From: Ignavibacteriales bacterium
GTDB taxonomy: Bacteria > Bacteroidota > Ignavibacteria > Ignavibacteriales > Melioribacteraceae
Assembly (NCBI GenBank): GCA_021740915.1
Contig: JAIOYW010000002.1
Location: 1 to 64,000, forward strand
DNA: 64,000 bases
Reading direction: 5' to 3'
Made by a program: the position numbers and the translations under genes
Shown: positions 1 through 64,000 of the stretch, one piece after another
Numbering within the stretch: the first letter of the stretch is position 1
How the letters are laid out: the number at the start of each line of letters is the position of its first letter
Notes under the pieces: generated by a model
Databases searched by the model: none
Seen by the model: the letters and a program-made list of their open reading frames with translations, nothing else
Told to the model about the DNA's origin: nothing

Positions 1-2093
1 GTCGGATCGAGTTTGTACCCTTTCGCTGCTTCCCATCCCAGCCAAAGATTATGGCCATCAATTTCCTGAGGTGTATAATAGATATTGTATGTATCCTGAA
101 AATCAGCGTATTCGAATTCATAACCCAACTCGAATTCATAACGTGATTTGAATCCCAATCCAACGAGAAAGTCATTCCCAAAATTTTCTCTGGCAACGCG
201 CAGGGTGTTATTTTCAATAAAGGTTGAATTATCTACCTGGTAATAATTGTATATTGTATAAAAAGATAAACCTGAATCGTAACTCAGATTCCCCTCCCCT
301 CTGAATCTCCTGGCGACAAGCCGGTTCTGCAATAAGAGTCCGGAATCAAAAATATCAATAGCATCGCTCTGTAAAAATGAGAAATTGAGATGATAACGAT
401 TATTTCCACTGTACTTTAAACCAGCTGATAATAGACTTTTACTATTTGAAAGGGGGAAAAAAATCTGACCAAGTCCAACATACATATCTACAGGTTCCCA
501 CAATTTAAGATATATATTCCCCTCAACAGATGAATAATTAAAACCAGCATTTGTCGCGTTAAACGATCCTCGTCTCAGATTAATTCCACCCCATAGGAAT
601 TTCAGCCAGCCAATTCTTAAATTTATTCCGCCATATTTGTTATCGCAGCTCTGGTTATCAGAATAGATCCTTGCGTATGGGCGAATGTCGTAGAAGGAAT
701 TATGTAATGGTCTATCATTAAAAATCCACTCAAATTCCGAACTTCTGCGCGCATATTTATAAGATGGGGTTTTCGCATTTTTGTCAAACGCCTCGCTGCT
801 TCCAAGATTATCCTGAGCAAAATTATACACTGACTTTGCTTTCTCATACTGACCAAAATGCCTGTAACTATCTCCGACATAAACTTTTAGTTCAGCATCA
901 TTAGGAAATTTTTCACTTAATCTTAGAAATTCATCAAATGCTCTGAAACGATCCCCTGCTTTATAATATGCAATTGCTCTCATTTTATCAACTTCAGGGC
1001 TGTATTGCCTCTCGATAATTTCATCATAGAGATCAATTGCTTCGTTAAATTTCCCATTACATTCGAGTACTTCAGCAAACTCCAGTTTCAGTTGTGAATC
1101 GGGCGGATTCATTTCAAACGCTTTCACATACTCCATTTCAGCATTAACGCAGTCTCCCGAAGATTTGAGATTTCTTGCATTCTCCAATCTATCAGCATAA
1201 AGTTCATCTGAAGTTTTATAATTCTCTGAATACAAAGCCAAAAAGACAGGTAAATCTTTGTCATCTAATTCTATATCGTTAATCTTATCTTTCGCCTCAT
1301 TAAACTTATTCGTGCGAATATCGTTGGCGATTCCGGTCTTGGTTTTCATCTCCCCGGAAGGATTATAATCGGTTAGCATCTCAAAAGCTGAGTTGTCCAG
1401 AGCCTCATTACCAGTTCCGTAAAGCACTATTTTTGTCAGATACTCCAAAATGCGAGGGTCATCGGGTTCGCTTTCACTGGCTTTTTTTAATTCTTCGATA
1501 GCCTCTTCGTAATTTTGATTTGAAATAAGACTTCGTATAAATAGAAAATGAAGATCGCGGTTTAAAGGAAACGAGGAGTATAATCTGTCGGATAATTCCC
1601 GGGCTTTTTCAGTTGAACCGGCATTTATATAGAGGTCTGTCAGGTAATTGCCCACATCTAAATCAAGTGGTCCGCTATCGAGCAATAATTCGTATTTTTT
1701 TATTTCATCGTCTCCCGGATCACCGAGTTGCTCGGCAATATTCCGTTTCAGTCTCTGAAAACGTGCAGTTTCACTATAGTTTAATTCAAGGTACTGCAGA
1801 TGGAGTTTAGCTTCTTCGAACCTGCTTTCCTTGACCAGTGCAGAAATAAGTTTGAACCTGGTCTCGTAATCATTAGGATTTGAAAGGAGAATACTCAGGA
1901 ATTCATCAATTTCACCTTCGGATTTACCGGAATCAAGTTTTGGGGAGTCAAACAAAACTCCGTAAACATCCGAATCCAGATCTGCATTTAAATATTTTTG
2001 ATGAAACTCCTTACCCTCAATAATTGAGAATTCAACAATGCAAAATAGAATTAGAAGAAACCTGTGAACAAAGTTCCATCCGAACAATTTCAT
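1..2093 (-). CDS. TPR-repeat protein with C-terminal outer-membrane beta-barrel (partial, BcsC/PgaA-like)
   Basis: From the ATG at 2093 the frame stays open to the window edge, so about 697 N-terminal residues are visible and the C-terminus is missing. A hydrophobic signal lies near residues 10-26. TPR-type helical repeats follow to about residue 440, for example EEAIEELKKASESEPDD. From about residue 460 the sequence changes to alternating aromatic/polar strands (such as YGGINLRIGWLKFLWGGINL) typical of outer-membrane barrels. This order, periplasmic TPR then barrel, is that of exopolysaccharide exporters such as BcsC, PgaA or PelB. Its start overlaps the upstream stop as TAATG, implying translational coupling to the KaiC-like gene. 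A role in polysaccharide export is inferred. No synthase gene is visible; it may lie beyond the left edge. Confidence 0.8.
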   Translation of the reverse strand, partial: MKLFGWNFVHRFLLILFCIVEFSIIEGKEFHQKYLNADLDSDVYGVLFDSPKLDSGKSEGEIDEFLSILLSNPNDYETRFKLISALVKESRFEEAKLHLQYLELNYSETARFQRLKRNIAEQLGDPGDDEIKKYELLLDSGPLDLDVGNYLTDLYINAGSTEKARELSDRLYSSFPLNRDLHFLFIRSLISNQNYEEAIEELKKASESEPDDPRILEYLTKIVLYGTGNEALDNSAFEMLTDYNPSGEMKTKTGIANDIRTNKFNEAKDKINDIELDDKDLPVFLALYSENYKTSDELYADRLENARNLKSSGDCVNAEMEYVKAFEMNPPDSQLKLEFAEVLECNGKFNEAIDLYDEIIERQYSPEVDKMRAIAYYKAGDRFRAFDEFLRLSEKFPNDAELKVYVGDSYRHFGQYEKAKSVYNFAQDNLGSSEAFDKNAKTPSYKYARRSSEFEWIFNDRPLHNSFYDIRPYARIYSDNQSCDNKYGGINLRIGWLKFLWGGINLRRGSFNATNAGFNYSSVEGNIYLKLWEPVDMYVGLGQIFFPLSNSKSLLSAGLKYSGNNRYHLNFSFLQSDAIDIFDSGLLLQNRLVARRFRGEGNLSYDSGLSFYTIYNYYQVDNSTFIENNTLRVARENFGNDFLVGLGFKSRYEFELGYEFEYADFQDTYNIYYTPQEIDGHNLWLGWEAAKGYKLDP

Positions 2094-3439
2094 TAACCAG
2101 AAATTCTTGCAAGTGTCTGATAATTCTGTCCCATATTGATATCTGATTGATGTATATAGGCAATCATTGCCTCAGATGTATCCACATTGTTCGTAATTTC
2201 AATTGCCATAAAAAGCACATATTCGGTCGCAGCATTTAGGTATTCTTTATCAGAACTTGGCAAATTTGATTTCATTCCTCTTACCAGATTCAGGACCTCA
2301 TCAAATGCAGGTTTTACGGTGAGAATAAGAATTTTATCTTCCATAATGCAGATTTTATCTCTTTTACTGGTTGATCCCTTCACCGCTTGCTGCAACTGAG
2401 AATAATTAAGAAATCCTTTGACTGTAGCAGCAGGATCAAGCTTAATTGAGATAAGGTAAAACTTCTGTCCGGTACTTTTATACAGGGCTATCTGATTGCT
2501 TAGTAATAATAAAAAGTCATTATATTCATAAATATTTGAAAAAAGAAGAGAATCTTTTTGCTCAACTTCAAATTTTGCAGGCATTACCGGTGGTCTCTGG
2601 GAATTTGTCAGTCCGGTATCATTATTCTTTTTAATGAAGGTCGGCTTCTCAGCAGGTTTTTTGTCGGGCACTTCATCTACTTTTGTTGGAATTCTGTCGA
2701 TATCAACAGGTTTGTCAATGATCGGAGGTTCACCAACAAAGAGTCCATGAACGGGCATAATAGAATATTCCCCCTGAAAACGTCCCTGCGGATGTCCAAT
2801 ATTTGGGGCTATCAATACTTTCCCACCTTGGAAATTCGTCATTTCACCATCCGAATCTGATTTTTTCAGAGTAACAACACCGGTGACATAAGAGGCTAAA
2901 ATATCAACAATAGATTGTGCCTTTGGAGTAGCAGGTTCTCCTACAATAAAAAGACTGGTGATATTCTTATCTTCAATCACTTCAAGAGTATGCAGATAAG
3001 AATCCTTAAGCAGATCAAGGTTTCTAAATCCAATATAAGGTGTTATTTCATCAAACATGAGTCTTTTGGGCTTATATTGATTTACAACTGTAACAATGTC
3101 ATTGAAATATTCCATAAGATAATCATCTGCATTATAGGCATCATACAAATAATTTGGGGGTGATATCCTGACAACTATCACCAGATTCTTGCTCATATAA
3201 GCCTGGATATCAAAATTAATGGAGGCACTTTGAATCATAAGGTCACGGGGTCTCATATTTGTAAACAGAAGTGAAACCTCCTGGTTTTTAGCTGCAGAAT
3301 GAAGAAACTGCAGCCCAAGCAAAGTCCTGCCTGATTTTTTTGGTCCGATCATCAGATAACTTCCACCCTGATAAATTCCACCCCAGGAATTTTCGATAAA
3401 GTTAAAGCCAAACGGTATAAGTTTAATAGATCCAGTCAT
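2093..3439 (-). CDS. KaiC/RecA-like ATPase with degenerate GGDEF-like C-terminal domain
   Basis: 448 residues. Residues 1-235 resemble a KaiC-type RecA-fold ATPase: a P-loop-like GPKKSGRT at 32-39 and a Walker B-like LMFDE at 127-131. The P-loop has Arg where Lys is normal, so ATP hydrolysis may be lost or altered. A charged, proline-rich linker (about 240-295) leads to residues 300-395, whose strand/helix order recalls a GGDEF domain (KFYLISIKLD, then CIMEDKILILT where the active-site loop would be) without the GGDEF signature. It is probably a regulatory pseudo-enzyme. The gene sits between GH9 and the TPR-barrel gene, so control of polysaccharide synthesis or export is a reasonable inference. 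The family assignment is by pattern only. Confidence 0.65.
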   Translation of the reverse strand: MTGSIKLIPFGFNFIENSWGGIYQGGSYLMIGPKKSGRTLLGLQFLHSAAKNQEVSLLFTNMRPRDLMIQSASINFDIQAYMSKNLVIVVRISPPNYLYDAYNADDYLMEYFNDIVTVVNQYKPKRLMFDEITPYIGFRNLDLLKDSYLHTLEVIEDKNITSLFIVGEPATPKAQSIVDILASYVTGVVTLKKSDSDGEMTNFQGGKVLIAPNIGHPQGRFQGEYSIMPVHGLFVGEPPIIDKPVDIDRIPTKVDEVPDKKPAEKPTFIKKNNDTGLTNSQRPPVMPAKFEVEQKDSLLFSNIYEYNDFLLLLSNQIALYKSTGQKFYLISIKLDPAATVKGFLNYSQLQQAVKGSTSKRDKICIMEDKILILTVKPAFDEVLNLVRGMKSNLPSSDKEYLNAATEYVLFMAIEITNNVDTSEAMIAYIHQSDINMGQNYQTLARISG

Positions 3440-3467
3440 TTTTCGCCTGAGTATTTTCTCACAAAAT

Positions 3468-5111
3468 TTATTTTATAAAATATGCCATTACAAAAATGGC
3501 GGCAGCATTGGCAACAATCGTTGGTTCGTTTGAGACATAATCCATCCTGTCATCCCGGTAAACTCCTTCCTCGGTTTGAAAAGAAATGTATTTATCTCTT
3601 TTTTCATACTGAATTTTATACGAATCAAGGGCTTCCTTAGGAACAGGGCCAGCTGCAAAGCCACCGGGAAGATAACCGTTTTTTAAATATGATATCTGAT
3701 GGTGAAAATATTTTGTGAAATTGCTTCCAACATTATGAATGAATGAAACTCCCCATTGATTCTTGCCGAGCACAAAATCGCGCTGGGCATAAAGCAAGGA
3801 ATCGTATTCCGAACTTCTTGTTAATTGCTTGTAAAGAATAGCTTGCAGGGCAACTCCCATTAAAGTATGATTTGTACCCCAGCTATAATCAGCACCTTCC
3901 ATGAATAATTTTTTTCTGCTGCTATTCCTGAAATGGTCAAGATTTTGCCTTATGAAATCCCTAAATATGGGATCATATTTGGCAATCCTGTAATGAGCAT
4001 ACGAGTTAATATCCCCCCAGCTCCACCAGTAATCGGGTCCGGCAGAACGAGCATAACTCACCGCATCATCAAAATATTCTTGTCCACCAGTAGAAATATA
4101 TAGTTCTATTGCACCTAATGCAAGTTTACCTTCGAACTTACTATCCTGATACATTCCAGTTCCACTTTTATCAAGATCAGGAACATCATTACGTAAATCA
4201 TAAGTTTGTTTTGCAGAAGCCAGACATTTATCTGCAAATTCAATATCCTGAAATCTTGTTCGCCAAATCCTGGAAGCGAGCGCCATCGTTGCCGAATATA
4301 TGCCGATAAGGTTTTTGCCAGTACCTGTAAATGCGGGTCGGTCAAATTCAAGCGGATCGTTCTCCGGTAATCTCCACCCGACCTCATGGTCACGCATATC
4401 CTGTACCTGAGTAATAAACAGGTCGTCTCTGAAATGGGCTCTATGCAGCCAGTCAAGACCTACTCGGCACTCCTGAAGAATATCCGGAGCTCCGTCTTTA
4501 TCCTTGTCAAATTCAAACTTCTGATTATCATAATCGTAGGAAAACAACAAAGTATAAGTTGTGTAAGCAATTGTATTAAAAAATTTTATGTAATCAGCAG
4601 CATCATGCCAACCGCCGGTGACATCTTCTGTCTGTCGGTTTACCCTTTTTCCGAACAGCAGAGACGTAGCATCTGCTTTATGGCAAATATCATGAAAAAA
4701 CGGTGAAGTGAAGCCGCATCGCTGAACCTTAAAGAATTGGAGCAATGTATCAACCAGGCCGACATATGTGCTCGCCCCAACCTCGAACGGAAAGGAGTCA
4801 CTATCCTTAATTCTGACAGAAAATTCTCCGCGGGATTTGAATTCAGTAAATGAAAAATCATAAATGAAATCGAAATTGTTCAATCGTTTTTGAGTACGGC
4901 GTAATTGTCCCGAGTGTACGGCTTTTCCTGTCTGGACGCTAATGATTTCAAATTTATTTTTATCGAGATTCTGCTCGGAAAGAACCACACCGATTTTTTG
5001 GTCCGTCAACAAATACCCGACTTGACTAAGTCGGATGTGAATACCTGAAGCTAGGCTATTTGAAGTGAAAAATAGCAGATATATAATTAAGCCATTTAGG
5101 AAGTTTCTCAT
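3468..5111 (-). CDS. glycoside hydrolase family 9 endoglucanase-like protein
   Basis: 547 residues with an N-terminal signal peptide (about 1-22), an Ig-like N-terminal domain (QVGYLLTDQKIGVV at about 31-44) and a GH9 (alpha/alpha)6 catalytic domain. The GH9 hallmark GGWHDAADYIKF is present, with candidate catalytic-base Asp at about 170 and 173. The C-terminal YVSNEPTI holds the expected acid Glu at about 529. GH9 enzymes cut beta-1,4-glucans with inversion. The protein is exported. Its ATG overlaps the upstream stop by four bases (ATGA). Next to a TPR-barrel exporter it could play the part that GH8 BcsZ plays in cellulose operons, although GH9 also occurs in plain cellulose degradation. Confidence 0.9.
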   Translation of the reverse strand: MRNFLNGLIIYLLFFTSNSLASGIHIRLSQVGYLLTDQKIGVVLSEQNLDKNKFEIISVQTGKAVHSGQLRRTQKRLNNFDFIYDFSFTEFKSRGEFSVRIKDSDSFPFEVGASTYVGLVDTLLQFFKVQRCGFTSPFFHDICHKADATSLLFGKRVNRQTEDVTGGWHDAADYIKFFNTIAYTTYTLLFSYDYDNQKFEFDKDKDGAPDILQECRVGLDWLHRAHFRDDLFITQVQDMRDHEVGWRLPENDPLEFDRPAFTGTGKNLIGIYSATMALASRIWRTRFQDIEFADKCLASAKQTYDLRNDVPDLDKSGTGMYQDSKFEGKLALGAIELYISTGGQEYFDDAVSYARSAGPDYWWSWGDINSYAHYRIAKYDPIFRDFIRQNLDHFRNSSRKKLFMEGADYSWGTNHTLMGVALQAILYKQLTRSSEYDSLLYAQRDFVLGKNQWGVSFIHNVGSNFTKYFHHQISYLKNGYLPGGFAAGPVPKEALDSYKIQYEKRDKYISFQTEEGVYRDDRMDYVSNEPTIVANAAAIFVMAYFIK

Positions 5112-5749
5112 CTAACTTCTTTCCCACCTTTTTCTTCTTTGAAACTTGTTCCGAATACATAATCCCATGTGGGCTGACTCACTCCATAGCCCTTTTGACT
5201 GTTCTTATAATGATGTAGAAAATGATGGTTTTTTATTGCGATCCAGAATTTACTTCTAAAATTATAATGGTGAACGGCATAATGGGTCATATCATAAAAA
5301 ATATAACCAGCTAAAAAACCAGAGAAAAGTATTGAATTAATCTCAACACCAAATATATATATGAACAAGAACCAGAAAAAAGCAGCTAATGGCAAACTAA
5401 CTGCCGGAGGCATGACTAATCGTTTTGAATCATTTGGATAGTCGTGATGAACGCCATGAATTAAAAAGTGTATTCTCTTGCCGAAGTCTGATTTGAAATT
5501 AAAGTGAAATAGAAATCGGTGAAGAGTGTATTCTGTAAACGTCCATACTACCAGTCCAAAAATGAAATATATAATCACAGATTTTGTATCTAATTGGAAT
5601 TCTGCCACTCCCCAATATAAAAGGGTTAGAATAATTGGGACAAAAACGAACAGAGGAACACTCCAATGAACTTTGGAGAGTGACTCAAGAAGATTATTGC
5701 CAAAAAGTCTTGCTGACTCGTCTTTGTTTGAAATGTATTTTTTTGTCAT
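5108..5749 (-). CDS. fatty acid 2-hydroxylase-like membrane di-iron enzyme
   Basis: 213 residues with hydrophobic segments near 30-50, 57-75, 116-134 and 138-155. The eight-histidine pattern of the fatty acid hydroxylase/sterol desaturase superfamily is complete: HRFLFH (77-82), HFLIHGVHH (94-102), HYAVHH (156-161) and HHFLHHY (175-181). RLVMPP, YDMTHY and GYGV..P.WDYVFGT resemble the sphingolipid fatty acid 2-hydroxylases (FA2H/Scs7), here without the cytochrome b5 domain that many eukaryotic members have. It probably 2-hydroxylates a fatty acyl chain, perhaps of a sphingolipid or ornithine-type lipid. GGGGGAAG lies just upstream of the ATG. The reason for its position before GH9 is unclear. 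Confidence 0.82.
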   Translation of the reverse strand: MTKKYISNKDESARLFGNNLLESLSKVHWSVPLFVFVPIILTLLYWGVAEFQLDTKSVIIYFIFGLVVWTFTEYTLHRFLFHFNFKSDFGKRIHFLIHGVHHDYPNDSKRLVMPPAVSLPLAAFFWFLFIYIFGVEINSILFSGFLAGYIFYDMTHYAVHHYNFRSKFWIAIKNHHFLHHYKNSQKGYGVSQPTWDYVFGTSFKEEKGGKEVR

Positions 5750-5835
5750 TCTTCCCCCGAAAAATTAAACATTAAATATAATCAATAATCACCATTTAAG
5801 GGAATAAAGACAATAGTTTCACCCTTTAGAAACGA

Positions 5836-6960
5836 TTAAAGTTTTTTAATTCCGATTCCCGGGAGATCAGTTAATTGAATTTTACCATCAACTACCTTTA
5901 CACCGTCAAATATATCATTACTGATCAAAAGGTTTCCATCGAGATCGGCCCAATCCACCATTGGTGATAATTGCGCTGCGGCAGAGATCGCACATGAGGT
6001 TTCTGTCATGCAGCCTAACATAACTTTCATGTTCAACGCTTTCGCTAGATTTAGCATTTTATGGCCTTCCCGCATTCCGGTACATTTCATATATTTGATA
6101 TTTATACCTGAATAGATTCCATGTGCTTTGATTACGTCTTCGAGTCTTTGCACTGACTCATCTCCGACGATCGGCAGTGGTGAATTTTCCGTCAGCCATG
6201 CAATATCATCAATCTGATCTTTTGGCATTGGCTGTTCAACGAATAATGTTTTTCTTTCATTTAACCAATGAACCATCTCAAGAGCATGATTTTTATCTTT
6301 CCATCCCTGGTTGACATCAACAGTGAGAGGGGTCTGACTGACTGAACGTATTGTTTCAACCATTTCTTTATCATTATCGAGTCCCATTTTAACCTTAAGG
6401 ACCTTATACTGTTCTGCTTCTTTCACTTTCTGGCGAACAATTTCCGGAGTATCGATTCCGATAGTAAAAGATGTATAGGGTGTTTTGGTTTTATCGTAAC
6501 CCCATATCTTATACCAGGGCTGCCCCATAATTTTACCTGTCAGGTCATGCAGAGCAATATCAACGGAAGCTTTGGCGGCTTTATTGCCCGGGGCTATATC
6601 ATCAATATAATCAAGAATATTTTCAATATCGAAAGGATCACTGAACCTTCCTAATTCAACCTTCGATAAAAAGGACATAACTGACTCGTGAGACTCGCCA
6701 AGATAAGGTGGCATTGACGCCTCCCCGTATCCTGTGTAACCCTCATAATTAATCTCTGTAAGTACTACCGGTGTAGTTTTTCTGCTTCCACTGGCTATAG
6801 TAAAAACATGCCTGAGTTCAAGTGTATATGGATAAAATTTTAGTTCCATTTTTCCGCCCTGTGATTTTAAAAGATTCATCCCATAACTCCTGCCACCGAA
6901 GAGTAATCCACCAGTCAGCAAAGTACCGGCTTTTAATAAATCGCGTCTTGTCAAACCCAT
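5836..6960 (-). CDS. Tat-exported dipeptide (L-Ala-D/L-Glu-type) epimerase, enolase superfamily
   Basis: 374 residues. The N-terminus has a twin-arginine signal (TRRDLLKAG at about 4-12, then a hydrophobic stretch), so the enzyme should be exported folded. The enolase-superfamily machinery is intact: KVK at 189-191, metal ligands near Asp215 (VDVNQGW), Glu242 (FVEQP) and Asp267 (VGDES), and a Lys in NIKYMK near 289. The DLD motif at about 339-341 matches the DxD that binds the dipeptide amino group in Ala-Glu epimerases. It lies head-to-tail with the NlpC/P60 peptidase gene, with no gap. The pair fits murein-peptide processing. Most characterised relatives are cytosolic, so the Tat signal is notable. 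Confidence 0.85.
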   Translation of the reverse strand: MGLTRRDLLKAGTLLTGGLLFGGRSYGMNLLKSQGGKMELKFYPYTLELRHVFTIASGSRKTTPVVLTEINYEGYTGYGEASMPPYLGESHESVMSFLSKVELGRFSDPFDIENILDYIDDIAPGNKAAKASVDIALHDLTGKIMGQPWYKIWGYDKTKTPYTSFTIGIDTPEIVRQKVKEAEQYKVLKVKMGLDNDKEMVETIRSVSQTPLTVDVNQGWKDKNHALEMVHWLNERKTLFVEQPMPKDQIDDIAWLTENSPLPIVGDESVQRLEDVIKAHGIYSGINIKYMKCTGMREGHKMLNLAKALNMKVMLGCMTETSCAISAAAQLSPMVDWADLDGNLLISNDIFDGVKVVDGKIQLTDLPGIGIKKL

Positions 6961-8145
6961 TTATTTTCCCGTATAAAAATTATGATTACTAATTGAATAA
7001 ACATCGTTATTGTCAACAGAGGTTAGAATTCGTCTTGCACGGATAAATGTATCATGACGATATTTATTATAATTTGATTTTTTTCGGTCAAAACTGTCAA
7101 TTCTTACTCTGCCCGAAGAATGGATAAAATCCTGATCACCAAGATAAATGGCAACATGGGTTATTCTTTCTTTTTTAATTTCATCACCTTTGGTTCCAAA
7201 AAAAAGCAGATCACCCGCTAAAAGGTTCTGAAAATCCTTTCCGGTATCAATCTGCCCACCGGAATTAACCTGCTGAGAGGCATCCCGCGGGAGGATCAGT
7301 CCATTAAGGAAATAAACTGTTTTCGTAAATCCACTGCAATCCACACCTTTAGTTGAAGTGCCTCCCCAAAGATATGGAAGACCCATCATTGTCTTTGCCG
7401 TCTCAACAATTGAATTACCATCCGGTGAAAGCATTTTTAACCATTGATTAAATCTTTGACATTCATTTTTATTGACATAACCAGATCGACCATCCGGAAT
7501 CATTACCTCAAAATATTCTGATCCTTCACCAATAAGTTTTAGAATGTTACCTGCTACCAAATCCGAAATTTTTTCACCCCTGCAATCGGAATTTTTGAAG
7601 AGACTGCCAGTCTCAGCAATAAAAATGACCCGATCCGAATTGAGCCAGTCGCCCAATTCATTTTTATTCACAGAATAGAATCCGTCGTCATCAATCCATG
7701 CAATATAATTATCGGGCGTCTGCACAAGGTAGAAGCCGGATTCTTTCTTCAGAACTTTTACAGGAGTACCCATTAATGCCTGTGTCGCCAACTCTGCAGA
7801 ATGTGCTGGTTTACTTCTTATATTCGCTACGGAAAGACTAACAATTCCATATGTTTTATCCCCGAGAGAGGCGTCAGGCAGAAGATTAATTTTATCCATA
7901 AATATAATTCCTGCTTTAGTTAGCTCGTCTGAGAGTCTGCTTTTTGCTTCAGGCAGATTTGTTTCTCCCTTCAAAATAATTCTATTATCTGTTATTTCAG
8001 TTTCTATTTCAAATAGAGCAGTTCTTTTATCCGGAGCAAACATTTTTTTGACCTGAGAGATAATTTTGACAGGATCTGTTTCCGTGGATTGTGCTGATAT
8101 TGTATTCATAAGAATAAGACTGGTTAATATTAATAGAACTTTCAT
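6961..8145 (-). CDS. secreted NlpC/P60 cell-wall peptidase with SH3-like domains
   Basis: 394 residues. A signal peptide (1-19) is followed by a region of unknown role (20-95), two bacterial SH3-like segments (about 98-160 and 172-228) and an NlpC/P60 catalytic domain (245-372). The catalytic Cys270 lies in VDCSGF, with His330 in ITHVAIYLG and His342 completing the site. Enzymes of this architecture (dipeptidyl-peptidase VI/YkfC type) cleave gamma-D-Glu-diamino acid bonds in stem peptides and release L-Ala-D-Glu, which the downstream epimerase could convert. Its stop directly abuts the epimerase ATG, which supports a shared pathway. Confidence 0.88.
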   Translation of the reverse strand: MKVLLILTSLILMNTISAQSTETDPVKIISQVKKMFAPDKRTALFEIETEITDNRIILKGETNLPEAKSRLSDELTKAGIIFMDKINLLPDASLGDKTYGIVSLSVANIRSKPAHSAELATQALMGTPVKVLKKESGFYLVQTPDNYIAWIDDDGFYSVNKNELGDWLNSDRVIFIAETGSLFKNSDCRGEKISDLVAGNILKLIGEGSEYFEVMIPDGRSGYVNKNECQRFNQWLKMLSPDGNSIVETAKTMMGLPYLWGGTSTKGVDCSGFTKTVYFLNGLILPRDASQQVNSGGQIDTGKDFQNLLAGDLLFFGTKGDEIKKERITHVAIYLGDQDFIHSSGRVRIDSFDRKKSNYNKYRHDTFIRARRILTSVDNNDVYSISNHNFYTGK

Positions 8146-8158
8146 ATTTATTAAAACT

Positions 8159-8908
8159 TCAATTGTTATAATTCACAAGAATAAGGGAGATATTATCCTC
8201 ACCACCTGCCTTTTTTGCTCTATCAACTATCTCATTACTTCCAAAATCATTTCTGAGCAAATTTTCAATAGTCTTATCATCGAGCATATCTGTCAGACCA
8301 TCACTGCAGAGCAGGAGCATATCATCTTCCATAAGTATATCACTAATATATTCAAAGTCGATAAAAACATCTTTTCCGGCGCCGATAGAATTATAAATAA
8401 CATGGGAATTTTCCCGTTCAAAACCGGCTATCTCAGATATTGAATGATCCCTTGAAACCTGCCTGAGAATACCTTTCCTATACCTATATAACCGGCTGTC
8501 TCCGGCATTTATGTAAAATACTTTGTTGTCGTAAAAAAGTAGTGCAACAATTGTTGAGCCCATGTTCTTTTTAGTGCTGTCTGATTCACTAAATTCATTT
8601 AAAGCCTTGTGAACTTCCAAAGTGATTTTTTCAAATTTTTCGGACAGATTTTCAAAACTTAACCCAGGCTCAAGACTTCTGCTAAGAACAAGATACTTAT
8701 CAAGAACAAGTTCACTTGCAATTTCACCAGCACTGTGACCTCCCATTCCATCAGCAACCGCTATCAATAATGGAGCTCCGGGAAGGGACAAGTCAATTTC
8801 AAACTGTTGTTCAGCATCCCGTAGAAGGTACTCGCCGACTAATATCATATCTTCATTCTTCTTTCTGATATTACCGACGTCGCTGGCTGCATCAACAAAA
8901 AGGTACAT
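8159..8908 (-). CDS. PP2C-type serine/threonine protein phosphatase
   Basis: 249 residues covering a single PPM/PP2C domain. Metal-binding motifs are present: the N-terminal D.G..R..NED pattern (DVGNIRKKNED at about 10-20), VADGMGGHSAGE near 51-62, NAGDSRLYR near 132-140, LLCSDGLTDML and the C-terminal GGEDNISLIL. It removes phosphate from Ser/Thr in the cytoplasm. No partner Ser/Thr kinase gene is visible in the window. It is the first gene of the minus-strand run and is divergent from the gene starting at 8986 across 77 bp. Confidence 0.9.
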   Translation of the reverse strand: MYLFVDAASDVGNIRKKNEDMILVGEYLLRDAEQQFEIDLSLPGAPLLIAVADGMGGHSAGEIASELVLDKYLVLSRSLEPGLSFENLSEKFEKITLEVHKALNEFSESDSTKKNMGSTIVALLFYDNKVFYINAGDSRLYRYRKGILRQVSRDHSISEIAGFERENSHVIYNSIGAGKDVFIDFEYISDILMEDDMLLLCSDGLTDMLDDKTIENLLRNDFGSNEIVDRAKKAGGEDNISLILVNYNN

Positions 8909-8985
8909 ACGTTTGTATTTTATCGCCTATTTCAATTATTTTCAAAACTTAAATATAAAAAAGTTTAATTTTTGTACTAATTATT

Positions 8986-9675
8986 TTGAAACAAGATTCC
9001 ATCGACAATATATCTTCACTGATAATAACCTCTGTATTGATCTTCCTATTAGTTTATCCGAAATTAATTCTGAAAGGGCAAGGTCAGGAATATAATCTCC
9101 AACAAAAAATTATTGTTCTCTCAAAAATAATCGCATCCGATGACTTCAGGAAATTAAAAGAATCCAATGAAGATATTGCTTTAATTGACAGCTTATTTAC
9201 CCTCAGTCTTAGGATAAACAGAGACAATATTTCAGAGGCATTGCTATCGCTGACTTTTGCATGCCTGCCATATGACAATATGCCGTTAACTATTCCATAT
9301 ATTAATTCCCGAATTAATATTCCTCTCCCAGCTGCGAATAAGATAATTTTTAAAAAAAAATTACTCAATCTCCCCTCTCATTTTTTGAGCGATTCACCAA
9401 CAAGCAATTTCGGAGACATGGATAAACTACCTCATTACTTTGGATCAGCATTCATTGCTTATAACTTCCCGTCAACCAATTTCGCTTTGTTTTCTGGAAT
9501 TTTCATTGAATTATTTGAGTCTGTTTTTAAAGTTGAAGGCGGGCTTGATGAACGGGATGTTATTGTGGATCATCTTGGTATCCAATTTGGCTGCATACTC
9601 AGAGAGGACATCAAGTATAAACCATCAATTTTGCTTAAATTTTACAGTCATCTTTTTTCAATAATAAAATATTAA
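8986..9675 (+). CDS. small membrane protein with YfiM/DUF2279-like motifs
   Basis: 229 residues if the TTG at 8986 is the start. No ATG or clear ribosome site precedes the conserved part, so the start is uncertain. A hydrophobic signal or anchor lies at about 10-30. The C-terminal half carries spaced motifs MDKLPHYFGSAF, GIFIELFE and ERDVIVDHLGIQFG, which recall the DK.xHF.GS ... E ... RD...D..G pattern of YfiM/DUF2279 envelope proteins. That resemblance is from memory and weak. Function is unknown. It ends one base before the NtrC-type regulator, so the two are probably co-transcribed. Confidence 0.6.
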   Translation: MKQDSIDNISSLIITSVLIFLLVYPKLILKGQGQEYNLQQKIIVLSKIIASDDFRKLKESNEDIALIDSLFTLSLRINRDNISEALLSLTFACLPYDNMPLTIPYINSRINIPLPAANKIIFKKKLLNLPSHFLSDSPTSNFGDMDKLPHYFGSAFIAYNFPSTNFALFSGIFIELFESVFKVEGGLDERDVIVDHLGIQFGCILREDIKYKPSILLKFYSHLFSIIKY

Positions 9676-9676
9676 T

Positions 9677-11029
9677 ATGCCCCGGATTCTTGTTATAGAC
9701 GATGAAGTTCAAATATGCGAAAGCATAAAGTTTATTTTGGAGTATGAAAACTACGAAGTCAGAACGATTTCAGATTCCTCTGAAGTGGTCAAAGGATTAA
9801 TCAAATATGATCCGGATTTGACACTTCTTGATATTCAAATGCCTGGTTTGACTGGATTCGATATTCTCAAACAAGCCAGGGAAGAAAATATTCATTCCGT
9901 ATTTATTGTGATCAGCGCACACAGCAATCTTGAAAATGCTGTGACGGCAACAAAATTGGGGGCTTTCGATTTTATTGAGAAACCAATTGACCGAGAAAAA
10001 CTGCTGCTGAGTATAAGAAACGGACTCGAGCACAAAAAACTGCTCTCAGAAAACAAGACACTCAAGAAAAAGCTTAGCAGTGAAGCAAGGTTCATCGGCA
10101 AGAGTCCTGCTATATTGAATGTTCTCGAGATGATTGATCGAGTTGCTTCAACTGATTCGAGAGTGTTAATCACCGGAGAAAATGGTACCGGGAAAGAGCT
10201 GATCGCCAGAGAAATTCACAACTCAAGTCAAAGAAAGGAAGCGCCCTTTATAGAAGTTAATTGTGCTGCAATTCCTCAGGATCTTATCGAATCAGAATTA
10301 TTCGGACATGAAAAAGGTTCGTTTACAGGAGCATTACAGAAACGAATAGGGAAATTTGAACAGGCGGATAAAGGCACGATTTTTCTGGATGAAGTTGGAG
10401 ATATGTCTCTCCCGGCTCAGGCAAAAGTACTGCGTGTCATTGAAGATTCTTGTGTACAAAGAGTCGGCGGAAACGGATCAGTTAAAGTTAATGTACGAAT
10501 TATTTCAGCAACAAATAAAAATCTCCCGCAAGCAATTGCAGCCGGAGAATTCAGGGAAGACCTGTATCATCGACTCAATGTCCTGCCTATTTTCGCACCT
10601 CCGCTACGAGAAAGAAAAGAAGATATCCCGCTGCTTGCTGATTTTTTTATGGATGATCTTTGCATAAAGAATAACTTCAGAAAAAAATCAATAACAAATG
10701 AAGGATATTCTTTCCTGAAAGAACTCGATTGGCGGGGAAATGTAAGGGAATTGAGAAATTTTATTGAAAGAATTCTAATCCTTTCAAATGATGAGACTTT
10801 GGGCAAAGTTGAATTAAAAAAATATCTTTTCCAGCAAAATGATAAGCGCGAATCACTCTTTGATCTTACTAATTCCTTCCAGATGTTTAAAGATAATGCG
10901 GAAAGCACTTTTATTAAAAAGCAGCTTGACGCCAACGACTGGAACATAACAAAAACTGCTGATATTCTTGGAATTCAGAGAAGCCATTTATATGGTAAAA
11001 TAAAAAAATTCAACCTGACGAGGGAATAA
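9677..11029 (+). CDS. NtrC-family sigma-54-dependent response regulator
   Basis: 450 residues in the standard order: receiver (1-120; phospho-acceptor Asp52 in LLDIQMPG, Lys102), AAA+ sigma-54 interaction domain (about 137-370; Walker A GENGTGKE at 167-174, GSFTGA in place of GAFTGA at 214-219, Walker B FLDE at 236-239), and a C-terminal Fis-type helix-turn-helix (about 425-446). It should activate RpoN promoters when phosphorylated by a histidine kinase. No kinase gene is next to it, so the partner is elsewhere. GAFTGA with Ser for Ala is a tolerated variant in this family. Confidence 0.95.
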   Translation: MPRILVIDDEVQICESIKFILEYENYEVRTISDSSEVVKGLIKYDPDLTLLDIQMPGLTGFDILKQAREENIHSVFIVISAHSNLENAVTATKLGAFDFIEKPIDREKLLLSIRNGLEHKKLLSENKTLKKKLSSEARFIGKSPAILNVLEMIDRVASTDSRVLITGENGTGKELIAREIHNSSQRKEAPFIEVNCAAIPQDLIESELFGHEKGSFTGALQKRIGKFEQADKGTIFLDEVGDMSLPAQAKVLRVIEDSCVQRVGGNGSVKVNVRIISATNKNLPQAIAAGEFREDLYHRLNVLPIFAPPLRERKEDIPLLADFFMDDLCIKNNFRKKSITNEGYSFLKELDWRGNVRELRNFIERILILSNDETLGKVELKKYLFQQNDKRESLFDLTNSFQMFKDNAESTFIKKQLDANDWNITKTADILGIQRSHLYGKIKKFNLTRE

Positions 11030-11033
11030 TACT

Positions 11034-11381
11034 ATGAGTAAAACAATTTTTTCCAAAATTATATCGCGTGAGATTCCGGCAAACATTGTCTTTGAGAATG
11101 ATCAAATACTTGCTTTCCATGATATTAATCCAAAAGCTCCTGTACATATATTGATCATCCCAAAAGAGGAGATTGAAACCGTCAGGCAAATCGATGGTTC
11201 AAAACATGCAGGTCTTTTAGGTGCCATGATTGATGCAGCAAATCAAATTGCAAAAGAACAAAATATCTATGAGGATGGATTTCGGCTTGTTTTTAATTGT
11301 GGTGAGAATGGAGGCCAGGAGGTATATCATCTACACCTTCATCTACTTGGCGGCAGAGCGATGAAATGGCCTCCGGGCTGA
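11034..11381 (+). CDS. HIT family (HINT-like) nucleotide hydrolase
   Basis: 115 residues with the histidine-triad signature HLHLHLL (His99, His101, His103) and the usual N-terminal FSKIISREIPA. It belongs to the Hint branch, which hydrolyses purine nucleoside phosphoramidates such as adenylates. It lies four bases after the response regulator. The stop codon is one base from the convergent purD stop, leaving no room for a conventional terminator. Confidence 0.93.
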   Translation: MSKTIFSKIISREIPANIVFENDQILAFHDINPKAPVHILIIPKEEIETVRQIDGSKHAGLLGAMIDAANQIAKEQNIYEDGFRLVFNCGENGGQEVYHLHLHLLGGRAMKWPPG

Positions 11382-11382
11382 G

Positions 11383-12666
11383 TCATCTTGTTAATGCTTT
11401 CGCAGCAATATCTCTGCGAAATTGCATACCACGAAAACTTATTTTCGCAACAGTTTCGTAAGTTTTTTTAATACATTCGGGGAGATTTCCGTGTTTATCA
11501 AAACCTGTTACGCCAAGAACCCTGCCCCCTGATGTCAATATTTTTTCTCCTTCCGATTTAGTTCCGGCATGAAAGATGCTGACATCCGTATCGTCGATAT
11601 CATTTAGTCCATCAATCGGTAAATTCTTAGAATAATTCTCAGGATAACCTTCTGAAGCTAAAACGACACAAACAGCTACCCCAGAATTAGTGACAACAGA
11701 TTCCGGAATTATTTTCCCCTCAGCGACAGATGAAAGTAAATCGAGAAAACTACCACTGATATTTTGCAACACAACCTGAGTTTCAGGATCACCAAACCTG
11801 CAATTAAATTCAACAACTTTTGGCTCTCCGTCATTTATCATCAATCCGGCATAAAGACACCCGGAAAAGGGTGATCCTTCGGCATGAAGTCCTGCGATCG
11901 CAGGTTTGATAATAGTGTCTTCAATTTTCTTTTGAAGAGCGCCGTCAATATTGTTGGCGGGTGAATATGCTCCCATTCCTCCGGTATTTTTTCCTTTGTC
12001 CCCATCAAAAATTCTTTTATGATCCCGGGCAGAGGGAAGACATAAAAAATTCACTCCATCGGTAATTGCAAAAACTGATGCCTCTTCACCCTCCATAAAT
12101 TCCTCAACGACAATTTGTTTTGAAGCATCGCCGAAAATATGTTTATAACAGAGATCCTCCAATGCTGAGTTCAGTTCTTCTTGAGAATAACAAATCAACA
12201 CTCCTTTTCCAGCCGCAAGACCACTTGCCTTAAGAACAACAGGGAATCCGAGTGTAAAACAGTATTCTCTTATATTTTCAACATCCTCTGAGGAAAAAAC
12301 CCTGAAAGCAGCAGTTGGAATATGGTACTTTTGCATAAATTTTTTCGAGAATGACTTATCACCCTCAATTCTTGCCGCTCTCGCCGAGGGGCCAAAGACA
12401 CTAATACCTTCTCGTCTTAATATATCTGCAAGCCCGTTTACGAGTGGTATTTCAGGACCTATAACTACTAAATCAATTGTTTTTTGTAAACAAAAATCAA
12501 GGATACTATTAAAATCATTTTCGGGAATATTCGTGATATTTTCAGCTATTCTGAAGGTTCCGGGATTACCAGGCAGACAAAATATTTCGGGTTTCTGTAG
12601 ATCGTTGAATATTTTTTGGGCGATAGCATGTTCTCTCCCACCAGAGCCAACTATTAATACCCTCAT
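11383..12666 (-). CDS. purD: phosphoribosylamine--glycine ligase
   Basis: 427 residues, normal length for GARS. The N-terminal MRVLIVGSGGREHAIA nucleotide-like fold, the ATP-grasp core (SFSKKFMQKY, LKASGLAAGKGV, EEFMEGEEASVFAI, EFNCRFGDPETQ) and the C-terminal cap are all present. It joins 5-phosphoribosylamine to glycine with ATP in purine synthesis. The ATG overlaps the stop of the upstream glycosyltransferase by four bases. purC (22289) and guaB (15419) are in the same minus-strand run, so purine genes bracket it. Confidence 0.97.
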   Translation of the reverse strand: MRVLIVGSGGREHAIAQKIFNDLQKPEIFCLPGNPGTFRIAENITNIPENDFNSILDFCLQKTIDLVVIGPEIPLVNGLADILRREGISVFGPSARAARIEGDKSFSKKFMQKYHIPTAAFRVFSSEDVENIREYCFTLGFPVVLKASGLAAGKGVLICYSQEELNSALEDLCYKHIFGDASKQIVVEEFMEGEEASVFAITDGVNFLCLPSARDHKRIFDGDKGKNTGGMGAYSPANNIDGALQKKIEDTIIKPAIAGLHAEGSPFSGCLYAGLMINDGEPKVVEFNCRFGDPETQVVLQNISGSFLDLLSSVAEGKIIPESVVTNSGVAVCVVLASEGYPENYSKNLPIDGLNDIDDTDVSIFHAGTKSEGEKILTSGGRVLGVTGFDKHGNLPECIKKTYETVAKISFRGMQFRRDIAAKALTR

Positions 12667-13946
12667 AGTTCGGCCTTTAAGTGAAATTGAAATAATTTCA
12701 CTAATTGTTGAGTGAGAATATTTCTATCGTGTTTTTTAATAAATTCAATGTTTGCCTTGGGGAAACGATTTCCCATAAAGTCTTCAGATAATCTGATGAA
12801 CTCATTTTTAATTCCAGTAACATCATCAGGATCGCAGATGTAAGATGTGCCATATTCTTTAAGTGCAGATGAAGCAGTGCCAGGGGGAACAATTCCCAAT
12901 ATAGGTTTACCCGAACCAAAATACTCAAATAGTTTCCCTGTCGAGATCAGATCAGAATCCCGATTTTTTCCAATCACCATCCATAGTGCATCTGCCGATT
13001 TTATGTGTTTAATTGCCTGCTTATGTTCAAGGTAACCATGCTCTCTGACGTAGTCTGTAATTCCAAGCTTTTTAATTAACAACTGATTTTCACGTCGAAG
13101 GATACCGGCAAAGTGTAATTCATATGAGGCAGCAATATCAGGTCTTTCAAGTGTCAGGAGTTTAAAAGCCTTCAAGAAATTTTTGGGTGATATGTATTCG
13201 TAAAAAATTCCACTATACAATAATCGAAGTTTATTGTTATTCTTTGGCAAAGCGTCAACGCTTTCAAAATCTTCAGGATCATAACCGTGTGGTAAGATTT
13301 CAATGTCCTTAAAACTCAGGAATTTATACTGCTGAAGTATTTCCTCCTTAAACCTGCGGTTGATTACAAGAACTTTGTCCGCTGCTCTCAAGCATTTATC
13401 TTCAAGTTTGTGGTGTTTGTAAATATGATAAGGCGTAATATTGAACCTGAAGTGATTTTTATGCCAAAGGTCTCTGTAATCAACTATCAAAGGTATATCA
13501 TATTTGGCTTTTAATTTTTGTGCGGCTGTAAAGGCTGAATATGGAGGCACCGTTACAAAAATTAAATCAAATTTTTCCTTTTCAACCAGATCAGCAGATA
13601 TTTTATATGCTTTTTTTGCCCATGATATTTTATTGTCAGGAATAAAGAAAACTTTACTAATTCTGCTGAGAAGTTTTCGAATAAGCTCTCGTGGCATGGC
13701 CACTGTTCCAAAAGAACTCAGAATTGAATTCGGATCAAAAGCTTCTGTCCTGATAATCCGGATATTTGCCGATTCAGCCTCTTTTAACAACGAGACATCG
13801 TGAGCATAATAACCAGTTTTTCCAGTAGTAATTACTGTAGGTTCCCATCCATATCTGGGCAGATACTTGGTGAGTTTCAGCACTCTCTGCACTCCGCTGA
13901 GGCCCATGGGCGGATAATAGTAAGCTATCACAAGAACTTTGAACAT
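12663..13946 (-). CDS. glycosyltransferase family 4-like protein
   Basis: 427 residues with a GT-B layout: an N-terminal Rossmann-like domain beginning MFKVLVIAYYYPPMGLSGVQR and a C-terminal donor-binding domain with LLYSGIFYEY, then the E..G..KPILG region STGKLFEYFGSGKPILG. No signal peptide is present, so it works in the cytoplasm or at the inner membrane, probably transferring a sugar to a cell-surface glycan. The sugar and acceptor cannot be told from sequence. It sits between guaB and purD with near-zero spacing, an unusual place for such a gene. Confidence 0.85.
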   Translation of the reverse strand: MFKVLVIAYYYPPMGLSGVQRVLKLTKYLPRYGWEPTVITTGKTGYYAHDVSLLKEAESANIRIIRTEAFDPNSILSSFGTVAMPRELIRKLLSRISKVFFIPDNKISWAKKAYKISADLVEKEKFDLIFVTVPPYSAFTAAQKLKAKYDIPLIVDYRDLWHKNHFRFNITPYHIYKHHKLEDKCLRAADKVLVINRRFKEEILQQYKFLSFKDIEILPHGYDPEDFESVDALPKNNNKLRLLYSGIFYEYISPKNFLKAFKLLTLERPDIAASYELHFAGILRRENQLLIKKLGITDYVREHGYLEHKQAIKHIKSADALWMVIGKNRDSDLISTGKLFEYFGSGKPILGIVPPGTASSALKEYGTSYICDPDDVTGIKNEFIRLSEDFMGNRFPKANIEFIKKHDRNILTQQLVKLFQFHLKAEL

Positions 13947-13949
13947 AAA

Positions 13950-15419
13950 TTACACTTTTGATCTGTAATTGGGCGATTCGGTTGTAATTAGAACATCATG
14001 TGGATGACTCTCCCTAAGACCTGCATTTGTGATTTTGACAAAGCGGGTTTTATTCTTCATCTCCTCAATATTTGCAGCACCGCAATATCCCATTGCTGCC
14101 CTTAATCCTCCGATAAACTGATATATAGTGTCGGAGAGAGGTCCCTTATATGCAACTCTGCCCTCAACCCCTTCAGGAACGAGCTTTTTAATATCGTCCT
14201 CAGCATCCTGGAAATATCTGTCCTTACTTCCGGATTTCATAGCTTCCAGGGATCCCATCCCCCTGTAAACTTTAAAACTTCTGCCTTCGTAAAGCACCTT
14301 TTCTCCGGGGGTTTCATCAACTCCGGCAAACATACCACCAATCATTACCGTGTCTGCACCAGATGCAATTGCCTTGGGAACATCGCCGGTCTGCTTTATG
14401 CCACCATCCGCAATAATAGGAATCCCTCTATTTTGGAGCGCTTTATAAACTTCAATCACAGCGCTGATTTGAGGAACTCCTACGCCTGCAATAATTCGCG
14501 TTGTACAAATTGATCCTGCGCCAATTCCAACCTTAACAGCATTCACGCCGGCGTTCACAAGATCAAGTGCCGCTTCACCGGTAACAATATTTCCTGCGAT
14601 TAACTGCAAATCCTTATATGTTTCCCGTATTTTTTTAATTGTTTTGACAACACCCTCAGAATGACCATGTGCGGTATCGACAACTATAACATCAGCATTC
14701 GCAGCAACAAGTGCAGCAACTCTCTCAAGGGTATCTGAAGTCACTCCCACAGCCGCACCCACCCGAAGTCTGCCAAGTTCGTCTTTGCAGGCATCAGGAA
14801 ACTTTTTCTTCTTCGCAATATCTTTAAATGTGATCAGTCCAATAAGCCTTCCTACTTTATCGACAACGGGAAGTTTCTCTATACGATGTTTCTGGAGTAT
14901 CTTTTCAGCCTGTTCAAGGGTAGTTCCCTGCGGTGCGGTTATAAGATTAGATGAAGTCATCACTTCCCTTACAGGAAGTTTAAGATTTGGTTCAAAACGG
15001 AGATCCCGGTTAGTCAAAATTCCGATTAGATGTTGATTCCCGTCCACGATAGGAATTCCGGAAATTCTATATTTAGCCATAATGTTAACAGCTTCATCAA
15101 CAGTTCGGTCAGGACCGATCGTAATTGGCTTATGGATCATTCCACTCTCTGATCTCTTAACTTTATCAACTTCTTCTGCCTGTCTTGAAATCGACAGATT
15201 TTTATGAATAATTCCTATTCCACCCTGAGCAGCCATTGCGATAGCCATTTCAGCTTCAGTCACTGTATCCATTGCCGCTGAAATAAACGGAATATTCAGT
15301 CTGATATCCGTCGTCAGGAAAGATTTAAGGTCAGTTTCACGAGGTAAAACACTGCTTTGGGCAGGCAAAAGGAGAATATCATCGAAGGTAATTCCTTCAT
15401 ATACAAATTTTTGATCCAT
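13950..15419 (-). CDS. guaB: inosine-5'-monophosphate dehydrogenase
   Basis: 489 residues, full length. The TIM barrel is interrupted by a CBS pair (about 95-205: [18 protein letters not shown] ... [12 protein letters not shown]). The catalytic Cys lies in [12 protein letters not shown], followed by [19 protein letters not shown] and the mobile-flap region [10 protein letters not shown]. It oxidises IMP to XMP with NAD, the committed step to GMP. It is in one direction with gcdH (15 bp upstream) and the GT4 gene (4 bp downstream). Confidence 0.98.
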
Positions 15420-15433
15420 TTTATGACCTGATT

Positions 15434-16603
15434 TTAATTGAATGCTTCAATTCCGGTAACATCGGCACCCAGAATAAGAGTATGCATTTCGTGAGTACCC
15501 TCATAAGTTTTTACCGATTCCAGATTAGCCGAATGACGCATTATGGGATACTCATCCAGAATTCCGTTTGCGCCAAGTATCTCCCTCGAAATTCTCGCAA
15601 TATTGAGTGCAATTTCGCAATTATTTCTTTTTGCGAGCGAAATCTGAGATGGCTTAACATTACCGGCATCTTTAAGTTTTCCTAACTGCTGATTTAATAA
15701 TTGAGCTTTAGTGATCTCAGTGACCATATAAGCAAATTTTGCCTGGGTTAACTGGAAAGAAGCAATCGGCTTTCCGAACTGAATTCTCGATTTAGCATAA
15801 TTAAGAGCCGTATCATAACAAGCCATCATAGACCCTGTCACACCCCAGGCGATACCGTAACGCGCCTGATTCAGGCACATCAGTGGTGATTTTAGCCCTT
15901 TGCTTCCGGGTAACAGGTTTTCTTCCGGAACGAACACATCCTGAAAGGTAAGCTCAGAAGTAACAGAGGCTCTGAGTGAATGTTTATTTTTCATCTCGGG
16001 TGCTGCGAATCCCTTGAATCCTTTTTCAACCAGAAAGCCCCTTACAACTCCATCAAGTTTTGCCCATACAACTGCCACATCAGCAAGAGTTCCGTTCGTA
16101 ATCCACATTTTTGCACCGTTGAGAATGAACCCACCATCCACTTTTTCTGCTTTAGTGATCATTCCGGAGGGATTTGATCCAAAATCTGGCTCCGTCAAAC
16201 CAAAACAGCCGATTTTTTCTCCGGCAGCCAATTTCGGCAGCCATTTTCGTCTCTGGTCCTCACTTCCAAAAGTAAAAATTGGATACATCACAAGGCTGCT
16301 CTGTACAGAAACAAAACTCCTTACCCCGCTATCACCCCTTTCAAGTTCCTGAGTAACAAGTCCGTAGCAGATGCTATTTAATCCGGCACAACCATATTCT
16401 GCTGGCAGAGTAACTCCAAACAGACCAAGTTCCCCCATCTTTGTGACAAGGTCCATCGGAAATGTCCCTTCACGGTAGTGCTTTTCAATTACAGGAATAA
16501 CTTCATTATCAACAAATTCTCTGACAGAATCTCTTATCATTATTTCTTCTTCTGTCAACAGGCTTTTAATATCATAGTAGTCAAGCCCAACAAATTTATT
16601 CAT
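15434..16603 (-). CDS. gcdH: acyl-CoA dehydrogenase, glutaryl-CoA dehydrogenase type
   Basis: 389 residues with the standard acyl-CoA dehydrogenase fold: [14 protein letters not shown] (FAD-binding region), [14 protein letters not shown], and a C-terminal [19 protein letters not shown]. The C-terminal TYEGTH carries the catalytic Glu in the position used by glutaryl-CoA dehydrogenases, and ILG...TGI.AF is typical of that branch. It would oxidise and decarboxylate glutaryl-CoA to crotonyl-CoA in lysine/tryptophan breakdown. A related short-chain specificity cannot be excluded. Its start overlaps recX by eight bases. Confidence 0.88.
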
Positions 16604-17222
16604 TATTTTCTTCCTTTCCTTCTTTTAAATTATTACTGATCACTTTTTTAACTGCTTCAACAATTGCTTGATAACCAAATCCTTTTGATTCTAAAAAAGC
16701 GAATAACTTTTCATTTATTTTTCGCGGGTCATCGAATCGTTTCAACAGTGTTTTATACTTTTTCCCGGCCCAAAACTCTGCTGATATTCTCTCATCTTCA
16801 TCGCTTATAAATGCAGAATTTTCTTCGGAATATTCAGCATCAATACCTTTCGATTTTAATGAATTCAGAATCTTTCGTTTACTTCGTTTATTTTGTTTAA
16901 GCTGATAATCGATAAATTTCTCTAGAAATTCCTTGTCATTGAGATATCCAAATTCAACGAGATCGTCAATGACTGCATCAATCAAAACTAAATCTTCTCC
17001 CTTCTGGGTGAGTTTCTTTTTCAATTCACTCGTCGAATGATCCCTTTTACCAATAATTCTTAAAGCACGATTTCTGACTCTGAAAAAATCTTTCTTAAAA
17101 TCGGTATCAGTCTCAGTATCAACTGCTGTATCCTTTGCCGCCTTAAAAATTTTTTCACTTCCGCTTTCAAAAATAATACATAAGTTACCATCGATAAGGC
17201 TGACTGTTCTGATCTTATCCAA
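16596..17222 (-). CDS. recX: RecX-family regulator of RecA
   Basis: 208 residues. The RecX core is visible: ALRIIGKRDHSTSELKKKL, then VIDDLVEFGYLNDKEFLEKFID and the KRSKRKILNSLKSKGID helical repeat. The start is a TTG at 17222; no in-frame ATG lies before the core. It follows recA by three bases, the classic recA-recX arrangement, and should modulate RecA filaments. The N-terminal 50 residues are extra compared with short RecX proteins and resemble those of other Bacteroidota members. Confidence 0.9.
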   Translation of the reverse strand: MDKIRTVSLIDGNLCIIFESGSEKIFKAAKDTAVDTETDTDFKKDFFRVRNRALRIIGKRDHSTSELKKKLTQKGEDLVLIDAVIDDLVEFGYLNDKEFLEKFIDYQLKQNKRSKRKILNSLKSKGIDAEYSEENSAFISDEDERISAEFWAGKKYKTLLKRFDDPRKINEKLFAFLESKGFGYQAIVEAVKKVISNNLKEGKEENNE

Positions 17223-17225
17223 AAA

Positions 17226-18248
17226 CTAACTGCCGGAGTCCTGGTTCTCTTCCAATTTCATACCCAATTTTGTGCGGACTTCAATATCAAGAGCTTTAAA
17301 TAATTCCGGCTGCTCAATCATTTTCTGCCTGAATTGCTCTTTACCCTGATATCTGTCTTCGCCGTATGTAAACCACGCACCGCTCTTCTTAACAATATTA
17401 TGCTCCACAGCAAGGTCTAATACATCACCTGTTTTGCTTATCCCTTCATTATATAGAATATCGAATTCAACTTCCCTGAAAGGAGGCGCCACTTTACTTT
17501 TTACTATTTTGACCTTAGTTCTGTTTCCTACGACATCGTTCCCGGACTTGATTGGCGCAATCCGTCGAACATCCAGCCTGACAGAAGCATAGAATTTCAG
17601 AGCATTGCCACCTGTTGTTGTTTCCGGATTTCCAAATATGACACCTATCTTGCTTCTCAACTGGTTAGTAAAAATCAGTGAGGTTTTCGATTTGCTTATA
17701 GCACCTGTCAGTTTTCTCAGTGCCTGAGACATAAGCCTCGCCTGAACTGCCATTTGAGGATCGCCCATGTCACCTTCTATTTCCGCACGCGGAACAAGAG
17801 CAGCAACAGAGTCAATAACGATGACATCAATTGCATTACTTCGAACAAGAGTATCTGCGATTTCCAAAGCCTGCTCGCCATAATCGGGCTGTGAGATCAA
17901 TAAATTTTTCACATCGACTTTCAGATTCTTAGCATAGTTTACATCAAGTGCATGCTCTGCATCAATAAATGCAGCTAACCCGCCCTTTTTCTGTGCCTCG
18001 GCAATTATGTGCAGACAAAGTGTAGTTTTACCCGATGATTCCGGGCCATAAATTTCAATAATTCTGCCGCGGGGAATACCGCCGATTCCCAGAGCAAAAT
18101 CCAGGGACAGTGAACCCGTCGGGATGAAATCAACTTTATTGATAACACCGTCTCCAAGCCGCATAATGGTACCTTTACCATGTGTTTTCTCAATATTGAA
18201 GATAGTATCTTCAAGTATTTTTAACCGGGCATCTTTTTCCAGACTCAT
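17226..18248 (-). CDS. recA: recombinase RecA
   Basis: 340 residues. Walker A GPESSGKT at 68-75, [27 protein letters not shown] and the L2 loop [22 protein letters not shown] are intact. It drives strand exchange and the SOS response. A strong ribosome site (AGGAG) lies upstream of the ATG. The pgsA-pgpA-cinA-thpR-recA-recX order extends the pgsA-cinA-recA linkage found in many bacteria. Confidence 0.99.
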
Positions 18249-18250
18249 TT

Positions 18251-18811
18251 TTACTCCTGTTTCAATTCAATTTCGTGTATTTTTGAATAGATACTACCTC
18301 TTTGACTCAGTTCACTACTGAACAAACTGACCTTTCTCAGCATGAAATTTTCAGCAGGTAGTTCCAAATTATTTATCAGTTTAATTTTTTCGTTATTCTC
18401 TGTGCCTCTCAGTCTTGAGATTGTCAGATGCGCATTAAAAGGTCTCTTTTCAGCTTCAAATCCCTGAACCTCAAGTTTTTTCTCCAACTTTTTAGCAACG
18501 GTTTTTATCTTTTCTTCATTTTTCATTCCAATCCATAAAATCCTCGGGTTATTCGGATGGCCGAAAAAACCGAAATGACTAAAGCTGGATTCGAAAGAAA
18601 AAACATCATGTCCTATCTCGTTAATCACATTCTGTAGATAAGGAATCATTTTGTTATCGGTATCACCGAGAAATTTTAGAGTAATATGCATTTTCTCCGG
18701 CTTTTCAATCCTGAAATTGTCTTCTGATGTAAAAAATGCTCTCAGATTACTTACCAAATGCCTTACGTTTTCAATAGGGATTTCAAGCGCAATAAAAAGC
18801 CTACTCGTCAT
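18251..18811 (-). CDS. thpR: RNA 2',3'-cyclic phosphodiesterase (2'-5' RNA ligase family)
   Basis: 186 residues from the ATG at 18811, beginning [13 protein letters not shown] longer start at 18823 would sit deeper inside cinA and adds only four residues. The two HxT motifs of the 2H phosphoesterase fold are present: HITLKFLG and HLTISRL. It opens 2',3'-cyclic phosphates on RNA ends. It overlaps the end of cinA and ends three bases before recA. Confidence 0.92.
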
Positions 18812-20057
18812 AAGGAATACCAAGTAGATGGCGTCTTAACATATCAAGAGCTGCCTGAGATGTTCTTTCCTTATTTAGTATTCGTTCTTCTCCAAACCTG
18901 AATTCTTTTGCAGTACAAACCTTATCATCACAGATACCAATATAAACCAAACCAACTGGTTTATTAACAGTTCCACCTCCCGGGCCCATTATTCCCGTAA
19001 CGGAAAGTCCGATATCTGTCATGCTGACTGCCCTGATACCTTCTGCCATCTGTCTGGCAACTTCAAAACTAACAGCTCCGTAATTATGTAAAAAGTCTTC
19101 ATTAACTCTGAGAAATTCTACTTTTGCCCCATTACTGTAGCTTACTACCGATCTTTCAAAAAAATTGCTGCTACCGGGCACATTCGTTATCCTGTGGCTT
19201 ATCAATCCCCCGGTACATGATTCAGCGATAGAAAGTGTTAAATCTCTTTCTATCAGAAGCTTCCCTATAATATGTTCGAGTTTGTCATCGTTTATGCCGT
19301 AAATGTACCTGCCGGCAACCATACGGATTTTCTGCTCGATTTCAGTCATTTTATTATGACATTCTTCTTGTGTGGTTCCTCTGGTGGTGATACGGAGCTT
19401 CACCCCATACTGATTAGGTAAAAAAGCCATTGTTGATGCTCCGAGAAGTTCATCCAGATTTCCGAGACGGTCAAATAATACTGATTCAGCGATACCCGTT
19501 GTCATCAGGTTTTTTGTGAAAGTCTCATGTTCTCTTATCCCAACTTTTTCTGTAATCCAGGGCAGAACCGTTGTAACAAACATATCTTTCATTTCATAAG
19601 GTACTCCGGGCATTGTAACAAAAACTTTCCCGTCTTTTTCGATCCAGTTTCCTGGCGCAGTCCCTTTAAAATTCCTGATGGGTTTGGCGACATCCGGTAC
19701 TAATGCCTGTAACCTGTTGGTTTCAGTTAATTCCTTTCCCCTCTTTTCAAAAAAACTTTTAATATCACCCAGAACAATTTCATTCATCACAGGTTCTGAA
19801 TTAAAGAATCTCAGAATTGATTTCATTGTCACATCATCATGAGTTGGACCAAGTCCACCTGTAATTATGATCAGTTCAGCAATTTTTCCTGCAAGATCGA
19901 GTTCAGCGAGAATGCCATCAGCCGTATCACTTATGACTGATGTTTTTACGACGGGAATCTGAACTTCAGTAAGTTTTTCTGCAATAAACGAAACATTGGT
20001 ATTGACCGTCTGACCAATAAGTAATTCATCACCAATTGAGATTAAGTAGGCTTTCAT
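18801..20057 (-). CDS. cinA: CinA-like protein, nicotinamide-nucleotide amidase
   Basis: 418 residues with both halves: an N-terminal molybdopterin-binding-like COG1058 domain (about 1-170, including ITGGLGPTHDDVT) and a C-terminal PncC amidohydrolase domain (about 260-415, including SIAESCTGGLISHRITNVPG and SVTGIMGPGGGT). It deamidates nicotinamide mononucleotide in NAD recycling; the N-terminal half has ADP-ribose pyrophosphatase activity in studied relatives. It lies between pgpA and thpR. Confidence 0.95.
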   Translation of the reverse strand: MKAYLISIGDELLIGQTVNTNVSFIAEKLTEVQIPVVKTSVISDTADGILAELDLAGKIAELIIITGGLGPTHDDVTMKSILRFFNSEPVMNEIVLGDIKSFFEKRGKELTETNRLQALVPDVAKPIRNFKGTAPGNWIEKDGKVFVTMPGVPYEMKDMFVTTVLPWITEKVGIREHETFTKNLMTTGIAESVLFDRLGNLDELLGASTMAFLPNQYGVKLRITTRGTTQEECHNKMTEIEQKIRMVAGRYIYGINDDKLEHIIGKLLIERDLTLSIAESCTGGLISHRITNVPGSSNFFERSVVSYSNGAKVEFLRVNEDFLHNYGAVSFEVARQMAEGIRAVSMTDIGLSVTGIMGPGGGTVNKPVGLVYIGICDDKVCTAKEFRFGEERILNKERTSQAALDMLRRHLLGIPYDE

Positions 20058-20059
20058 AT

Positions 20060-20515
20060 TCAGATAATAAAATGTAGTATCAAATGACTAAAAATGAACA
20101 CATATACAGCGGCAATAATGTCATCAAGCATAACACCAATGCCCCCTTCCAAATTTTCTGCAATATTGGCTGGATATGGTTTGAGAATGTCAGCAACACG
20201 CCAAAGGATAAATATTGCCACAACAAAAATAATATTTTTTGGGATAAAGAGCAGACTTATCCATGTTCCGGCGAATTCGTCAATTGTGCATTCTTTTGGA
20301 TCTTTTCCATAAATTTCTTCAAATTTGGTACTTATAGGAATTCCAATCACAATTACAATACTCAGCACCAGAATATGAACAAGCGGAATATGAAAACCTG
20401 GGACAAATAAATAAATCAAAACCGCTAAGAGACTTGCGAAAGTTCCTGAAGCATAGGGAATATAACCGGTATAAAAACCGCTCCCGAGAAGTTTTACGAT
20501 CGGGTTAATTTTCAT
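20060..20515 (-). CDS. pgpA: phosphatidylglycerophosphatase A
   Basis: 151 residues from the ATG at 20515 (MKINPIVKLLGSGFYTG). The longer frame to 20563 lies wholly inside pgsA and lacks family similarity. The PgpA signature GYIPYASGTFASLLAV and the acidic motifs DEFAGTW and LDDIIAA are present, with three or four membrane helices. It dephosphorylates phosphatidylglycerophosphate, the product of the enzyme encoded just upstream. The two genes overlap by 11 bases. Confidence 0.93.
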   Translation of the reverse strand: MKINPIVKLLGSGFYTGYIPYASGTFASLLAVLIYLFVPGFHIPLVHILVLSIVIVIGIPISTKFEEIYGKDPKECTIDEFAGTWISLLFIPKNIIFVVAIFILWRVADILKPYPANIAENLEGGIGVMLDDIIAAVYVFIFSHLILHFII

Positions 20516-21101
20516 TTTTGAATATACTCCGCAGATTTTTTTTATTCTTATAGATGTATTCAATACCCGTATATACTGTCAAAATAGTAATTGCAAGCAT
20601 AGCATAATAGATACTTTGTTGATTCGAGAGTAAAATAATCCAGGTATTAATATTCTCAGGAAGATTACTGAAAGTTTCGAAACCATATAATAACAAACAA
20701 TAATAAAGAAATGCCATTTGAAGGAAAGTTTTCCATTTAGCACTTTTTGAAGTGATTATCCCTTTCTTCTTATAATCAGCATAAAGCCTTAAAGCAGTAA
20801 CAAGTATGTCCCTGATGATTATTATGAGAACCATCCATAATTCGATATAATTCACCAGCACAAGTCCTATAAAAGCTGTAGAGTTCAGGACCTTATCCGC
20901 AAGAGGATCCATAAACTTTCCCCAGTCTGTAATATAATCAAATTTCCGTGCAAGCCATCCATCATACCAGTCAGTGATTGCAGCAATAAGATAAATAAGT
21001 AACGAAATTCTTATATAAACCGGATTTTCCGAGAGGAAAAAGAATAAAAAAACCGGAGTCAGTATTATCCTTAGTGTGGTCAGTTGATTTGGGAGTACCA
21101 T
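20505..21101 (-). CDS. pgsA: CDP-diacylglycerol--glycerol-3-phosphate 3-phosphatidyltransferase
   Basis: 198 residues, multi-pass membrane protein with the full CDP-alcohol phosphotransferase motif: Asp47-Gly48, Ala51-Arg52, Gly61, Asp65 and Asp69 (DGWLARKF ... DWGKFMDPLADK). It makes phosphatidylglycerophosphate from CDP-diacylglycerol and glycerol-3-phosphate. Coupling by overlap to pgpA places two consecutive steps of phosphatidylglycerol synthesis together. Confidence 0.96.
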   Translation of the reverse strand: MVLPNQLTTLRIILTPVFLFFFLSENPVYIRISLLIYLIAAITDWYDGWLARKFDYITDWGKFMDPLADKVLNSTAFIGLVLVNYIELWMVLIIIIRDILVTALRLYADYKKKGIITSKSAKWKTFLQMAFLYYCLLLYGFETFSNLPENINTWIILLSNQQSIYYAMLAITILTVYTGIEYIYKNKKNLRSIFKNEN

Positions 21102-21107
21102 TTAAAG

Positions 21108-21398
21108 CTATTCTGAGAGTTTTAAGAGGTGACTGAATTCATAAATGCCGGTATTATGACCATCCTGCCAGCCAATACTGATGGCATAGTATCCTAGTAG
21201 ATTGATTTCACTAACTTTTAACTGGTCGCCATAATAGAGAGGGATATAACTATCTCCTTTCTCATCTTTATCTGCTTTGCATACCGCGCAGGGACAATTA
21301 TTTCTCAATTTTACAAGTGGAATAACAGATGTCTGATCGTTATCCCACACGATTTTTAAGTTTTGAGAATTATTAATTTCAATTTTTTTGGGGAACAT
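21108..21398 (-). CDS. DUF971 domain protein
   Basis: 96 residues spanning one DUF971 (GBBH-like N-terminal) domain, with the conserved LR..CPCAVC cysteines (RNNCPCAVCKAD) and the C-terminal YAISIGWQDGHNTGIYEF. Such small proteins often occur near Fe-S or Mrp-type genes and may bind metal; the precise role is unknown. It lies between purC and pgsA with almost no spacing. Confidence 0.9.
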   Translation of the reverse strand: MFPKKIEINNSQNLKIVWDNDQTSVIPLVKLRNNCPCAVCKADKDEKGDSYIPLYYGDQLKVSEINLLGYYAISIGWQDGHNTGIYEFSHLLKLSE

Positions 21399-22289
21399 TC
21401 AGTTTTTTAAGGTCGTTAATTTAGTTAACACTTCGTTATATTTTTTTAATGTATTATTAATAACTTCCTCAGGGAGCAACGGAGGCGGTGGTTGTTTGTT
21501 GAATCCGATTGAAGTTAAATAATCTCTGAGATATTGTTTATCATAACTGATTTGTTGAGAACCGGGAGAATATTTACTGGCATCCCAGAATCTGGATGAA
21601 TCCGGGGTTAACAGCTCATCGGCAATAATTATTTCATTATTTGATATGCCGAATTCCATTTTCGTATCAGCAATAATAATACCTCGCGTTTCTGCATACT
21701 CATTGGCTAGGAGATAAATTTCAATCGCTGCCTTCTTTATGAAGTTATAATTATGTTCACCAACAAGATTTATTGCCTGCTCCTCACTGATATTTTCATC
21801 GTGCTGACCAATTTCGGCTTTTGTAGATGGTGTAAAAACCGGGTAATCAAATTTATCTGATTCTCTCAATCCTTCCTTAACTTTCGCACCGCAGATAGTG
21901 CCTGTTAACTGGTAGTCCTTCCATGCAGAACCGGAAATGTAACCTCTAACAATACACTCAAGAGGTATTATTTTAACTTTTCGCACCAGCATACTCCTTC
22001 CATCAAGCAGATCGCGGTGCTTTTCGCATGAGCAGGGATAATAACTTACATCATCAGTAATAAAATGGTTAGGGACAATTTCGGCGGTATAATCGAACCA
22101 GAATTTCGATATCTTGTTGAGAATTTTTCCCTTGCCGGGAATACCCTGTTCCATAATGACATCAAATGCGGAGATCCTATCACTGGAAATAAAAAGGAAA
22201 TAATCCCCAAGATCATAAATATCTCTTACTTTTCCTCTGTGGGAAAGAATTTGATCCGGCAATTCAGTGCTTAATATTACTTTATCCAT
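21399..22289 (-). CDS. purC: phosphoribosylaminoimidazole-succinocarboxamide synthase
   Basis: 296 residues, of the longer SAICAR synthetase type. GKVRDIYDLGDYFLFISSDRISAFDV, CIVRGYISGSAWKDYQ, ADTKMEFG and DELLTPDSSRFW are diagnostic. It condenses CAIR with aspartate using ATP in purine synthesis. It is the first gene of the minus-strand run ending with purD at 11383. Confidence 0.97.
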   Translation of the reverse strand: MDKVILSTELPDQILSHRGKVRDIYDLGDYFLFISSDRISAFDVIMEQGIPGKGKILNKISKFWFDYTAEIVPNHFITDDVSYYPCSCEKHRDLLDGRSMLVRKVKIIPLECIVRGYISGSAWKDYQLTGTICGAKVKEGLRESDKFDYPVFTPSTKAEIGQHDENISEEQAINLVGEHNYNFIKKAAIEIYLLANEYAETRGIIIADTKMEFGISNNEIIIADELLTPDSSRFWDASKYSPGSQQISYDKQYLRDYLTSIGFNKQPPPPLLPEEVINNTLKKYNEVLTKLTTLKN

Positions 22290-22726
22290 AGGTTAAAATC
22301 AATTTAATGCTACTAATTTAATCAGTATTTCTCTTTAATCCCAATTGAATTCAATTCAGATTGAATATTTGTCCGATATTTCTATCCCGGATTTATAATA
22401 TCATTTATTTGCTCTTATGTTCTGTACCGAAAATGATTGCAATCATAATGGAAACACGTTGCAATCTAATTGTTAACTATTTTTTTTAAGATCTATTTTT
22501 AATGAAAGAAACAGTATTAAAAGAACGCAGAAACCTACGAAGATCTGAGTATGATAATTGATTCGAATCAGATATCGGAATGAAGGCAATAGTGACTTTT
22601 AAAGTCTCGTTTGTTTCATAAGGTGTTTCTTATATGCTAACTCCAAAAATCTAATGATTACTTCATATTAATTTGTGATAATTAAAAATTATTTTATCTT
22701 AGTTTTTTCACTAAAATACAATATGA
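22290..22726. promoter_or_regulatory. divergent intergenic region between purC and the POT transporter
   Basis: This 437-bp AT-rich stretch separates divergent genes and must hold promoters for both. I see no ORF or RNA gene. A 10-bp palindrome GATTGCAATC (22435-22444) and a partial repeat TTGCAATC (22459-22466) could form a regulator site. No convincing promoter hexamers can be fixed by eye. Confidence 0.4.
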
Positions 22727-24256
22727 ATGCGCAATAATATTAAGATTAAAGATTTTCCACAGACATTCTGGATAGCCAACACGATGGAAATATTCGAGAG
22801 AATGTCATGGTATGGATTTTTTACCGTCTCATCATTATACATTACTGGTTCTGTCGCATCCGGAGGTTTGGGATTCTCAGAAGAGGATCGCGGAGTGCTT
22901 CAGGGAGTGACTACATTCTTTTTATATTTATTCCCGGTTGTCACTGGCGCTCTTGCCGATAGATATGGTTTCAAAAAAATGCTGATCTCTGCCTACCTGG
23001 TTATGATACCTGCTTATTATCTCTTAGGACAGTTCACAACATTTCCAACATTTTTCCTGGCTTTTTTATTGGTTGCTCTGGGAGCAGCAATGTTCAAACC
23101 AGTTATTATAGGCACTATCTCAACTGTCACAAATGAAAAAACCGCCTCAATCGGTTTTGGGATATTTTATATGATGGTGAATATCGGAGGATTCATCGGA
23201 CCAATAATCGCCGGTCTTGTGAGGGCTATGGATTGGAATTATGTATTTATTTCCTCCTCACTCTGGGCATTTGTCAATTTAATATTGGTTTCGATTTTTT
23301 ACAAAGAGCCCACTCAGGAAAAAACATCAAAGTCACCGCGTAATCTCAAGGTAGTGCTCTCGGACATGGTTGAGGTACTTGGCAACGGGCGATTTTTTCT
23401 TTTTATTTTCGGTCTGCTATTTATACTTGTCATGGGTTCAAAATTTACTAGCGATGGCACGTTTACCTGGTCTCAGATATGGCTTACAGCGGGACTTTGG
23501 TTAGTGATCAACCTTGTATTTGACCATATTATAAAGATTTCCGGCAAAAAGTCTCAAGGTTGGTACTTCCAAAAAATGAAAACAGGTGACTGGAAATTTG
23601 GGCTTTTCCTGCTGCTTATGTCAGGATTCTGGACATCTTTTAACCAGATTTTTATGACCCTGCCCAATTATATCAGAGATTTTGTTGATACATCATCAAT
23701 GCTGAATGATATCCTCAATTTCGTGGCAGCAATTGGCATTAATTTAAATGCTGAGGATATCAGGAATTCCATGGCAGTTCCCGGTCAGATAAATCCTGAA
23801 TATATCATTAATCTTAATGCGGGTGCTATCATATTATTCCAGGTTTTTGTTTCGTATGCCATTAGTAAATTAAAACCTTTCACAACTATTTTCTGGGGAG
23901 TTTTAATCACATCCATAACATTTTTCACTTTTGTGATGGGAGAATCAGCCTGGTTGATAATTGCCGGGCTATTAATTTTTTCTTTTGGTGAGATGATGGC
24001 CAGTCCTAAATCCAAAGAATATACAGGGAAAATAGCCCCTCCGGGTAAAGTTGCACTCTATATGGGTTATTTTTACTGGTGCGTCGCACTCGGGAACCTG
24101 TTTGGCGGAATTCTCTCCGGACAGTTTTACGGACTTTTTGCAAGAGATATGAGAAATCCAGACCTGATGTGGATTATGTTTGCGATTCTCGCAATCATCT
24201 CAGCGCTACTGATTTTAATTTATGATAAAACAATTATTAAAAATAAAGCACGATGA
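22727..24256 (+). CDS. POT/PTR-family MFS transporter (peptide symporter type)
   Basis: 509 residues with about 12-14 hydrophobic segments. The N-terminal EIFERMSWYGFF matches the proton-coupling ExxER..YY motif of proton-dependent oligopeptide transporters, and GALADRYGFKKML is the MFS loop motif. It probably imports di- or tripeptides with protons at the inner membrane. A second ATG four bases upstream is out of frame. The next gene overlaps by four bases, forming a three-gene operon. Confidence 0.85.
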   Translation: MRNNIKIKDFPQTFWIANTMEIFERMSWYGFFTVSSLYITGSVASGGLGFSEEDRGVLQGVTTFFLYLFPVVTGALADRYGFKKMLISAYLVMIPAYYLLGQFTTFPTFFLAFLLVALGAAMFKPVIIGTISTVTNEKTASIGFGIFYMMVNIGGFIGPIIAGLVRAMDWNYVFISSSLWAFVNLILVSIFYKEPTQEKTSKSPRNLKVVLSDMVEVLGNGRFFLFIFGLLFILVMGSKFTSDGTFTWSQIWLTAGLWLVINLVFDHIIKISGKKSQGWYFQKMKTGDWKFGLFLLLMSGFWTSFNQIFMTLPNYIRDFVDTSSMLNDILNFVAAIGINLNAEDIRNSMAVPGQINPEYIINLNAGAIILFQVFVSYAISKLKPFTTIFWGVLITSITFFTFVMGESAWLIIAGLLIFSFGEMMASPKSKEYTGKIAPPGKVALYMGYFYWCVALGNLFGGILSGQFYGLFARDMRNPDLMWIMFAILAIISALLILIYDKTIIKNKAR

Positions 24257-24672
24257 AAAGAACTGAGAACTTCAATTTATTTTTCCCGGTTTCAGGCATA
24301 CTGCTGATTTTTACGGCTTTGTTTCTGCCAATTGCAAATCTCGGTGATTATCCAATCAGCATTTTGCCGTTTTTTACACAAATGACAGACCAGCAAAATA
24401 TCTGGAATTGGGTTGATATTTCCGCGTTTTCTATAAGCCTGTGTATCGTTGTTATTCTGGGATTTTTCTTCATTCTGAAGAAAAACACTTTTGCATTACG
24501 ATTAATCGGAGCTATTTCAGCAGTCTGTTCATTAATCATTTTATTAGCGTTATGGATGACAGATATTGAAAGCGCCAATCAACATGGTCCGGAATTGGAA
24601 TTTTCATTTGGCCTTCTTTTTCTTATGGTCGGAAATATTTTAGTATACATAAATAAAAAGAAATCGGAGTGA
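24253..24672 (+). CDS. small integral membrane protein of unknown function
   Basis: 139 residues with four predicted transmembrane segments (about 10-27, 52-74, 82-102 and 115-134) and no recognisable family. It overlaps the POT transporter stop by four bases (ATGA) and is followed immediately by a lipoprotein gene, so it is probably translated with the transporter. No function is assigned. Confidence 0.75.
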   Translation: MKRTENFNLFFPVSGILLIFTALFLPIANLGDYPISILPFFTQMTDQQNIWNWVDISAFSISLCIVVILGFFFILKKNTFALRLIGAISAVCSLIILLALWMTDIESANQHGPELEFSFGLLFLMVGNILVYINKKKSE

Positions 24673-24674
24673 GG

Positions 24675-25133
24675 ATGAACAGATTTTTTGTATCATTTTT
24701 CATCATTATCGCATTATTAGTAACAGCCTGTGAAATATCAGAGAAAGAAGCGGAAGAAGCGTATCAGAATGCTTTAATCTATCAAAAACAATCACGTAAC
24801 GATTCAAAAAAGAGGGAGGATGCACTTTACTTTTTCGGTGTTGCTTCAAAGAACGAAAAATTCCGGAAACTTGAGGTTGCTTTTGGTCTTTATCAAAATG
24901 CGGCATACATGCTTATTGAAAAAGGTGATAATATCGATCTCGACACAAAGAATAAATACTATAAGAGTATTATCGCCGGCGTTACTATCTTATCTGAAAT
25001 AAAACGTGAATCATCTGAGTATGATCAGTCTTCGCTCGAAAAAGCAAGAATCAGGAATGGGGCAGATGCGTATGCGAAAAAAATCGCTCAGGTCTTGAAA
25101 AATGAAAAGCCGGCTCTATTTTCTTTGCTTTGA
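24675..25133 (+). CDS. putative lipoprotein of unknown function
   Basis: 152 residues from the ATG at 24675, which has GGAG about five bases upstream; a GTG at 24669 would add two residues. A lipoprotein signal ends in LVTAC (Cys at about 19). The mature part is helical and charged, with EEAYQNALIYQKQSR and IYQNAAYMLIEKGD-like stretches reminiscent of TPR helices. It ends the POT transporter operon. Function unknown. Confidence 0.75.
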   Translation: MNRFFVSFFIIIALLVTACEISEKEAEEAYQNALIYQKQSRNDSKKREDALYFFGVASKNEKFRKLEVAFGLYQNAAYMLIEKGDNIDLDTKNKYYKSIIAGVTILSEIKRESSEYDQSSLEKARIRNGADAYAKKIAQVLKNEKPALFSLL

Positions 25134-25243
25134 ACTACCAAACCAAAAATTTATTTCCTGGATAAATAGTAATTCAGAATTATTAAATGCTATAAAGTTT
25201 TGAGATCGCTCTGAGTTTCCTATTTTTGCTGTAGTAATTTTCA

Positions 25244-25267
25244 TTTTTTATCCATTTGGATAAAAAA
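25244..25267 (+). terminator. weak AT-rich inverted repeat downstream of the lipoprotein gene
   Basis: Arms TTTTTTATCCA and TGGATAAAAAA are perfectly complementary with a two-base centre. The stem is AT-rich and is not followed by a T-run on the plus strand. It is the only candidate end for the operon stopping at 25133, so the call is weak. Confidence 0.3.
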
Positions 25268-25331
25268 GTTACAGTTTGAAATCCATATCGCTTATTTTAT
25301 CGATTTCATTTTGCTTGAATTTATTACATTT

Positions 25332-25403
<72 letters not shown>

Positions 25404-25418
25404 CACCTTTTATCGAGG

Positions 25419-26087
25419 CTAAAATTTATATTCTTTCGTTTTTGTAAAAAGGAAATAAATCACTCCGGCTGAAATTGAAAGCCATAGTATTCCCCAGAAC
25501 CATGCACTGATTCCTGTAATACTTTCCAGAAGTTCTGCATCAGTTTCCCGATATCCTGCATAAAACAAGTCCTGCTTTATATCAAGAAATGCGTAAAATA
25601 CAGAACTTAGTCCCAATATCCTGAAAAATAAATGATTAAATGTTCTGTTAAGGTACCTGGGAGCGACCCAGAATATTATGGAAAAACTCAGACTGATAAT
25701 TATCCCCGGCGCACCGGTAATGTAATTTGCTGTAACGAAAATGAAGATAGCTGCTAAGGCTGAAAGAAAATATTTACCGTATTTGGGATAATCTGCCGAA
25801 AGAAAAATGAGGCTTCCCCAGATCACGCTCCCCGGATAACCGGCAAACGCTACAATAAACGGAATTCCACCCTGCGACTTACAGACTCCGCCAAGCTCGT
25901 AACTTATCTCGATCGACTTGATGACACCCCCCGACATAACCGAAGCTATTCCGTGACTGATTTCATGCAGGAGTACAACTAATAATTTTACGGGATAAAT
26001 TACCCAGGTATCCCAGAGGATAAAAATAATACCCGGAATAATGATTGTAAGAGATTTCTGCAGAATATTTTTTGTTTTTTGATTCAC
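25419..26087 (-). CDS. M50-type (site-2 protease-like) integral membrane zinc metalloprotease
   Basis: 222 residues with several membrane segments. The zinc motif HEISH at 41-45 lies in the second segment, followed by SGGVIKSIEI and GGIPFIVAFAGYPGSVIWG, as in the M50B-like family of single-domain membrane proteins. The start is a GTG at 26087. It may cleave membrane substrates or be a non-proteolytic relative; no substrate can be named. It stands alone, antisense between tRNA-Arg and tRNA-Gly. Confidence 0.82.
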   Translation of the reverse strand: MNQKTKNILQKSLTIIIPGIIFILWDTWVIYPVKLLVVLLHEISHGIASVMSGGVIKSIEISYELGGVCKSQGGIPFIVAFAGYPGSVIWGSLIFLSADYPKYGKYFLSALAAIFIFVTANYITGAPGIIISLSFSIIFWVAPRYLNRTFNHLFFRILGLSSVFYAFLDIKQDLFYAGYRETDAELLESITGISAWFWGILWLSISAGVIYFLFTKTKEYKF

Positions 26088-26176
26088 TTTGTCAAAACGA
26101 TAAATTATTTTGAATACAAAATAAAAGATAAATGTTGAATATTTAGATATTCCTTAGTAATTTTGATATTGATTTT

Positions 26177-26249
26177 GCGAGCGTAACTCAGTTGGTAGAG
26201 TTTCGGCTTCCCAAGCCGACTGTCGCGGGTTCGAGTCCCGTCGCTCGCT
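26177..26249 (+). tRNA. tRNA-Gly (anticodon CCC)
   Basis: A 73-nt cloverleaf. The acceptor GCGAGCG pairs with CGCTCGC, the D-arm is AACTCAGTTGGTAGAGTT, the anticodon stem TCGGC/GCCGA encloses TTCCCAA (anticodon CCC, codon GGG), and the T-arm is GCGGG-TTCGAGT-CCCGT. CCA is not encoded. Confidence 0.95.
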
Positions 26250-26303
26250 CAATATTTTTTGGAATTCTTTGAAATTAGTATTATATTAGAGTCTCTTTTT
26301 TTT

Positions 26304-26378
26304 GGGAGTTTAGCTCAGCTGGTTCAGAGCACCTGCCTTACAAGCAGGGGGTCATTGGTTCGAATCCATTAACTCCCA
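26304..26378 (+). tRNA. tRNA-Val (anticodon TAC)
   Basis: A 75-nt cloverleaf. The acceptor GGGAGTT pairs with AACTCCC. The D-arm is AGCTCAGCTGGTTCAGAGCA, the anticodon stem CCTGC/GCAGG encloses CTTACAA (anticodon TAC), and the T-arm is ATTGG-TTCGAAT-CCATT. It lies 54 bases after tRNA-Gly, so the two may share a transcript. Confidence 0.95.
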
Positions 26379-26384
26379 CTAATT

Positions 26385-26418
26385 AAAACCCTGTAATTCT
26401 TTTAGTTACAGGGTTTTT
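26385..26418 (+). terminator. rho-independent terminator after tRNA-Val
   Basis: Arms AAAACCCTGTAA and TTACAGGGTTTT form a 12-bp stem ending in a T-run, seven bases after the tRNA. The A-run on the other side could let it serve the opposing strand as well. Confidence 0.85.
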
Positions 26419-26517
26419 AGTTTTAAAGAATTTGATAATTATTTTAAGTATAATTTAAAAATAACTAACAAAATCAACTTGGATTTGATTTCGTATTATC
26501 ACAAAAGCCTCACAATA

Positions 26518-27783
26518 CTACTCCCCCGCCGCTCTATCCACACCACAAACCATTTTCGATATAAAATAGAAAGCGGATAAAGTAATAACAGGCAGAATAA
26601 TAAATACGAACTGATAGGAAAAGAGACTGATAATACTGCTGCTTATAAGCGGAAAGATCAGTGTCAATAAATTTAATGAACCAAATATTCCGGTAAAAAG
26701 CACTCGGTTGGTTTCATTGCTGATCTCGATAAGCGCTCCTTCCGCAGCAATTTTATATGCGCTTATTGCCGAGCCAACAATAAAAAACAGAAGAGCAAAG
26801 ACGGCGACAGAATTAAATTTTATCAGAATTAATGCGCCGATTGGAATAAAAACGTACAATAGCGCTGATATCCTCAGCATTCCCTTATAAGCAATTTTTG
26901 TAATTATTCGCTGCCACAAAAAATTGGAAACGATCATACCCGTGATCTGATATATAAGTATGGTAGTGATAAATTCGGCGCTGAATAAAGAGTTCTCTTT
27001 AGCAAATGCAGTATAAAACGGAGTGATTGTAACGCTCAGACTCATAATATTAACGGCAATTATCAGATTCCTGAGATTAGGGTTTTCCCTTAAAATATGC
27101 GGGATTTCTTTTAACATAGAAAAGAAACTGTAAGTTTTATTGCCAGTCAGGGTAGGTTTTTCTTTGACCCGGAAATAACCGATCGTACCTGTAAGAAGCA
27201 AAAAGCCGGCAAGCAGAAAAGCATACTTATAATTTGCAGGATATGACATACCTGTCAGTAATTCTTTTAATAAAAATGCCGATAAAAATATTCCGGTTCC
27301 GTTAATCATCTGCTTGATGACAAAAAACTTTTTCCGCTCTGAATGATCAAGGATTTTACCGAGGAGATCATTATAAGATATTCCCGCAAATGCTCCGCTC
27401 ACCGAGAATAAAGCCATCCAGAGTAAAATAATAATAATAAATGCTGCAGATGAAAAAGAATCTAAAAAACTAATAGTAAGTGCAACTCCCCAGAATGCCG
27501 AGACTCTTAAAAATATCCCGCCGAGCAGATACTTTTTTTTATAAGGTTTATTAATGAGTAAAGTAGTAAATAGTATTTGGGAGATAAACGGAACTCCAAG
27601 CATAATGGCAGTAAGGTAGCCGATGTCATTTTGAGTCCCTCCGGCAAGAAGAATCAAACCTGGGAGGACTGAATTTTTATCAGTAAATGTTTCGGCTAAA
27701 GAAAGCCAGAACGCATGCCAGATAAACGGAAAAGAATTGTTCCTGCCCGGCTGGGAAAAACCGATATTTTTTATCGGGTTCAT
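26518..27783 (-). CDS. MFS transporter
   Basis: 421 residues with about 12 hydrophobic segments and no soluble domain. The general layout (two six-helix halves, a cytoplasmic loop near 210-225 and the stretch ISYNDLLGKILDHSERKKFFVIKQ) is that of major facilitator proteins similar to uncharacterised Bacteroidota members. The substrate is unknown. It follows the thioesterase gene in the same direction after a 152-bp gap. Confidence 0.78.
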   Translation of the reverse strand: MNPIKNIGFSQPGRNNSFPFIWHAFWLSLAETFTDKNSVLPGLILLAGGTQNDIGYLTAIMLGVPFISQILFTTLLINKPYKKKYLLGGIFLRVSAFWGVALTISFLDSFSSAAFIIIILLWMALFSVSGAFAGISYNDLLGKILDHSERKKFFVIKQMINGTGIFLSAFLLKELLTGMSYPANYKYAFLLAGFLLLTGTIGYFRVKEKPTLTGNKTYSFFSMLKEIPHILRENPNLRNLIIAVNIMSLSVTITPFYTAFAKENSLFSAEFITTILIYQITGMIVSNFLWQRIITKIAYKGMLRISALLYVFIPIGALILIKFNSVAVFALLFFIVGSAISAYKIAAEGALIEISNETNRVLFTGIFGSLNLLTLIFPLISSSIISLFSYQFVFIILPVITLSAFYFISKMVCGVDRAAGE

Positions 27784-27935
27784 TCAGTTCATTAGCTCTG
27801 ATTTTTCATAATTTTTTAAGACGTTTCGTTTTAATTGCATACTAAAGTAATGGTCAATAATACATGACAAAAAAATTTAAGCCGTTTAGATTCAAACAAA
27901 ACTGGCTGAAGATCACCGATTTTTCGTAACTTTTT

Positions 27936-28406
27936 TCAGCCCTGAATAAAATTCTCCGGCATTAAAACGGCAACTACCCTGCCTTCTGCACAGATTTTTC
28001 CGTTTGCTGAAAGTGTAATTTCCGAAATAACCTTCTTGCCTTTCACTTCGGTAATCCTCCCCCTCAATTCAAGCTCAAAACCCAGAGGAGTCGGTTTCAG
28101 AAAATTTACATTGAGTGAAGCGGTAACGAATCTTAAATGCGGCATAGTGCCAGGTTCTCTGTTTTCGTTTTTATAAGCAGCCAGTGCAGCAGTGCCGGTT
28201 CCGTGGCAATCAATAAGCGAAGCTATCAGACCGCCGTAAACAAATCCGGGAATAGCAGTATGATATTCTTTGGGTGTAAAACGCGAAATTGTTTCTTCAC
28301 CATCCCAGTATGTTTTTAACTGATGGCCATACTCATTTAATTTTCCGCATCCATAACAATGTGCCACATCATCCGGATAAAAATCCTGTATTGCATTTGT
28401 ATTCAT
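27936..28406 (-). CDS. PaaI-like hotdog thioesterase
   Basis: 156 residues with a hotdog fold. FVYGGLIASLIDCHGTGTAALAAY is the helix and catalytic region of the PaaI/4HBT superfamily, and NVNFLKPTPLG and GKKVISEITL are typical strands. It probably hydrolyses an acyl-CoA; the acyl group is not predictable. A GGGG ribosome site precedes the ATG. An N-terminal CYGCG motif is a feature of a subset of this family. Confidence 0.88.
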   Translation of the reverse strand: MNTNAIQDFYPDDVAHCYGCGKLNEYGHQLKTYWDGEETISRFTPKEYHTAIPGFVYGGLIASLIDCHGTGTAALAAYKNENREPGTMPHLRFVTASLNVNFLKPTPLGFELELRGRITEVKGKKVISEITLSANGKICAEGRVVAVLMPENFIQG

Positions 28407-28468
28407 TGTTGTTCCCCTGAAATTTTTGGTCTGTTATCTGGCTGAATTAATTTTTCGTTCAATCATGT

Positions 28469-29095
28469 TCATTTATGAACTTTCTGAAGAACGACAAGCT
28501 GGCTTGTCAAAGGTTGGTTCGCTTTCTCAAAAATTATTTCACTGTCTGTAAGTACGGCAAGATTTCTGACGCCGCCGTTCCTCACAAAAGATTTGAAATT
28601 CCGGTAATGATCCTTTCCTGCTGCAAACTCAACAATCTCATTAAGAGTACTCCAGAATCCCTTCGGCCTTGGGACAAGATATTCACCGATGATTATTTTA
28701 TCAGTGATTTCATAAATTTCTTCCAATAGCTTTACTCTTTCCTGCTCATCAACTTCATGTATCACATAAGTAAGCAGCGCATAATCGAATTTCTTTGTAA
28801 TCTCGGATTCAACTTCCGCCTCACTGCTATGCCGGAATTCAATTTTTCTGTTTGGATTCGAATTCAGTTTCCCGACGGCATTTCGTATATTTTTTTTGGA
28901 AAGATCAATACCCAGAACATAACTACATTTATCATGCGCGAAAAAAGAGAACCTGCCTGTTCCGCAGCCAATATCAATTACCGTTGAATCTTCACTTATA
29001 TATTCTTTTATTTGAGAAAATAATCTGTCCTGATTCGGAGCAATAAATTTATCATAAAACCAACCATCGTACCAGTGTGCTTTGTTCTGAGGCAT
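28469..29095 (-). CDS. class I SAM-dependent methyltransferase
   Basis: 208 residues. Motif I VIDIGCGTGRFS (about 39-50), an acidic residue at the end of strand 2 (GIDLSKKN) and YALLTYVIHEV as motif IV define a Rossmann methyltransferase. Small-molecule or lipid methylation is likely, but the substrate is unknown. It sits alone between the thioesterase and the glucan locus. Confidence 0.88.
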   Translation of the reverse strand: MPQNKAHWYDGWFYDKFIAPNQDRLFSQIKEYISEDSTVIDIGCGTGRFSFFAHDKCSYVLGIDLSKKNIRNAVGKLNSNPNRKIEFRHSSEAEVESEITKKFDYALLTYVIHEVDEQERVKLLEEIYEITDKIIIGEYLVPRPKGFWSTLNEIVEFAAGKDHYRNFKSFVRNGGVRNLAVLTDSEIIFEKANQPLTSQLVVLQKVHK

Positions 29096-29231
29096 ATTAA
29101 ATTCTTGATGTAAATAATAGTAAGATGAAACAAGGGTTGAAACGATTCCAATAATTCAAGAATTATTTTTCAAAAGATTAAGGGGAAAAATTGAAAAAGC
29201 ATAAAATATTTTAGAATTGAACGCCCGTAAA

Positions 29232-31046
29232 TCAAGGCGCCAGCGTTGAATTTCCGATATAAAGATCATACCATAAAAAATTTGGAGTGAGTACTGGGAA
29301 TGCAGGTATTTGTCCCCCAAAACCTATACGTCTGACAGCAATAGAGCTGAATGGTATTTCATCATTCTTTTCAATTTCTTTAAAATTAATTTCAATCGAA
29401 TTTCTCCTTGCTAATTCAGCGGTCTTTTCAGCCATATATTTATCGAACTTAGCCAGTTTAAGCTTATAGGAATATTCAGTTTTAAGAGAATCATAATTAA
29501 TAAAAAATTGACCGGCCGGCTGGAAATTGTACTTAAGAATAAAATTCAATTTGCCGTTATTTATCGGACCAATAATAAAAAAATTAGCGCCGCCACAAAT
29601 AAACTTGGAATGATCCGACTTAATAAATACAGAGTCCGGAATTCTGAAGCCCTTCTCCATGCTATTCATTAACGCTAAGGAATCAAAGTCCTTTCCCTCT
29701 TTTAACAACCCGATCCATTCATTTACCATCTGCACGTCCTCATCACACAAAAAGGAAATCAACGAATCCGAATTAGAATCACCTGTCAGAAAAATCCTTC
29801 TCAAGTGAAAGTAGATCTCGGATTCTGTCAGTTCAACACTATTAAACAACTTTTGAACAATAATACCGCTCAGAAGATTATCTTTCCAAATGTCGAATGT
29901 TTGCCTCAGTTCTGGATCAGATGAATAACCTCTTTTCCTTGCCTCATTGGAAAAGAAAGTATCTTCAATAAAATTTCTTAGCGCTCGTTTTAAGAACTCT
30001 TTGTTTTTTATAATATAGGAAGTATCAACCGGTATTTTTTCGTGCATAAGAAAAAAAAGAAAATCAGCAATGGTAGCGCTTGATTCATCAGTTTGAAATA
30101 AAAAAAGTTCTTTCTCCTTAGCAGAAAAAACGCTCATAAATTTAAGAGAATACGTATCGTATATGAAAGGATTAATCCTGAATTCCGGGTTTTGCAAAAT
30201 TGACTGTAAAAACTCAAAATACCTTGAGAAAAGCAAAGCAGATGTAGTATTATTAACTGGCACCGACTTCCCGCCAAATAAACTATCAATAAACAAACCC
30301 GCCGCCTTTTTCTCCTTTTTTTCTTCAATAATATTTATTGCTTTATTAACTAAAGTCTCCTGATCTTCGGCAAGAATCAAATCCAATTCATCCGAATAAA
30401 TCTTGAAGATCGCCCATCCGTTCCTGGTATTAACCGGTTCGCTGATTCCACCGGTACCGGCTGCAAATATCTGTGTTTGTAAATTTTCATCATCGAATTT
30501 CCCATATTCTGCTTTGAGTGGAAAATCATCTTGTACTGAGAATTCTTTTCTTGTCATAAGGAGAGAATCAAAATCTGCGCCGCTGTTTATCATCTGCTTA
30601 ATATTATGTATTTCCACAGAATCCTGTGAAACAATCATCCTGAACGTTTTATTCCGGATTAAAAAGGATTTAATCTCCTCGACTTCACTGCCTGAATATT
30701 GAACTTTCTTTTTAATCACTTCAAAATATAGCTTGTCCTTCAAAAGCAAATTCTCCAATGATTTCAGACTCATAACAACAAAAGGTTCAGAAAGAAATCC
30801 GGCATTAGAAGCCTCCTGCGCCCATAATTTCTCGGCAATAAGTGAAAATAAAAAATTATCTTTTGTGCTCCGGCTATTGCCCTCATACAAAGGACGTGGA
30901 GAAAATGAGTAACGATCGGAATATTCAGAGACAAGGATATTATTTGAGCCAACTTTTGCAATAGGGATTAAATTATCCTGAGGAAAGATCAAAGATTCGA
31001 AAATCATTAAGTGAAGAATAATGAAAAGAAAAAACAGAAATTTCAT
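29232..31046 (-). CDS. SurA/PpiD-like periplasmic foldase with parvulin-type domain
   Basis: 604 residues with a signal peptide (about 1-22). An N-terminal SurA-like helical region (IPIAKVGSNNILVSEYSDRY and following, to about 140) leads to a parvulin-like segment (HNIKQMINSGADFDSLLM ... GKFDDENLQTQIFAAGTGGISEPVNTRNGWAIFKIY). A second, more divergent segment follows the helices near 390-540 (LLKEGKDFDSLALMNSMEKG). It would help fold exported proteins in the periplasm. It overlaps the upstream permease by four bases, so it appears to be the last gene of the glucan locus and may serve its secreted enzymes. Confidence 0.78.
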   Translation of the reverse strand: MKFLFFLFIILHLMIFESLIFPQDNLIPIAKVGSNNILVSEYSDRYSFSPRPLYEGNSRSTKDNFLFSLIAEKLWAQEASNAGFLSEPFVVMSLKSLENLLLKDKLYFEVIKKKVQYSGSEVEEIKSFLIRNKTFRMIVSQDSVEIHNIKQMINSGADFDSLLMTRKEFSVQDDFPLKAEYGKFDDENLQTQIFAAGTGGISEPVNTRNGWAIFKIYSDELDLILAEDQETLVNKAINIIEEKKEKKAAGLFIDSLFGGKSVPVNNTTSALLFSRYFEFLQSILQNPEFRINPFIYDTYSLKFMSVFSAKEKELFLFQTDESSATIADFLFFLMHEKIPVDTSYIIKNKEFLKRALRNFIEDTFFSNEARKRGYSSDPELRQTFDIWKDNLLSGIIVQKLFNSVELTESEIYFHLRRIFLTGDSNSDSLISFLCDEDVQMVNEWIGLLKEGKDFDSLALMNSMEKGFRIPDSVFIKSDHSKFICGGANFFIIGPINNGKLNFILKYNFQPAGQFFINYDSLKTEYSYKLKLAKFDKYMAEKTAELARRNSIEINFKEIEKNDEIPFSSIAVRRIGFGGQIPAFPVLTPNFLWYDLYIGNSTLAP

Positions 31047-31867
31047 CCTTTAACACTGCCCATAAGAATACCATTAATATAGAAACGCTGAAGAATAATA
31101 AAAATAATAATAACAGGCAGAATAGTAATTACAGAACCCGCCATCATTAATTCAGTATCCTGAACATGCTCGCCCATAAGATTGGATAAAGCAACAGGCA
31201 TCGTGTACATAGAAGAATCCGTCATAACAATCAATGGCCAGAGAAAATCATTCCACGAACCCATAAAAGTAAAAATTCCAAGCGTAATTATAATGGGTTT
31301 TATTAAGGGCAGAATAATCCGAAAATATATCTCAAATTCACCTGCTCCGTCAATTTTCGCTGCCTCAATAAGGCTATCGGGAATAGACATCGCAAATTGT
31401 CTGATAAGAAAAATCCCGAAAACACTTGACATCGCAGGAACAATTATTGCCCAGTAGGTATTGATTAATCCCATGTTTTTAAGCATAAGAAAGACTGGGA
31501 GCATAGTAACTTGTCCGGGAATTATCATTGAACTTAGCATTACTTTAAAAATACTTTCTTTACCTGCAAACCGCAATTTGGCGAATGCGTAACCAGTAAG
31601 AGAATTAAAGAAGAGAGAAAAAAATGTTACACCAATTGATATAACAAGACTATTTAACAGATTTCGTGTGAGATCGATACGAGAAAAAAGAGAGATGTAA
31701 TGTGAAAAATCTATAGCGTCAGGTAAAAATTTAGGCGGATAAGTATTAGCTGAGCCAGAAGGCATAAATGAAGCTGAAACCATCCATAAAAACGGCATTA
31801 ATGAAGCTGCCCCGACAAGGAAAGCCAAAAGATAAAGCAATATTTTTTTTACTGTTTCAGATATCAT
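31043..31867 (-). CDS. ABC sugar transporter permease, MalG/UgpE type (CUT1)
   Basis: 274 residues, six predicted membrane helices and the EAA loop EAAKIDGAGEFEIYFRIILP, which docks the ATPase. It pairs with the permease gene upstream, which it overlaps by 11 bases. CUT1 importers take up oligosaccharides and glycosides. No ATPase gene is present in the locus, so a shared MsmK/UgpC-type ATPase elsewhere is expected. Confidence 0.95.
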   Translation of the reverse strand: MISETVKKILLYLLAFLVGAASLMPFLWMVSASFMPSGSANTYPPKFLPDAIDFSHYISLFSRIDLTRNLLNSLVISIGVTFFSLFFNSLTGYAFAKLRFAGKESIFKVMLSSMIIPGQVTMLPVFLMLKNMGLINTYWAIIVPAMSSVFGIFLIRQFAMSIPDSLIEAAKIDGAGEFEIYFRIILPLIKPIIITLGIFTFMGSWNDFLWPLIVMTDSSMYTMPVALSNLMGEHVQDTELMMAGSVITILPVIIIFIILQRFYINGILMGSVKG

Positions 31868-32741
31868 ATCTTTTCTGAATCCTGAACTGAATAAGCGCTC
31901 CGGTAAAAATGATAACGAATAGAGTGAATGCTATCGCTGTGGAATATCCGAGATTCCACCACCTGAATCCTTCCTGATACATATATAGAACAATACTGAG
32001 AGTGCTGTTAAGAGGTCCGCCCTGAGTCATTATATAAGGCTCAGAAAAAAGCTGAAAATATCCTATCATTGTGATTACACTTATAAACACCGTTGCCGGC
32101 GCCAGCATCGGCAATGTAATATGCCGGAATCTGCTCCATGCGCCGGCGCCTTCAATGGATGCAGCTTCATAAAGTTCTTCAGGGATATTTTGAAGCCCGG
32201 CAATAAATATTATCATGTTATATCCAAAATTTTTCCAGACAGCCATTAGAATAATTGCAGGCATCGAAAACGTTGGGTCTCCTAACCAATCAACCGGGCT
32301 AATTCCAATAAACCCAAGAAAATAATTCAGCATACCAAACCGGGGATGATATATGAATCGCCAGACAATAGCAACTGCCACAAGAGTTGTAACCACGGGA
32401 AGAAAATAAATTGTTCTGAAAAATGCTTTGAAACGTATTAATTTGGAATTGAGCAAAATTGCTGCACCAAGAGAAACGGCAACAGACAAAGGACCACCTG
32501 CCAGAACAAAATAAAATGTGTTCTTAAGAGCTGACCAGAAAAGAGGTTCATGCAGAATTTTAGAATAATTATCAATCCCGATAAACCGGAGATAATTGAG
32601 ATTCCCTAAAGAATAAATATTGAAATCTGTAAAACTAAAAATAAAGGACGCTAATACCGGAATAAAAAAGAAAACAGTAATAACAAGAAGCGAGGGGCCG
32701 AAAAAAATCAGCAAAACGATTGTTGATGTTTTTTTTCTCAT
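31857..32741 (-). CDS. ABC sugar transporter permease, MalF/UgpA type (CUT1)
   Basis: 294 residues, six membrane helices with the EAA loop EAASIEGAGAWSRFRHITLP. It forms the inner-membrane channel with the next permease and receives cargo from the binding protein encoded four bases upstream. It lacks the long periplasmic loop of enterobacterial MalF, as is usual for UgpA-like members. Confidence 0.95.
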   Translation of the reverse strand: MRKKTSTIVLLIFFGPSLLVITVFFFIPVLASFIFSFTDFNIYSLGNLNYLRFIGIDNYSKILHEPLFWSALKNTFYFVLAGGPLSVAVSLGAAILLNSKLIRFKAFFRTIYFLPVVTTLVAVAIVWRFIYHPRFGMLNYFLGFIGISPVDWLGDPTFSMPAIILMAVWKNFGYNMIIFIAGLQNIPEELYEAASIEGAGAWSRFRHITLPMLAPATVFISVITMIGYFQLFSEPYIMTQGGPLNSTLSIVLYMYQEGFRWWNLGYSTAIAFTLFVIIFTGALIQFRIQKRYDI

Positions 32742-32745
32742 TCAA

Positions 32746-34020
32746 CTACTCTGCCTGCCTGTGTTTTAAAATCCACCGCCTTTTTTCCAAAATATTGTCC
32801 ACATCATCATCCAACATTTTCAGTACAATTTCAACACTTACTTTCCCTGTTGAAGCAAGTTCGGCGTATTGCTGAACCTTTGCCGATGCAATCTGCTCCC
32901 ACTCCGGAATCTTTGGAGTAGGTTTTACTTTTTCTAACTGCTTAAAAAAAGCAGATAAATACGGATTATCAGCTAAAATTTTGTTTTCCCACACAGTTTT
33001 ATTCGGAGGAAGAGCTGCAACAATTTTGTAGAATCGTAATTGATTATCTGGTCTCGACATAAATTCGATAAATTTCCATGCGGCGGTTTTCTTTTCTGAA
33101 AAACGGCTTATTACAAGACTTGCGCCCCCGGCAATTGAATATCCCGGATAATTTTCATCAGGAGAAGGTAACGGAGCTGTCATCCATTTGCCTTTCATCG
33201 CCGGAGATAAGCGCCTTTGAAATTCACCAATATTCCATGGACCTGTAATATAGAAAGCAAAATAACCGCTCTCAAAAGCCTGATAAATATTCAACACGCT
33301 CTGCATATCCTTTGGAGCGAGCTCTTCTTCGAAAAATTTCATTAGAAATTCAAAACTCTCGCGGAATTCAACAGAAGAAAAATCGCCATAAGAATCATTT
33401 TCTCTAAGAAGTCGGGCGTTATTCTGTATTCCAAAAAGGATAAACGGCACCCATTCGTTTACAGGAACAAAGAAAGAATAACAATTTTCAGAAGTACAAA
33501 GTTGTTTGATTTTCTGTGATTGAAAATATAGGTCATTCCACGTCCTCGGAGATGAATTGAAACCAGCTTTTTTTAACAGATCGCTTCTGTAAAAAAGAAC
33601 ACGGGTATCAACATACCATGGAATGCCAAGTGTAGAGTTTTCGAGTAAATTCGTCTCCCAAATCCCTTCGAAATATTCGGATCGTTTTATCACACGGGAA
33701 TCTGCAATATAACCATCAAGAGATTCTAACGCATCTAATGCTCTAAATTCCGGTATCCAAGTATTTCCAAGCTGAAAAACATCTGGGAGAGTTTCACTTG
33801 CAAACGCAGTCATAAGTTTTTCATGCGCTGCTGTCCATGGTATCTGATTGATATTAACTTTGATATCCGGGTTCTCAGCCTCGAACAATCGCGCTAATTC
33901 CGATGCTTTTTCTCCCTCAATCCCCATTGCCCAAAACTCAATCTCTGTGTAATGGTGTTTTTCAGAACATCCTGAACTTATAATTATTAACAAAACAAAG
34001 GATACAATATATCGCATCAT
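32746..34020 (-). CDS. CUT1 ABC transporter substrate-binding lipoprotein
   Basis: 424 residues. A lipoprotein signal ends near ISSGC (Cys at about 18). The mature part has the SBP type 1 fold: EIEFWAMGIEGEKASELARLFEAENP, WTAAHEKLMTAFASETLPDVFQLGNTW and the WNIGEF/PGYSIAGGASLVIS region. It captures an oligosaccharide in the periplasm. Given the neighbours this is probably a gluco-oligosaccharide, by inference. Its ATG overlaps the stop of the glycoamylase-domain gene. Confidence 0.94.
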   Translation of the reverse strand: MMRYIVSFVLLIIISSGCSEKHHYTEIEFWAMGIEGEKASELARLFEAENPDIKVNINQIPWTAAHEKLMTAFASETLPDVFQLGNTWIPEFRALDALESLDGYIADSRVIKRSEYFEGIWETNLLENSTLGIPWYVDTRVLFYRSDLLKKAGFNSSPRTWNDLYFQSQKIKQLCTSENCYSFFVPVNEWVPFILFGIQNNARLLRENDSYGDFSSVEFRESFEFLMKFFEEELAPKDMQSVLNIYQAFESGYFAFYITGPWNIGEFQRRLSPAMKGKWMTAPLPSPDENYPGYSIAGGASLVISRFSEKKTAAWKFIEFMSRPDNQLRFYKIVAALPPNKTVWENKILADNPYLSAFFKQLEKVKPTPKIPEWEQIASAKVQQYAELASTGKVSVEIVLKMLDDDVDNILEKRRWILKHRQAE

Positions 34021-35906
34021 TTCGCCAATATCATCTTGCCGGTAAAAACCCGATCAGCTATGGCGATTCGATAAATAAAGACCCCGCTGCCGGCTTTAAC
34101 ACCCGATTCTGATAAGCCATCCCATTCCCATTCAAGTTTTCCAGAACTAACGTTTCCATTGAATAGCGACTTGACCTTTCTGCCAAGAAGATCAAAAACA
34201 TCAACGGAAACCGATCCAGGCGACTCTGCAAATGCAGAAATTTTTGTAGAAGGATTAAAGGGATTCGGATATGTTCCTATCACTCTGAATTGATCGGGCG
34301 ATAATTTTTCAGGCCTAACAAAAGTAAGGGTATCAGCTTTGAATCCAATTGAGTCAAGAGCAGCGTTAATTTCGGGGTTGCTCATAAACTTTTCCCATAT
34401 CAGCCCGCTCCTGTAATTTTCGATCATAACAATAATTGGTCCCTGATCGATGGCGATATACGAACTCGCAAACCAATTCTGCGAAATATTAAAAGCATCC
34501 TTGAATCCGTATTCACCCCAAAGTGAGTTTCCATACGTCCGATAAAGATTTTTAATCAGACTGATTGATTCCTGCGGAGTATATGCGATACTTGAAATAC
34601 CTCCGGAAGGCGTTATAGTGCCATTATCCTGCCCGTAAGGTTCATGAGCGCTATATCCCCAGGGGTTATCGCTTGCTGTCAACCCCCAGGAGTCCGGCCC
34701 ATAGCCCTGGTGACCATAAGGATTTCTAATACAATATTCTCTGTTAACAAGAGTATGATTTCGGTTTTGCAGGAAAAAGTTACAGTATTTGTCCTTTTTA
34801 TCCCTCGGGTCAAAACCCAAAAATGAATAATGAGAGAAGAAAAGCGGACCTCCATAAGCTTTGCCAATATACAGTTTATGTCCGAAATAGGTGTTACCAT
34901 TTACATATGCAGATGAACTTGTGAAACCGTTATAATAGGTTCTTGCGGGCAAATGAAAAGTTTCTGAAGCTATGCCGAGAATATATGCAATCATGGTTTC
35001 ATTCCAGCCTGCGAGTGTCATATTGATCTGCCACCCGTAGTTTGGCGACCAATGCCAATAGAGATAATTACTCCATGAGGCTCTTTGGTAGAAATTCCAT
35101 TCAACGGTATTCCAGATAAATGTAATATTCTCTCTTAGCAAAACTTCTTCAGAATCATCACGATCAAAAAATCCCCTTGCCGCAAGCAATCCCTGGATAA
35201 GAAAAGAGGTTTCAACCAAATCGCCTCCATCATCATACTGGCTGAATGGAATAACCTTACCAGTTTCCCCATTAAGCCAGTGTGAATAAGCGCCATGAAA
35301 CCGATCTGCTTTTTCAATAAGAAAATTTGTGATTTTAGCAAGACGTTCCAATCCTTCCTGCCTTGTGATAAAACCCCTGTGAATACCAACAAGAATTGCC
35401 ATTATCCCGAATCCTGACCCGCCTGATGTAACCGTGTTTCCCGACCCAAGTCTCTCCCTCGCTAGCCCGGAAGTCGGGTGGGCATAATTCCAGAAATAGC
35501 GGAAGGTTGCCCTTTGAACCATATCAAGAAATTCATCATCGCTGATTTCTCTTGTCAGCACATCAACTGAATCGCTCATCCCTGATTCATTCCCAGATAA
35601 ATCATAAGCAGATATTTTATATGAACCAGCTACCCCAATCGAGCCGTAATACTCTGACAAATAATTCTTTTCCTTACTTATATAACTATATAGCAAATAA
35701 TCAGAACCCAATCTGCGATAAATTTTATAACCTCCAATGTCAGTCTCAGTGTTTGCTGACCAGACAAGATCGATATGCTTCTCATAAGAATTGCCTGCGA
35801 AATCAGCAGGCGTCGCCGGAGGATCAGTATCAGCACAGATCTTGAAAGTAAAGAGTAGCAATAATAACATAAAGGCGATAGCATCCCTAACTCTGTTTCT
35901 GTTCAT
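34017..35906 (-). CDS. secreted glycoamylase-domain (GH144-type) glucanase with FN3 and T9SS tail
   Basis: 629 residues from the ATG at 35906 (GGGGA nine bases upstream; a TTG at 35915 would overlap the GH2 gene). Signal peptide to about 26; a fibronectin III domain (about 28-105); a PF10091 glycoamylase domain (about 120-530) with TSGGSGFGIMAILVGIHRGF, NQGY-type loops replaced by GHQGYGPDSWGLTASDNPWG, and IDQGPIIVMIENYRSG; then a T9SS C-terminal domain with TYPNPFNPSTKI. PF10091 contains the GH144 endo-beta-1,2-glucanases, so cleavage of a beta-1,2-glucan is the leading guess. The T9SS tail predicts cell-surface location. Despite the domain name, starch is not implied. Confidence 0.85.
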   Translation of the reverse strand: MNRNRVRDAIAFMLLLLLFTFKICADTDPPATPADFAGNSYEKHIDLVWSANTETDIGGYKIYRRLGSDYLLYSYISKEKNYLSEYYGSIGVAGSYKISAYDLSGNESGMSDSVDVLTREISDDEFLDMVQRATFRYFWNYAHPTSGLARERLGSGNTVTSGGSGFGIMAILVGIHRGFITRQEGLERLAKITNFLIEKADRFHGAYSHWLNGETGKVIPFSQYDDGGDLVETSFLIQGLLAARGFFDRDDSEEVLLRENITFIWNTVEWNFYQRASWSNYLYWHWSPNYGWQINMTLAGWNETMIAYILGIASETFHLPARTYYNGFTSSSAYVNGNTYFGHKLYIGKAYGGPLFFSHYSFLGFDPRDKKDKYCNFFLQNRNHTLVNREYCIRNPYGHQGYGPDSWGLTASDNPWGYSAHEPYGQDNGTITPSGGISSIAYTPQESISLIKNLYRTYGNSLWGEYGFKDAFNISQNWFASSYIAIDQGPIIVMIENYRSGLIWEKFMSNPEINAALDSIGFKADTLTFVRPEKLSPDQFRVIGTYPNPFNPSTKISAFAESPGSVSVDVFDLLGRKVKSLFNGNVSSGKLEWEWDGLSESGVKAGSGVFIYRIAIADRVFTGKMILAK

Positions 35907-35907
35907 T

Positions 35908-38004
35908 TCAGTCAATCCCCTTCTCTATTGTGATACTAAAATTCTGACTGCTTAAAATATTGCCGCCCGAATCATAAATAATCCCTTCAAATATATAATT
36001 ACCTTCAGATGAATTCTCTGGAAGTTTTATGTTTAGATTCTCAAAACTTTTCTTTTCCACAGAATCTGGTAACAACCTGATATTTTTCTCTTCTGAAATA
36101 GTGGTGTTATCTAATTTCCATATCAGAATGCAGTCCTTTAATTCGGAATGAAGATCGTTTATCAACCAGTACTCGATATTTAATTTATCACCGGGGAAAT
36201 ATCTCCTTTGACGAAGTTCTATCGAAAGCAGCGTTGGATTAAATAAGGATTTTAGGGTGAAATAACCTTTTTTAAGATTTCCGTAATAATCAACCACAGA
36301 CCATGTTATTGATGGCCAGCAGTCAATAAACATAAACTGAAAAATTCCAGTAATCTTTGAGAATTTTTCTCTTCTATAAAAATTAATTGCTCTGCTGAGT
36401 AATTCAGATTGATACTTCTGAGAATTCCCGATAAAATCCTCAATAGATTCCCCCTTAGATATTTCAGCGATTTGAAAAGTCTGGGCATATTGAAAATTAT
36501 GGAATTTCCAGGACTTCCAGTCGGGCTGTGAAATATCATCAGACGATAAAAATCTTTGCAGACTTTTTAACTCCGGCAATGCCTGTGCGCCAAACTCGGT
36601 AACCAGAGGGCCCATCGGCGTTGCAGCAAACCCCTCCACTGTCCCCCAATACCATCCATCATAAGGATGCTCCTCATAATTTGAAGCTAATCTGACTGGT
36701 CGGGTTTGATCAACACTTTTTACTGCATCATAAAGAAATGGGTCGAGAGTATTTATCTGTTCACCAGGCTCGTTATGACAACACCAGATTGCAATTGATG
36801 GATGATTATACAATTGCACTGCCATATCTTTAATCTGACTAACAGCATTTGAGTTGAACTCATCAGAGTTGTCATAAGTCCATTGTAATGCAAAATCCTG
36901 CCAAACCAGGATTCCGCGTCTATCACATTCAGCATAATATTCATCTCTATTAACATGAGCATGCATCCTGATAATATTAATATTTGCATCTCTCAGTAAA
37001 TTAACCTGAGTCTCTATCCTCTCTAAGCTAAGCGATGACAGATACTGTTCAGGGATGATATTAGTCCCCCTCAAAAAGAGTCGCTTACCATTAAGATAGA
37101 AAACGCTATCATGTTCGAGACGAATTTCTCTAATTCCGGTAGTTAAACTTATACCAATAAAACTAACAGATTCGATTTTTAAATTATAAAGAGCAGGATA
37201 TCCCAAATCCCATGTATTCCATAACACTGGTGAATCAATCTCCACTACCAGATCCCTCGCCGAATCACCGGAAGGAATTTTTATAATTGAGCTGACTACT
37301 TTTTCAGAATTATCCGGAGAGAGTACTGTAATATTAATTTCTTCAACCGACTCCCCGGTTTTCTCCGAAAAAAAAGAAAGCTCAAGGGAAACACGGGCAG
37401 AATTATAATCATTATAAAGTTTTGAAGAGAATTTAACTCCCTTAAGAATAATCTGCTTATGAAAAGTCAATAAAACCTTATTCCAAATGCCGCCTGTATT
37501 TCCATCTTGCCCCCGCTCCAAATCTCCTGAACCGGGTCTGCAATCGTGATGATTAAAAATACCTTTTATCAGTTGCTTATTCATTGGCCAGACAGTACCC
37601 GGAATTTCCCGTGGAGAAGTTACTCTCACAATTAGGACGTTTACTCTGTTCAACCAGGTACTTTTTAACTTAAAATTAAATTTCTGAAAATAACCTTCAT
37701 GCGATCCTAGAAATTTACTATTCAGCCAAACTTCTGAAAAATAATCAACACCGCTGAATTCTAGCAGAGGAATCGAATCTTCACCTGGAGAAAAATCAAG
37801 TGAGAATTCATAAAAGTACCAAATCGTACCTGAAAAATTATTTAATCCCTGCAATTGCCAGTTAGAAGGCGCTGATATTTCGCCATCGAAATTCAAATTC
37901 ATGAAGTTCAATTCTACTTCATTAATTGATAGCAATGAATCCATATCCTTAATAATACGCCACTTGCCCGATAGATCGACAAAATTAGTTGCTATCAATT
38001 TCAC
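35908..38004 (-). CDS. GH2 family glycosidase (beta-mannosidase/beta-glucosidase-like), cytoplasmic
   Basis: 698 residues with no signal peptide, unlike the enzymes on either side. The GH2 order is clear: sugar-binding jelly roll (LSGKWRI, WYFYEFSL, WLNSKFLGSHEGYF), immunoglobulin-like domain (about 185-295) and TIM barrel (from 300: NGKRLFLRGTN). The acid/base Glu412 sits in CHNEPG and the nucleophile Glu470 in VTEFGAQ. It should remove a non-reducing beta-linked sugar from imported oligosaccharides. The exact sugar is not predictable. The start is a GTG at 38004 just ahead of the conserved LSGKW, overlapping the upstream gene by 20 bases. Confidence 0.88.
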   Translation of the reverse strand: MKLIATNFVDLSGKWRIIKDMDSLLSINEVELNFMNLNFDGEISAPSNWQLQGLNNFSGTIWYFYEFSLDFSPGEDSIPLLEFSGVDYFSEVWLNSKFLGSHEGYFQKFNFKLKSTWLNRVNVLIVRVTSPREIPGTVWPMNKQLIKGIFNHHDCRPGSGDLERGQDGNTGGIWNKVLLTFHKQIILKGVKFSSKLYNDYNSARVSLELSFFSEKTGESVEEINITVLSPDNSEKVVSSIIKIPSGDSARDLVVEIDSPVLWNTWDLGYPALYNLKIESVSFIGISLTTGIREIRLEHDSVFYLNGKRLFLRGTNIIPEQYLSSLSLERIETQVNLLRDANINIIRMHAHVNRDEYYAECDRRGILVWQDFALQWTYDNSDEFNSNAVSQIKDMAVQLYNHPSIAIWCCHNEPGEQINTLDPFLYDAVKSVDQTRPVRLASNYEEHPYDGWYWGTVEGFAATPMGPLVTEFGAQALPELKSLQRFLSSDDISQPDWKSWKFHNFQYAQTFQIAEISKGESIEDFIGNSQKYQSELLSRAINFYRREKFSKITGIFQFMFIDCWPSITWSVVDYYGNLKKGYFTLKSLFNPTLLSIELRQRRYFPGDKLNIEYWLINDLHSELKDCILIWKLDNTTISEEKNIRLLPDSVEKKSFENLNIKLPENSSEGNYIFEGIIYDSGGNILSSQNFSITIEKGID

Positions 38005-41000
38005 TCACAAATTCTATTATACAAGGTATTTCGTTTACAATTAGGGCGCTTCCGTTCGCTTCTGCATGATATCCCCGTCCTATCGGCTTGAGGCAGTCGC
38101 CCACTAAAAAGCCGCTTTCAATTTTTATCCCACCCGGAGGCATTTTCGACATTCTTTCGATTATTAAATTGTAGCCCTTCTTTGTAATTTGAATTGAATA
38201 GTTTAAATCTCCATAGTAGGTCTTTAAATTCCTGGCAGAAAATCCATTCTTAGGATGCAGCCATCGCTTCGTCAATCCTGAAGCGATAGAAATTGAAGAA
38301 TCTTGTTCGTTTTCGTGAACAATCATCAGTCTGAAAGAGTTAATAAAATCTGATCCAACCCAGGTATGTGGCATATCCCCAATAAAACCCGGAAATAAAG
38401 AGTCTCTCCAAACTACTTCCGCCCAATGATTCCACCCCTCCGGTCTGCTATCTTTGAGAAAATAATTAATCATTTCATTTGCAAATTCATACTCTCCAAG
38501 TAAAACCATTGCCCCAATGTTTCTAATTTCATAAGGCGTATAATTAACCCATTCAATATCCCCGGATTTTCTGGCGTTAAAAAAAGCCCGATAACGCTTA
38601 AAAGTTTTGCTGATGAGATCACCTGGAATATTTTTCCACTCCTCAACCGGGTAGAGAGCAACTGTAGTTGAAGTAGGATCAAAATCAGCGAGTTCAACGC
38701 AACCTGGGACATAATCTATCTTATTAATGGCAACGGTCTGATTAATGGAATTCAGGAAATTTGTTCTAAATTCAACCGAATAATCAAAATATTCCTTTTC
38801 TTTTATTGTTTCTCCAATAATACCGGCAATTGCAGAAGCATCTTTCAGCCCTCTTAAAGTCCAGAAATTATCCCAATTTGAATGCATTGGTTTTGCTGAA
38901 TACCCTTCATGGCTTATCGATTCGGGCATGATTCCGTAAAAAGCTCTGAGACTATCAGAGCCGGATTTGAAAGTATCTGTTCTGCGTTGAGCGAGAAGAA
39001 AATTAATATATCTAACAACAGATTTTACTTTTTCAAAATTTTCCCTTAAGAAAACTTTATCACCTGTAAAATGATAATATTGCAAAAGAAGAAAAAGATA
39101 CTCCCCATGACTGTCGTTTTCCGGGACAGGATCAGGTCCCCTTTTATCAACAACACATGGAACTTTTCCATTTTCAAAGAGATTATTTCCGTACCATTCT
39201 GCAAATTTTTTCACTTCCTCATAAAAGCCAAATCTAAGCAATGCCGAAGAAGTAAGCGCCCCATCCCTTATCCACGACCTCTGATAAGAACGCGATCCCG
39301 GCTGAATACCTAAGCCATCTTTATTTATTAGAACATAAGCGATATTCGATCTTATCCTGTTAAAAATATCTTCCACATATCCTGAACCGCTGATTTGAAC
39401 GGTATTCAGTCTATTTTCCCAGGTAGCGATGGTCCTTTCCCTAGCGTCTTGATATCTGGCAGATTCAAAATCTTCATAAATCAATTTATGTCTATCCCGG
39501 GATTTAAAAATAAACGTAAAAACGCTGTCACTTCCCGGATTCAATTTCAAATTAAACCCCAATGCTCCTGAAGCAAGTTTTTTTGGATCTTTAATCGATT
39601 GATAATTGGGGACAATACCATTCTTCAAATAATCAACAATATCTCCTCTGTCAAAATTTACCGCGCCCCCTTCAGGATTAACGCCGCTGCTCCAGTAAAT
39701 TTCAGCATCATCCACTGCAATCTTTATATTATCGATGTTTATCTGCTCCACACCGGATACTCCCCCGGCATTATTGAGAAATTGATAATATGGGTTAACC
39801 AGAAATGGACGTACTGCGATAAATAATTTCCCTTCGAATTTTTGAAAATTCTTATTTGAAATAGTATATGAAAAATTAAGCTCATTCTTCTCATTCGTAA
39901 AAATTTCGATCTTAATACTCATTTTACTATTCGAAAGATGTACACCCGGAACCGGCAGATACGATTTGGCGAGGAACTGTTCTGAATCAAAATCATTCCA
40001 GGATATAAGTCCATCGTCATCAAAGATAAAGGGTTCGATAGAAAAACCATGTTTCCCAGTCTCAATCATCCCTTCTTCATTAATCAGATACTCGTCGTCG
40101 CTGTTTTCATTTCCGGTTATTGTCCAATAGGACGCCTCTTTATTGAAGTATTTGGGGTAATATCCTCTTTTATTATCTACAGAAATTTTCTGGTACAGAT
40201 CGTTAAGTGTTTTTGTATCTTTTTGATTTAATAATCTTATTTCGCCGATACTTAAGCCAAGAGGTTCTTCAAATTCAATCATAATAAACCGGGCTTCAAC
40301 CTCAGGGAAAACAGCATAATTAATTTGCGGCGACACTCCTTTGCTGAAGAATATGCTCTCGAAATTGCTTTCTTGTGCACTTGTTAGGATTCTGAATCCT
40401 CCACTCCTGCTTCCTTTTCCCCAATTTATTGTTAATCCGGAAAAATCTCGAATTTCTTTCAGGTCAAAAAATATTCTGAGAGATTTCGATGAGCTCATTT
40501 CAAAGCTTGTCCCGAGATTATTATCCGTTATCTTTTGGAGCTCATCCATTGAAAATTCCGGCTCTGATCTAACGGCAGTCAATATAAAAGGGCCTGTTTT
40601 TTCCGGAGGTAGTTCTGAAAAAGTAAGGTCATCCAGAATTAAAAAACCCTTTCCGCCGGTCACAGATGAAATAGTAAATTCTAAACGAGCAGATTTTTTC
40701 AATGATTTTTCTTCAGACGGCCCCCAGGCAAAAATGATATTTTTTTTCCTTATTTTTTGCTTCTGCCAATCATCGGGGAAAGTAAATTTTCTATTATTAT
40801 ACCACCAGACGTTTTCACCAGATTTATCGAGAATTTTAAATTCCAGGTTGTTTTCCGACCCATACCCCTTTATATAATAGCTGAATTCATAGTTTTCCGG
40901 ATATTCTAATTCAATATCGCATTGTATTCCTCCATAACCGGAGCCAGCGGTAAAATTATAATCAATCCTAAGCGCTTTACCTTTAATGCCTTCTATTTCG

Positions 41001-41152
41001 GAAATTGCGATATCTACCTGGTTCGAAGTAAATATTTTCCAGCCATTTTTTGAATCAAAGCTATCAATACTTTTGTCTTGAGCAAAAATGCTAATTGCAG
41101 GGAATATAATTAGTATTAATAGGAAAAAATTATTAACGATTATCTTTGTCAT
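37985..41152 (-). CDS. large secreted candidate glycosidase with CBM-like, discoidin-like and (alpha/alpha)6-type domains
   Basis: 1055 residues from the ATG at 41152, which is followed directly by a good signal peptide (to about 25); a start at 41182 would add ten non-signal residues. Visible parts: a CBM11/CBM-like jelly roll (about 30-180), an F5/8 type C-like domain (about 190-310), a beta-rich super-sandwich (about 330-570) and a helical catalytic-type domain (about 590-960). The last has SYQRSWIRDGALTSSALLRFG near 620-640, DSHGEYLFLLLQYY and SNWDNFWTLRGLKD, as in six-hairpin glycosidases. I do not recognise a named GH family. No T9SS tail, so probably periplasmic. Context suggests action on the same glucan. 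Confidence 0.78.
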   Translation of the reverse strand: MTKIIVNNFFLLILIIFPAISIFAQDKSIDSFDSKNGWKIFTSNQVDIAISEIEGIKGKALRIDYNFTAGSGYGGIQCDIELEYPENYEFSYYIKGYGSENNLEFKILDKSGENVWWYNNRKFTFPDDWQKQKIRKKNIIFAWGPSEEKSLKKSARLEFTISSVTGGKGFLILDDLTFSELPPEKTGPFILTAVRSEPEFSMDELQKITDNNLGTSFEMSSSKSLRIFFDLKEIRDFSGLTINWGKGSRSGGFRILTSAQESNFESIFFSKGVSPQINYAVFPEVEARFIMIEFEEPLGLSIGEIRLLNQKDTKTLNDLYQKISVDNKRGYYPKYFNKEASYWTITGNENSDDEYLINEEGMIETGKHGFSIEPFIFDDDGLISWNDFDSEQFLAKSYLPVPGVHLSNSKMSIKIEIFTNEKNELNFSYTISNKNFQKFEGKLFIAVRPFLVNPYYQFLNNAGGVSGVEQINIDNIKIAVDDAEIYWSSGVNPEGGAVNFDRGDIVDYLKNGIVPNYQSIKDPKKLASGALGFNLKLNPGSDSVFTFIFKSRDRHKLIYEDFESARYQDARERTIATWENRLNTVQISGSGYVEDIFNRIRSNIAYVLINKDGLGIQPGSRSYQRSWIRDGALTSSALLRFGFYEEVKKFAEWYGNNLFENGKVPCVVDKRGPDPVPENDSHGEYLFLLLQYYHFTGDKVFLRENFEKVKSVVRYINFLLAQRRTDTFKSGSDSLRAFYGIMPESISHEGYSAKPMHSNWDNFWTLRGLKDASAIAGIIGETIKEKEYFDYSVEFRTNFLNSINQTVAINKIDYVPGCVELADFDPTSTTVALYPVEEWKNIPGDLISKTFKRYRAFFNARKSGDIEWVNYTPYEIRNIGAMVLLGEYEFANEMINYFLKDSRPEGWNHWAEVVWRDSLFPGFIGDMPHTWVGSDFINSFRLMIVHENEQDSSISIASGLTKRWLHPKNGFSARNLKTYYGDLNYSIQITKKGYNLIIERMSKMPPGGIKIESGFLVGDCLKPIGRGYHAEANGSALIVNEIPCIIEFVSEIDSN

Positions 41153-42524
41153 AGATAAATCCAAGTCTTTGCAATCCTTCATTTATAACATTATCTCTCA
41201 TAACATATTTCCAAACAAAACCGCTGCGGTAATTCTCAATCATTAAAACAATTGGCCCCTGATCAATTCCAATATAATCTTCGGCAATCCAGTTTATAGA
41301 AGGGTTAATAGCATCCTTAAACCCGTATTTACCCCATAAACCGCTTTTCCCATATTTATCAAATAAATTCCTCAATGTTTTTATGGTTTGAAACGGGGCA
41401 AAAGGAATTGAACCTCCTGCGGCAGTCGGGGCGATTGTACCATCATCGATTGAAATATAACCCGGCGCCGTAGCCCCTCGTGCTGCATAAGAGTCAAGTT
41501 TTTTGCCATTAATCTTAAAATCCCATCCGGGACCGTCACAAGCAGTAAATCCCCAGGTAAGCGAATCATATCCGTAATAATTGCCAGGATTAATTTTAGC
41601 ATACTCAATCTGTGAAAGAACAGCCCTTCTGGAATTCTCAAAAAAATCAATTTTTTTTTCAAATAAATAGTCGTCATAAATCCCGTGAAAATCAATAAAA
41701 ATATGTGAATATTGATGCCCGAAAAGAGGCGGGAAAGACAAATGCTCCAGCCCATTAAAATAATCGGCCCACCGGTAAAATTCTTTCCATACACTGAATG
41801 CTTTATTATATTCAGACATTCCGGTTCCAGCAGCAAGTATATTTAGAAACAGAGATTCATTATAACCAACCCAGCCATGTGCACCAAGAGCGGCAGTTTC
41901 AGGATCCCAGGCAAGGGCGACAGAATTTTTATATTCTGTATTTGCGTGGATCACAAAAAAATCCCAATCAATTCTGTCCAGTAAAAAATCTGCAATTTCT
42001 CTAATCTCTTTTTCCTTTGGGTTGTCGGCCGAATAATAGTTTCTTGCAAAAATCACTCCCATCATCAGCCAACCGGTATCCACTGAAGACAACTCGCATT
42101 TCCAAACTCTTTTACCGGTTCTTATATCAAGAAAATGATAATAAAAGCCCTTATAACCAGTTGCCGCCGTATCAGTACTTTGTTCAGAATTTTTTAAGAA
42201 TCTTAGTAAGTTGAGAGTAAGCTGTTTTGCCCAATCTTTACTAACCCAGCCTTTCTCAGAAGCGACCGCCCAAACAGGCAATGCAAAACCCATAGCGGCA
42301 ATACTTGCGGGTGAATAGTCAGCAGTCCTATCCTTAACTAATCCTTTGTCATAATTTATCTCTTCAAAAAAAAACTTTGCCGAATAATATTGCAATGTAT
42401 CGAGAAAAGCATTATCCGAATCCCCAGGCAGATAGTTATCGGATTTATACGTATTCTGATCCTGTGAAAATGAACAATACCCAAGAACAAAAAATAACAG
42501 CAATATTGTTATGCGTTTAATCAT
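41133..42524 (-). CDS. secreted glycoamylase-domain (GH144-type) glucanase without sorting tail
   Basis: 463 residues with a signal peptide (1-20). The PF10091-type (alpha/alpha)6 region runs through most of the protein: ASIAAMGFALPVWAVASEKGW, AHGWVGYNESLFLNILAAGTG, YYGYDSLTWGFTACDGPGW and IDQGPIVLMIENYRSG, which closely matches the paralogue at 34017-35906. It lacks the FN3 and T9SS domains, so it is expected in the periplasm, where it could shorten imported oligosaccharides. GH144 covers endo-beta-1,2-glucanase and sophorohydrolase activities. A strong AGGAAA site precedes the ATG. Confidence 0.85.
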   Translation of the reverse strand: MIKRITILLLFFVLGYCSFSQDQNTYKSDNYLPGDSDNAFLDTLQYYSAKFFFEEINYDKGLVKDRTADYSPASIAAMGFALPVWAVASEKGWVSKDWAKQLTLNLLRFLKNSEQSTDTAATGYKGFYYHFLDIRTGKRVWKCELSSVDTGWLMMGVIFARNYYSADNPKEKEIREIADFLLDRIDWDFFVIHANTEYKNSVALAWDPETAALGAHGWVGYNESLFLNILAAGTGMSEYNKAFSVWKEFYRWADYFNGLEHLSFPPLFGHQYSHIFIDFHGIYDDYLFEKKIDFFENSRRAVLSQIEYAKINPGNYYGYDSLTWGFTACDGPGWDFKINGKKLDSYAARGATAPGYISIDDGTIAPTAAGGSIPFAPFQTIKTLRNLFDKYGKSGLWGKYGFKDAINPSINWIAEDYIGIDQGPIVLMIENYRSGFVWKYVMRDNVINEGLQRLGFIYDKDNR

Positions 42525-42536
42525 CCGGTTTCCTTT

Positions 42537-43568
42537 CTATTTAAATGCTAAACCGATCGTCAAGCGATGTGCTTCGATGAGCCGGCCATAATCAGCCCAA
42601 GTATAATCCACTCGTATATCATAAGAATCAACAATTGAGACACCAATACCAGCTCCCAGAGTCAAACCGCCTTCAGTATTATCGAGAAAAAGATTTCTGT
42701 AACCGGCTCTCAGCGAAAAGTGATTCATCAAATTTAATTCAGCGCCCAAATTAACGCTTTCGTTATTATCATTCGGATGCACAGCATCAGCCGCTATTAT
42801 CATCTTATATGAATCATTAAATTTTACCGGATAGGAAAAACCAGCTCTGAACATTGTCGGTAAAGGGTATTTTTCTGTCCGGAATTCTGCCGGTAATCCA
42901 TCGTTATCCCCAAATTTATCAGGATCAAAGTCATAATCAATAAAAAGATCCCGCCCTTCATAGCCAGCATTGGCGCCAAAATTCGAAATACTTGCGCCAA
43001 TCAAAGCGCCATCATCAGAAATAAGGTATTGAACTCCAAAATTAAGAGTAAATGTACTAAGACTGCTGTGCCAAATTGTTTCAGTGAGGTAAGAGATTTG
43101 CATTCCTACAGAAACACGATCGGTGAGTAAAACTCCATAACCAATCCCGGCAGCAAAATTAGAAACGGTGTATCTTTCGCCAGTTCCATCTGGAGATTCA
43201 ACAGTTCTTACATCAATTTCACCCGAACTTAGAGATGTGATACTTAAAGAAATCACGCCTGGATCACCTAAATCGAATACTCCGACAAGATAATTATAAT
43301 CTATATCTGCAATCCATTTATTAATCGTGAACTGTAAAGCGGCGCCATTCATGCGTCCTAACCCTGCAGGATTATAATAGACTGCCGCAGCTTCTCCGGG
43401 TAGCGCGGCGCCAGCATTGCCCATTCCCGCAAGTCGTGAACTCGGCTCAATCTTAAGAAATTGCCCAATAGTAATACCAACTTTACTTTGACCAGGAATA
43501 ATATTGGCGCAAAAAAGAATAATTGTTAATACAAACAAAGATCTGAGGCTAAGATTATATTCTTTCAT
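42537..43568 (-). CDS. PorV/PorQ-family outer-membrane beta-barrel protein
   Basis: 343 residues with a signal peptide (to about 27). The N-terminus FLKIEPSSRLAGMGNAGAAL and AAVYYNPAGLGRM are hallmarks of PorV/PorQ (FadL-like) barrels; the rest is alternating strands ending in an aromatic/hydrophobic pattern (RLTIGLAFK). PorV shuttles T9SS cargo from the translocon to the attachment complex. A dedicated copy next to several T9SS cargo genes suggests a locus-specific partner, which is inference. AGAGGGAAAG precedes the ATG. Confidence 0.85.
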   Translation of the reverse strand: MKEYNLSLRSLFVLTIILFCANIIPGQSKVGITIGQFLKIEPSSRLAGMGNAGAALPGEAAAVYYNPAGLGRMNGAALQFTINKWIADIDYNYLVGVFDLGDPGVISLSITSLSSGEIDVRTVESPDGTGERYTVSNFAAGIGYGVLLTDRVSVGMQISYLTETIWHSSLSTFTLNFGVQYLISDDGALIGASISNFGANAGYEGRDLFIDYDFDPDKFGDNDGLPAEFRTEKYPLPTMFRAGFSYPVKFNDSYKMIIAADAVHPNDNNESVNLGAELNLMNHFSLRAGYRNLFLDNTEGGLTLGAGIGVSIVDSYDIRVDYTWADYGRLIEAHRLTIGLAFK

Positions 43569-43576
43569 CTTTCCCT

Positions 43577-46500
43577 CTATTTAATAATTGCGAATTTGCC
43601 GATGTAGTCTTCGAGACCAATGCCTTCGACATGAAAAATATAAAGACCAGGTGCGACTTCAAGTCTGTCTGTATTCCTTAGATCCCAGGTAACAACCCCT
43701 TTTGCAATATCTCCATCATGAAAAAGTGTGTTAACCAGTTCACCGTTGATAGTATAAATTCTTACTGTAGAGTTTGCCGGAAGATTCCGGAATTCCATTT
43801 TACGCTCACCTCTGCCTGAAACCGCAAACCTCTGAGGTTCAAAACTGGCGGCGCCCACATAAGGATTCGGCACGACATATGGTTTATTCTCATAATCTGA
43901 CCTGGCTTTATCAGCATTTAAGGCTTGCCCCAGAGAACTAAATGTGAATTTATCGGTTTCCGAATAGGGAACAAGAAGATTCAAATGATAAATATCACCT
44001 GATTCAGGAGCGATAACATTACCACCGGCTCCGGATGTATCAACTTCCAGATACCATGTTGCCCTTAGCTGTGTTGAGGATTCATTAGTACGTGTGAGTA
44101 TTTCTATATAATCGCCATGAGAGGCAAGAGTACTGTCGTTGAATTGATTTCTGTATCGGAAATCCATTTGAATTTCTGCTGTTGGTGTTTTGGCAACTAT
44201 TTTGAATTTTGCTGCCTTTTTCGGTAATCCAACTGCAGCTATTGATGTATCCTGAACAGTATCACTGAATCGGATTTCGATATTATATGGGTAACCAGGT
44301 CGTCTCAAGCCAATTGGAAATCCGGCTGCATACCGCGATTTGTATTTAATATTTGCAGGACTCCCTAGCGAAAAACCGCTAGTTAAAGTGTCGATTTGTA
44401 CTTCCTTTGGTGTGGAAATAACTGGTAGAATTCCTGTTCCAGAGGGTCCCGTTCCCTCCCCTACGAAATCGTAACCAAACTGAAACAAAGTGTCGCCAGT
44501 TGTTCTATTAACCATTCCATAACTTTCAGCTCTCACGCTGTCTGAATTGGCAATGAAAAATAACTCAAAAGAGTTATCATCCGGAACAATTTCCGGATTC
44601 AGTATTTGCAAAGAAACAGAACCGTAGCCCGAACCAGATGAATGAATCAACCCTGTAATATCTGCATTTTCATAACCTGGTACAGGAGGATTAGGAATCA
44701 CTTCGAAAACATTTTTTGGTAAAATTGTACCACCTCTTAATGTTCGTGTAACACTCATCGAATTTTCGGAGGGATATATCTCAACAGAATCAACACCCCT
44801 GTCATAAGCAGTAACAGAATAATAATATGTTTGTCCATTAACAACAGTTGTGTCCTTATAATTATGTCTAAGCCCTGTATCATCTCCAAGATAATACGCA
44901 ACACCTTCTACAGTAACGTTTGAAAATCCGTAAATATCATTTATAAGATCGAACTGTGCCAATGGTTTACCATTGCCGATAGGACCTGTTCCTGTTCCTG
45001 TAAAAATCACCTGTGGATCGAGAAAAGCGGGATCAGTACTTCGGTATATCCGATAGCCTTCAAAATCATTCTCATTAGTAATTGGGTCGTATGCTCTTTC
45101 TGCTGCATTATCCCATGCCAAAGTGACAAATTGATCCCCTGCAAAAGCATTAAGAGTGGGCGTTGGAGGAGGAACCGCAAACTGATAATTTGCTTTATAT
45201 ATCTGAAGCACAATTTTTGTAGTGTTTCGCAATTCACGGAGATCTTTACCAAATCCAAGAGCAAGACTAAAACGTTCGGTTTTCCCTGCCGGTAATTTAA
45301 AAGGCCCGGAAGCAAATAAAAACCCAATATTGTAATTAAGTACAAGAGGCTGGTCAAATGAACTATCGGGATCGGTGAAAATATTATAGAGCCTCTTGGG
45401 CCATTCTTTCCCATCATCAAAAAACACAATGTTATCAACAACTGTAGAAGGAGCGCCCTGCCCGGCTCTTATGCGGTTCATTTTAAAACCAGTCAAACCT
45501 ATCTGATCAGATTCGTCTATATCGGTTCTATCAAAATTCGTTTCACCATTTGTTGGAATATTATCCTTCTCGCCTGTGTCATTCGTCCCCAAAACACCAT
45601 CGGCTCCTGTGTCGTTATATTCTGCAACCCAATCAAGGTCTTCATCACCGGTCCACCAGACACCGGCAATATAAGCCGGTCTTCTGTCAAGAGGTCCATA
45701 GAAATTTTCGAATTCTACTATATTATAATTTGCTATCACATAATTTTTAATTTCATCCCTTCCGGTTATCTGAATCCCTTCACCACCATCTCGCTTCTCG
45801 TTGAGCATTCCATCATTATCATTATCATAAACATCAAGACTATTACCCGGTGTTTCAAGATAGGAGTAACCGAGATACCCGGTAGTTCCACGGGTACCAT
45901 TTCCATTCTTATCCCAGGTATAAACAAGGTTAAGCCCGGCTTCTTTGTCAAAAAACGCATTGTCATCATCCGACTCAGCAACTCCATCAATGCCGATTGC
46001 CGAACCGCCAACGCCCGAATCCATATAAAGCCCGAAGATGATATTGTCGTTATAATCAGTCGTGCTTTCATTGGCTATGTCATAATGAAAAAATATCACA
46101 TTACCGGCTTGCGGATTAGCCCATTGAAATCCTCTTTGCTCAACTTTAAGACCTAATCCGCGGCGGGTATTGTCTCTCGAATCGGGAAAATAATTCCAGG
46201 CATCATAAAAATTGTCATCATAAACAATATAGCTCTCCTGATCTGCCCTCGGAGCTTTGCCAAAATATCCGTTCCAGGAACCGCTCCAACCCGGATCATC
46301 AAAATCCAGAAGTTTGTCTGCCCATTGATCGGGCCATGTTCGCTGATCATTGCTGATTGCAACCGACCTGCCTGCATTTATATTAGGATCATCCTGAAAA
46401 TAACCCGGCCTTGGCTCAAACCGCATAATTTTATTTGTAATGCCGCTTGTACCCTGACGTTCTCTGTATCCGGTTTCCATAATATATCCAACGGCGTTAT

Positions 46501-46840
46501 TACTTTGGGTGATTTTTGCAAGGACAAAAGGAGTTGTCCCATCGCTGTAGTTTTCTCCGGATCCTTTCGGAACTTCAACAGAATGAAAGATTGTAAGATC
46601 AACATTAATTGGGTCTGCTGGATAATCTCCGACCATTCCGAAATTGTAAAATAAAGTTCTTATCCTATTCGCATCGTGAATTCCTGATCGTTCTGCATCA
46701 ATTCTGCCTCTTAATTCCGGAGGTACAACCGGCAAAAGGCTCTGAGAATAATCAATCCCGGTAATTAATAGCAGAAACAATATTATTCGTTTCAGATTGA
46801 CAATATCCCAAAACATAAAAATATTAGAAGGCATTTTCAT
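43577..46840 (-). CDS. large secreted surface protein with FN3-like region and C-terminal sorting-like domain
   Basis: 1087 residues from the ATG at 46840, which has CAGGAG eight bases upstream; the frame extends to 46906 but that part lies inside the TonB-receptor gene. A signal segment ends near 33. The body has Asp-rich loops such as DVYDNDNDGMLNEKRDGGEG that could bind calcium, an FN3-like region (about 565-700, with FEGYRIYRSTDPAF) and a terminal domain containing ENKPYVVPNPYVGAASFEPQ and VRIYTINGELVNTLFHDG, a divergent relative of T9SS sorting domains. Encoded between a TonB receptor and PorV, it may replace SusD as the surface partner. No enzyme motif recognised. Confidence 0.75.
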   Translation of the reverse strand: MKMPSNIFMFWDIVNLKRIILFLLLITGIDYSQSLLPVVPPELRGRIDAERSGIHDANRIRTLFYNFGMVGDYPADPINVDLTIFHSVEVPKGSGENYSDGTTPFVLAKITQSNNAVGYIMETGYRERQGTSGITNKIMRFEPRPGYFQDDPNINAGRSVAISNDQRTWPDQWADKLLDFDDPGWSGSWNGYFGKAPRADQESYIVYDDNFYDAWNYFPDSRDNTRRGLGLKVEQRGFQWANPQAGNVIFFHYDIANESTTDYNDNIIFGLYMDSGVGGSAIGIDGVAESDDDNAFFDKEAGLNLVYTWDKNGNGTRGTTGYLGYSYLETPGNSLDVYDNDNDGMLNEKRDGGEGIQITGRDEIKNYVIANYNIVEFENFYGPLDRRPAYIAGVWWTGDEDLDWVAEYNDTGADGVLGTNDTGEKDNIPTNGETNFDRTDIDESDQIGLTGFKMNRIRAGQGAPSTVVDNIVFFDDGKEWPKRLYNIFTDPDSSFDQPLVLNYNIGFLFASGPFKLPAGKTERFSLALGFGKDLRELRNTTKIVLQIYKANYQFAVPPPTPTLNAFAGDQFVTLAWDNAAERAYDPITNENDFEGYRIYRSTDPAFLDPQVIFTGTGTGPIGNGKPLAQFDLINDIYGFSNVTVEGVAYYLGDDTGLRHNYKDTTVVNGQTYYYSVTAYDRGVDSVEIYPSENSMSVTRTLRGGTILPKNVFEVIPNPPVPGYENADITGLIHSSGSGYGSVSLQILNPEIVPDDNSFELFFIANSDSVRAESYGMVNRTTGDTLFQFGYDFVGEGTGPSGTGILPVISTPKEVQIDTLTSGFSLGSPANIKYKSRYAAGFPIGLRRPGYPYNIEIRFSDTVQDTSIAAVGLPKKAAKFKIVAKTPTAEIQMDFRYRNQFNDSTLASHGDYIEILTRTNESSTQLRATWYLEVDTSGAGGNVIAPESGDIYHLNLLVPYSETDKFTFSSLGQALNADKARSDYENKPYVVPNPYVGAASFEPQRFAVSGRGERKMEFRNLPANSTVRIYTINGELVNTLFHDGDIAKGVVTWDLRNTDRLEVAPGLYIFHVEGIGLEDYIGKFAIIK

Positions 46841-46841
46841 T

Positions 46842-49481
46842 TTAATTGCTCCTGAAAGAAACGCCAATTTCAAAACGTCTCGGTTCATAAAAACGCGATG
46901 GATCATATAATGTTGCCCTTGATGAGGATGGTGTTAGTGTATAGTCCGGGCTTCCGGTCGATTGAAAAACAAAACCATTGACAAAATGAGTATTTAGCAG
47001 GTTAAAACCCCTAAAAAAGACTGAAAAATCAAGGATATCATACTTGAAATATTTTTCAGCCCTGAAATCAAGGAGAAAATATGAATCCTTAACTCCGGAA
47101 TTACTTTCCAGATCCGCAAAAAAACCGGAGCCGATTTCAGGTGTATATGGTTGTCCGCTTCCAAACCTAATTATCGTAGTGAAGGAATAATTCTCGGGCA
47201 TAAAATATATGAATGCTGTATTTACAGTATGTCTCTGATCCCAATTGAAAGGGATTGTCCTCGGCCGTGGGTCTTTCCCCGATGAGGCTCTGTTAGCAGT
47301 CTCCTGCGGATCACTTGAGTTGCCTGCAGCAAACTGTAAGGTGTAATCTAAGGATGCTGATAGTGGTCCCATATCCCGTTTTGTAAGAGATAAAGTCACA
47401 CCGTAAACACCTCCGAAGTCAACATTTGTAAAACGGGCATAATCGGCAGCAGCGTAAGTACTGATAAATTCCACACCTAAAAGGTCTCTGATATCCTTAT
47501 AGAAAAAAGAAACTTCGGTTCCGAAAGAATTCCCGAAAGATTGCTTATACCCGGCTTCATACTGAATTGTAAATTCCGGTTTAAGATCGGGATTTCCCAT
47601 AATACCGTAACTGATTCCTCCTTCCTGAAGCTCATCGAGCAGGGAGTAATCGGCATTTGAATAAAGAAGCCCCAAACCCGGAAGCTGGTAAAAATGACCA
47701 TAAGAAAAATAAACTGAAGAACTGCTTGTAAGTGGAAAACTAAAGCCCAATCTTGGGGCAAAAGAATTTTTGACTTTTGTATCAACCAATTTTGATTCAG
47801 GAGCGCCTGTAATTGAATTCGCAGGGTTAGCGAGATCACTTGGGATCTTGCTGCTGGCATTAAAATATTCATACCGAAGCCCTCCCCTTATCACCAGATC
47901 GCCCAATTCTATTCTGTCCTGAAGATAAAACGCTGCCTGATTGGGATAGTACTCCCTAACACCAGGTATCCGCGGATTGTCAACTCTTGGAATTAGTGAA
48001 CTTACTCCATCAATCGTTGATGTGATAAAATATCCTGGTGATCCGAATAGAAGGTTCGAAGTCTGCACCTCAAAACCCGTTTCAACAAGATTGTACCGGT
48101 TAAATTGCCAGGTTACTTCCGTTTTTAGAATAAAGGAATTTGTCTGTTGCTTGAATCTGCCCAAATCCACTCCCTGTACAATTGCCCCATCCTCATAGTT
48201 CTGATCAGATAATGGAACGCCGGCTATTAAATATCGGGGGTCAAAAAGATCTTCGTATTTATAATCAGTATATTCAAAATAATTCTGCCTGAGATACACT
48301 TTATAAAATAATTCGGGGGAAATAGTATGAGTCCCGCTCCATCCGTGAGATAACGATAATGTTCGGTTCGTTTTTATTCCGTCAGGGTTTAAACGGTAGG
48401 AATGAGCATAATTTGTTCTTTTAGCAAAATTTATTGTACCCTGATAGTTCAATTCGAAATCTTTCAAAATCCGGTTATTAATTTTGAACTGACCGCTCAA
48501 TTCATCATTCACAGTCATCGGTATTAGTTTATTATCACCGCTGGGCCTTAATATCTTTTTTGCCAGATCATTTGTATCAGTCGGCATAAATCGCCTTTCA
48601 CCAAAAAGAAAACCATCGTTATGGTATTTTTGCCCGCTAATAAAAAATGTAGTCTGAGGTAAAGGTAAAGGACCACTTAAAGTGGCTTGCAGATTGTAGA
48701 TATTTAACAACTCAATTTTATCATCATGAGGATATCTCTTTGTATCTGTGGTATAATAATCACCAATATAAAATTCACCAGAAAAATTAAATTTATCAGT
48801 GCCTGTTCTTAAAACGGCATTTACCACTCCCGACATCGCCTGCCCGTACTTCGCATCAAAAGTACCGCTGATAACTTGCACCTCCTCAATAATTGAGCGA
48901 TCAAGTTTCAGCGAAGATGAATTATTATAAGGATTATTGACAGAGACACCATCAACCTGGTATTGCACCTCCCCCAACCTTCCACCTCTGAAATGTCCGT
49001 CAACCACACCCGCTTGCAGATTAACAATTTCATCAAGATTTTGAACAGGTAATTTATCGATTTCATCTTTTCCAACAGAAACAACCGAACTTGTTGAATT
49101 GAATTCGACAATCGGTTTATCGGCAACTACAACAACTTGCTCACCAATAATCATTTCATCTTCCAATGTGATATCAAGATTTGTAGTTTTATCGGAAGAT
49201 ATTCTAACATCTGTAACTATCTTTGTCTGATAGCCGATATATTTAAAGATCACAGAATAGATGCCGGGTCTTACATTAATGATAGAAAAATACCCGTCCA
49301 TATCGGATGCAGCCCCTAATTGAGTGCCCTCAAGTATTATATTTGCTCCGATTAAGGGGGATTTTGTGTTATCTGTAACTATTCCAGCAAGTTTACCGCT
49401 TTGAGCATTATTTGAAACTGAGTAAAAAAAAATTAAAAATACGCCGAAAAGCAGATGGGAAAATCTCTGTCCTACTTTCAT
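46842..49481 (-). CDS. TonB-dependent outer-membrane receptor
   Basis: 879 residues: signal peptide (to about 27), carboxypeptidase-regulatory-like domain (about 28-110; GIVTDNTKSPLIGANIILEG), plug (about 125-225; LDEIVNLQAGVVDGHFRGGR, VQVISGTFDAKYGQAMSGVVN) and a 22-strand-type barrel ending FEIGVSFRSN. It should import glucan fragments across the outer membrane with TonB energy, like SusC. There is no SusD gene nearby. The downstream gene starts two bases before its stop. Confidence 0.93.
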   Translation of the reverse strand: MKVGQRFSHLLFGVFLIFFYSVSNNAQSGKLAGIVTDNTKSPLIGANIILEGTQLGAASDMDGYFSIINVRPGIYSVIFKYIGYQTKIVTDVRISSDKTTNLDITLEDEMIIGEQVVVVADKPIVEFNSTSSVVSVGKDEIDKLPVQNLDEIVNLQAGVVDGHFRGGRLGEVQYQVDGVSVNNPYNNSSSLKLDRSIIEEVQVISGTFDAKYGQAMSGVVNAVLRTGTDKFNFSGEFYIGDYYTTDTKRYPHDDKIELLNIYNLQATLSGPLPLPQTTFFISGQKYHNDGFLFGERRFMPTDTNDLAKKILRPSGDNKLIPMTVNDELSGQFKINNRILKDFELNYQGTINFAKRTNYAHSYRLNPDGIKTNRTLSLSHGWSGTHTISPELFYKVYLRQNYFEYTDYKYEDLFDPRYLIAGVPLSDQNYEDGAIVQGVDLGRFKQQTNSFILKTEVTWQFNRYNLVETGFEVQTSNLLFGSPGYFITSTIDGVSSLIPRVDNPRIPGVREYYPNQAAFYLQDRIELGDLVIRGGLRYEYFNASSKIPSDLANPANSITGAPESKLVDTKVKNSFAPRLGFSFPLTSSSSVYFSYGHFYQLPGLGLLYSNADYSLLDELQEGGISYGIMGNPDLKPEFTIQYEAGYKQSFGNSFGTEVSFFYKDIRDLLGVEFISTYAAADYARFTNVDFGGVYGVTLSLTKRDMGPLSASLDYTLQFAAGNSSDPQETANRASSGKDPRPRTIPFNWDQRHTVNTAFIYFMPENYSFTTIIRFGSGQPYTPEIGSGFFADLESNSGVKDSYFLLDFRAEKYFKYDILDFSVFFRGFNLLNTHFVNGFVFQSTGSPDYTLTPSSSRATLYDPSRFYEPRRFEIGVSFRSN

Positions 49482-49577
49482 CTCCGAATTCTCCGGAATT
49501 TGAATCGCACAATAAAAATTATAAATAAGGGAGCCACAGCCGGATAATTATCACGCCAATGACCCCCGCTAAAAAAA

Positions 49578-51464
49578 TTATTTCAGCAGCATCATTTTCC
49601 CGGAAACATTTTCCGATATTTCACTGGCTGAATTAACATAGTTCAATTGATACAGATATAGACCGGAAGATAAGTTACTCCCCGAAAACGATATTTCATT
49701 TAATCCGGCTTTCAACACAGTATATATTTCCGCTGCAACAACCTCACCTAAAATATTAAACACTTTAAGTTCAACTTTCCCGGATGAAGGTATTGAAAAT
49801 CTGATTTTTGTTGAAGGATTAAATGGATTTGGGTAATTGCCCGTAAGATTAATCGAGGCAGGCACAAAAACATTTTCCGATTCTCGGACGGAAGTAAGAG
49901 TATTCTCATCTAAAAATCCCCAGGCTGCGGCAGGCCCACCACCGTGCTCCCTGAAAAACCAGGTTCTGGTTCCATAATTCTTGAGAGGATCATCAAAAGA
50001 ATCACCATCTCCTAAAAGAACTCCGGCGAAAAGACTTCTGTCGCTTAGATTAAAATCATATCCAAGTTTTGTGAGATCAATTTTCATCTCAAGGTAGAAA
50101 CCTTCATCAACATCATTCTGATCATTAACTGTTGTTTCGCCTTTCAGAGTTACTGCAAATTCGGCCGCGGAGCTATCTATAAGACCTGGGAGATAATCGT
50201 ATGGCTGAGCAGTGCCATCTGAAGCAAATGAAACCCTAAGGATTCTGAATTCCATCACTTCTTCCACATTCTTCGCACCTCTATCGCCAAGAATAATTCC
50301 CAGACCATCCATCTGATCGTAAACTTCTGAGCCAATAACTACTTGATCGCTGATGTCTCCGGCAAGATATAGGTCTGTCCCCCTAAAAAACATTTTCACT
50401 TTTGCGGTTCCAGGATCAAGTACCGGCGGGCGAGGATTCCCCCCAATCTCAGGCTGCCACTGTCCACTCATCCAAGGGCCGGCTCCGGCATAAGTTGATC
50501 TTGTTAGGGAATCGTCCCAAACAATATCAAATGTAAATGCACCATCCCATACAACTTCATCAAGAATTCCGTCAATAACAGGTGCATCTTGCGCTGCTCC
50601 GTTCGGAATCACCATTTCGTAACCAACATCAGGAAGATCGGATCCTATTCCGATATCAGGACGGGCATATATTTTACCGACATTATTACCATTTGCGTTT
50701 CCCCAAGGGCTCTGCCAATGCGTTCTTGTGGTACTGATTTTTCCCGGGTCCCCTTCAAATAAATAATCACAATCCCATATACTCATATTAAACATCACGA
50801 AATCGCCGTTAACATCGGTCACATCATAACCGAGTACGCCAAGATCGAATTTCATCTCAACAACCCAGCCATCATCTCTGAACGGATCGTTAGATACACC
50901 ATTAATAACAGTGCGCGCATCCCAGGCGGCAATCTGCTCAGGTGTTCTCGTAGTATCGTTAAAATTACCATAACGTCCAATAAACCTTGGATTTGCTCCA
51001 ACAACAGGCGTGGTATTCGGAAGACCAGCTAACCAATATGTGTAAAAATACTCAACCGGCGCCGCAGGACTACCTGAAGAAAGCTTATCTTTGAGCGACA
51101 TAAGGATTGCATCCCATCTTGCCCAATCCTGAGTTCCGCCAATCGATGAATCCGGAATATTAAATCCTGCATAAAGGGTATTCCCTTCAACGAGGAATTT
51201 GACAGTCGCATTCGTTGGATCAGTTACTGCATCCGGTTGGAATTCTGCCCGCCAGCCGCTTGTAGGCAAACCTGCATTCTGACCATAAGCAATACTTAAA
51301 ACTTCGGCCCCATCCCAGGCAGCTTCATCTAAGACTCCATCCATCAAAATTGAACCCTGCGGTATAGTCCTAGCCCAAATGATATCCTCTCTCACAGGTT
51401 GTGAGAATAACACAGCGGCTGAGAATATTATACCCGTTAATGTAAATAGAATTTTATTTTTCAT
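49578..51464 (-). CDS. secreted protein with two CBM9-like domains and T9SS sorting tail
   Basis: 628 residues. A signal peptide (to about 21) is followed by two copies of a CBM9/DOMON-like sandwich beginning ILMDGVLDEAAWDGA (about 38) and PVIDGILDEVVWDGA (about 295), with long strands such as MFFRGTDLYLAGDISDQVV, and a C-terminal T9SS domain with NYPNPFNPSTKIRFSIP. CBM9-type modules bind glycan chain ends, so this is a plausible surface glycan-binding protein. No catalytic motif is visible. GGGAGG precedes the ATG. Confidence 0.85.
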   Translation of the reverse strand: MKNKILFTLTGIIFSAAVLFSQPVREDIIWARTIPQGSILMDGVLDEAAWDGAEVLSIAYGQNAGLPTSGWRAEFQPDAVTDPTNATVKFLVEGNTLYAGFNIPDSSIGGTQDWARWDAILMSLKDKLSSGSPAAPVEYFYTYWLAGLPNTTPVVGANPRFIGRYGNFNDTTRTPEQIAAWDARTVINGVSNDPFRDDGWVVEMKFDLGVLGYDVTDVNGDFVMFNMSIWDCDYLFEGDPGKISTTRTHWQSPWGNANGNNVGKIYARPDIGIGSDLPDVGYEMVIPNGAAQDAPVIDGILDEVVWDGAFTFDIVWDDSLTRSTYAGAGPWMSGQWQPEIGGNPRPPVLDPGTAKVKMFFRGTDLYLAGDISDQVVIGSEVYDQMDGLGIILGDRGAKNVEEVMEFRILRVSFASDGTAQPYDYLPGLIDSSAAEFAVTLKGETTVNDQNDVDEGFYLEMKIDLTKLGYDFNLSDRSLFAGVLLGDGDSFDDPLKNYGTRTWFFREHGGGPAAAWGFLDENTLTSVRESENVFVPASINLTGNYPNPFNPSTKIRFSIPSSGKVELKVFNILGEVVAAEIYTVLKAGLNEISFSGSNLSSGLYLYQLNYVNSASEISENVSGKMMLLK

Positions 51465-51485
51465 TTGTCCTCCCGGTACTTTATA

Positions 51486-53861
51486 TTAAATTATTACTTC
51501 AACTAAACAGTTTGACTTATTTTGTTGGGGAATGATATTTCCTATTATTATTTCACCATCAACTTTAATTTGTGTGATTCCGGATGATCTCCTCTCAGGA
51601 TTAGAAAAGTTGACGCTATACTCGCATCCTCTATATTTTCTTTTAACTGAGTAGCTCTCCCAATCTGCCGGAATCACAGGATCAATTAATAAACCGCTGC
51701 CAGATGCTCTTACACCAAGAATATAATCGACAATTATTTTCTGGAACCAGGAAGCTGATCCAGTGTACCATGTCCAACCTCCCATACCATAATTGGGCGA
51801 TTCGGGACCATCAATATTTCCAGGGGTTACATAAGGCTCTGCCGCATATTTATCTGCATCCATACCATTGTTAATAGGGCTAAGCCGCTTATAAGATTCC
51901 CATGCCCCTTCGGCATCTTTCAGCAATGCAAAAGCTTTTATTGCCCAAGTTGCTGCGTGAGTATAAACCCCTCCGTTTTCCCTTCTCCCGGGTGCATATC
52001 TTGTTAGATAACCAATGTATTTATCAGGGCTGGAATATGCTGGTGAAAGAAGCAAAGCACCGTTATTTTTCAAGAGAAACGTTTTTACCGAATCCATTGC
52101 AGTTTTTTGATAATGCTCATATCCGATGTTAGTAATCACTGACCATGTCTGAGAATTAAGAAATATTTTTCCATCTGTGTTTTCTCTGCTTCCAATCTTT
52201 TCGCCTGAATCCTTAGTAGCTCGTGAAAACCACTTACCATCCCATGCAAACTCATTAAACTTAATTTTTAATTCTAAAGCTTTTTTCTCGTATTGAGCAG
52301 CAATTTCTTTTCTGCCCAACTTACCAGCAAGCGGAGCAAAATCATACAGAATCCCATATAAGAAGGCTGCAAGCCACATCGATTCACCCTTGAATTCCAA
52401 ACCCACTGCACTTAAACCATCATTCCAGTCACCGGCTCCAATTAGGGGCAATCCCCTGCTGCTAAAACGGCAAAATACTATATCAAATGCAGCTATACAA
52501 TGCTCAAAAAGCGATGCTTGCTTTTGTGGATTATCATAATATGGTTCTTTTTCATTGAGGATTGATATATTGCCTGTTTCTTCGATATATTGGATAACAA
52601 TATATGGCAGCCATAAAAGATCATCAGTCATTTTTGTCACTAAACCCGTTTCAGAAATAGGATGCCACCAATGTAATACTGTACCGTCTTGAAACTGATG
52701 CTTCGCATGAAGTTTAATCTGTGCGGCTGTTAGCTCAGGATCTATTGGGAGATAAACCAGGCTGTCCTGAAGTTGATCCCTGAAACCAAAAGCGCCGCTT
52801 TGTTGATAATATGCCGTCCTGCCCCATAATCTTCCTGAAATGGCCTGGTATCTTAACCAGATATTAACAAGATAATCCATCCCCTTATCAGGAGTTTTTA
52901 TTTCGAGCGGAGACAGCATCGCCCCCCATTTTTCTTTAACAGAATTAAGAGATTTATCAAGTGATTCTGAATTAAAATACTCCCTGAGCCTTTTCGGCAT
53001 TTCAATCTTATCCTCAGTAATACCGAGAAAAAAAGCGATTTCCCCGGTTTTCCCTGGTGCAATGGTAACAGATGATTGAATGCTGCCTATTGAATCATTC
53101 CATTTACCTTGAGAACAAGATAATTCCATTAATTTCAAAGATTCAGGATTTAATAAACTTCCATAATTCCCAATAAACTTTTCTTTATCACCCTCCCACG
53201 AATCAATAGGCTGATTGCAGGTTATAAAACCGTTAAAAGGGTATTCAATATTCCAGTGTCCTCTATCGCCAAGTGGAATTTCCCACAACCTTTTCGTCCC
53301 CCAAAAAATACCGGTAATCTCATCAAACTCGGTTTCTATAAACGACTTGTGAAATTCCCTATGAAAATCAGCAGACGAACCGAGACAGAATTCAAAATAA
53401 GAAGTAAAGGATAGCTTTAATTCTTCTTTAGTCTTATTATTAACGATAAATCTCCAAACCTCGAAGGTCTCACCAAACGGAATGAATATTTCAGTTAAAA
53501 CTTCAAATTTTGGATACTCAACCTTAAACTTTGTATATCCTGTTCCATATCTGCACTCATATTTAACAGGGGTTTTTGCCAATGGCATAAAGGTAGGATT
53601 AAAAATTTCTCCAGTCTGCTTATCTTTAATATAAAAGTACTTTCCCCAATTATCCTGAACAAGATCCTGATGCCACCTGTTGAGTCTGTTAAATTCACTA
53701 TGTGTATGCCAGCTGAAACCGCCGCCAGTTTGTGAAATCACCATCCCATAGACACCATTTGAAATTACATTTACCCACGGTTTAGGTGTTTTAGGATTAA
53801 TAATTACATACTCAGTGCCCTCAGAATCGAAATATCCATATTTTGACTTAAAATTTTCCAT
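51486..53861 (-). CDS. GH94 glycoside phosphorylase (cellobiose phosphorylase-like)
   Basis: 791 residues, no signal peptide. The N-terminal beta-sandwich (GGFSWHTHSEFNRLNRW at about 47-63), helical linker and (alpha/alpha)6 barrel follow GH94 order. The general acid is Asp481 in GDWNDGL, matching Asp490 of Cellvibrio gilvus cellobiose phosphorylase; GRTAYYQQSGAFGFRDQLQD and HQFQDGTVLHWWHP are active-site loops. It splits a beta-linked disaccharide with phosphate to give glucose 1-phosphate. Linkage (cellobiose, laminaribiose, cellobionate or other) is not settled. It sits between the LacI gene and a surface-protein gene. Confidence 0.92.
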   Translation of the reverse strand: MENFKSKYGYFDSEGTEYVIINPKTPKPWVNVISNGVYGMVISQTGGGFSWHTHSEFNRLNRWHQDLVQDNWGKYFYIKDKQTGEIFNPTFMPLAKTPVKYECRYGTGYTKFKVEYPKFEVLTEIFIPFGETFEVWRFIVNNKTKEELKLSFTSYFEFCLGSSADFHREFHKSFIETEFDEITGIFWGTKRLWEIPLGDRGHWNIEYPFNGFITCNQPIDSWEGDKEKFIGNYGSLLNPESLKLMELSCSQGKWNDSIGSIQSSVTIAPGKTGEIAFFLGITEDKIEMPKRLREYFNSESLDKSLNSVKEKWGAMLSPLEIKTPDKGMDYLVNIWLRYQAISGRLWGRTAYYQQSGAFGFRDQLQDSLVYLPIDPELTAAQIKLHAKHQFQDGTVLHWWHPISETGLVTKMTDDLLWLPYIVIQYIEETGNISILNEKEPYYDNPQKQASLFEHCIAAFDIVFCRFSSRGLPLIGAGDWNDGLSAVGLEFKGESMWLAAFLYGILYDFAPLAGKLGRKEIAAQYEKKALELKIKFNEFAWDGKWFSRATKDSGEKIGSRENTDGKIFLNSQTWSVITNIGYEHYQKTAMDSVKTFLLKNNGALLLSPAYSSPDKYIGYLTRYAPGRRENGGVYTHAATWAIKAFALLKDAEGAWESYKRLSPINNGMDADKYAAEPYVTPGNIDGPESPNYGMGGWTWYTGSASWFQKIIVDYILGVRASGSGLLIDPVIPADWESYSVKRKYRGCEYSVNFSNPERRSSGITQIKVDGEIIIGNIIPQQNKSNCLVEVII

Positions 53862-53875
53862 ATATCCAATTTATC

Positions 53876-54877
53876 CTAACAGGATTCTCTAAAAACAATT
53901 TTTGTGGGAATTTTAATTTTTTGTTTTGCTTCAGGCAGTTCTGAACGCATCCTTCGAATAGCGATATCAGCAGCGGATCTTCCCATCAACTCAATCGATA
54001 CATCCACTGTAGTAAGTGAAGGAGAAAGGAAACATGAGGTGAATATATTGTCGAAACCAACCACACCTATATCCTCAGGTATTCTAAGCCCGAATTCCTT
54101 GATAGCCTGATAGCACCCAATAGCCATCATATCATTCGAAGCAAATATTAACTGCGGTCGGTCAGTCAGTTTGAGCAGTTTAATACATTCTCTTTTCCCG
54201 CTTTCCTGCGTAAAATCTCCTTGTCCGATATAGTCCCGGTTAAACTCAATTCCATTTTTTTCCAATGTATCCTTATATGATCCAAATCTCTCGAGAGAAT
54301 CGTTGTTATCCATAGGCCCAGTAATATGGGCTATTTTTCGGTACCCTTTGACTTTAATCAAATAATCGATCAGTTCAGCCACACCGTCATAATTAGCAAT
54401 GCTTACTGAATCAAACTTTTCAACCACTGATGAAGCTCCGAGAAGCACAATTGGAATTTCTGTGTTTTTTAGTATTCTTTCGAGTTCTGGACTGAGCGAT
54501 GGAATAAGAGCAATAATACTGCCGGCAAGTCCATTGGCAATAAAAGTATGCACTGCTTCTTCAATAGAACGAAGTTTGTGTGAACTTGTTATCATTGTGA
54601 AATAACCCATAGCATAAGAAGCTTCATCAACAGATTTAATTAAATCCGAGAAAAATTCATCTGCTATATCAGGTAGTATCAAACAAACGATATTAGATTG
54701 TTTTTTAACAAAGTTTCTTGCAAGAATATTTGGTTTATAGTCTAATTCTTTTGCAACCCGTTCGATAAGTACTTTAGTAGAGTGTTTTACTTTCGCATCA
54801 TTCGATAACGCCCTGGATACAGTTGCAATCGAAACATTTGCCTTTCTTGCTATTTCTTTGATAGTTGCCGTTGACAT
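53876..54877 (-). CDS. LacI-family transcriptional regulator
   Basis: 333 residues. The N-terminal helix-turn-helix and hinge (ATIKEIARKANVSIATVSRAL ... ELDYKPNILAR, about 3-58) precede a periplasmic-binding-protein-like sensor (about 60-333) ending in IPTKIVFRESC. It probably represses the surrounding genes until a gluco-oligosaccharide or sugar phosphate binds. The palindromic sites at 56329-56352 and 56387-56400 fit its predicted operator class. It lies inside the operon it would control, so feedback is expected. Confidence 0.94.
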   Translation of the reverse strand: MSTATIKEIARKANVSIATVSRALSNDAKVKHSTKVLIERVAKELDYKPNILARNFVKKQSNIVCLILPDIADEFFSDLIKSVDEASYAMGYFTMITSSHKLRSIEEAVHTFIANGLAGSIIALIPSLSPELERILKNTEIPIVLLGASSVVEKFDSVSIANYDGVAELIDYLIKVKGYRKIAHITGPMDNNDSLERFGSYKDTLEKNGIEFNRDYIGQGDFTQESGKRECIKLLKLTDRPQLIFASNDMMAIGCYQAIKEFGLRIPEDIGVVGFDNIFTSCFLSPSLTTVDVSIELMGRSAADIAIRRMRSELPEAKQKIKIPTKIVFRESC

Positions 54878-54907
54878 TGATAATAACCTTCATTTGAAAT
54901 TAATAAG

Positions 54908-54930
54908 TGGAGCGTTAATTTAACGCTCCA
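54908..54930 (-). terminator. intercistronic hairpin between the CBM9-like protein gene and the LacI gene
   Basis: Perfect 11-base arms TGGAGCGTTAA and TTAACGCTCCA flank a single central T. On the minus strand it lies 22 bases after the stop of the 54952 gene and is followed only by a moderate T-rich stretch. It could be a partial terminator or an RNA-stabilising end; a protein-binding role is also possible. Confidence 0.5.
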
Positions 54931-54951
54931 TCTTAAAAAACTAATGAAATA

Positions 54952-56274
54952 TTACTTTAACAGTGTCATTTTCTTCGTAATTGAATACTCAGAGCCACTT
55001 TCTGCCAATGCATTAAAATGATAAACATAAATGCCTGAAGTTAGGTCTTCTGCATTGAAATCCACTTTGTGATTTCCCGCGCTTATTTTACCATTAAACA
55101 AAGTAGCAATTTTCTGACCGATTAAGTTATAAACTGCAATAGTAACCTGTGAATTCTCAGGTATAGAGAAGTCGATAGTCGTTGTCGGGTTAAAAGGATT
55201 TGGGTAATTTTGTGATACTTTAAAATCAACCGGAGCAATGTCCTTTATTTCAATTACCTGCGAGTATTCAAATGTCCCGCTGAAATCAACCTGGCGGAGT
55301 CTGTAATATGCACTCGATAATTTGTGCGCGGTTGGATCTGTAAATCTGTATTCATGGACATTAGTCGAGGTTCCATGCCCTTCGACAAATCCGATTGCCG
55401 TGTACGAACTACCATCGGTACTTCTCTGAACTTCAAAACCTTTATTATTGGTCTCGGTTGCTGTTTTCCAGTTAAGTACAATTTCCCCTTTATGTGTTTG
55501 TGCCGAAAAAGATGTAAGCTCAACAGGTAAGGTTTCTGAAGTAAGCATTAAGGTACGCATTGTTGGACCCCACTCACTACCCCACCACTGTTTATAATAG
55601 GAACCGTTAGGACCCCATGCTCCGACGCCATCACTGTAACTGTCAGGATCAAAAATGTTGATCATGATGTCAATTGAGGCGGGAGCGGAAAAATAGCCTA
55701 ATCCTGTAAGACTAATTAACAGTTCTGCAGTATATCCTCCATCAACATTTGAAGAATCATTAACCGTTGTTCCCGGACCTTTTGCACCTGCTCCACTTGA
55801 ATGAGCAGGACCTTCATAATGCATATCCGGATCAGTTCCAGATAAATTGTAATAAAGCTTGTATTCAACGTCAGCATTTGTTGCATCTTTTATTTTAAGG
55901 AAGATGCCGTCCCCTTCCCAACTATCTCCAAAACGGCAAACCTGTTTATCATTGGAATTCAAAGAAATATAAAGGTCCATATCGGAACGTAAAAATTTCA
56001 CATAAGTAGTAGTGACATCATTATAAGGTGGTTTTACAACCGCGCCTCCAGTTGGAGTGTTCGAATAACCAGATGGAACAGCATTTTGATTGAACATAAT
56101 ATGAGGAGCTTCACGATACCAGCCGATTTCATCTAAGTTCCCATCAACTGTTATCGGGGTTGGGGTAACATACACCGGTAAAGAAGCCGGGTCTGCAACA
56201 GCCTGTGCATTACTGGTAAAAGATGTTGCTAAAATAAAAAGCAAAACTACTGATAGGTAAGAAATGTGTTTCAT
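54952..56274 (-). CDS. secreted CBM9-like surface protein with T9SS sorting tail
   Basis: 440 residues from the ATG at 56274. An upstream ATG at 56286 overlaps the GGGAGG ribosome site and is rejected. Signal peptide to about 24; a CBM9/DOMON-like domain (about 32-235; PITVDGNLDEIGWY); an FN3-like segment (about 245-345; ETNNKGFEVQRSTDGSSYTA); and a T9SS C-terminal domain with NYPNPFNPTTTIDFSIP. Probably a surface glycan-binding protein. It is the first gene behind the paired LacI-type operators, followed by LacI and GH94. Confidence 0.85.
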   Translation of the reverse strand: MKHISYLSVVLLFILATSFTSNAQAVADPASLPVYVTPTPITVDGNLDEIGWYREAPHIMFNQNAVPSGYSNTPTGGAVVKPPYNDVTTTYVKFLRSDMDLYISLNSNDKQVCRFGDSWEGDGIFLKIKDATNADVEYKLYYNLSGTDPDMHYEGPAHSSGAGAKGPGTTVNDSSNVDGGYTAELLISLTGLGYFSAPASIDIMINIFDPDSYSDGVGAWGPNGSYYKQWWGSEWGPTMRTLMLTSETLPVELTSFSAQTHKGEIVLNWKTATETNNKGFEVQRSTDGSSYTAIGFVEGHGTSTNVHEYRFTDPTAHKLSSAYYRLRQVDFSGTFEYSQVIEIKDIAPVDFKVSQNYPNPFNPTTTIDFSIPENSQVTIAVYNLIGQKIATLFNGKISAGNHKVDFNAEDLTSGIYVYHFNALAESGSEYSITKKMTLLK

Positions 56275-56328
56275 AAATCCTCCCATGAAACTAAAGTTAA
56301 TTTATTGTGACTCATTCAGAGCCTCTCT

Positions 56329-56352
56329 ATTAATGTAAACGTTTACATTAAT
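56329..56352. promoter_or_regulatory. LacI-type operator O1 (perfect 24-bp palindrome)
   Basis: A perfect inverted repeat whose core is TGTAAACGTTTACA with the central CG pair typical of LacI/GalR operators. It starts 55 bases upstream of the 56274 start codon, between the candidate promoter and the gene. Confidence 0.85.
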
Positions 56353-56386
56353 TAGCAAAAATAAAACCGAAAACCGGTCGGGAGAA

Positions 56387-56400
56387 TGAAAACGTTTACA
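56387..56400. promoter_or_regulatory. LacI-type operator O2
   Basis: TGAAAACGTTTACA, one base different from the core of O1. It lies at the predicted transcription start, so binding there would block initiation. Its centre is 53 bp from that of O1, about five helical turns, which would suit cooperative or looped binding. Confidence 0.7.
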
Positions 56401-56406
56401 CTATAG

Positions 56407-56435
56407 AATTTAATATAATAATGAATGATTGTCAA
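56407..56435 (-). promoter_or_regulatory. candidate promoter of the LacI-containing operon
   Basis: On the minus strand a TTGACA (56435-56430) is followed by 17 bases and TAAATT (56412-56407). Transcription would begin near 56400, at O2. This is a sigma-70-style reading; Bacteroidota sigma factors often use other elements, so confidence is moderate. The rest of the 433-bp gap 56275-56707 holds no gene that I can see. Confidence 0.4.
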
Positions 56436-56707
56436 GTTTTTTTAAGAAACAGTTTTTTTAACTAGGCGGTACGATATTCTATAGGCATTTTTCGTTATAT
56501 CAGAATTATTTTCAGCGCCTTTATAATAATGGAATAATTTGCAGGAATATAAACTGATTTTCGGAAATATCGATAATTTCCCTCACTTCTCAATTTTGTG
56601 GAAATAAGGGAAAACATTTTTGATATCGAAAATCAATTTGGGGTAGCTTTTTACGGATCAGTTTCTAATCATACTTTCTCATATTACCAATAACAACTAG
56701 ATTGGAA

Positions 56708-59700
56708 CTAGTTAATCAATAATGCTTCGGACAAGAATATTTCAATCTTCTTGATATTTCCTTCCCGGACAAAGATCGATTGACTAATTTCTTCGCTGAA
56801 TTCCAGCCCCGCTAATTTTATTTCCTTTTCATTATTATCCCATACAACAATTTTATCTGTATCCGAAAGATGATAAATGAAAGGAACCTGACAATAGGTA
56901 AATGCTAATGAATTCTTCGGGCATTTTATAATTTGCTGTTCGCTATTATAATCAAAGTATCTGAATATTTCTTCAGCATTTAAAAATTCTGAAGTTCTTA
57001 AGAGAGAAGGGTTAATTACAATTTTGCCTGATTTAACCATTAAACCTAACTCTTTCAATCTTGAAATAATATCTTCCTTCACCTGCCCGGTCATCCCTGG
57101 CTGCTGAACTCCCGTAAAATATGGTGTGTGTGAATAAGGATCGGTTGGGAATGCGCCGTATTCATCAGGTTTTTTACCTGCGCCAATACCATTTTTAATA
57201 TCGTAATAGATGAGTTTTAACTTATGTAAATTTTCTTGTGCCTCAGTATTCTGCAGACCGTGGAGATATACCTCCTGAACAGACAAAAGAAGCTTGGAAA
57301 CCATATGCCAATAAATGGAGCCCAAACCTTCATACTTGTAAAAAGTAGTTGCGCGCCCCGTGAACTCGCTATGATGAAATGTTTTTTCGTGGATGTCAAG
57401 GATTACTTGTAATTCTTCCGGCGCAAGTTTCCGGAAATCAGGATCACTCAGTGAATTCAGCTTCTTCTTTAATTCCTCGGTATTAATGATATCACTATTA
57501 AAATGAACACCGCCATCAATATCTTTATAAATAATTTCTTTATTTCCCATGCTTAAAAGCTGCTCAAATAATCTTGATTTCTTTATAAGATCATTGGGGA
57601 TATTGTTCTTATCAATAAATAAAGGTAATTCTTTATTGGGATAAAGCATATAGCTATTCTGATCTTCGCGGTAAAGTCTGCTTTTCTTTAAGGCGTTAAG
57701 CAACTCCAAAGATTCCTTAACTGATAAATGCCCTGAACTTAATACGGCGACCTGTCCTTCAAGCATCTCGTACAAATGCTTTATCTTAAATTCATCCTTT
57801 GAAATGCTCAGAATATTGTAAGAGTGATAAAGTCCATCCTCTCCTTTATTAGTTTTTATAGTAGTTTCAACAAGAGAAAGACTTATTACACAAAATTCAT
57901 AGATCATCGAGGAAGATATTTTACGACTATCACCGGTAAATCCTTTTTTATATATTTTTGTTCTATATTCAGAACCAGCTTTTCCAAGTTTATCGGCAAT
58001 AATTTTTCTCGATCTGTCATCAATACCAATTTTCTGAATTTTGTCTGCATCAGATAATGCATCGTAAATATTGTCAAAAAATTGAGCGGTCTCACCCGAG
58101 ATATTATAATTTTCTTCACTTATTTCATTTATCATTTCTTTCAGAAAATTAAGGTAGCGCCTGATATAATATAAGGTCACCATCGAAACTCCGTATCCGA
58201 CCAGGGCATTATTTGCATCGTTCCATTCTGGCCTCTGAGTATTCATCCAGATACCGCCGCCGGGGATGAAATTTGATAATTTTACTAAAAGTGTAAGCAG
58301 CAATTTTTCAATTAAATTAACCTGAACTAAAGACTGGTCGGACTTTTTAAGGAACTTAGTGTCACCGCCGAAAAGTTTTTCATCCGCTTTAAGCTGACTA
58401 TCCAGTGCAAAGTCAAACTCAATAGTATCCCTGGGATCATTAAGAATTTCTTTATATTCCTTAATACGATAAGGGACATTTGCAAAGGTGAAAATTTTCG
58501 TATCAGCCATTTGTCTGAGTGAGCTCGGATTAAATTCCTTCTCCCATTCAAGCAATTTCAGCAGATAGATTATCTGATGATCCCCCCAATAACCAATATT
58601 TGCCCAGGGATTATGAGGCTCAAGAACTTCCCAGTCAAATCCGTCGCGGAACACACGATATGGATTATAGCCATCCGCAGTAGAATTATTAAGAAATTTT
58701 GCAATCATGGAATCGAGATATTTGGGGAACGACAGAGCAAGAGCCTCCCAATTCTGGAAAATATCCCTCCAGTTTCCCTGATAATTCAGAATTTTTTCAT
58801 TATTCTGGTCTTTAATATCAATCGAAAACGAATTCCATGGTCTGCTGGGGTCGCCGTGCCTTCTACTGAAAGTAAGTGGCATATATTCCATAGCCAGCCT
58901 GATGAAATGGGAATCCCCTGTCGCAATGACTTTTTCAATTAATTCCCATGTAGAAATCTGATCATCCAATTCCTCAAAAAATTGCCTGAAAGATTTTACT
59001 ACATAAGGATTTGCATTCCGGACAAATAAAATAAAATCATCCTTTTCCACTTTATAACCATCATCAAAGATACCGCCTCTCATTATGTTAAAAAGCACAT
59101 TTGAAAAATGTCTCGCAGTATTAAGCTTATTGCCTGTAAGCTGAACACCGTCAGCCTGGGCAACAATTTTCTCGAGTTTTCGTTTACTCTCAATTACATC
59201 CTGAAATAAAAACCCGAAATCATCGCCTTTGGTTTTGGCTCGGATTATACTGACTAAATTACCCGCATTCTGATTTATATCAATAGCGAAAAACCAGCCG
59301 GCATTCGTCTCAGGGCTAAGCGAAAAGTTTGAGATTGTAAGAAATGCTCCTCTCATCCCGTGTATCTTTTCTTCCTGATCTAAATCAATGCCTTCTCTAA
59401 AATTTTTTATCTGCTTCGAACATAAAAGAAATTTTTCCACAGGAACACCGGCAGTCCATACCGTGGTAGCTGTTAAAGATTCCGCTGGCAATGCCCGGTC
59501 AGATGGAATAGAACTTAATGAAAATACACCTATGCTATATTTGCTAACTAATTCACTCTTCTTGTAACCATCCACAAGCGTGCTGAATCCTGATTGAAGC
59601 TGACTGTAAATTCCGGAGGGAAGGATATTCTGTATTCCATCCAGAATCTCTATTTCATAAAGTTTGCCGGAGTTATTAAAAATCCTGGAAGTTTTAATAA

Positions 59701-60175
59701 AGCCATAGTTCTCGCTGCAGGTCCAGCTATACTGAAATTTAATTCCAAGATCGTTATTGATCTCCTCGAACATTATCTCTGTACTCGATAAATTTTTATA
59801 AAGATTTCGTGTCACAGAATAGATGCCGAAATAGTTCTCCGAGAAAGGTTCCCAAAGATATTGTTTCTCTCCTGAGCAGACTTTCACAATGGTTTTGCTT
59901 CCGGTTATCTCATTGACATCATGAAGTTTATCATCGTTGGTATATGGGAAAAGAGCATTATCAGGATTTTTCCGGCCTGCGGTTATACCGCCTTTACTCG
60001 AAATGTAAATCCAGTGATCGCTTGCGCTTACAATACTCATCAGAAAAGGTGACATTTTATCGTAATTCGAGATTTTATAAAATGTTTCCCCGTATATTTG
60101 GGTAAATTCTCCCTGAACCGGATCATTGTTTTTCTTCAGTTCTTGTTGTCCGATTGCGATGTTTGGTTTATTCAT
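56708..60175 (-). CDS. giant GH94-like oligoglucan phosphorylase
   Basis: 1155 residues from the ATG at 60175 (a TTG at 60181 is the alternative). No signal peptide, so cytoplasmic. An N-terminal beta-sandwich (about 20-330), a linker and an (alpha/alpha)6 barrel (from about 370) resemble GH94. The segment RPEWNDANNALVGYG aligns with the GH94 GDWNDG motif, giving Asp653 as likely general acid; ILNYQGNWRDIFQNWEALAL and PHNPWANIGYWGDHQ are conserved-looking active-site loops. Size and layout match 1,2-beta-oligoglucan phosphorylase (GH94) or the beta-1,3-oligoglucan phosphorylases of GH149/GH161. It would shorten imported oligoglucans to glucose 1-phosphate. Confidence 0.75.
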   Translation of the reverse strand: MNKPNIAIGQQELKKNNDPVQGEFTQIYGETFYKISNYDKMSPFLMSIVSASDHWIYISSKGGITAGRKNPDNALFPYTNDDKLHDVNEITGSKTIVKVCSGEKQYLWEPFSENYFGIYSVTRNLYKNLSSTEIMFEEINNDLGIKFQYSWTCSENYGFIKTSRIFNNSGKLYEIEILDGIQNILPSGIYSQLQSGFSTLVDGYKKSELVSKYSIGVFSLSSIPSDRALPAESLTATTVWTAGVPVEKFLLCSKQIKNFREGIDLDQEEKIHGMRGAFLTISNFSLSPETNAGWFFAIDINQNAGNLVSIIRAKTKGDDFGFLFQDVIESKRKLEKIVAQADGVQLTGNKLNTARHFSNVLFNIMRGGIFDDGYKVEKDDFILFVRNANPYVVKSFRQFFEELDDQISTWELIEKVIATGDSHFIRLAMEYMPLTFSRRHGDPSRPWNSFSIDIKDQNNEKILNYQGNWRDIFQNWEALALSFPKYLDSMIAKFLNNSTADGYNPYRVFRDGFDWEVLEPHNPWANIGYWGDHQIIYLLKLLEWEKEFNPSSLRQMADTKIFTFANVPYRIKEYKEILNDPRDTIEFDFALDSQLKADEKLFGGDTKFLKKSDQSLVQVNLIEKLLLTLLVKLSNFIPGGGIWMNTQRPEWNDANNALVGYGVSMVTLYYIRRYLNFLKEMINEISEENYNISGETAQFFDNIYDALSDADKIQKIGIDDRSRKIIADKLGKAGSEYRTKIYKKGFTGDSRKISSSMIYEFCVISLSLVETTIKTNKGEDGLYHSYNILSISKDEFKIKHLYEMLEGQVAVLSSGHLSVKESLELLNALKKSRLYREDQNSYMLYPNKELPLFIDKNNIPNDLIKKSRLFEQLLSMGNKEIIYKDIDGGVHFNSDIINTEELKKKLNSLSDPDFRKLAPEELQVILDIHEKTFHHSEFTGRATTFYKYEGLGSIYWHMVSKLLLSVQEVYLHGLQNTEAQENLHKLKLIYYDIKNGIGAGKKPDEYGAFPTDPYSHTPYFTGVQQPGMTGQVKEDIISRLKELGLMVKSGKIVINPSLLRTSEFLNAEEIFRYFDYNSEQQIIKCPKNSLAFTYCQVPFIYHLSDTDKIVVWDNNEKEIKLAGLEFSEEISQSIFVREGNIKKIEIFLSEALLIN

Positions 60176-60251
60176 AATCAATGCTTTTTAACTTTGAAAT
60201 TGAGGAATAATGGAAAACTGAATTAGGTTTGTGAAAATAATAAAAATAATA

Positions 60252-60282
60252 TTGCTGGTGTCCGTTTTACGAACACCAGCAA
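60252..60282 (-). terminator. hairpin between the CBM-module protein gene and the large phosphorylase gene
   Basis: Arms TGCTGGTGT and ACACCAGCA, extended by one outer T-A pair, enclose a small loop. On the minus strand the stem comes 16 bases after the 60298 stop and is followed by the U-rich AATATTATTTTTATT. A true or leaky rho-independent terminator. Confidence 0.7.
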
Positions 60283-60297
60283 AAAAATATTAATTAA

Positions 60298-62475
60298 TTA
60301 CTTAATTAACATCATCTTTTTAACTGATTGGAAATTACCTGAACTGATTGAATAAATGTAAATTCCGGCAGGTAAGTCGAAAGCTTCAAAAGTAACTTCG
60401 TAGTTTCCTGCATCCATAAATTTGTTAATTAAAGTTTTAACTTCCTGACCAAGAGTATTGTAAACCTTAAGCGAAACATTATTTGCTTCAGGAATACTAA
60501 AACTGATATTTGTAGTAGGATTAAAAGGATTTGGATAATTCTGAGCTAATCCGAAAGCTGCAGGGACATCAGAATTCACCTCGATCACCTTTGAATAAGA
60601 ATATGTTCCGTCAAAATCGATCTGCTTCAATCTGTAATAAGTTACTGCTGATACGGGTTGATTATCCGAATAAGCGTAATCCGACCTTTCGGAAGTTGTT
60701 CCTTTGCCATCGATAAATGCAATTGTTGTGAATGAACTATTATCACTGCTTTTTTCAACTGCAAATCCGGAGTTATTTGTTTCTGTTGCAGTTGACCATT
60801 TAAGCAATACTGTGCCATTTACAACTGAGGCTGCAAAACTAGTTAACTCTACAGGTACAATTCCGGTGTGAAAGTAAACATTATCGATGAAAACGGTATT
60901 AGGATCACCTGAAATTATCATCTGAGCCAAATGATTGCGTGTTGTCAGCCCTGTGAAGGCAGACAAAGCAATATCGAAACTCACCCAGGCACCGGTAACA
61001 AGAGGCGTGCTTGAATTAGCATCGAAGCTCAGTTCATGTTCCACATCATCACCACCGCCATAGAGGCCGTCAGCACCAAAATCCACAAGTTTTATTTTGA
61101 AAACTGCAGGCATTGCTGTCGGGTCCGGTGTCCAGAAATCCATATGGAAATTTGACATACCTGATGCATTAACCGTTTGACTTACAAACTCGATACCTGC
61201 ATAAACCAGATTTGTATATTTCTTAGTGTCATTTCCTGCAATTAAAACATCTTCCACATCTGCTACATCCCATACCGCTGACCAGGTATCAACAGGGACG
61301 TTTGTATAAGCGTTGCTGAAGAGTGAAATCACCTGGGATGACGGGTAAACGGGAGTCGGGGCAGCAACTGAAGGCTCAGTGGGAATAACAACTTCTTCAT
61401 AGAAATAAACATTGTCAATATAAACGGTATTTGGATCACCTGAAATTATCATCTGAGCCAGATGTCCGCGTGTCGTCAATCCTGTGAAATCTGCAAGCGG
61501 AATGTCAAAACTAACCCATTCACCGGTAGTAAGCGGAGTTCCTGAAGTTGCATCGAAGCTCAGTTCATGTTCCACATCATCACCACCGCCAAAGAGGCCA
61601 TCTGCGCCAAAATCAACAAGTTTTATCCTGAAAACAGCAGGGGTAGCAGTTGGATCAGGCGTCCAGAAATCCATATGAAAAGCAGTCATATCAGCAGCAT
61701 TGATTGGCTGACTTGTAAATTCAATTCCTGCATATACCAGATTCGTGTATTTTTTTGTGTCATTTCCTGCAACCAAAACATCTTCAACATCTGCCATATC
61801 CCATACTGCGGACCAGGTATCTACAGTGACATTAGTATAAGCATTGCTGAATAATGAAATAACGTTTTCCTGAAGTTCTGTTGGTGTCGGAGCTGCAACT
61901 GTCGGCTCCTGTGGAGCTGCCATGATTTCGGAAAATGTAATATTATCGAAATAAATTACGTTTTCGGTAGTTCTCGCAGTAAAGTCCGGGAATATAACAA
62001 GACCGTTAATGTTCGTGGAAGAAGGCTCCCCGATCTTACCTGAGAAATCAAATGTAAGTTCTTCCCATTGATTGATTAATGTATTCGGTACTTTAATTTC
62101 CCCGGTTGAAGCACTGTTTGCTTCAAATTTAATCCCTACATCACTGATAACAGATTTCCAGACCATAATTTTTACAGTACAATTGGTCTGGTCAAGAGTA
62201 AATACCCCGATATCCGGGGTTACACAACCTGCCCAGGGAGCTCCGGCAACTTTTGCAGTAAATTTTGCAACTGTTGCGGAAGTATTCGCGCCGGTACCAT
62301 CCGGATTGGGAATGAATTCCAGCGGAGGATTATCCCCGTTTTCAAACACAGTCCAGTTCCATGTTGCTCCCAAACCGCCAGGCTCAAATGTAATAGGATT
62401 GTTCTGTGCGAACAGCATCCCGGCAGCAAACAGAAGAAACAGAATAGCAATTTTGTTACTTATCATTTTATTCAT
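60298..62475 (-). CDS. secreted surface protein with three glucan-binding-type modules, FN3-like region and T9SS tail
   Basis: 725 residues from the ATG at 62475, which has TGGAG six bases upstream; the ATG at 62487 overlaps that site. Signal peptide to about 24. Module A (about 26-182, starting ITFEPGGLGATWNWTVFEN) is followed by two near-identical modules B (about 190-360 and 368-537), each starting with VISLFSNAYTNV and containing VDFGADG..GGGDDVEHEL, a possible calcium loop. An FN3-like segment and a T9SS domain with NYPNPFNPTTNISFSIP close the protein. Similar modules occur in laminarinases and surface proteins of Flavobacteriia (from memory). No enzyme domain: probably a surface glycan-binding protein. 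Confidence 0.85.
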   Translation of the reverse strand: MNKMISNKIAILFLLFAAGMLFAQNNPITFEPGGLGATWNWTVFENGDNPPLEFIPNPDGTGANTSATVAKFTAKVAGAPWAGCVTPDIGVFTLDQTNCTVKIMVWKSVISDVGIKFEANSASTGEIKVPNTLINQWEELTFDFSGKIGEPSSTNINGLVIFPDFTARTTENVIYFDNITFSEIMAAPQEPTVAAPTPTELQENVISLFSNAYTNVTVDTWSAVWDMADVEDVLVAGNDTKKYTNLVYAGIEFTSQPINAADMTAFHMDFWTPDPTATPAVFRIKLVDFGADGLFGGGDDVEHELSFDATSGTPLTTGEWVSFDIPLADFTGLTTRGHLAQMIISGDPNTVYIDNVYFYEEVVIPTEPSVAAPTPVYPSSQVISLFSNAYTNVPVDTWSAVWDVADVEDVLIAGNDTKKYTNLVYAGIEFVSQTVNASGMSNFHMDFWTPDPTAMPAVFKIKLVDFGADGLYGGGDDVEHELSFDANSSTPLVTGAWVSFDIALSAFTGLTTRNHLAQMIISGDPNTVFIDNVYFHTGIVPVELTSFAASVVNGTVLLKWSTATETNNSGFAVEKSSDNSSFTTIAFIDGKGTTSERSDYAYSDNQPVSAVTYYRLKQIDFDGTYSYSKVIEVNSDVPAAFGLAQNYPNPFNPTTNISFSIPEANNVSLKVYNTLGQEVKTLINKFMDAGNYEVTFEAFDLPAGIYIYSISSGNFQSVKKMMLIK
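60865..61905 (-). repeat. tandem duplication of a glucan-binding-type module inside the 60298-62475 gene
   Basis: Two copies of about 510 bases (61393-61905 and 60865-61371) encode modules with long identical stretches, including TWSAVWD, NDTKKYTNLVYAGIEF and AQMIISGDPNTV. The DNA also repeats nearly base for base in places, which points to a recent duplication. Confidence 0.85.
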
Positions 62476-62536
62476 TTTTTTCTCCATGATTTATTTGAAT
62501 CTAAATCATTTGAATTATCAAATACTAAAGCATAAA

Positions 62537-63919
62537 TTATTTTATTAGCATCATCTTTTTTACAGACTGAAAACTGCCTGCATTAAATGAATACAAATAA
62601 ATTCCAGCCGGCAAGTCGAAAGCATCAAAAGAAATCTCGTAAGTACCTGCATTCATGAATTGACTAATTAAAGTCTGAACTTCCTGTCCCAAAGTGTTAT
62701 AAATCCTCAACGAAACATTATTTGCTTCCGGAAGACTAAAACTTATTTTTGTTGTTGGGTTGAAAGGATTAGGATAATTTTGATCCAAATTAAATCCGGA
62801 CGGAACAGCTCCGATTAGTTCTTTAACGTCTGTGGTTGAATTATGGAAATAAACATTATCGATGAAAATAGTGTTTGGATCGCCTGATATTATCATTTGG
62901 GCTAAATGGGCTTTGGTCGTCAATCCTGTGAATTCAGACAAAGGGATATCAAAAGCTACCCATTGATTACTGATAAGCTGCGGAGTTGAATTAGCGTCAA
63001 ACGTAAGTTCATGTTCAACGTCGTCACCACCTGCATAACCACCATCCGCGCCGAAATCAACCAATTTAATTTTAAAGACTGCGGGGAGTGAGGTTGGATC
63101 CGGAGTCCAGAAATCCATATGGAAATTGGTCATTGAAGTTGCATCAATTGTCTGTGATGTAAACTCGATACCTGCATAAACAAGATTTGTGTACTGCTTG
63201 GCATCGTTACCTTCAATCTGCACATCAGTCAAATCTGCCTGATCCCATACTGCTGACCATGTATCAACGTTCACATTCGTGTATGCGTTGCTGAATAAGG
63301 AGATAACATTAGCTGCGGGTAAAGTTGGGGTCGGCGCTGCAATCGTAGGCAAGAGCGAAGTTGAATTTTTTGGTGAAAACGTAATATTATCAATATAAGC
63401 CACATTTTCAGTCGTTCTTGTGGTGAAATCCGGGAAAATTACTAGACCGTCAATGTTGGTCGAAGATGGTTCACCAATTTTACCTGAAAAATCAAATGTG
63501 ATCTCCTCCCACTGATTAACTAAGGTATTTGCTATCTTGATCTCGCCTGTAGAAGCAAAATTAGCTTCGAATTTAATACCGACATCACTTATTACAGATT
63601 TCCAGACCATGATTTTCACAGTACAATTTGTTTCATTTAAGGTAAAGACACTGATATTGCGTGTAACGAAACCAGCCCATGGCGCTCCGTCAACTCTGGC
63701 TATAAATTTGGCTACCGTTCCGGATGTATTCACGCCCGAAGCATCAGGGTTAGGAATAATTTCTAATGGCGGGTTATCAACATTTTCGAAAACTTCCCAC
63801 GTCCAGGCAGCACCAATACCAGGAGTCTCAAAATCAATCGGACTATCCTGTGCTGAAGTTTTCACACTCATCGAAACAATGAACAAGAGGGTGAATAAAT
63901 ATGTTAGTTTTATTTTCAT
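62537..63919 (-). CDS. secreted surface protein with two glucan-binding-type modules and T9SS tail
   Basis: 460 residues. Signal peptide to about 23; module A (about 26-183, DFETPGIGAAWTWEVFENVD); one module B (about 192-360, NVISLFSNAYTNVNVDTWSA); then directly the T9SS domain (NYPNPFNPTTKISFSLP ... SVKKMMLIK). It is a shorter paralogue of the protein encoded just downstream, without the second B module and FN3 region. It is the first gene of the locus. A strong GGGAGG precedes the ATG. Expected to be anchored on the cell surface and bind glucan. Confidence 0.85.
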   Translation of the reverse strand: MKIKLTYLFTLLFIVSMSVKTSAQDSPIDFETPGIGAAWTWEVFENVDNPPLEIIPNPDASGVNTSGTVAKFIARVDGAPWAGFVTRNISVFTLNETNCTVKIMVWKSVISDVGIKFEANFASTGEIKIANTLVNQWEEITFDFSGKIGEPSSTNIDGLVIFPDFTTRTTENVAYIDNITFSPKNSTSLLPTIAAPTPTLPAANVISLFSNAYTNVNVDTWSAVWDQADLTDVQIEGNDAKQYTNLVYAGIEFTSQTIDATSMTNFHMDFWTPDPTSLPAVFKIKLVDFGADGGYAGGDDVEHELTFDANSTPQLISNQWVAFDIPLSEFTGLTTKAHLAQMIISGDPNTIFIDNVYFHNSTTDVKELIGAVPSGFNLDQNYPNPFNPTTKISFSLPEANNVSLRIYNTLGQEVQTLISQFMNAGTYEISFDAFDLPAGIYLYSFNAGSFQSVKKMMLIK

Positions 63920-63985
63920 TTTTTCCTCCCGGAAATTATATGGTTGATTTACAAATCGAATATTTTCTTTTATATAGGAGTATCC

Positions 63986-64000
63986 ATGCAGATAGTTACT
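63986..64000 (+). CDS. possible start of a plus-strand gene running off the right edge
   Basis: An ATG at 63986 follows TAGGAG with five bases between, a good ribosome site, and is divergent from the 63919 gene. Only five codons (MQIVT) are in the window, so nothing can be said of the product, and it may be chance. Confidence 0.3.

Follow-up and report, generated by a model that had tools for sequence, protein, structure and literature searches.

A KaiC-like protein fused to a degenerate GGDEF fold in a conserved Ignavibacteriales gene set: a candidate scaffold or sensor of exopolysaccharide export

The locus and its partner genes

The window, a stretch of 64,000 nucleotides, opens contig C31 of a 4.35 Mb genome in 35 contigs, and its left edge is the contig end. 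The nearest named relatives of the host genome are Melioribacteraceae, which belong to the Ignavibacteria. Four genes lie on the minus strand in the transcription order fatty acid hydroxylase-like gene, GH9, KaiC-like gene and TPR gene, the last running off the contig. The features of the locus are as follows.

3..2093, minus strand: predicted TPR-barrel outer-membrane exporter, first 697 aa; the rest lies on contig C26
2093..3439, minus strand: KaiC/GGDEF-like protein, 448 aa (open reading frame, PF06745 match, AlphaFold2 model, 33-member family)
2096..2539, minus strand: GGDEF-fold domain, residues 301-448 (AlphaFold2 model and Foldseek)
2330..2344, minus strand: MEDKI at the place of the GGDEF signature, residues 366-370, on the hairpin joining the two central strands
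2357..2368, minus strand: I-site position, reading SKRD instead of RxxD, residues 358-361
2540..2716, minus strand: disordered linker, residues 242-300 (pLDDT <50, not conserved)
2735..3439, minus strand: KaiC/RecA-fold domain, residues 1-235 (AlphaFold2 model, Foldseek matches in the PDB)
3047..3064, minus strand: Walker B-like RLMFDE, residues 126-131, with F129, D130 and E131 invariant
3251..3256, minus strand: Met62-Arg63, in an invariant MRP.D motif, at the KaiC catalytic Glu-Glu site (alignment to KaiC)
3323..3346, minus strand: Walker A in altered form, GPKKSGRT, with Arg in place of Lys, residues 32-39 (alignment)
3468..5111, minus strand: GH9 glycosidase with a CelD_N domain, an N-terminal signal sequence and DAADY and NEP motifs
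5108..5749, minus strand: fatty acid hydroxylase-like gene in the same transcription unit, sharing 4 bases with GH9

The junctions are tight: ATGA between the fatty acid hydroxylase-like gene and GH9, 28 bases between GH9 and the KaiC-like gene, and a TAATG stop-start overlap between the latter and the exporter gene. The original prediction had placed a KaiC-like protein, joined to the exporter gene by this overlap, between GH9 and a TPR-barrel gene. Its observations (genes, coordinates and domains) are confirmed; the interval that it gave, 2093-5111, takes in GH9 as well. A fatty acid hydroxylase-like gene also stands upstream of GH9 in one relative (L002). Further upstream of the operon, window positions 5836-8908 encode a protein of epimerase/enolase fold whose start resembles an RR signal, an NlpC/P60-like hydrolase and a PP2C-like phosphatase; the starts of all three genes are found again in another relative (L113).

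A search beyond the left edge, where the original prediction had asked for a polysaccharide synthase to be looked for, was successful. In relatives a GT2 glycosyltransferase gene is found downstream, and a homologue of it closes contig C26. The final 48 bases of that contig are exactly the first 48 of C31, and the TPR frame stays in phase across the join until it reaches a stop codon, so that the whole protein is ~770 aa long. Beyond the TPR gene, C26 encodes the GT2, SM (168 aa, one TM segment), DEAC (631 aa, a membrane protein with a NodB-like region), an FN3 protein (608 aa) and a PAS histidine kinase. The GT2 motifs DGD, ED and QRYRW are intact. Its best NCBIfam match is PgaC/IcaA (E=1.4e-61), with a score of 208.6 bits that is far under the PgaC cut-off of 422.3. 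The processive-type GT2 with D, ED and QxxRW and the predicted TPR-barrel exporter together qualify the gene set as a synthase-dependent exopolysaccharide system. The frame of the host GT2 gene (L065, 10466-11870) is broken at an 8-base homopolymer, either by an assembly error or by real loss.

SM has an almost invariant N-terminal TM segment, a long, variable, disordered tail and a conserved C-terminal motif, RYT.(E/D)GY...L(R/K)WR or EYTDEGF...AWL. In DEAC (L065, 8052-9947) and its orthologues, the histidine metal ligands are lost in the proteins compared; this NodB-like protein is therefore probably a third dead enzyme of the gene set.

A KaiC fold with altered catalytic sites

The N-terminal domain matches the KaiC family PF06745 with E=1.1e-19 and 71.2 bits against a cut-off of 26.6, and KaiC chains in the PDB match the window protein by sequence (E=1e-15). 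A full-length AlphaFold2 model, built on 33 family members, retrieves KaiC from the PDB in Foldseek (E=6e-14) and also the archaellum protein ArlH/FlaH (4yds, TMt 0.83). The protein has no TM segment.

By score and fold the domain belongs to the KaiC ATPase family, but the Walker A lysine and the catalytic glutamates are lacking. The altered P-loop is a trait of the family: arginine takes the lysine position in 31 of the 33 homologues of the order, and L026 and L028 have lysine. Three homologues in all keep the lysine (L026, L028 and L110). In L110 (7148-9265) the KaiC-like gene is a tandem duplicate; one copy is without the GGDEF-like domain and the other has the lysine Walker A (GKT). The threonine of the P-loop GRT is kept in this order. 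Because of these three homologues and this threonine, the domain may still bind nucleotide.

A GGDEF fold without its signature motifs

Modelled alone, the C-terminal domain has a pLDDT of 89.6, and ranks 1-37 of its Foldseek matches in the PDB are GGDEF or diguanylate cyclase structures (best E=2.3e-5, probability 1.00), which bears out the worn GGDEF-like domain of the original prediction. The fold is settled by this match of the structure model; sequence-only tests did not settle it. A Pfam search of the domain returned no family for the window protein; among the 33 homologues, two gave a GGDEF match, with a best E of 0.13. AP-2 adaptin matches from the sequence-only searches (Pfam and PDB profile) were judged to be chance. 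Homology to the single GAF-GAF-GGDEF protein of the host was not found by hhalign.

Compared with GGDEF diguanylate cyclases (PF00990), the fold is present but the GG[DE]EF active site is replaced by MEDKI or DNKVI in the family. None of the 33 proteins of this order has an RxxD I-site, and a conserved [KR][KR][DE]K stands at its former place. Since Walker A, Glu-Glu, GGDEF and RxxD are all lost, both domains look catalytically dead.

Conservation of the gene set

Among 58 genomes of the order, the KaiC-like gene is found in 51 and GT2 in 50; 49 have both and six neither (Fisher p=5e-6, phylogeny ignored). The two genes lie within 10 kb on one contig in 41 of the 49. The order GH9, KaiC-like gene, TPR gene is kept in all 33 KaiC-like loci examined, so the arrangement is not due to chance. 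In one genus (G036, G038) this unit stands apart from GT2; the KaiC-like gene is therefore tied most tightly to the exporter.

The set of KaiC-like gene, TPR gene, GT2, SM and DEAC recurs in a second class of the phylum. GH9 was not seen in the flanks examined of the second-class cassettes. Their P-loop is further decayed, the threonine being gone in most P-loops read. Their C-terminal domain gives a weak GGDEF_2 match (E=0.00065), and 12 of 18 homologues have RxxD at the I-site.

Comparison with known secretion systems

BcsE has been described in enterobacterial cellulose systems and senses c-di-GMP. In E. coli it is built from a KaiC/RecA-like dead NTPase, a degenerate REC domain and a degenerate GGDEF domain, and acts within a polysaccharide secretion system (PMC7439463, PMC11470070). 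The original prediction knew of no described equivalent of the fusion; BcsE is one. Like BcsE (PF10995; E. coli Type II Bcs cellulose secretion), the window protein is cytosolic, with a dead RecA/KaiC-like N-terminus and a degenerate GGDEF C-terminus. Both systems are synthase-dependent, export through a TPR-barrel protein, and include a glucanase and a short partner with one TM segment (PMC7439463, PMC11470070). In E. coli, BcsE is recruited to the membrane by BcsF, whose tail adds a strand to the sheet of the BcsE NTPase-like domain (PMC11470070).

The differences are considerable: the proteins of this order have neither the REC domain nor RxxD, and their hosts are almost without c-di-GMP proteins. 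No receiver domain fits between the NTPase-like and GGDEF-like domains of the AlphaFold2 model, where the disordered linker of ~60 residues is far too short for one. A homology search between the window protein and BcsE was negative (BLASTP E=1.1; hhalign probability 0.2%), as was a PF10995 search in which E. coli BcsE, the control, scores 756.7 bits. No BcsQ, BcsR or PilZ-type synthase was seen in the cassette. The window protein shares with BcsE the dead NTPase-like N-terminal domain; because family score, REC domain and I-site fail, it is called BcsE-like in build, not a BcsE.

Other systems share parts of the plan. In PelD and Listeria PssE, which are membrane-tied c-di-GMP receptors, a degenerate GGDEF domain likewise regulates synthase-dependent exopolysaccharide; the present protein differs in having a KaiC domain, no TM segment and no I-site. 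The poly-GlcNAc systems PgaABCD and IcaADBC resemble the cassette in a GT2 of the PgaC/IcaA type, a TPR-barrel exporter and a NodB-like protein. The GT2 here falls below the PgaC cut-off, however, the NodB-like protein is without its histidine ligands, and GH9 and the KaiC-like protein have no counterpart there. The N-terminal domain belongs with KaiC and ArlH (FlaH) in fold and in sequence family, but it is a single KaiC domain, has arginine for lysine in Walker A and Met-Arg for the catalytic Glu-Glu, and is fused to a GGDEF-like domain. In the literature searched, which comprised open-licence papers, neither a KaiC-type exopolysaccharide regulator outside Bcs nor the cassette as a whole was found.

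Cyclic dinucleotide machinery of the hosts

PilZ and EAL domains were found in none of the 58 genomes of the order, in searches whose positive controls worked. A GGDEF protein occurs in 57 of the 58, one in each; G007 has a second, partial match. The motif is destroyed in all 20 copies inspected. The only GGDEF match of the host is a GAF-GAF-GGDEF protein of ~627 aa (L001, 97-1980; G000:C14:89356-89814) with the motif destroyed (FGRIDKHLFG), and one match of this type is present in nearly every relative (57/58), genomes free of the cassette included. The order thus keeps a conserved dead GGDEF protein without recognizable c-di-GMP signalling.

In 17 of 18 second-class genomes with the cassette, GGDEF, PilZ and EAL gave no match; the remaining one (G226) encodes a single GGDEF-EAL protein with an intact motif. 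The RxxD of the second class is puzzling because those 17 genomes are without GGDEF proteins. It may be left over from an ancestor that sensed c-di-GMP, or these residues may serve another purpose. A further proposal, that in this order the loss of c-di-GMP and of the I-site went together, is weakened, since the second class keeps RxxD in 12 of 18 proteins yet also lacks GGDEF proteins.

A c-di-AMP cyclase domain is present in 20 of 20 relatives. In two genomes of one genus, a second cyclase-like (DAC) gene lies ~9-12 kb from the KaiC-like and TPR genes (L146, 1574-3028; L147, 15580-17025); it is possible that this gene hints at the ligand.

Proposed role and alternative explanations

On balance we lean towards reading the KaiC/GGDEF-like protein as a scaffold or sensor that resembles BcsE, is catalytically dead, and serves a new exopolysaccharide system working without c-di-GMP. 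Counted in favour of the scaffold are the co-occurrence, the gene order, the recurrence in a second class, the folds, the dead sites, the intact GT2 motifs, the conserved TM segment and C-terminal motif of SM, the missing c-di-GMP machinery and the precedent of BcsE and BcsF; counted against it are the lysine Walker A of L026, L028 and L110, the conserved GRT threonine and the RxxD of the second class. The protein would act in the cytosol as a regulatory scaffold for a synthase-dependent exopolysaccharide machine. (i) GT2 would polymerize and translocate the polymer. (ii) Export of the chain would fall to the TPR-barrel protein. (iii) GH9 would trim the polymer, in the way proposed for BcsZ and cellulose. 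(iv) SM is read as an anchor with a docking peptide, because its TM segment is almost invariant and its variable tail ends in a conserved motif; by analogy with BcsF and BcsE, it may hold the KaiC-like domain at the inner membrane. (v) The KaiC/GGDEF-like protein would position or gate the synthase together with the exporter, its GGDEF-like domain contacting the synthase or a partner, again by analogy. It could be a pure scaffold without a small ligand, or could bind a different nucleotide at the modified P-loop or at the lysine- and arginine-rich former I-site.

The original prediction, a nucleotide-sensing gate for export, is partly supported: a gate with a ligand other than c-di-GMP is possible. 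As a model of its own, a sensor of another nucleotide (c-di-AMP, ppGpp, ATP or a UDP-sugar) that gates synthase or exporter seems rather unlikely. The conserved loop K/R-K-[ST]-G-[RK]-T, the conserved FDE and the basic cluster at the former I-site would suit a ligand, and the c-di-AMP cyclases of the relatives would supply one; the proteins show no known receptor motif, however, and the second DAC gene near the cassette was seen in one genus only. We consider it doubtful that the protein forms an ArlH/FlaH-like KaiC ring, an oligomeric platform that binds and hardly hydrolyses ATP, with the GGDEF fold as a dimerization module only. FlaH is among the structural matches, and FDE and the P-loop threonine are kept in the order, but the Walker A lysine is lost in 31 of 33 proteins and the threonine in most second-class P-loops read. 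A switch of export by c-di-GMP bound to the GGDEF-like domain, as originally proposed, draws on the fold, on the precedents of BcsE, PelD and PssE and on the second-class RxxD, but goes against three observations: intact GGDEF proteins are almost entirely missing, the order has no PilZ or EAL, and its proteins have no I-site, so that c-di-GMP is very unlikely as the ligand and this gate is the most improbable of the models.

Our preferred reading, the dead scaffold or sensor, has a bolder extension, which we regard as unlikely: an exopolysaccharide system of two classes of the phylum in which the cyclase-fold sensor of a BcsE-like regulator was re-assigned from c-di-GMP to another nucleotide, such as c-di-AMP, and gates export. 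If true, polymer export would be nucleotide-gated without c-di-GMP in a previously undescribed secretion system. A dead RecA-like domain is here paired with a dead GGDEF-like domain in an unrelated-looking cassette, in hosts apparently without c-di-GMP. Conservation of the gene set suggests that the polymer is an uncharacterized one. The pairing may serve polysaccharide machines generally as a scaffold, or it may descend from a c-di-GMP sensor that outlived its signal, and either reading makes the role of pseudoenzymes in polymer secretion testable.
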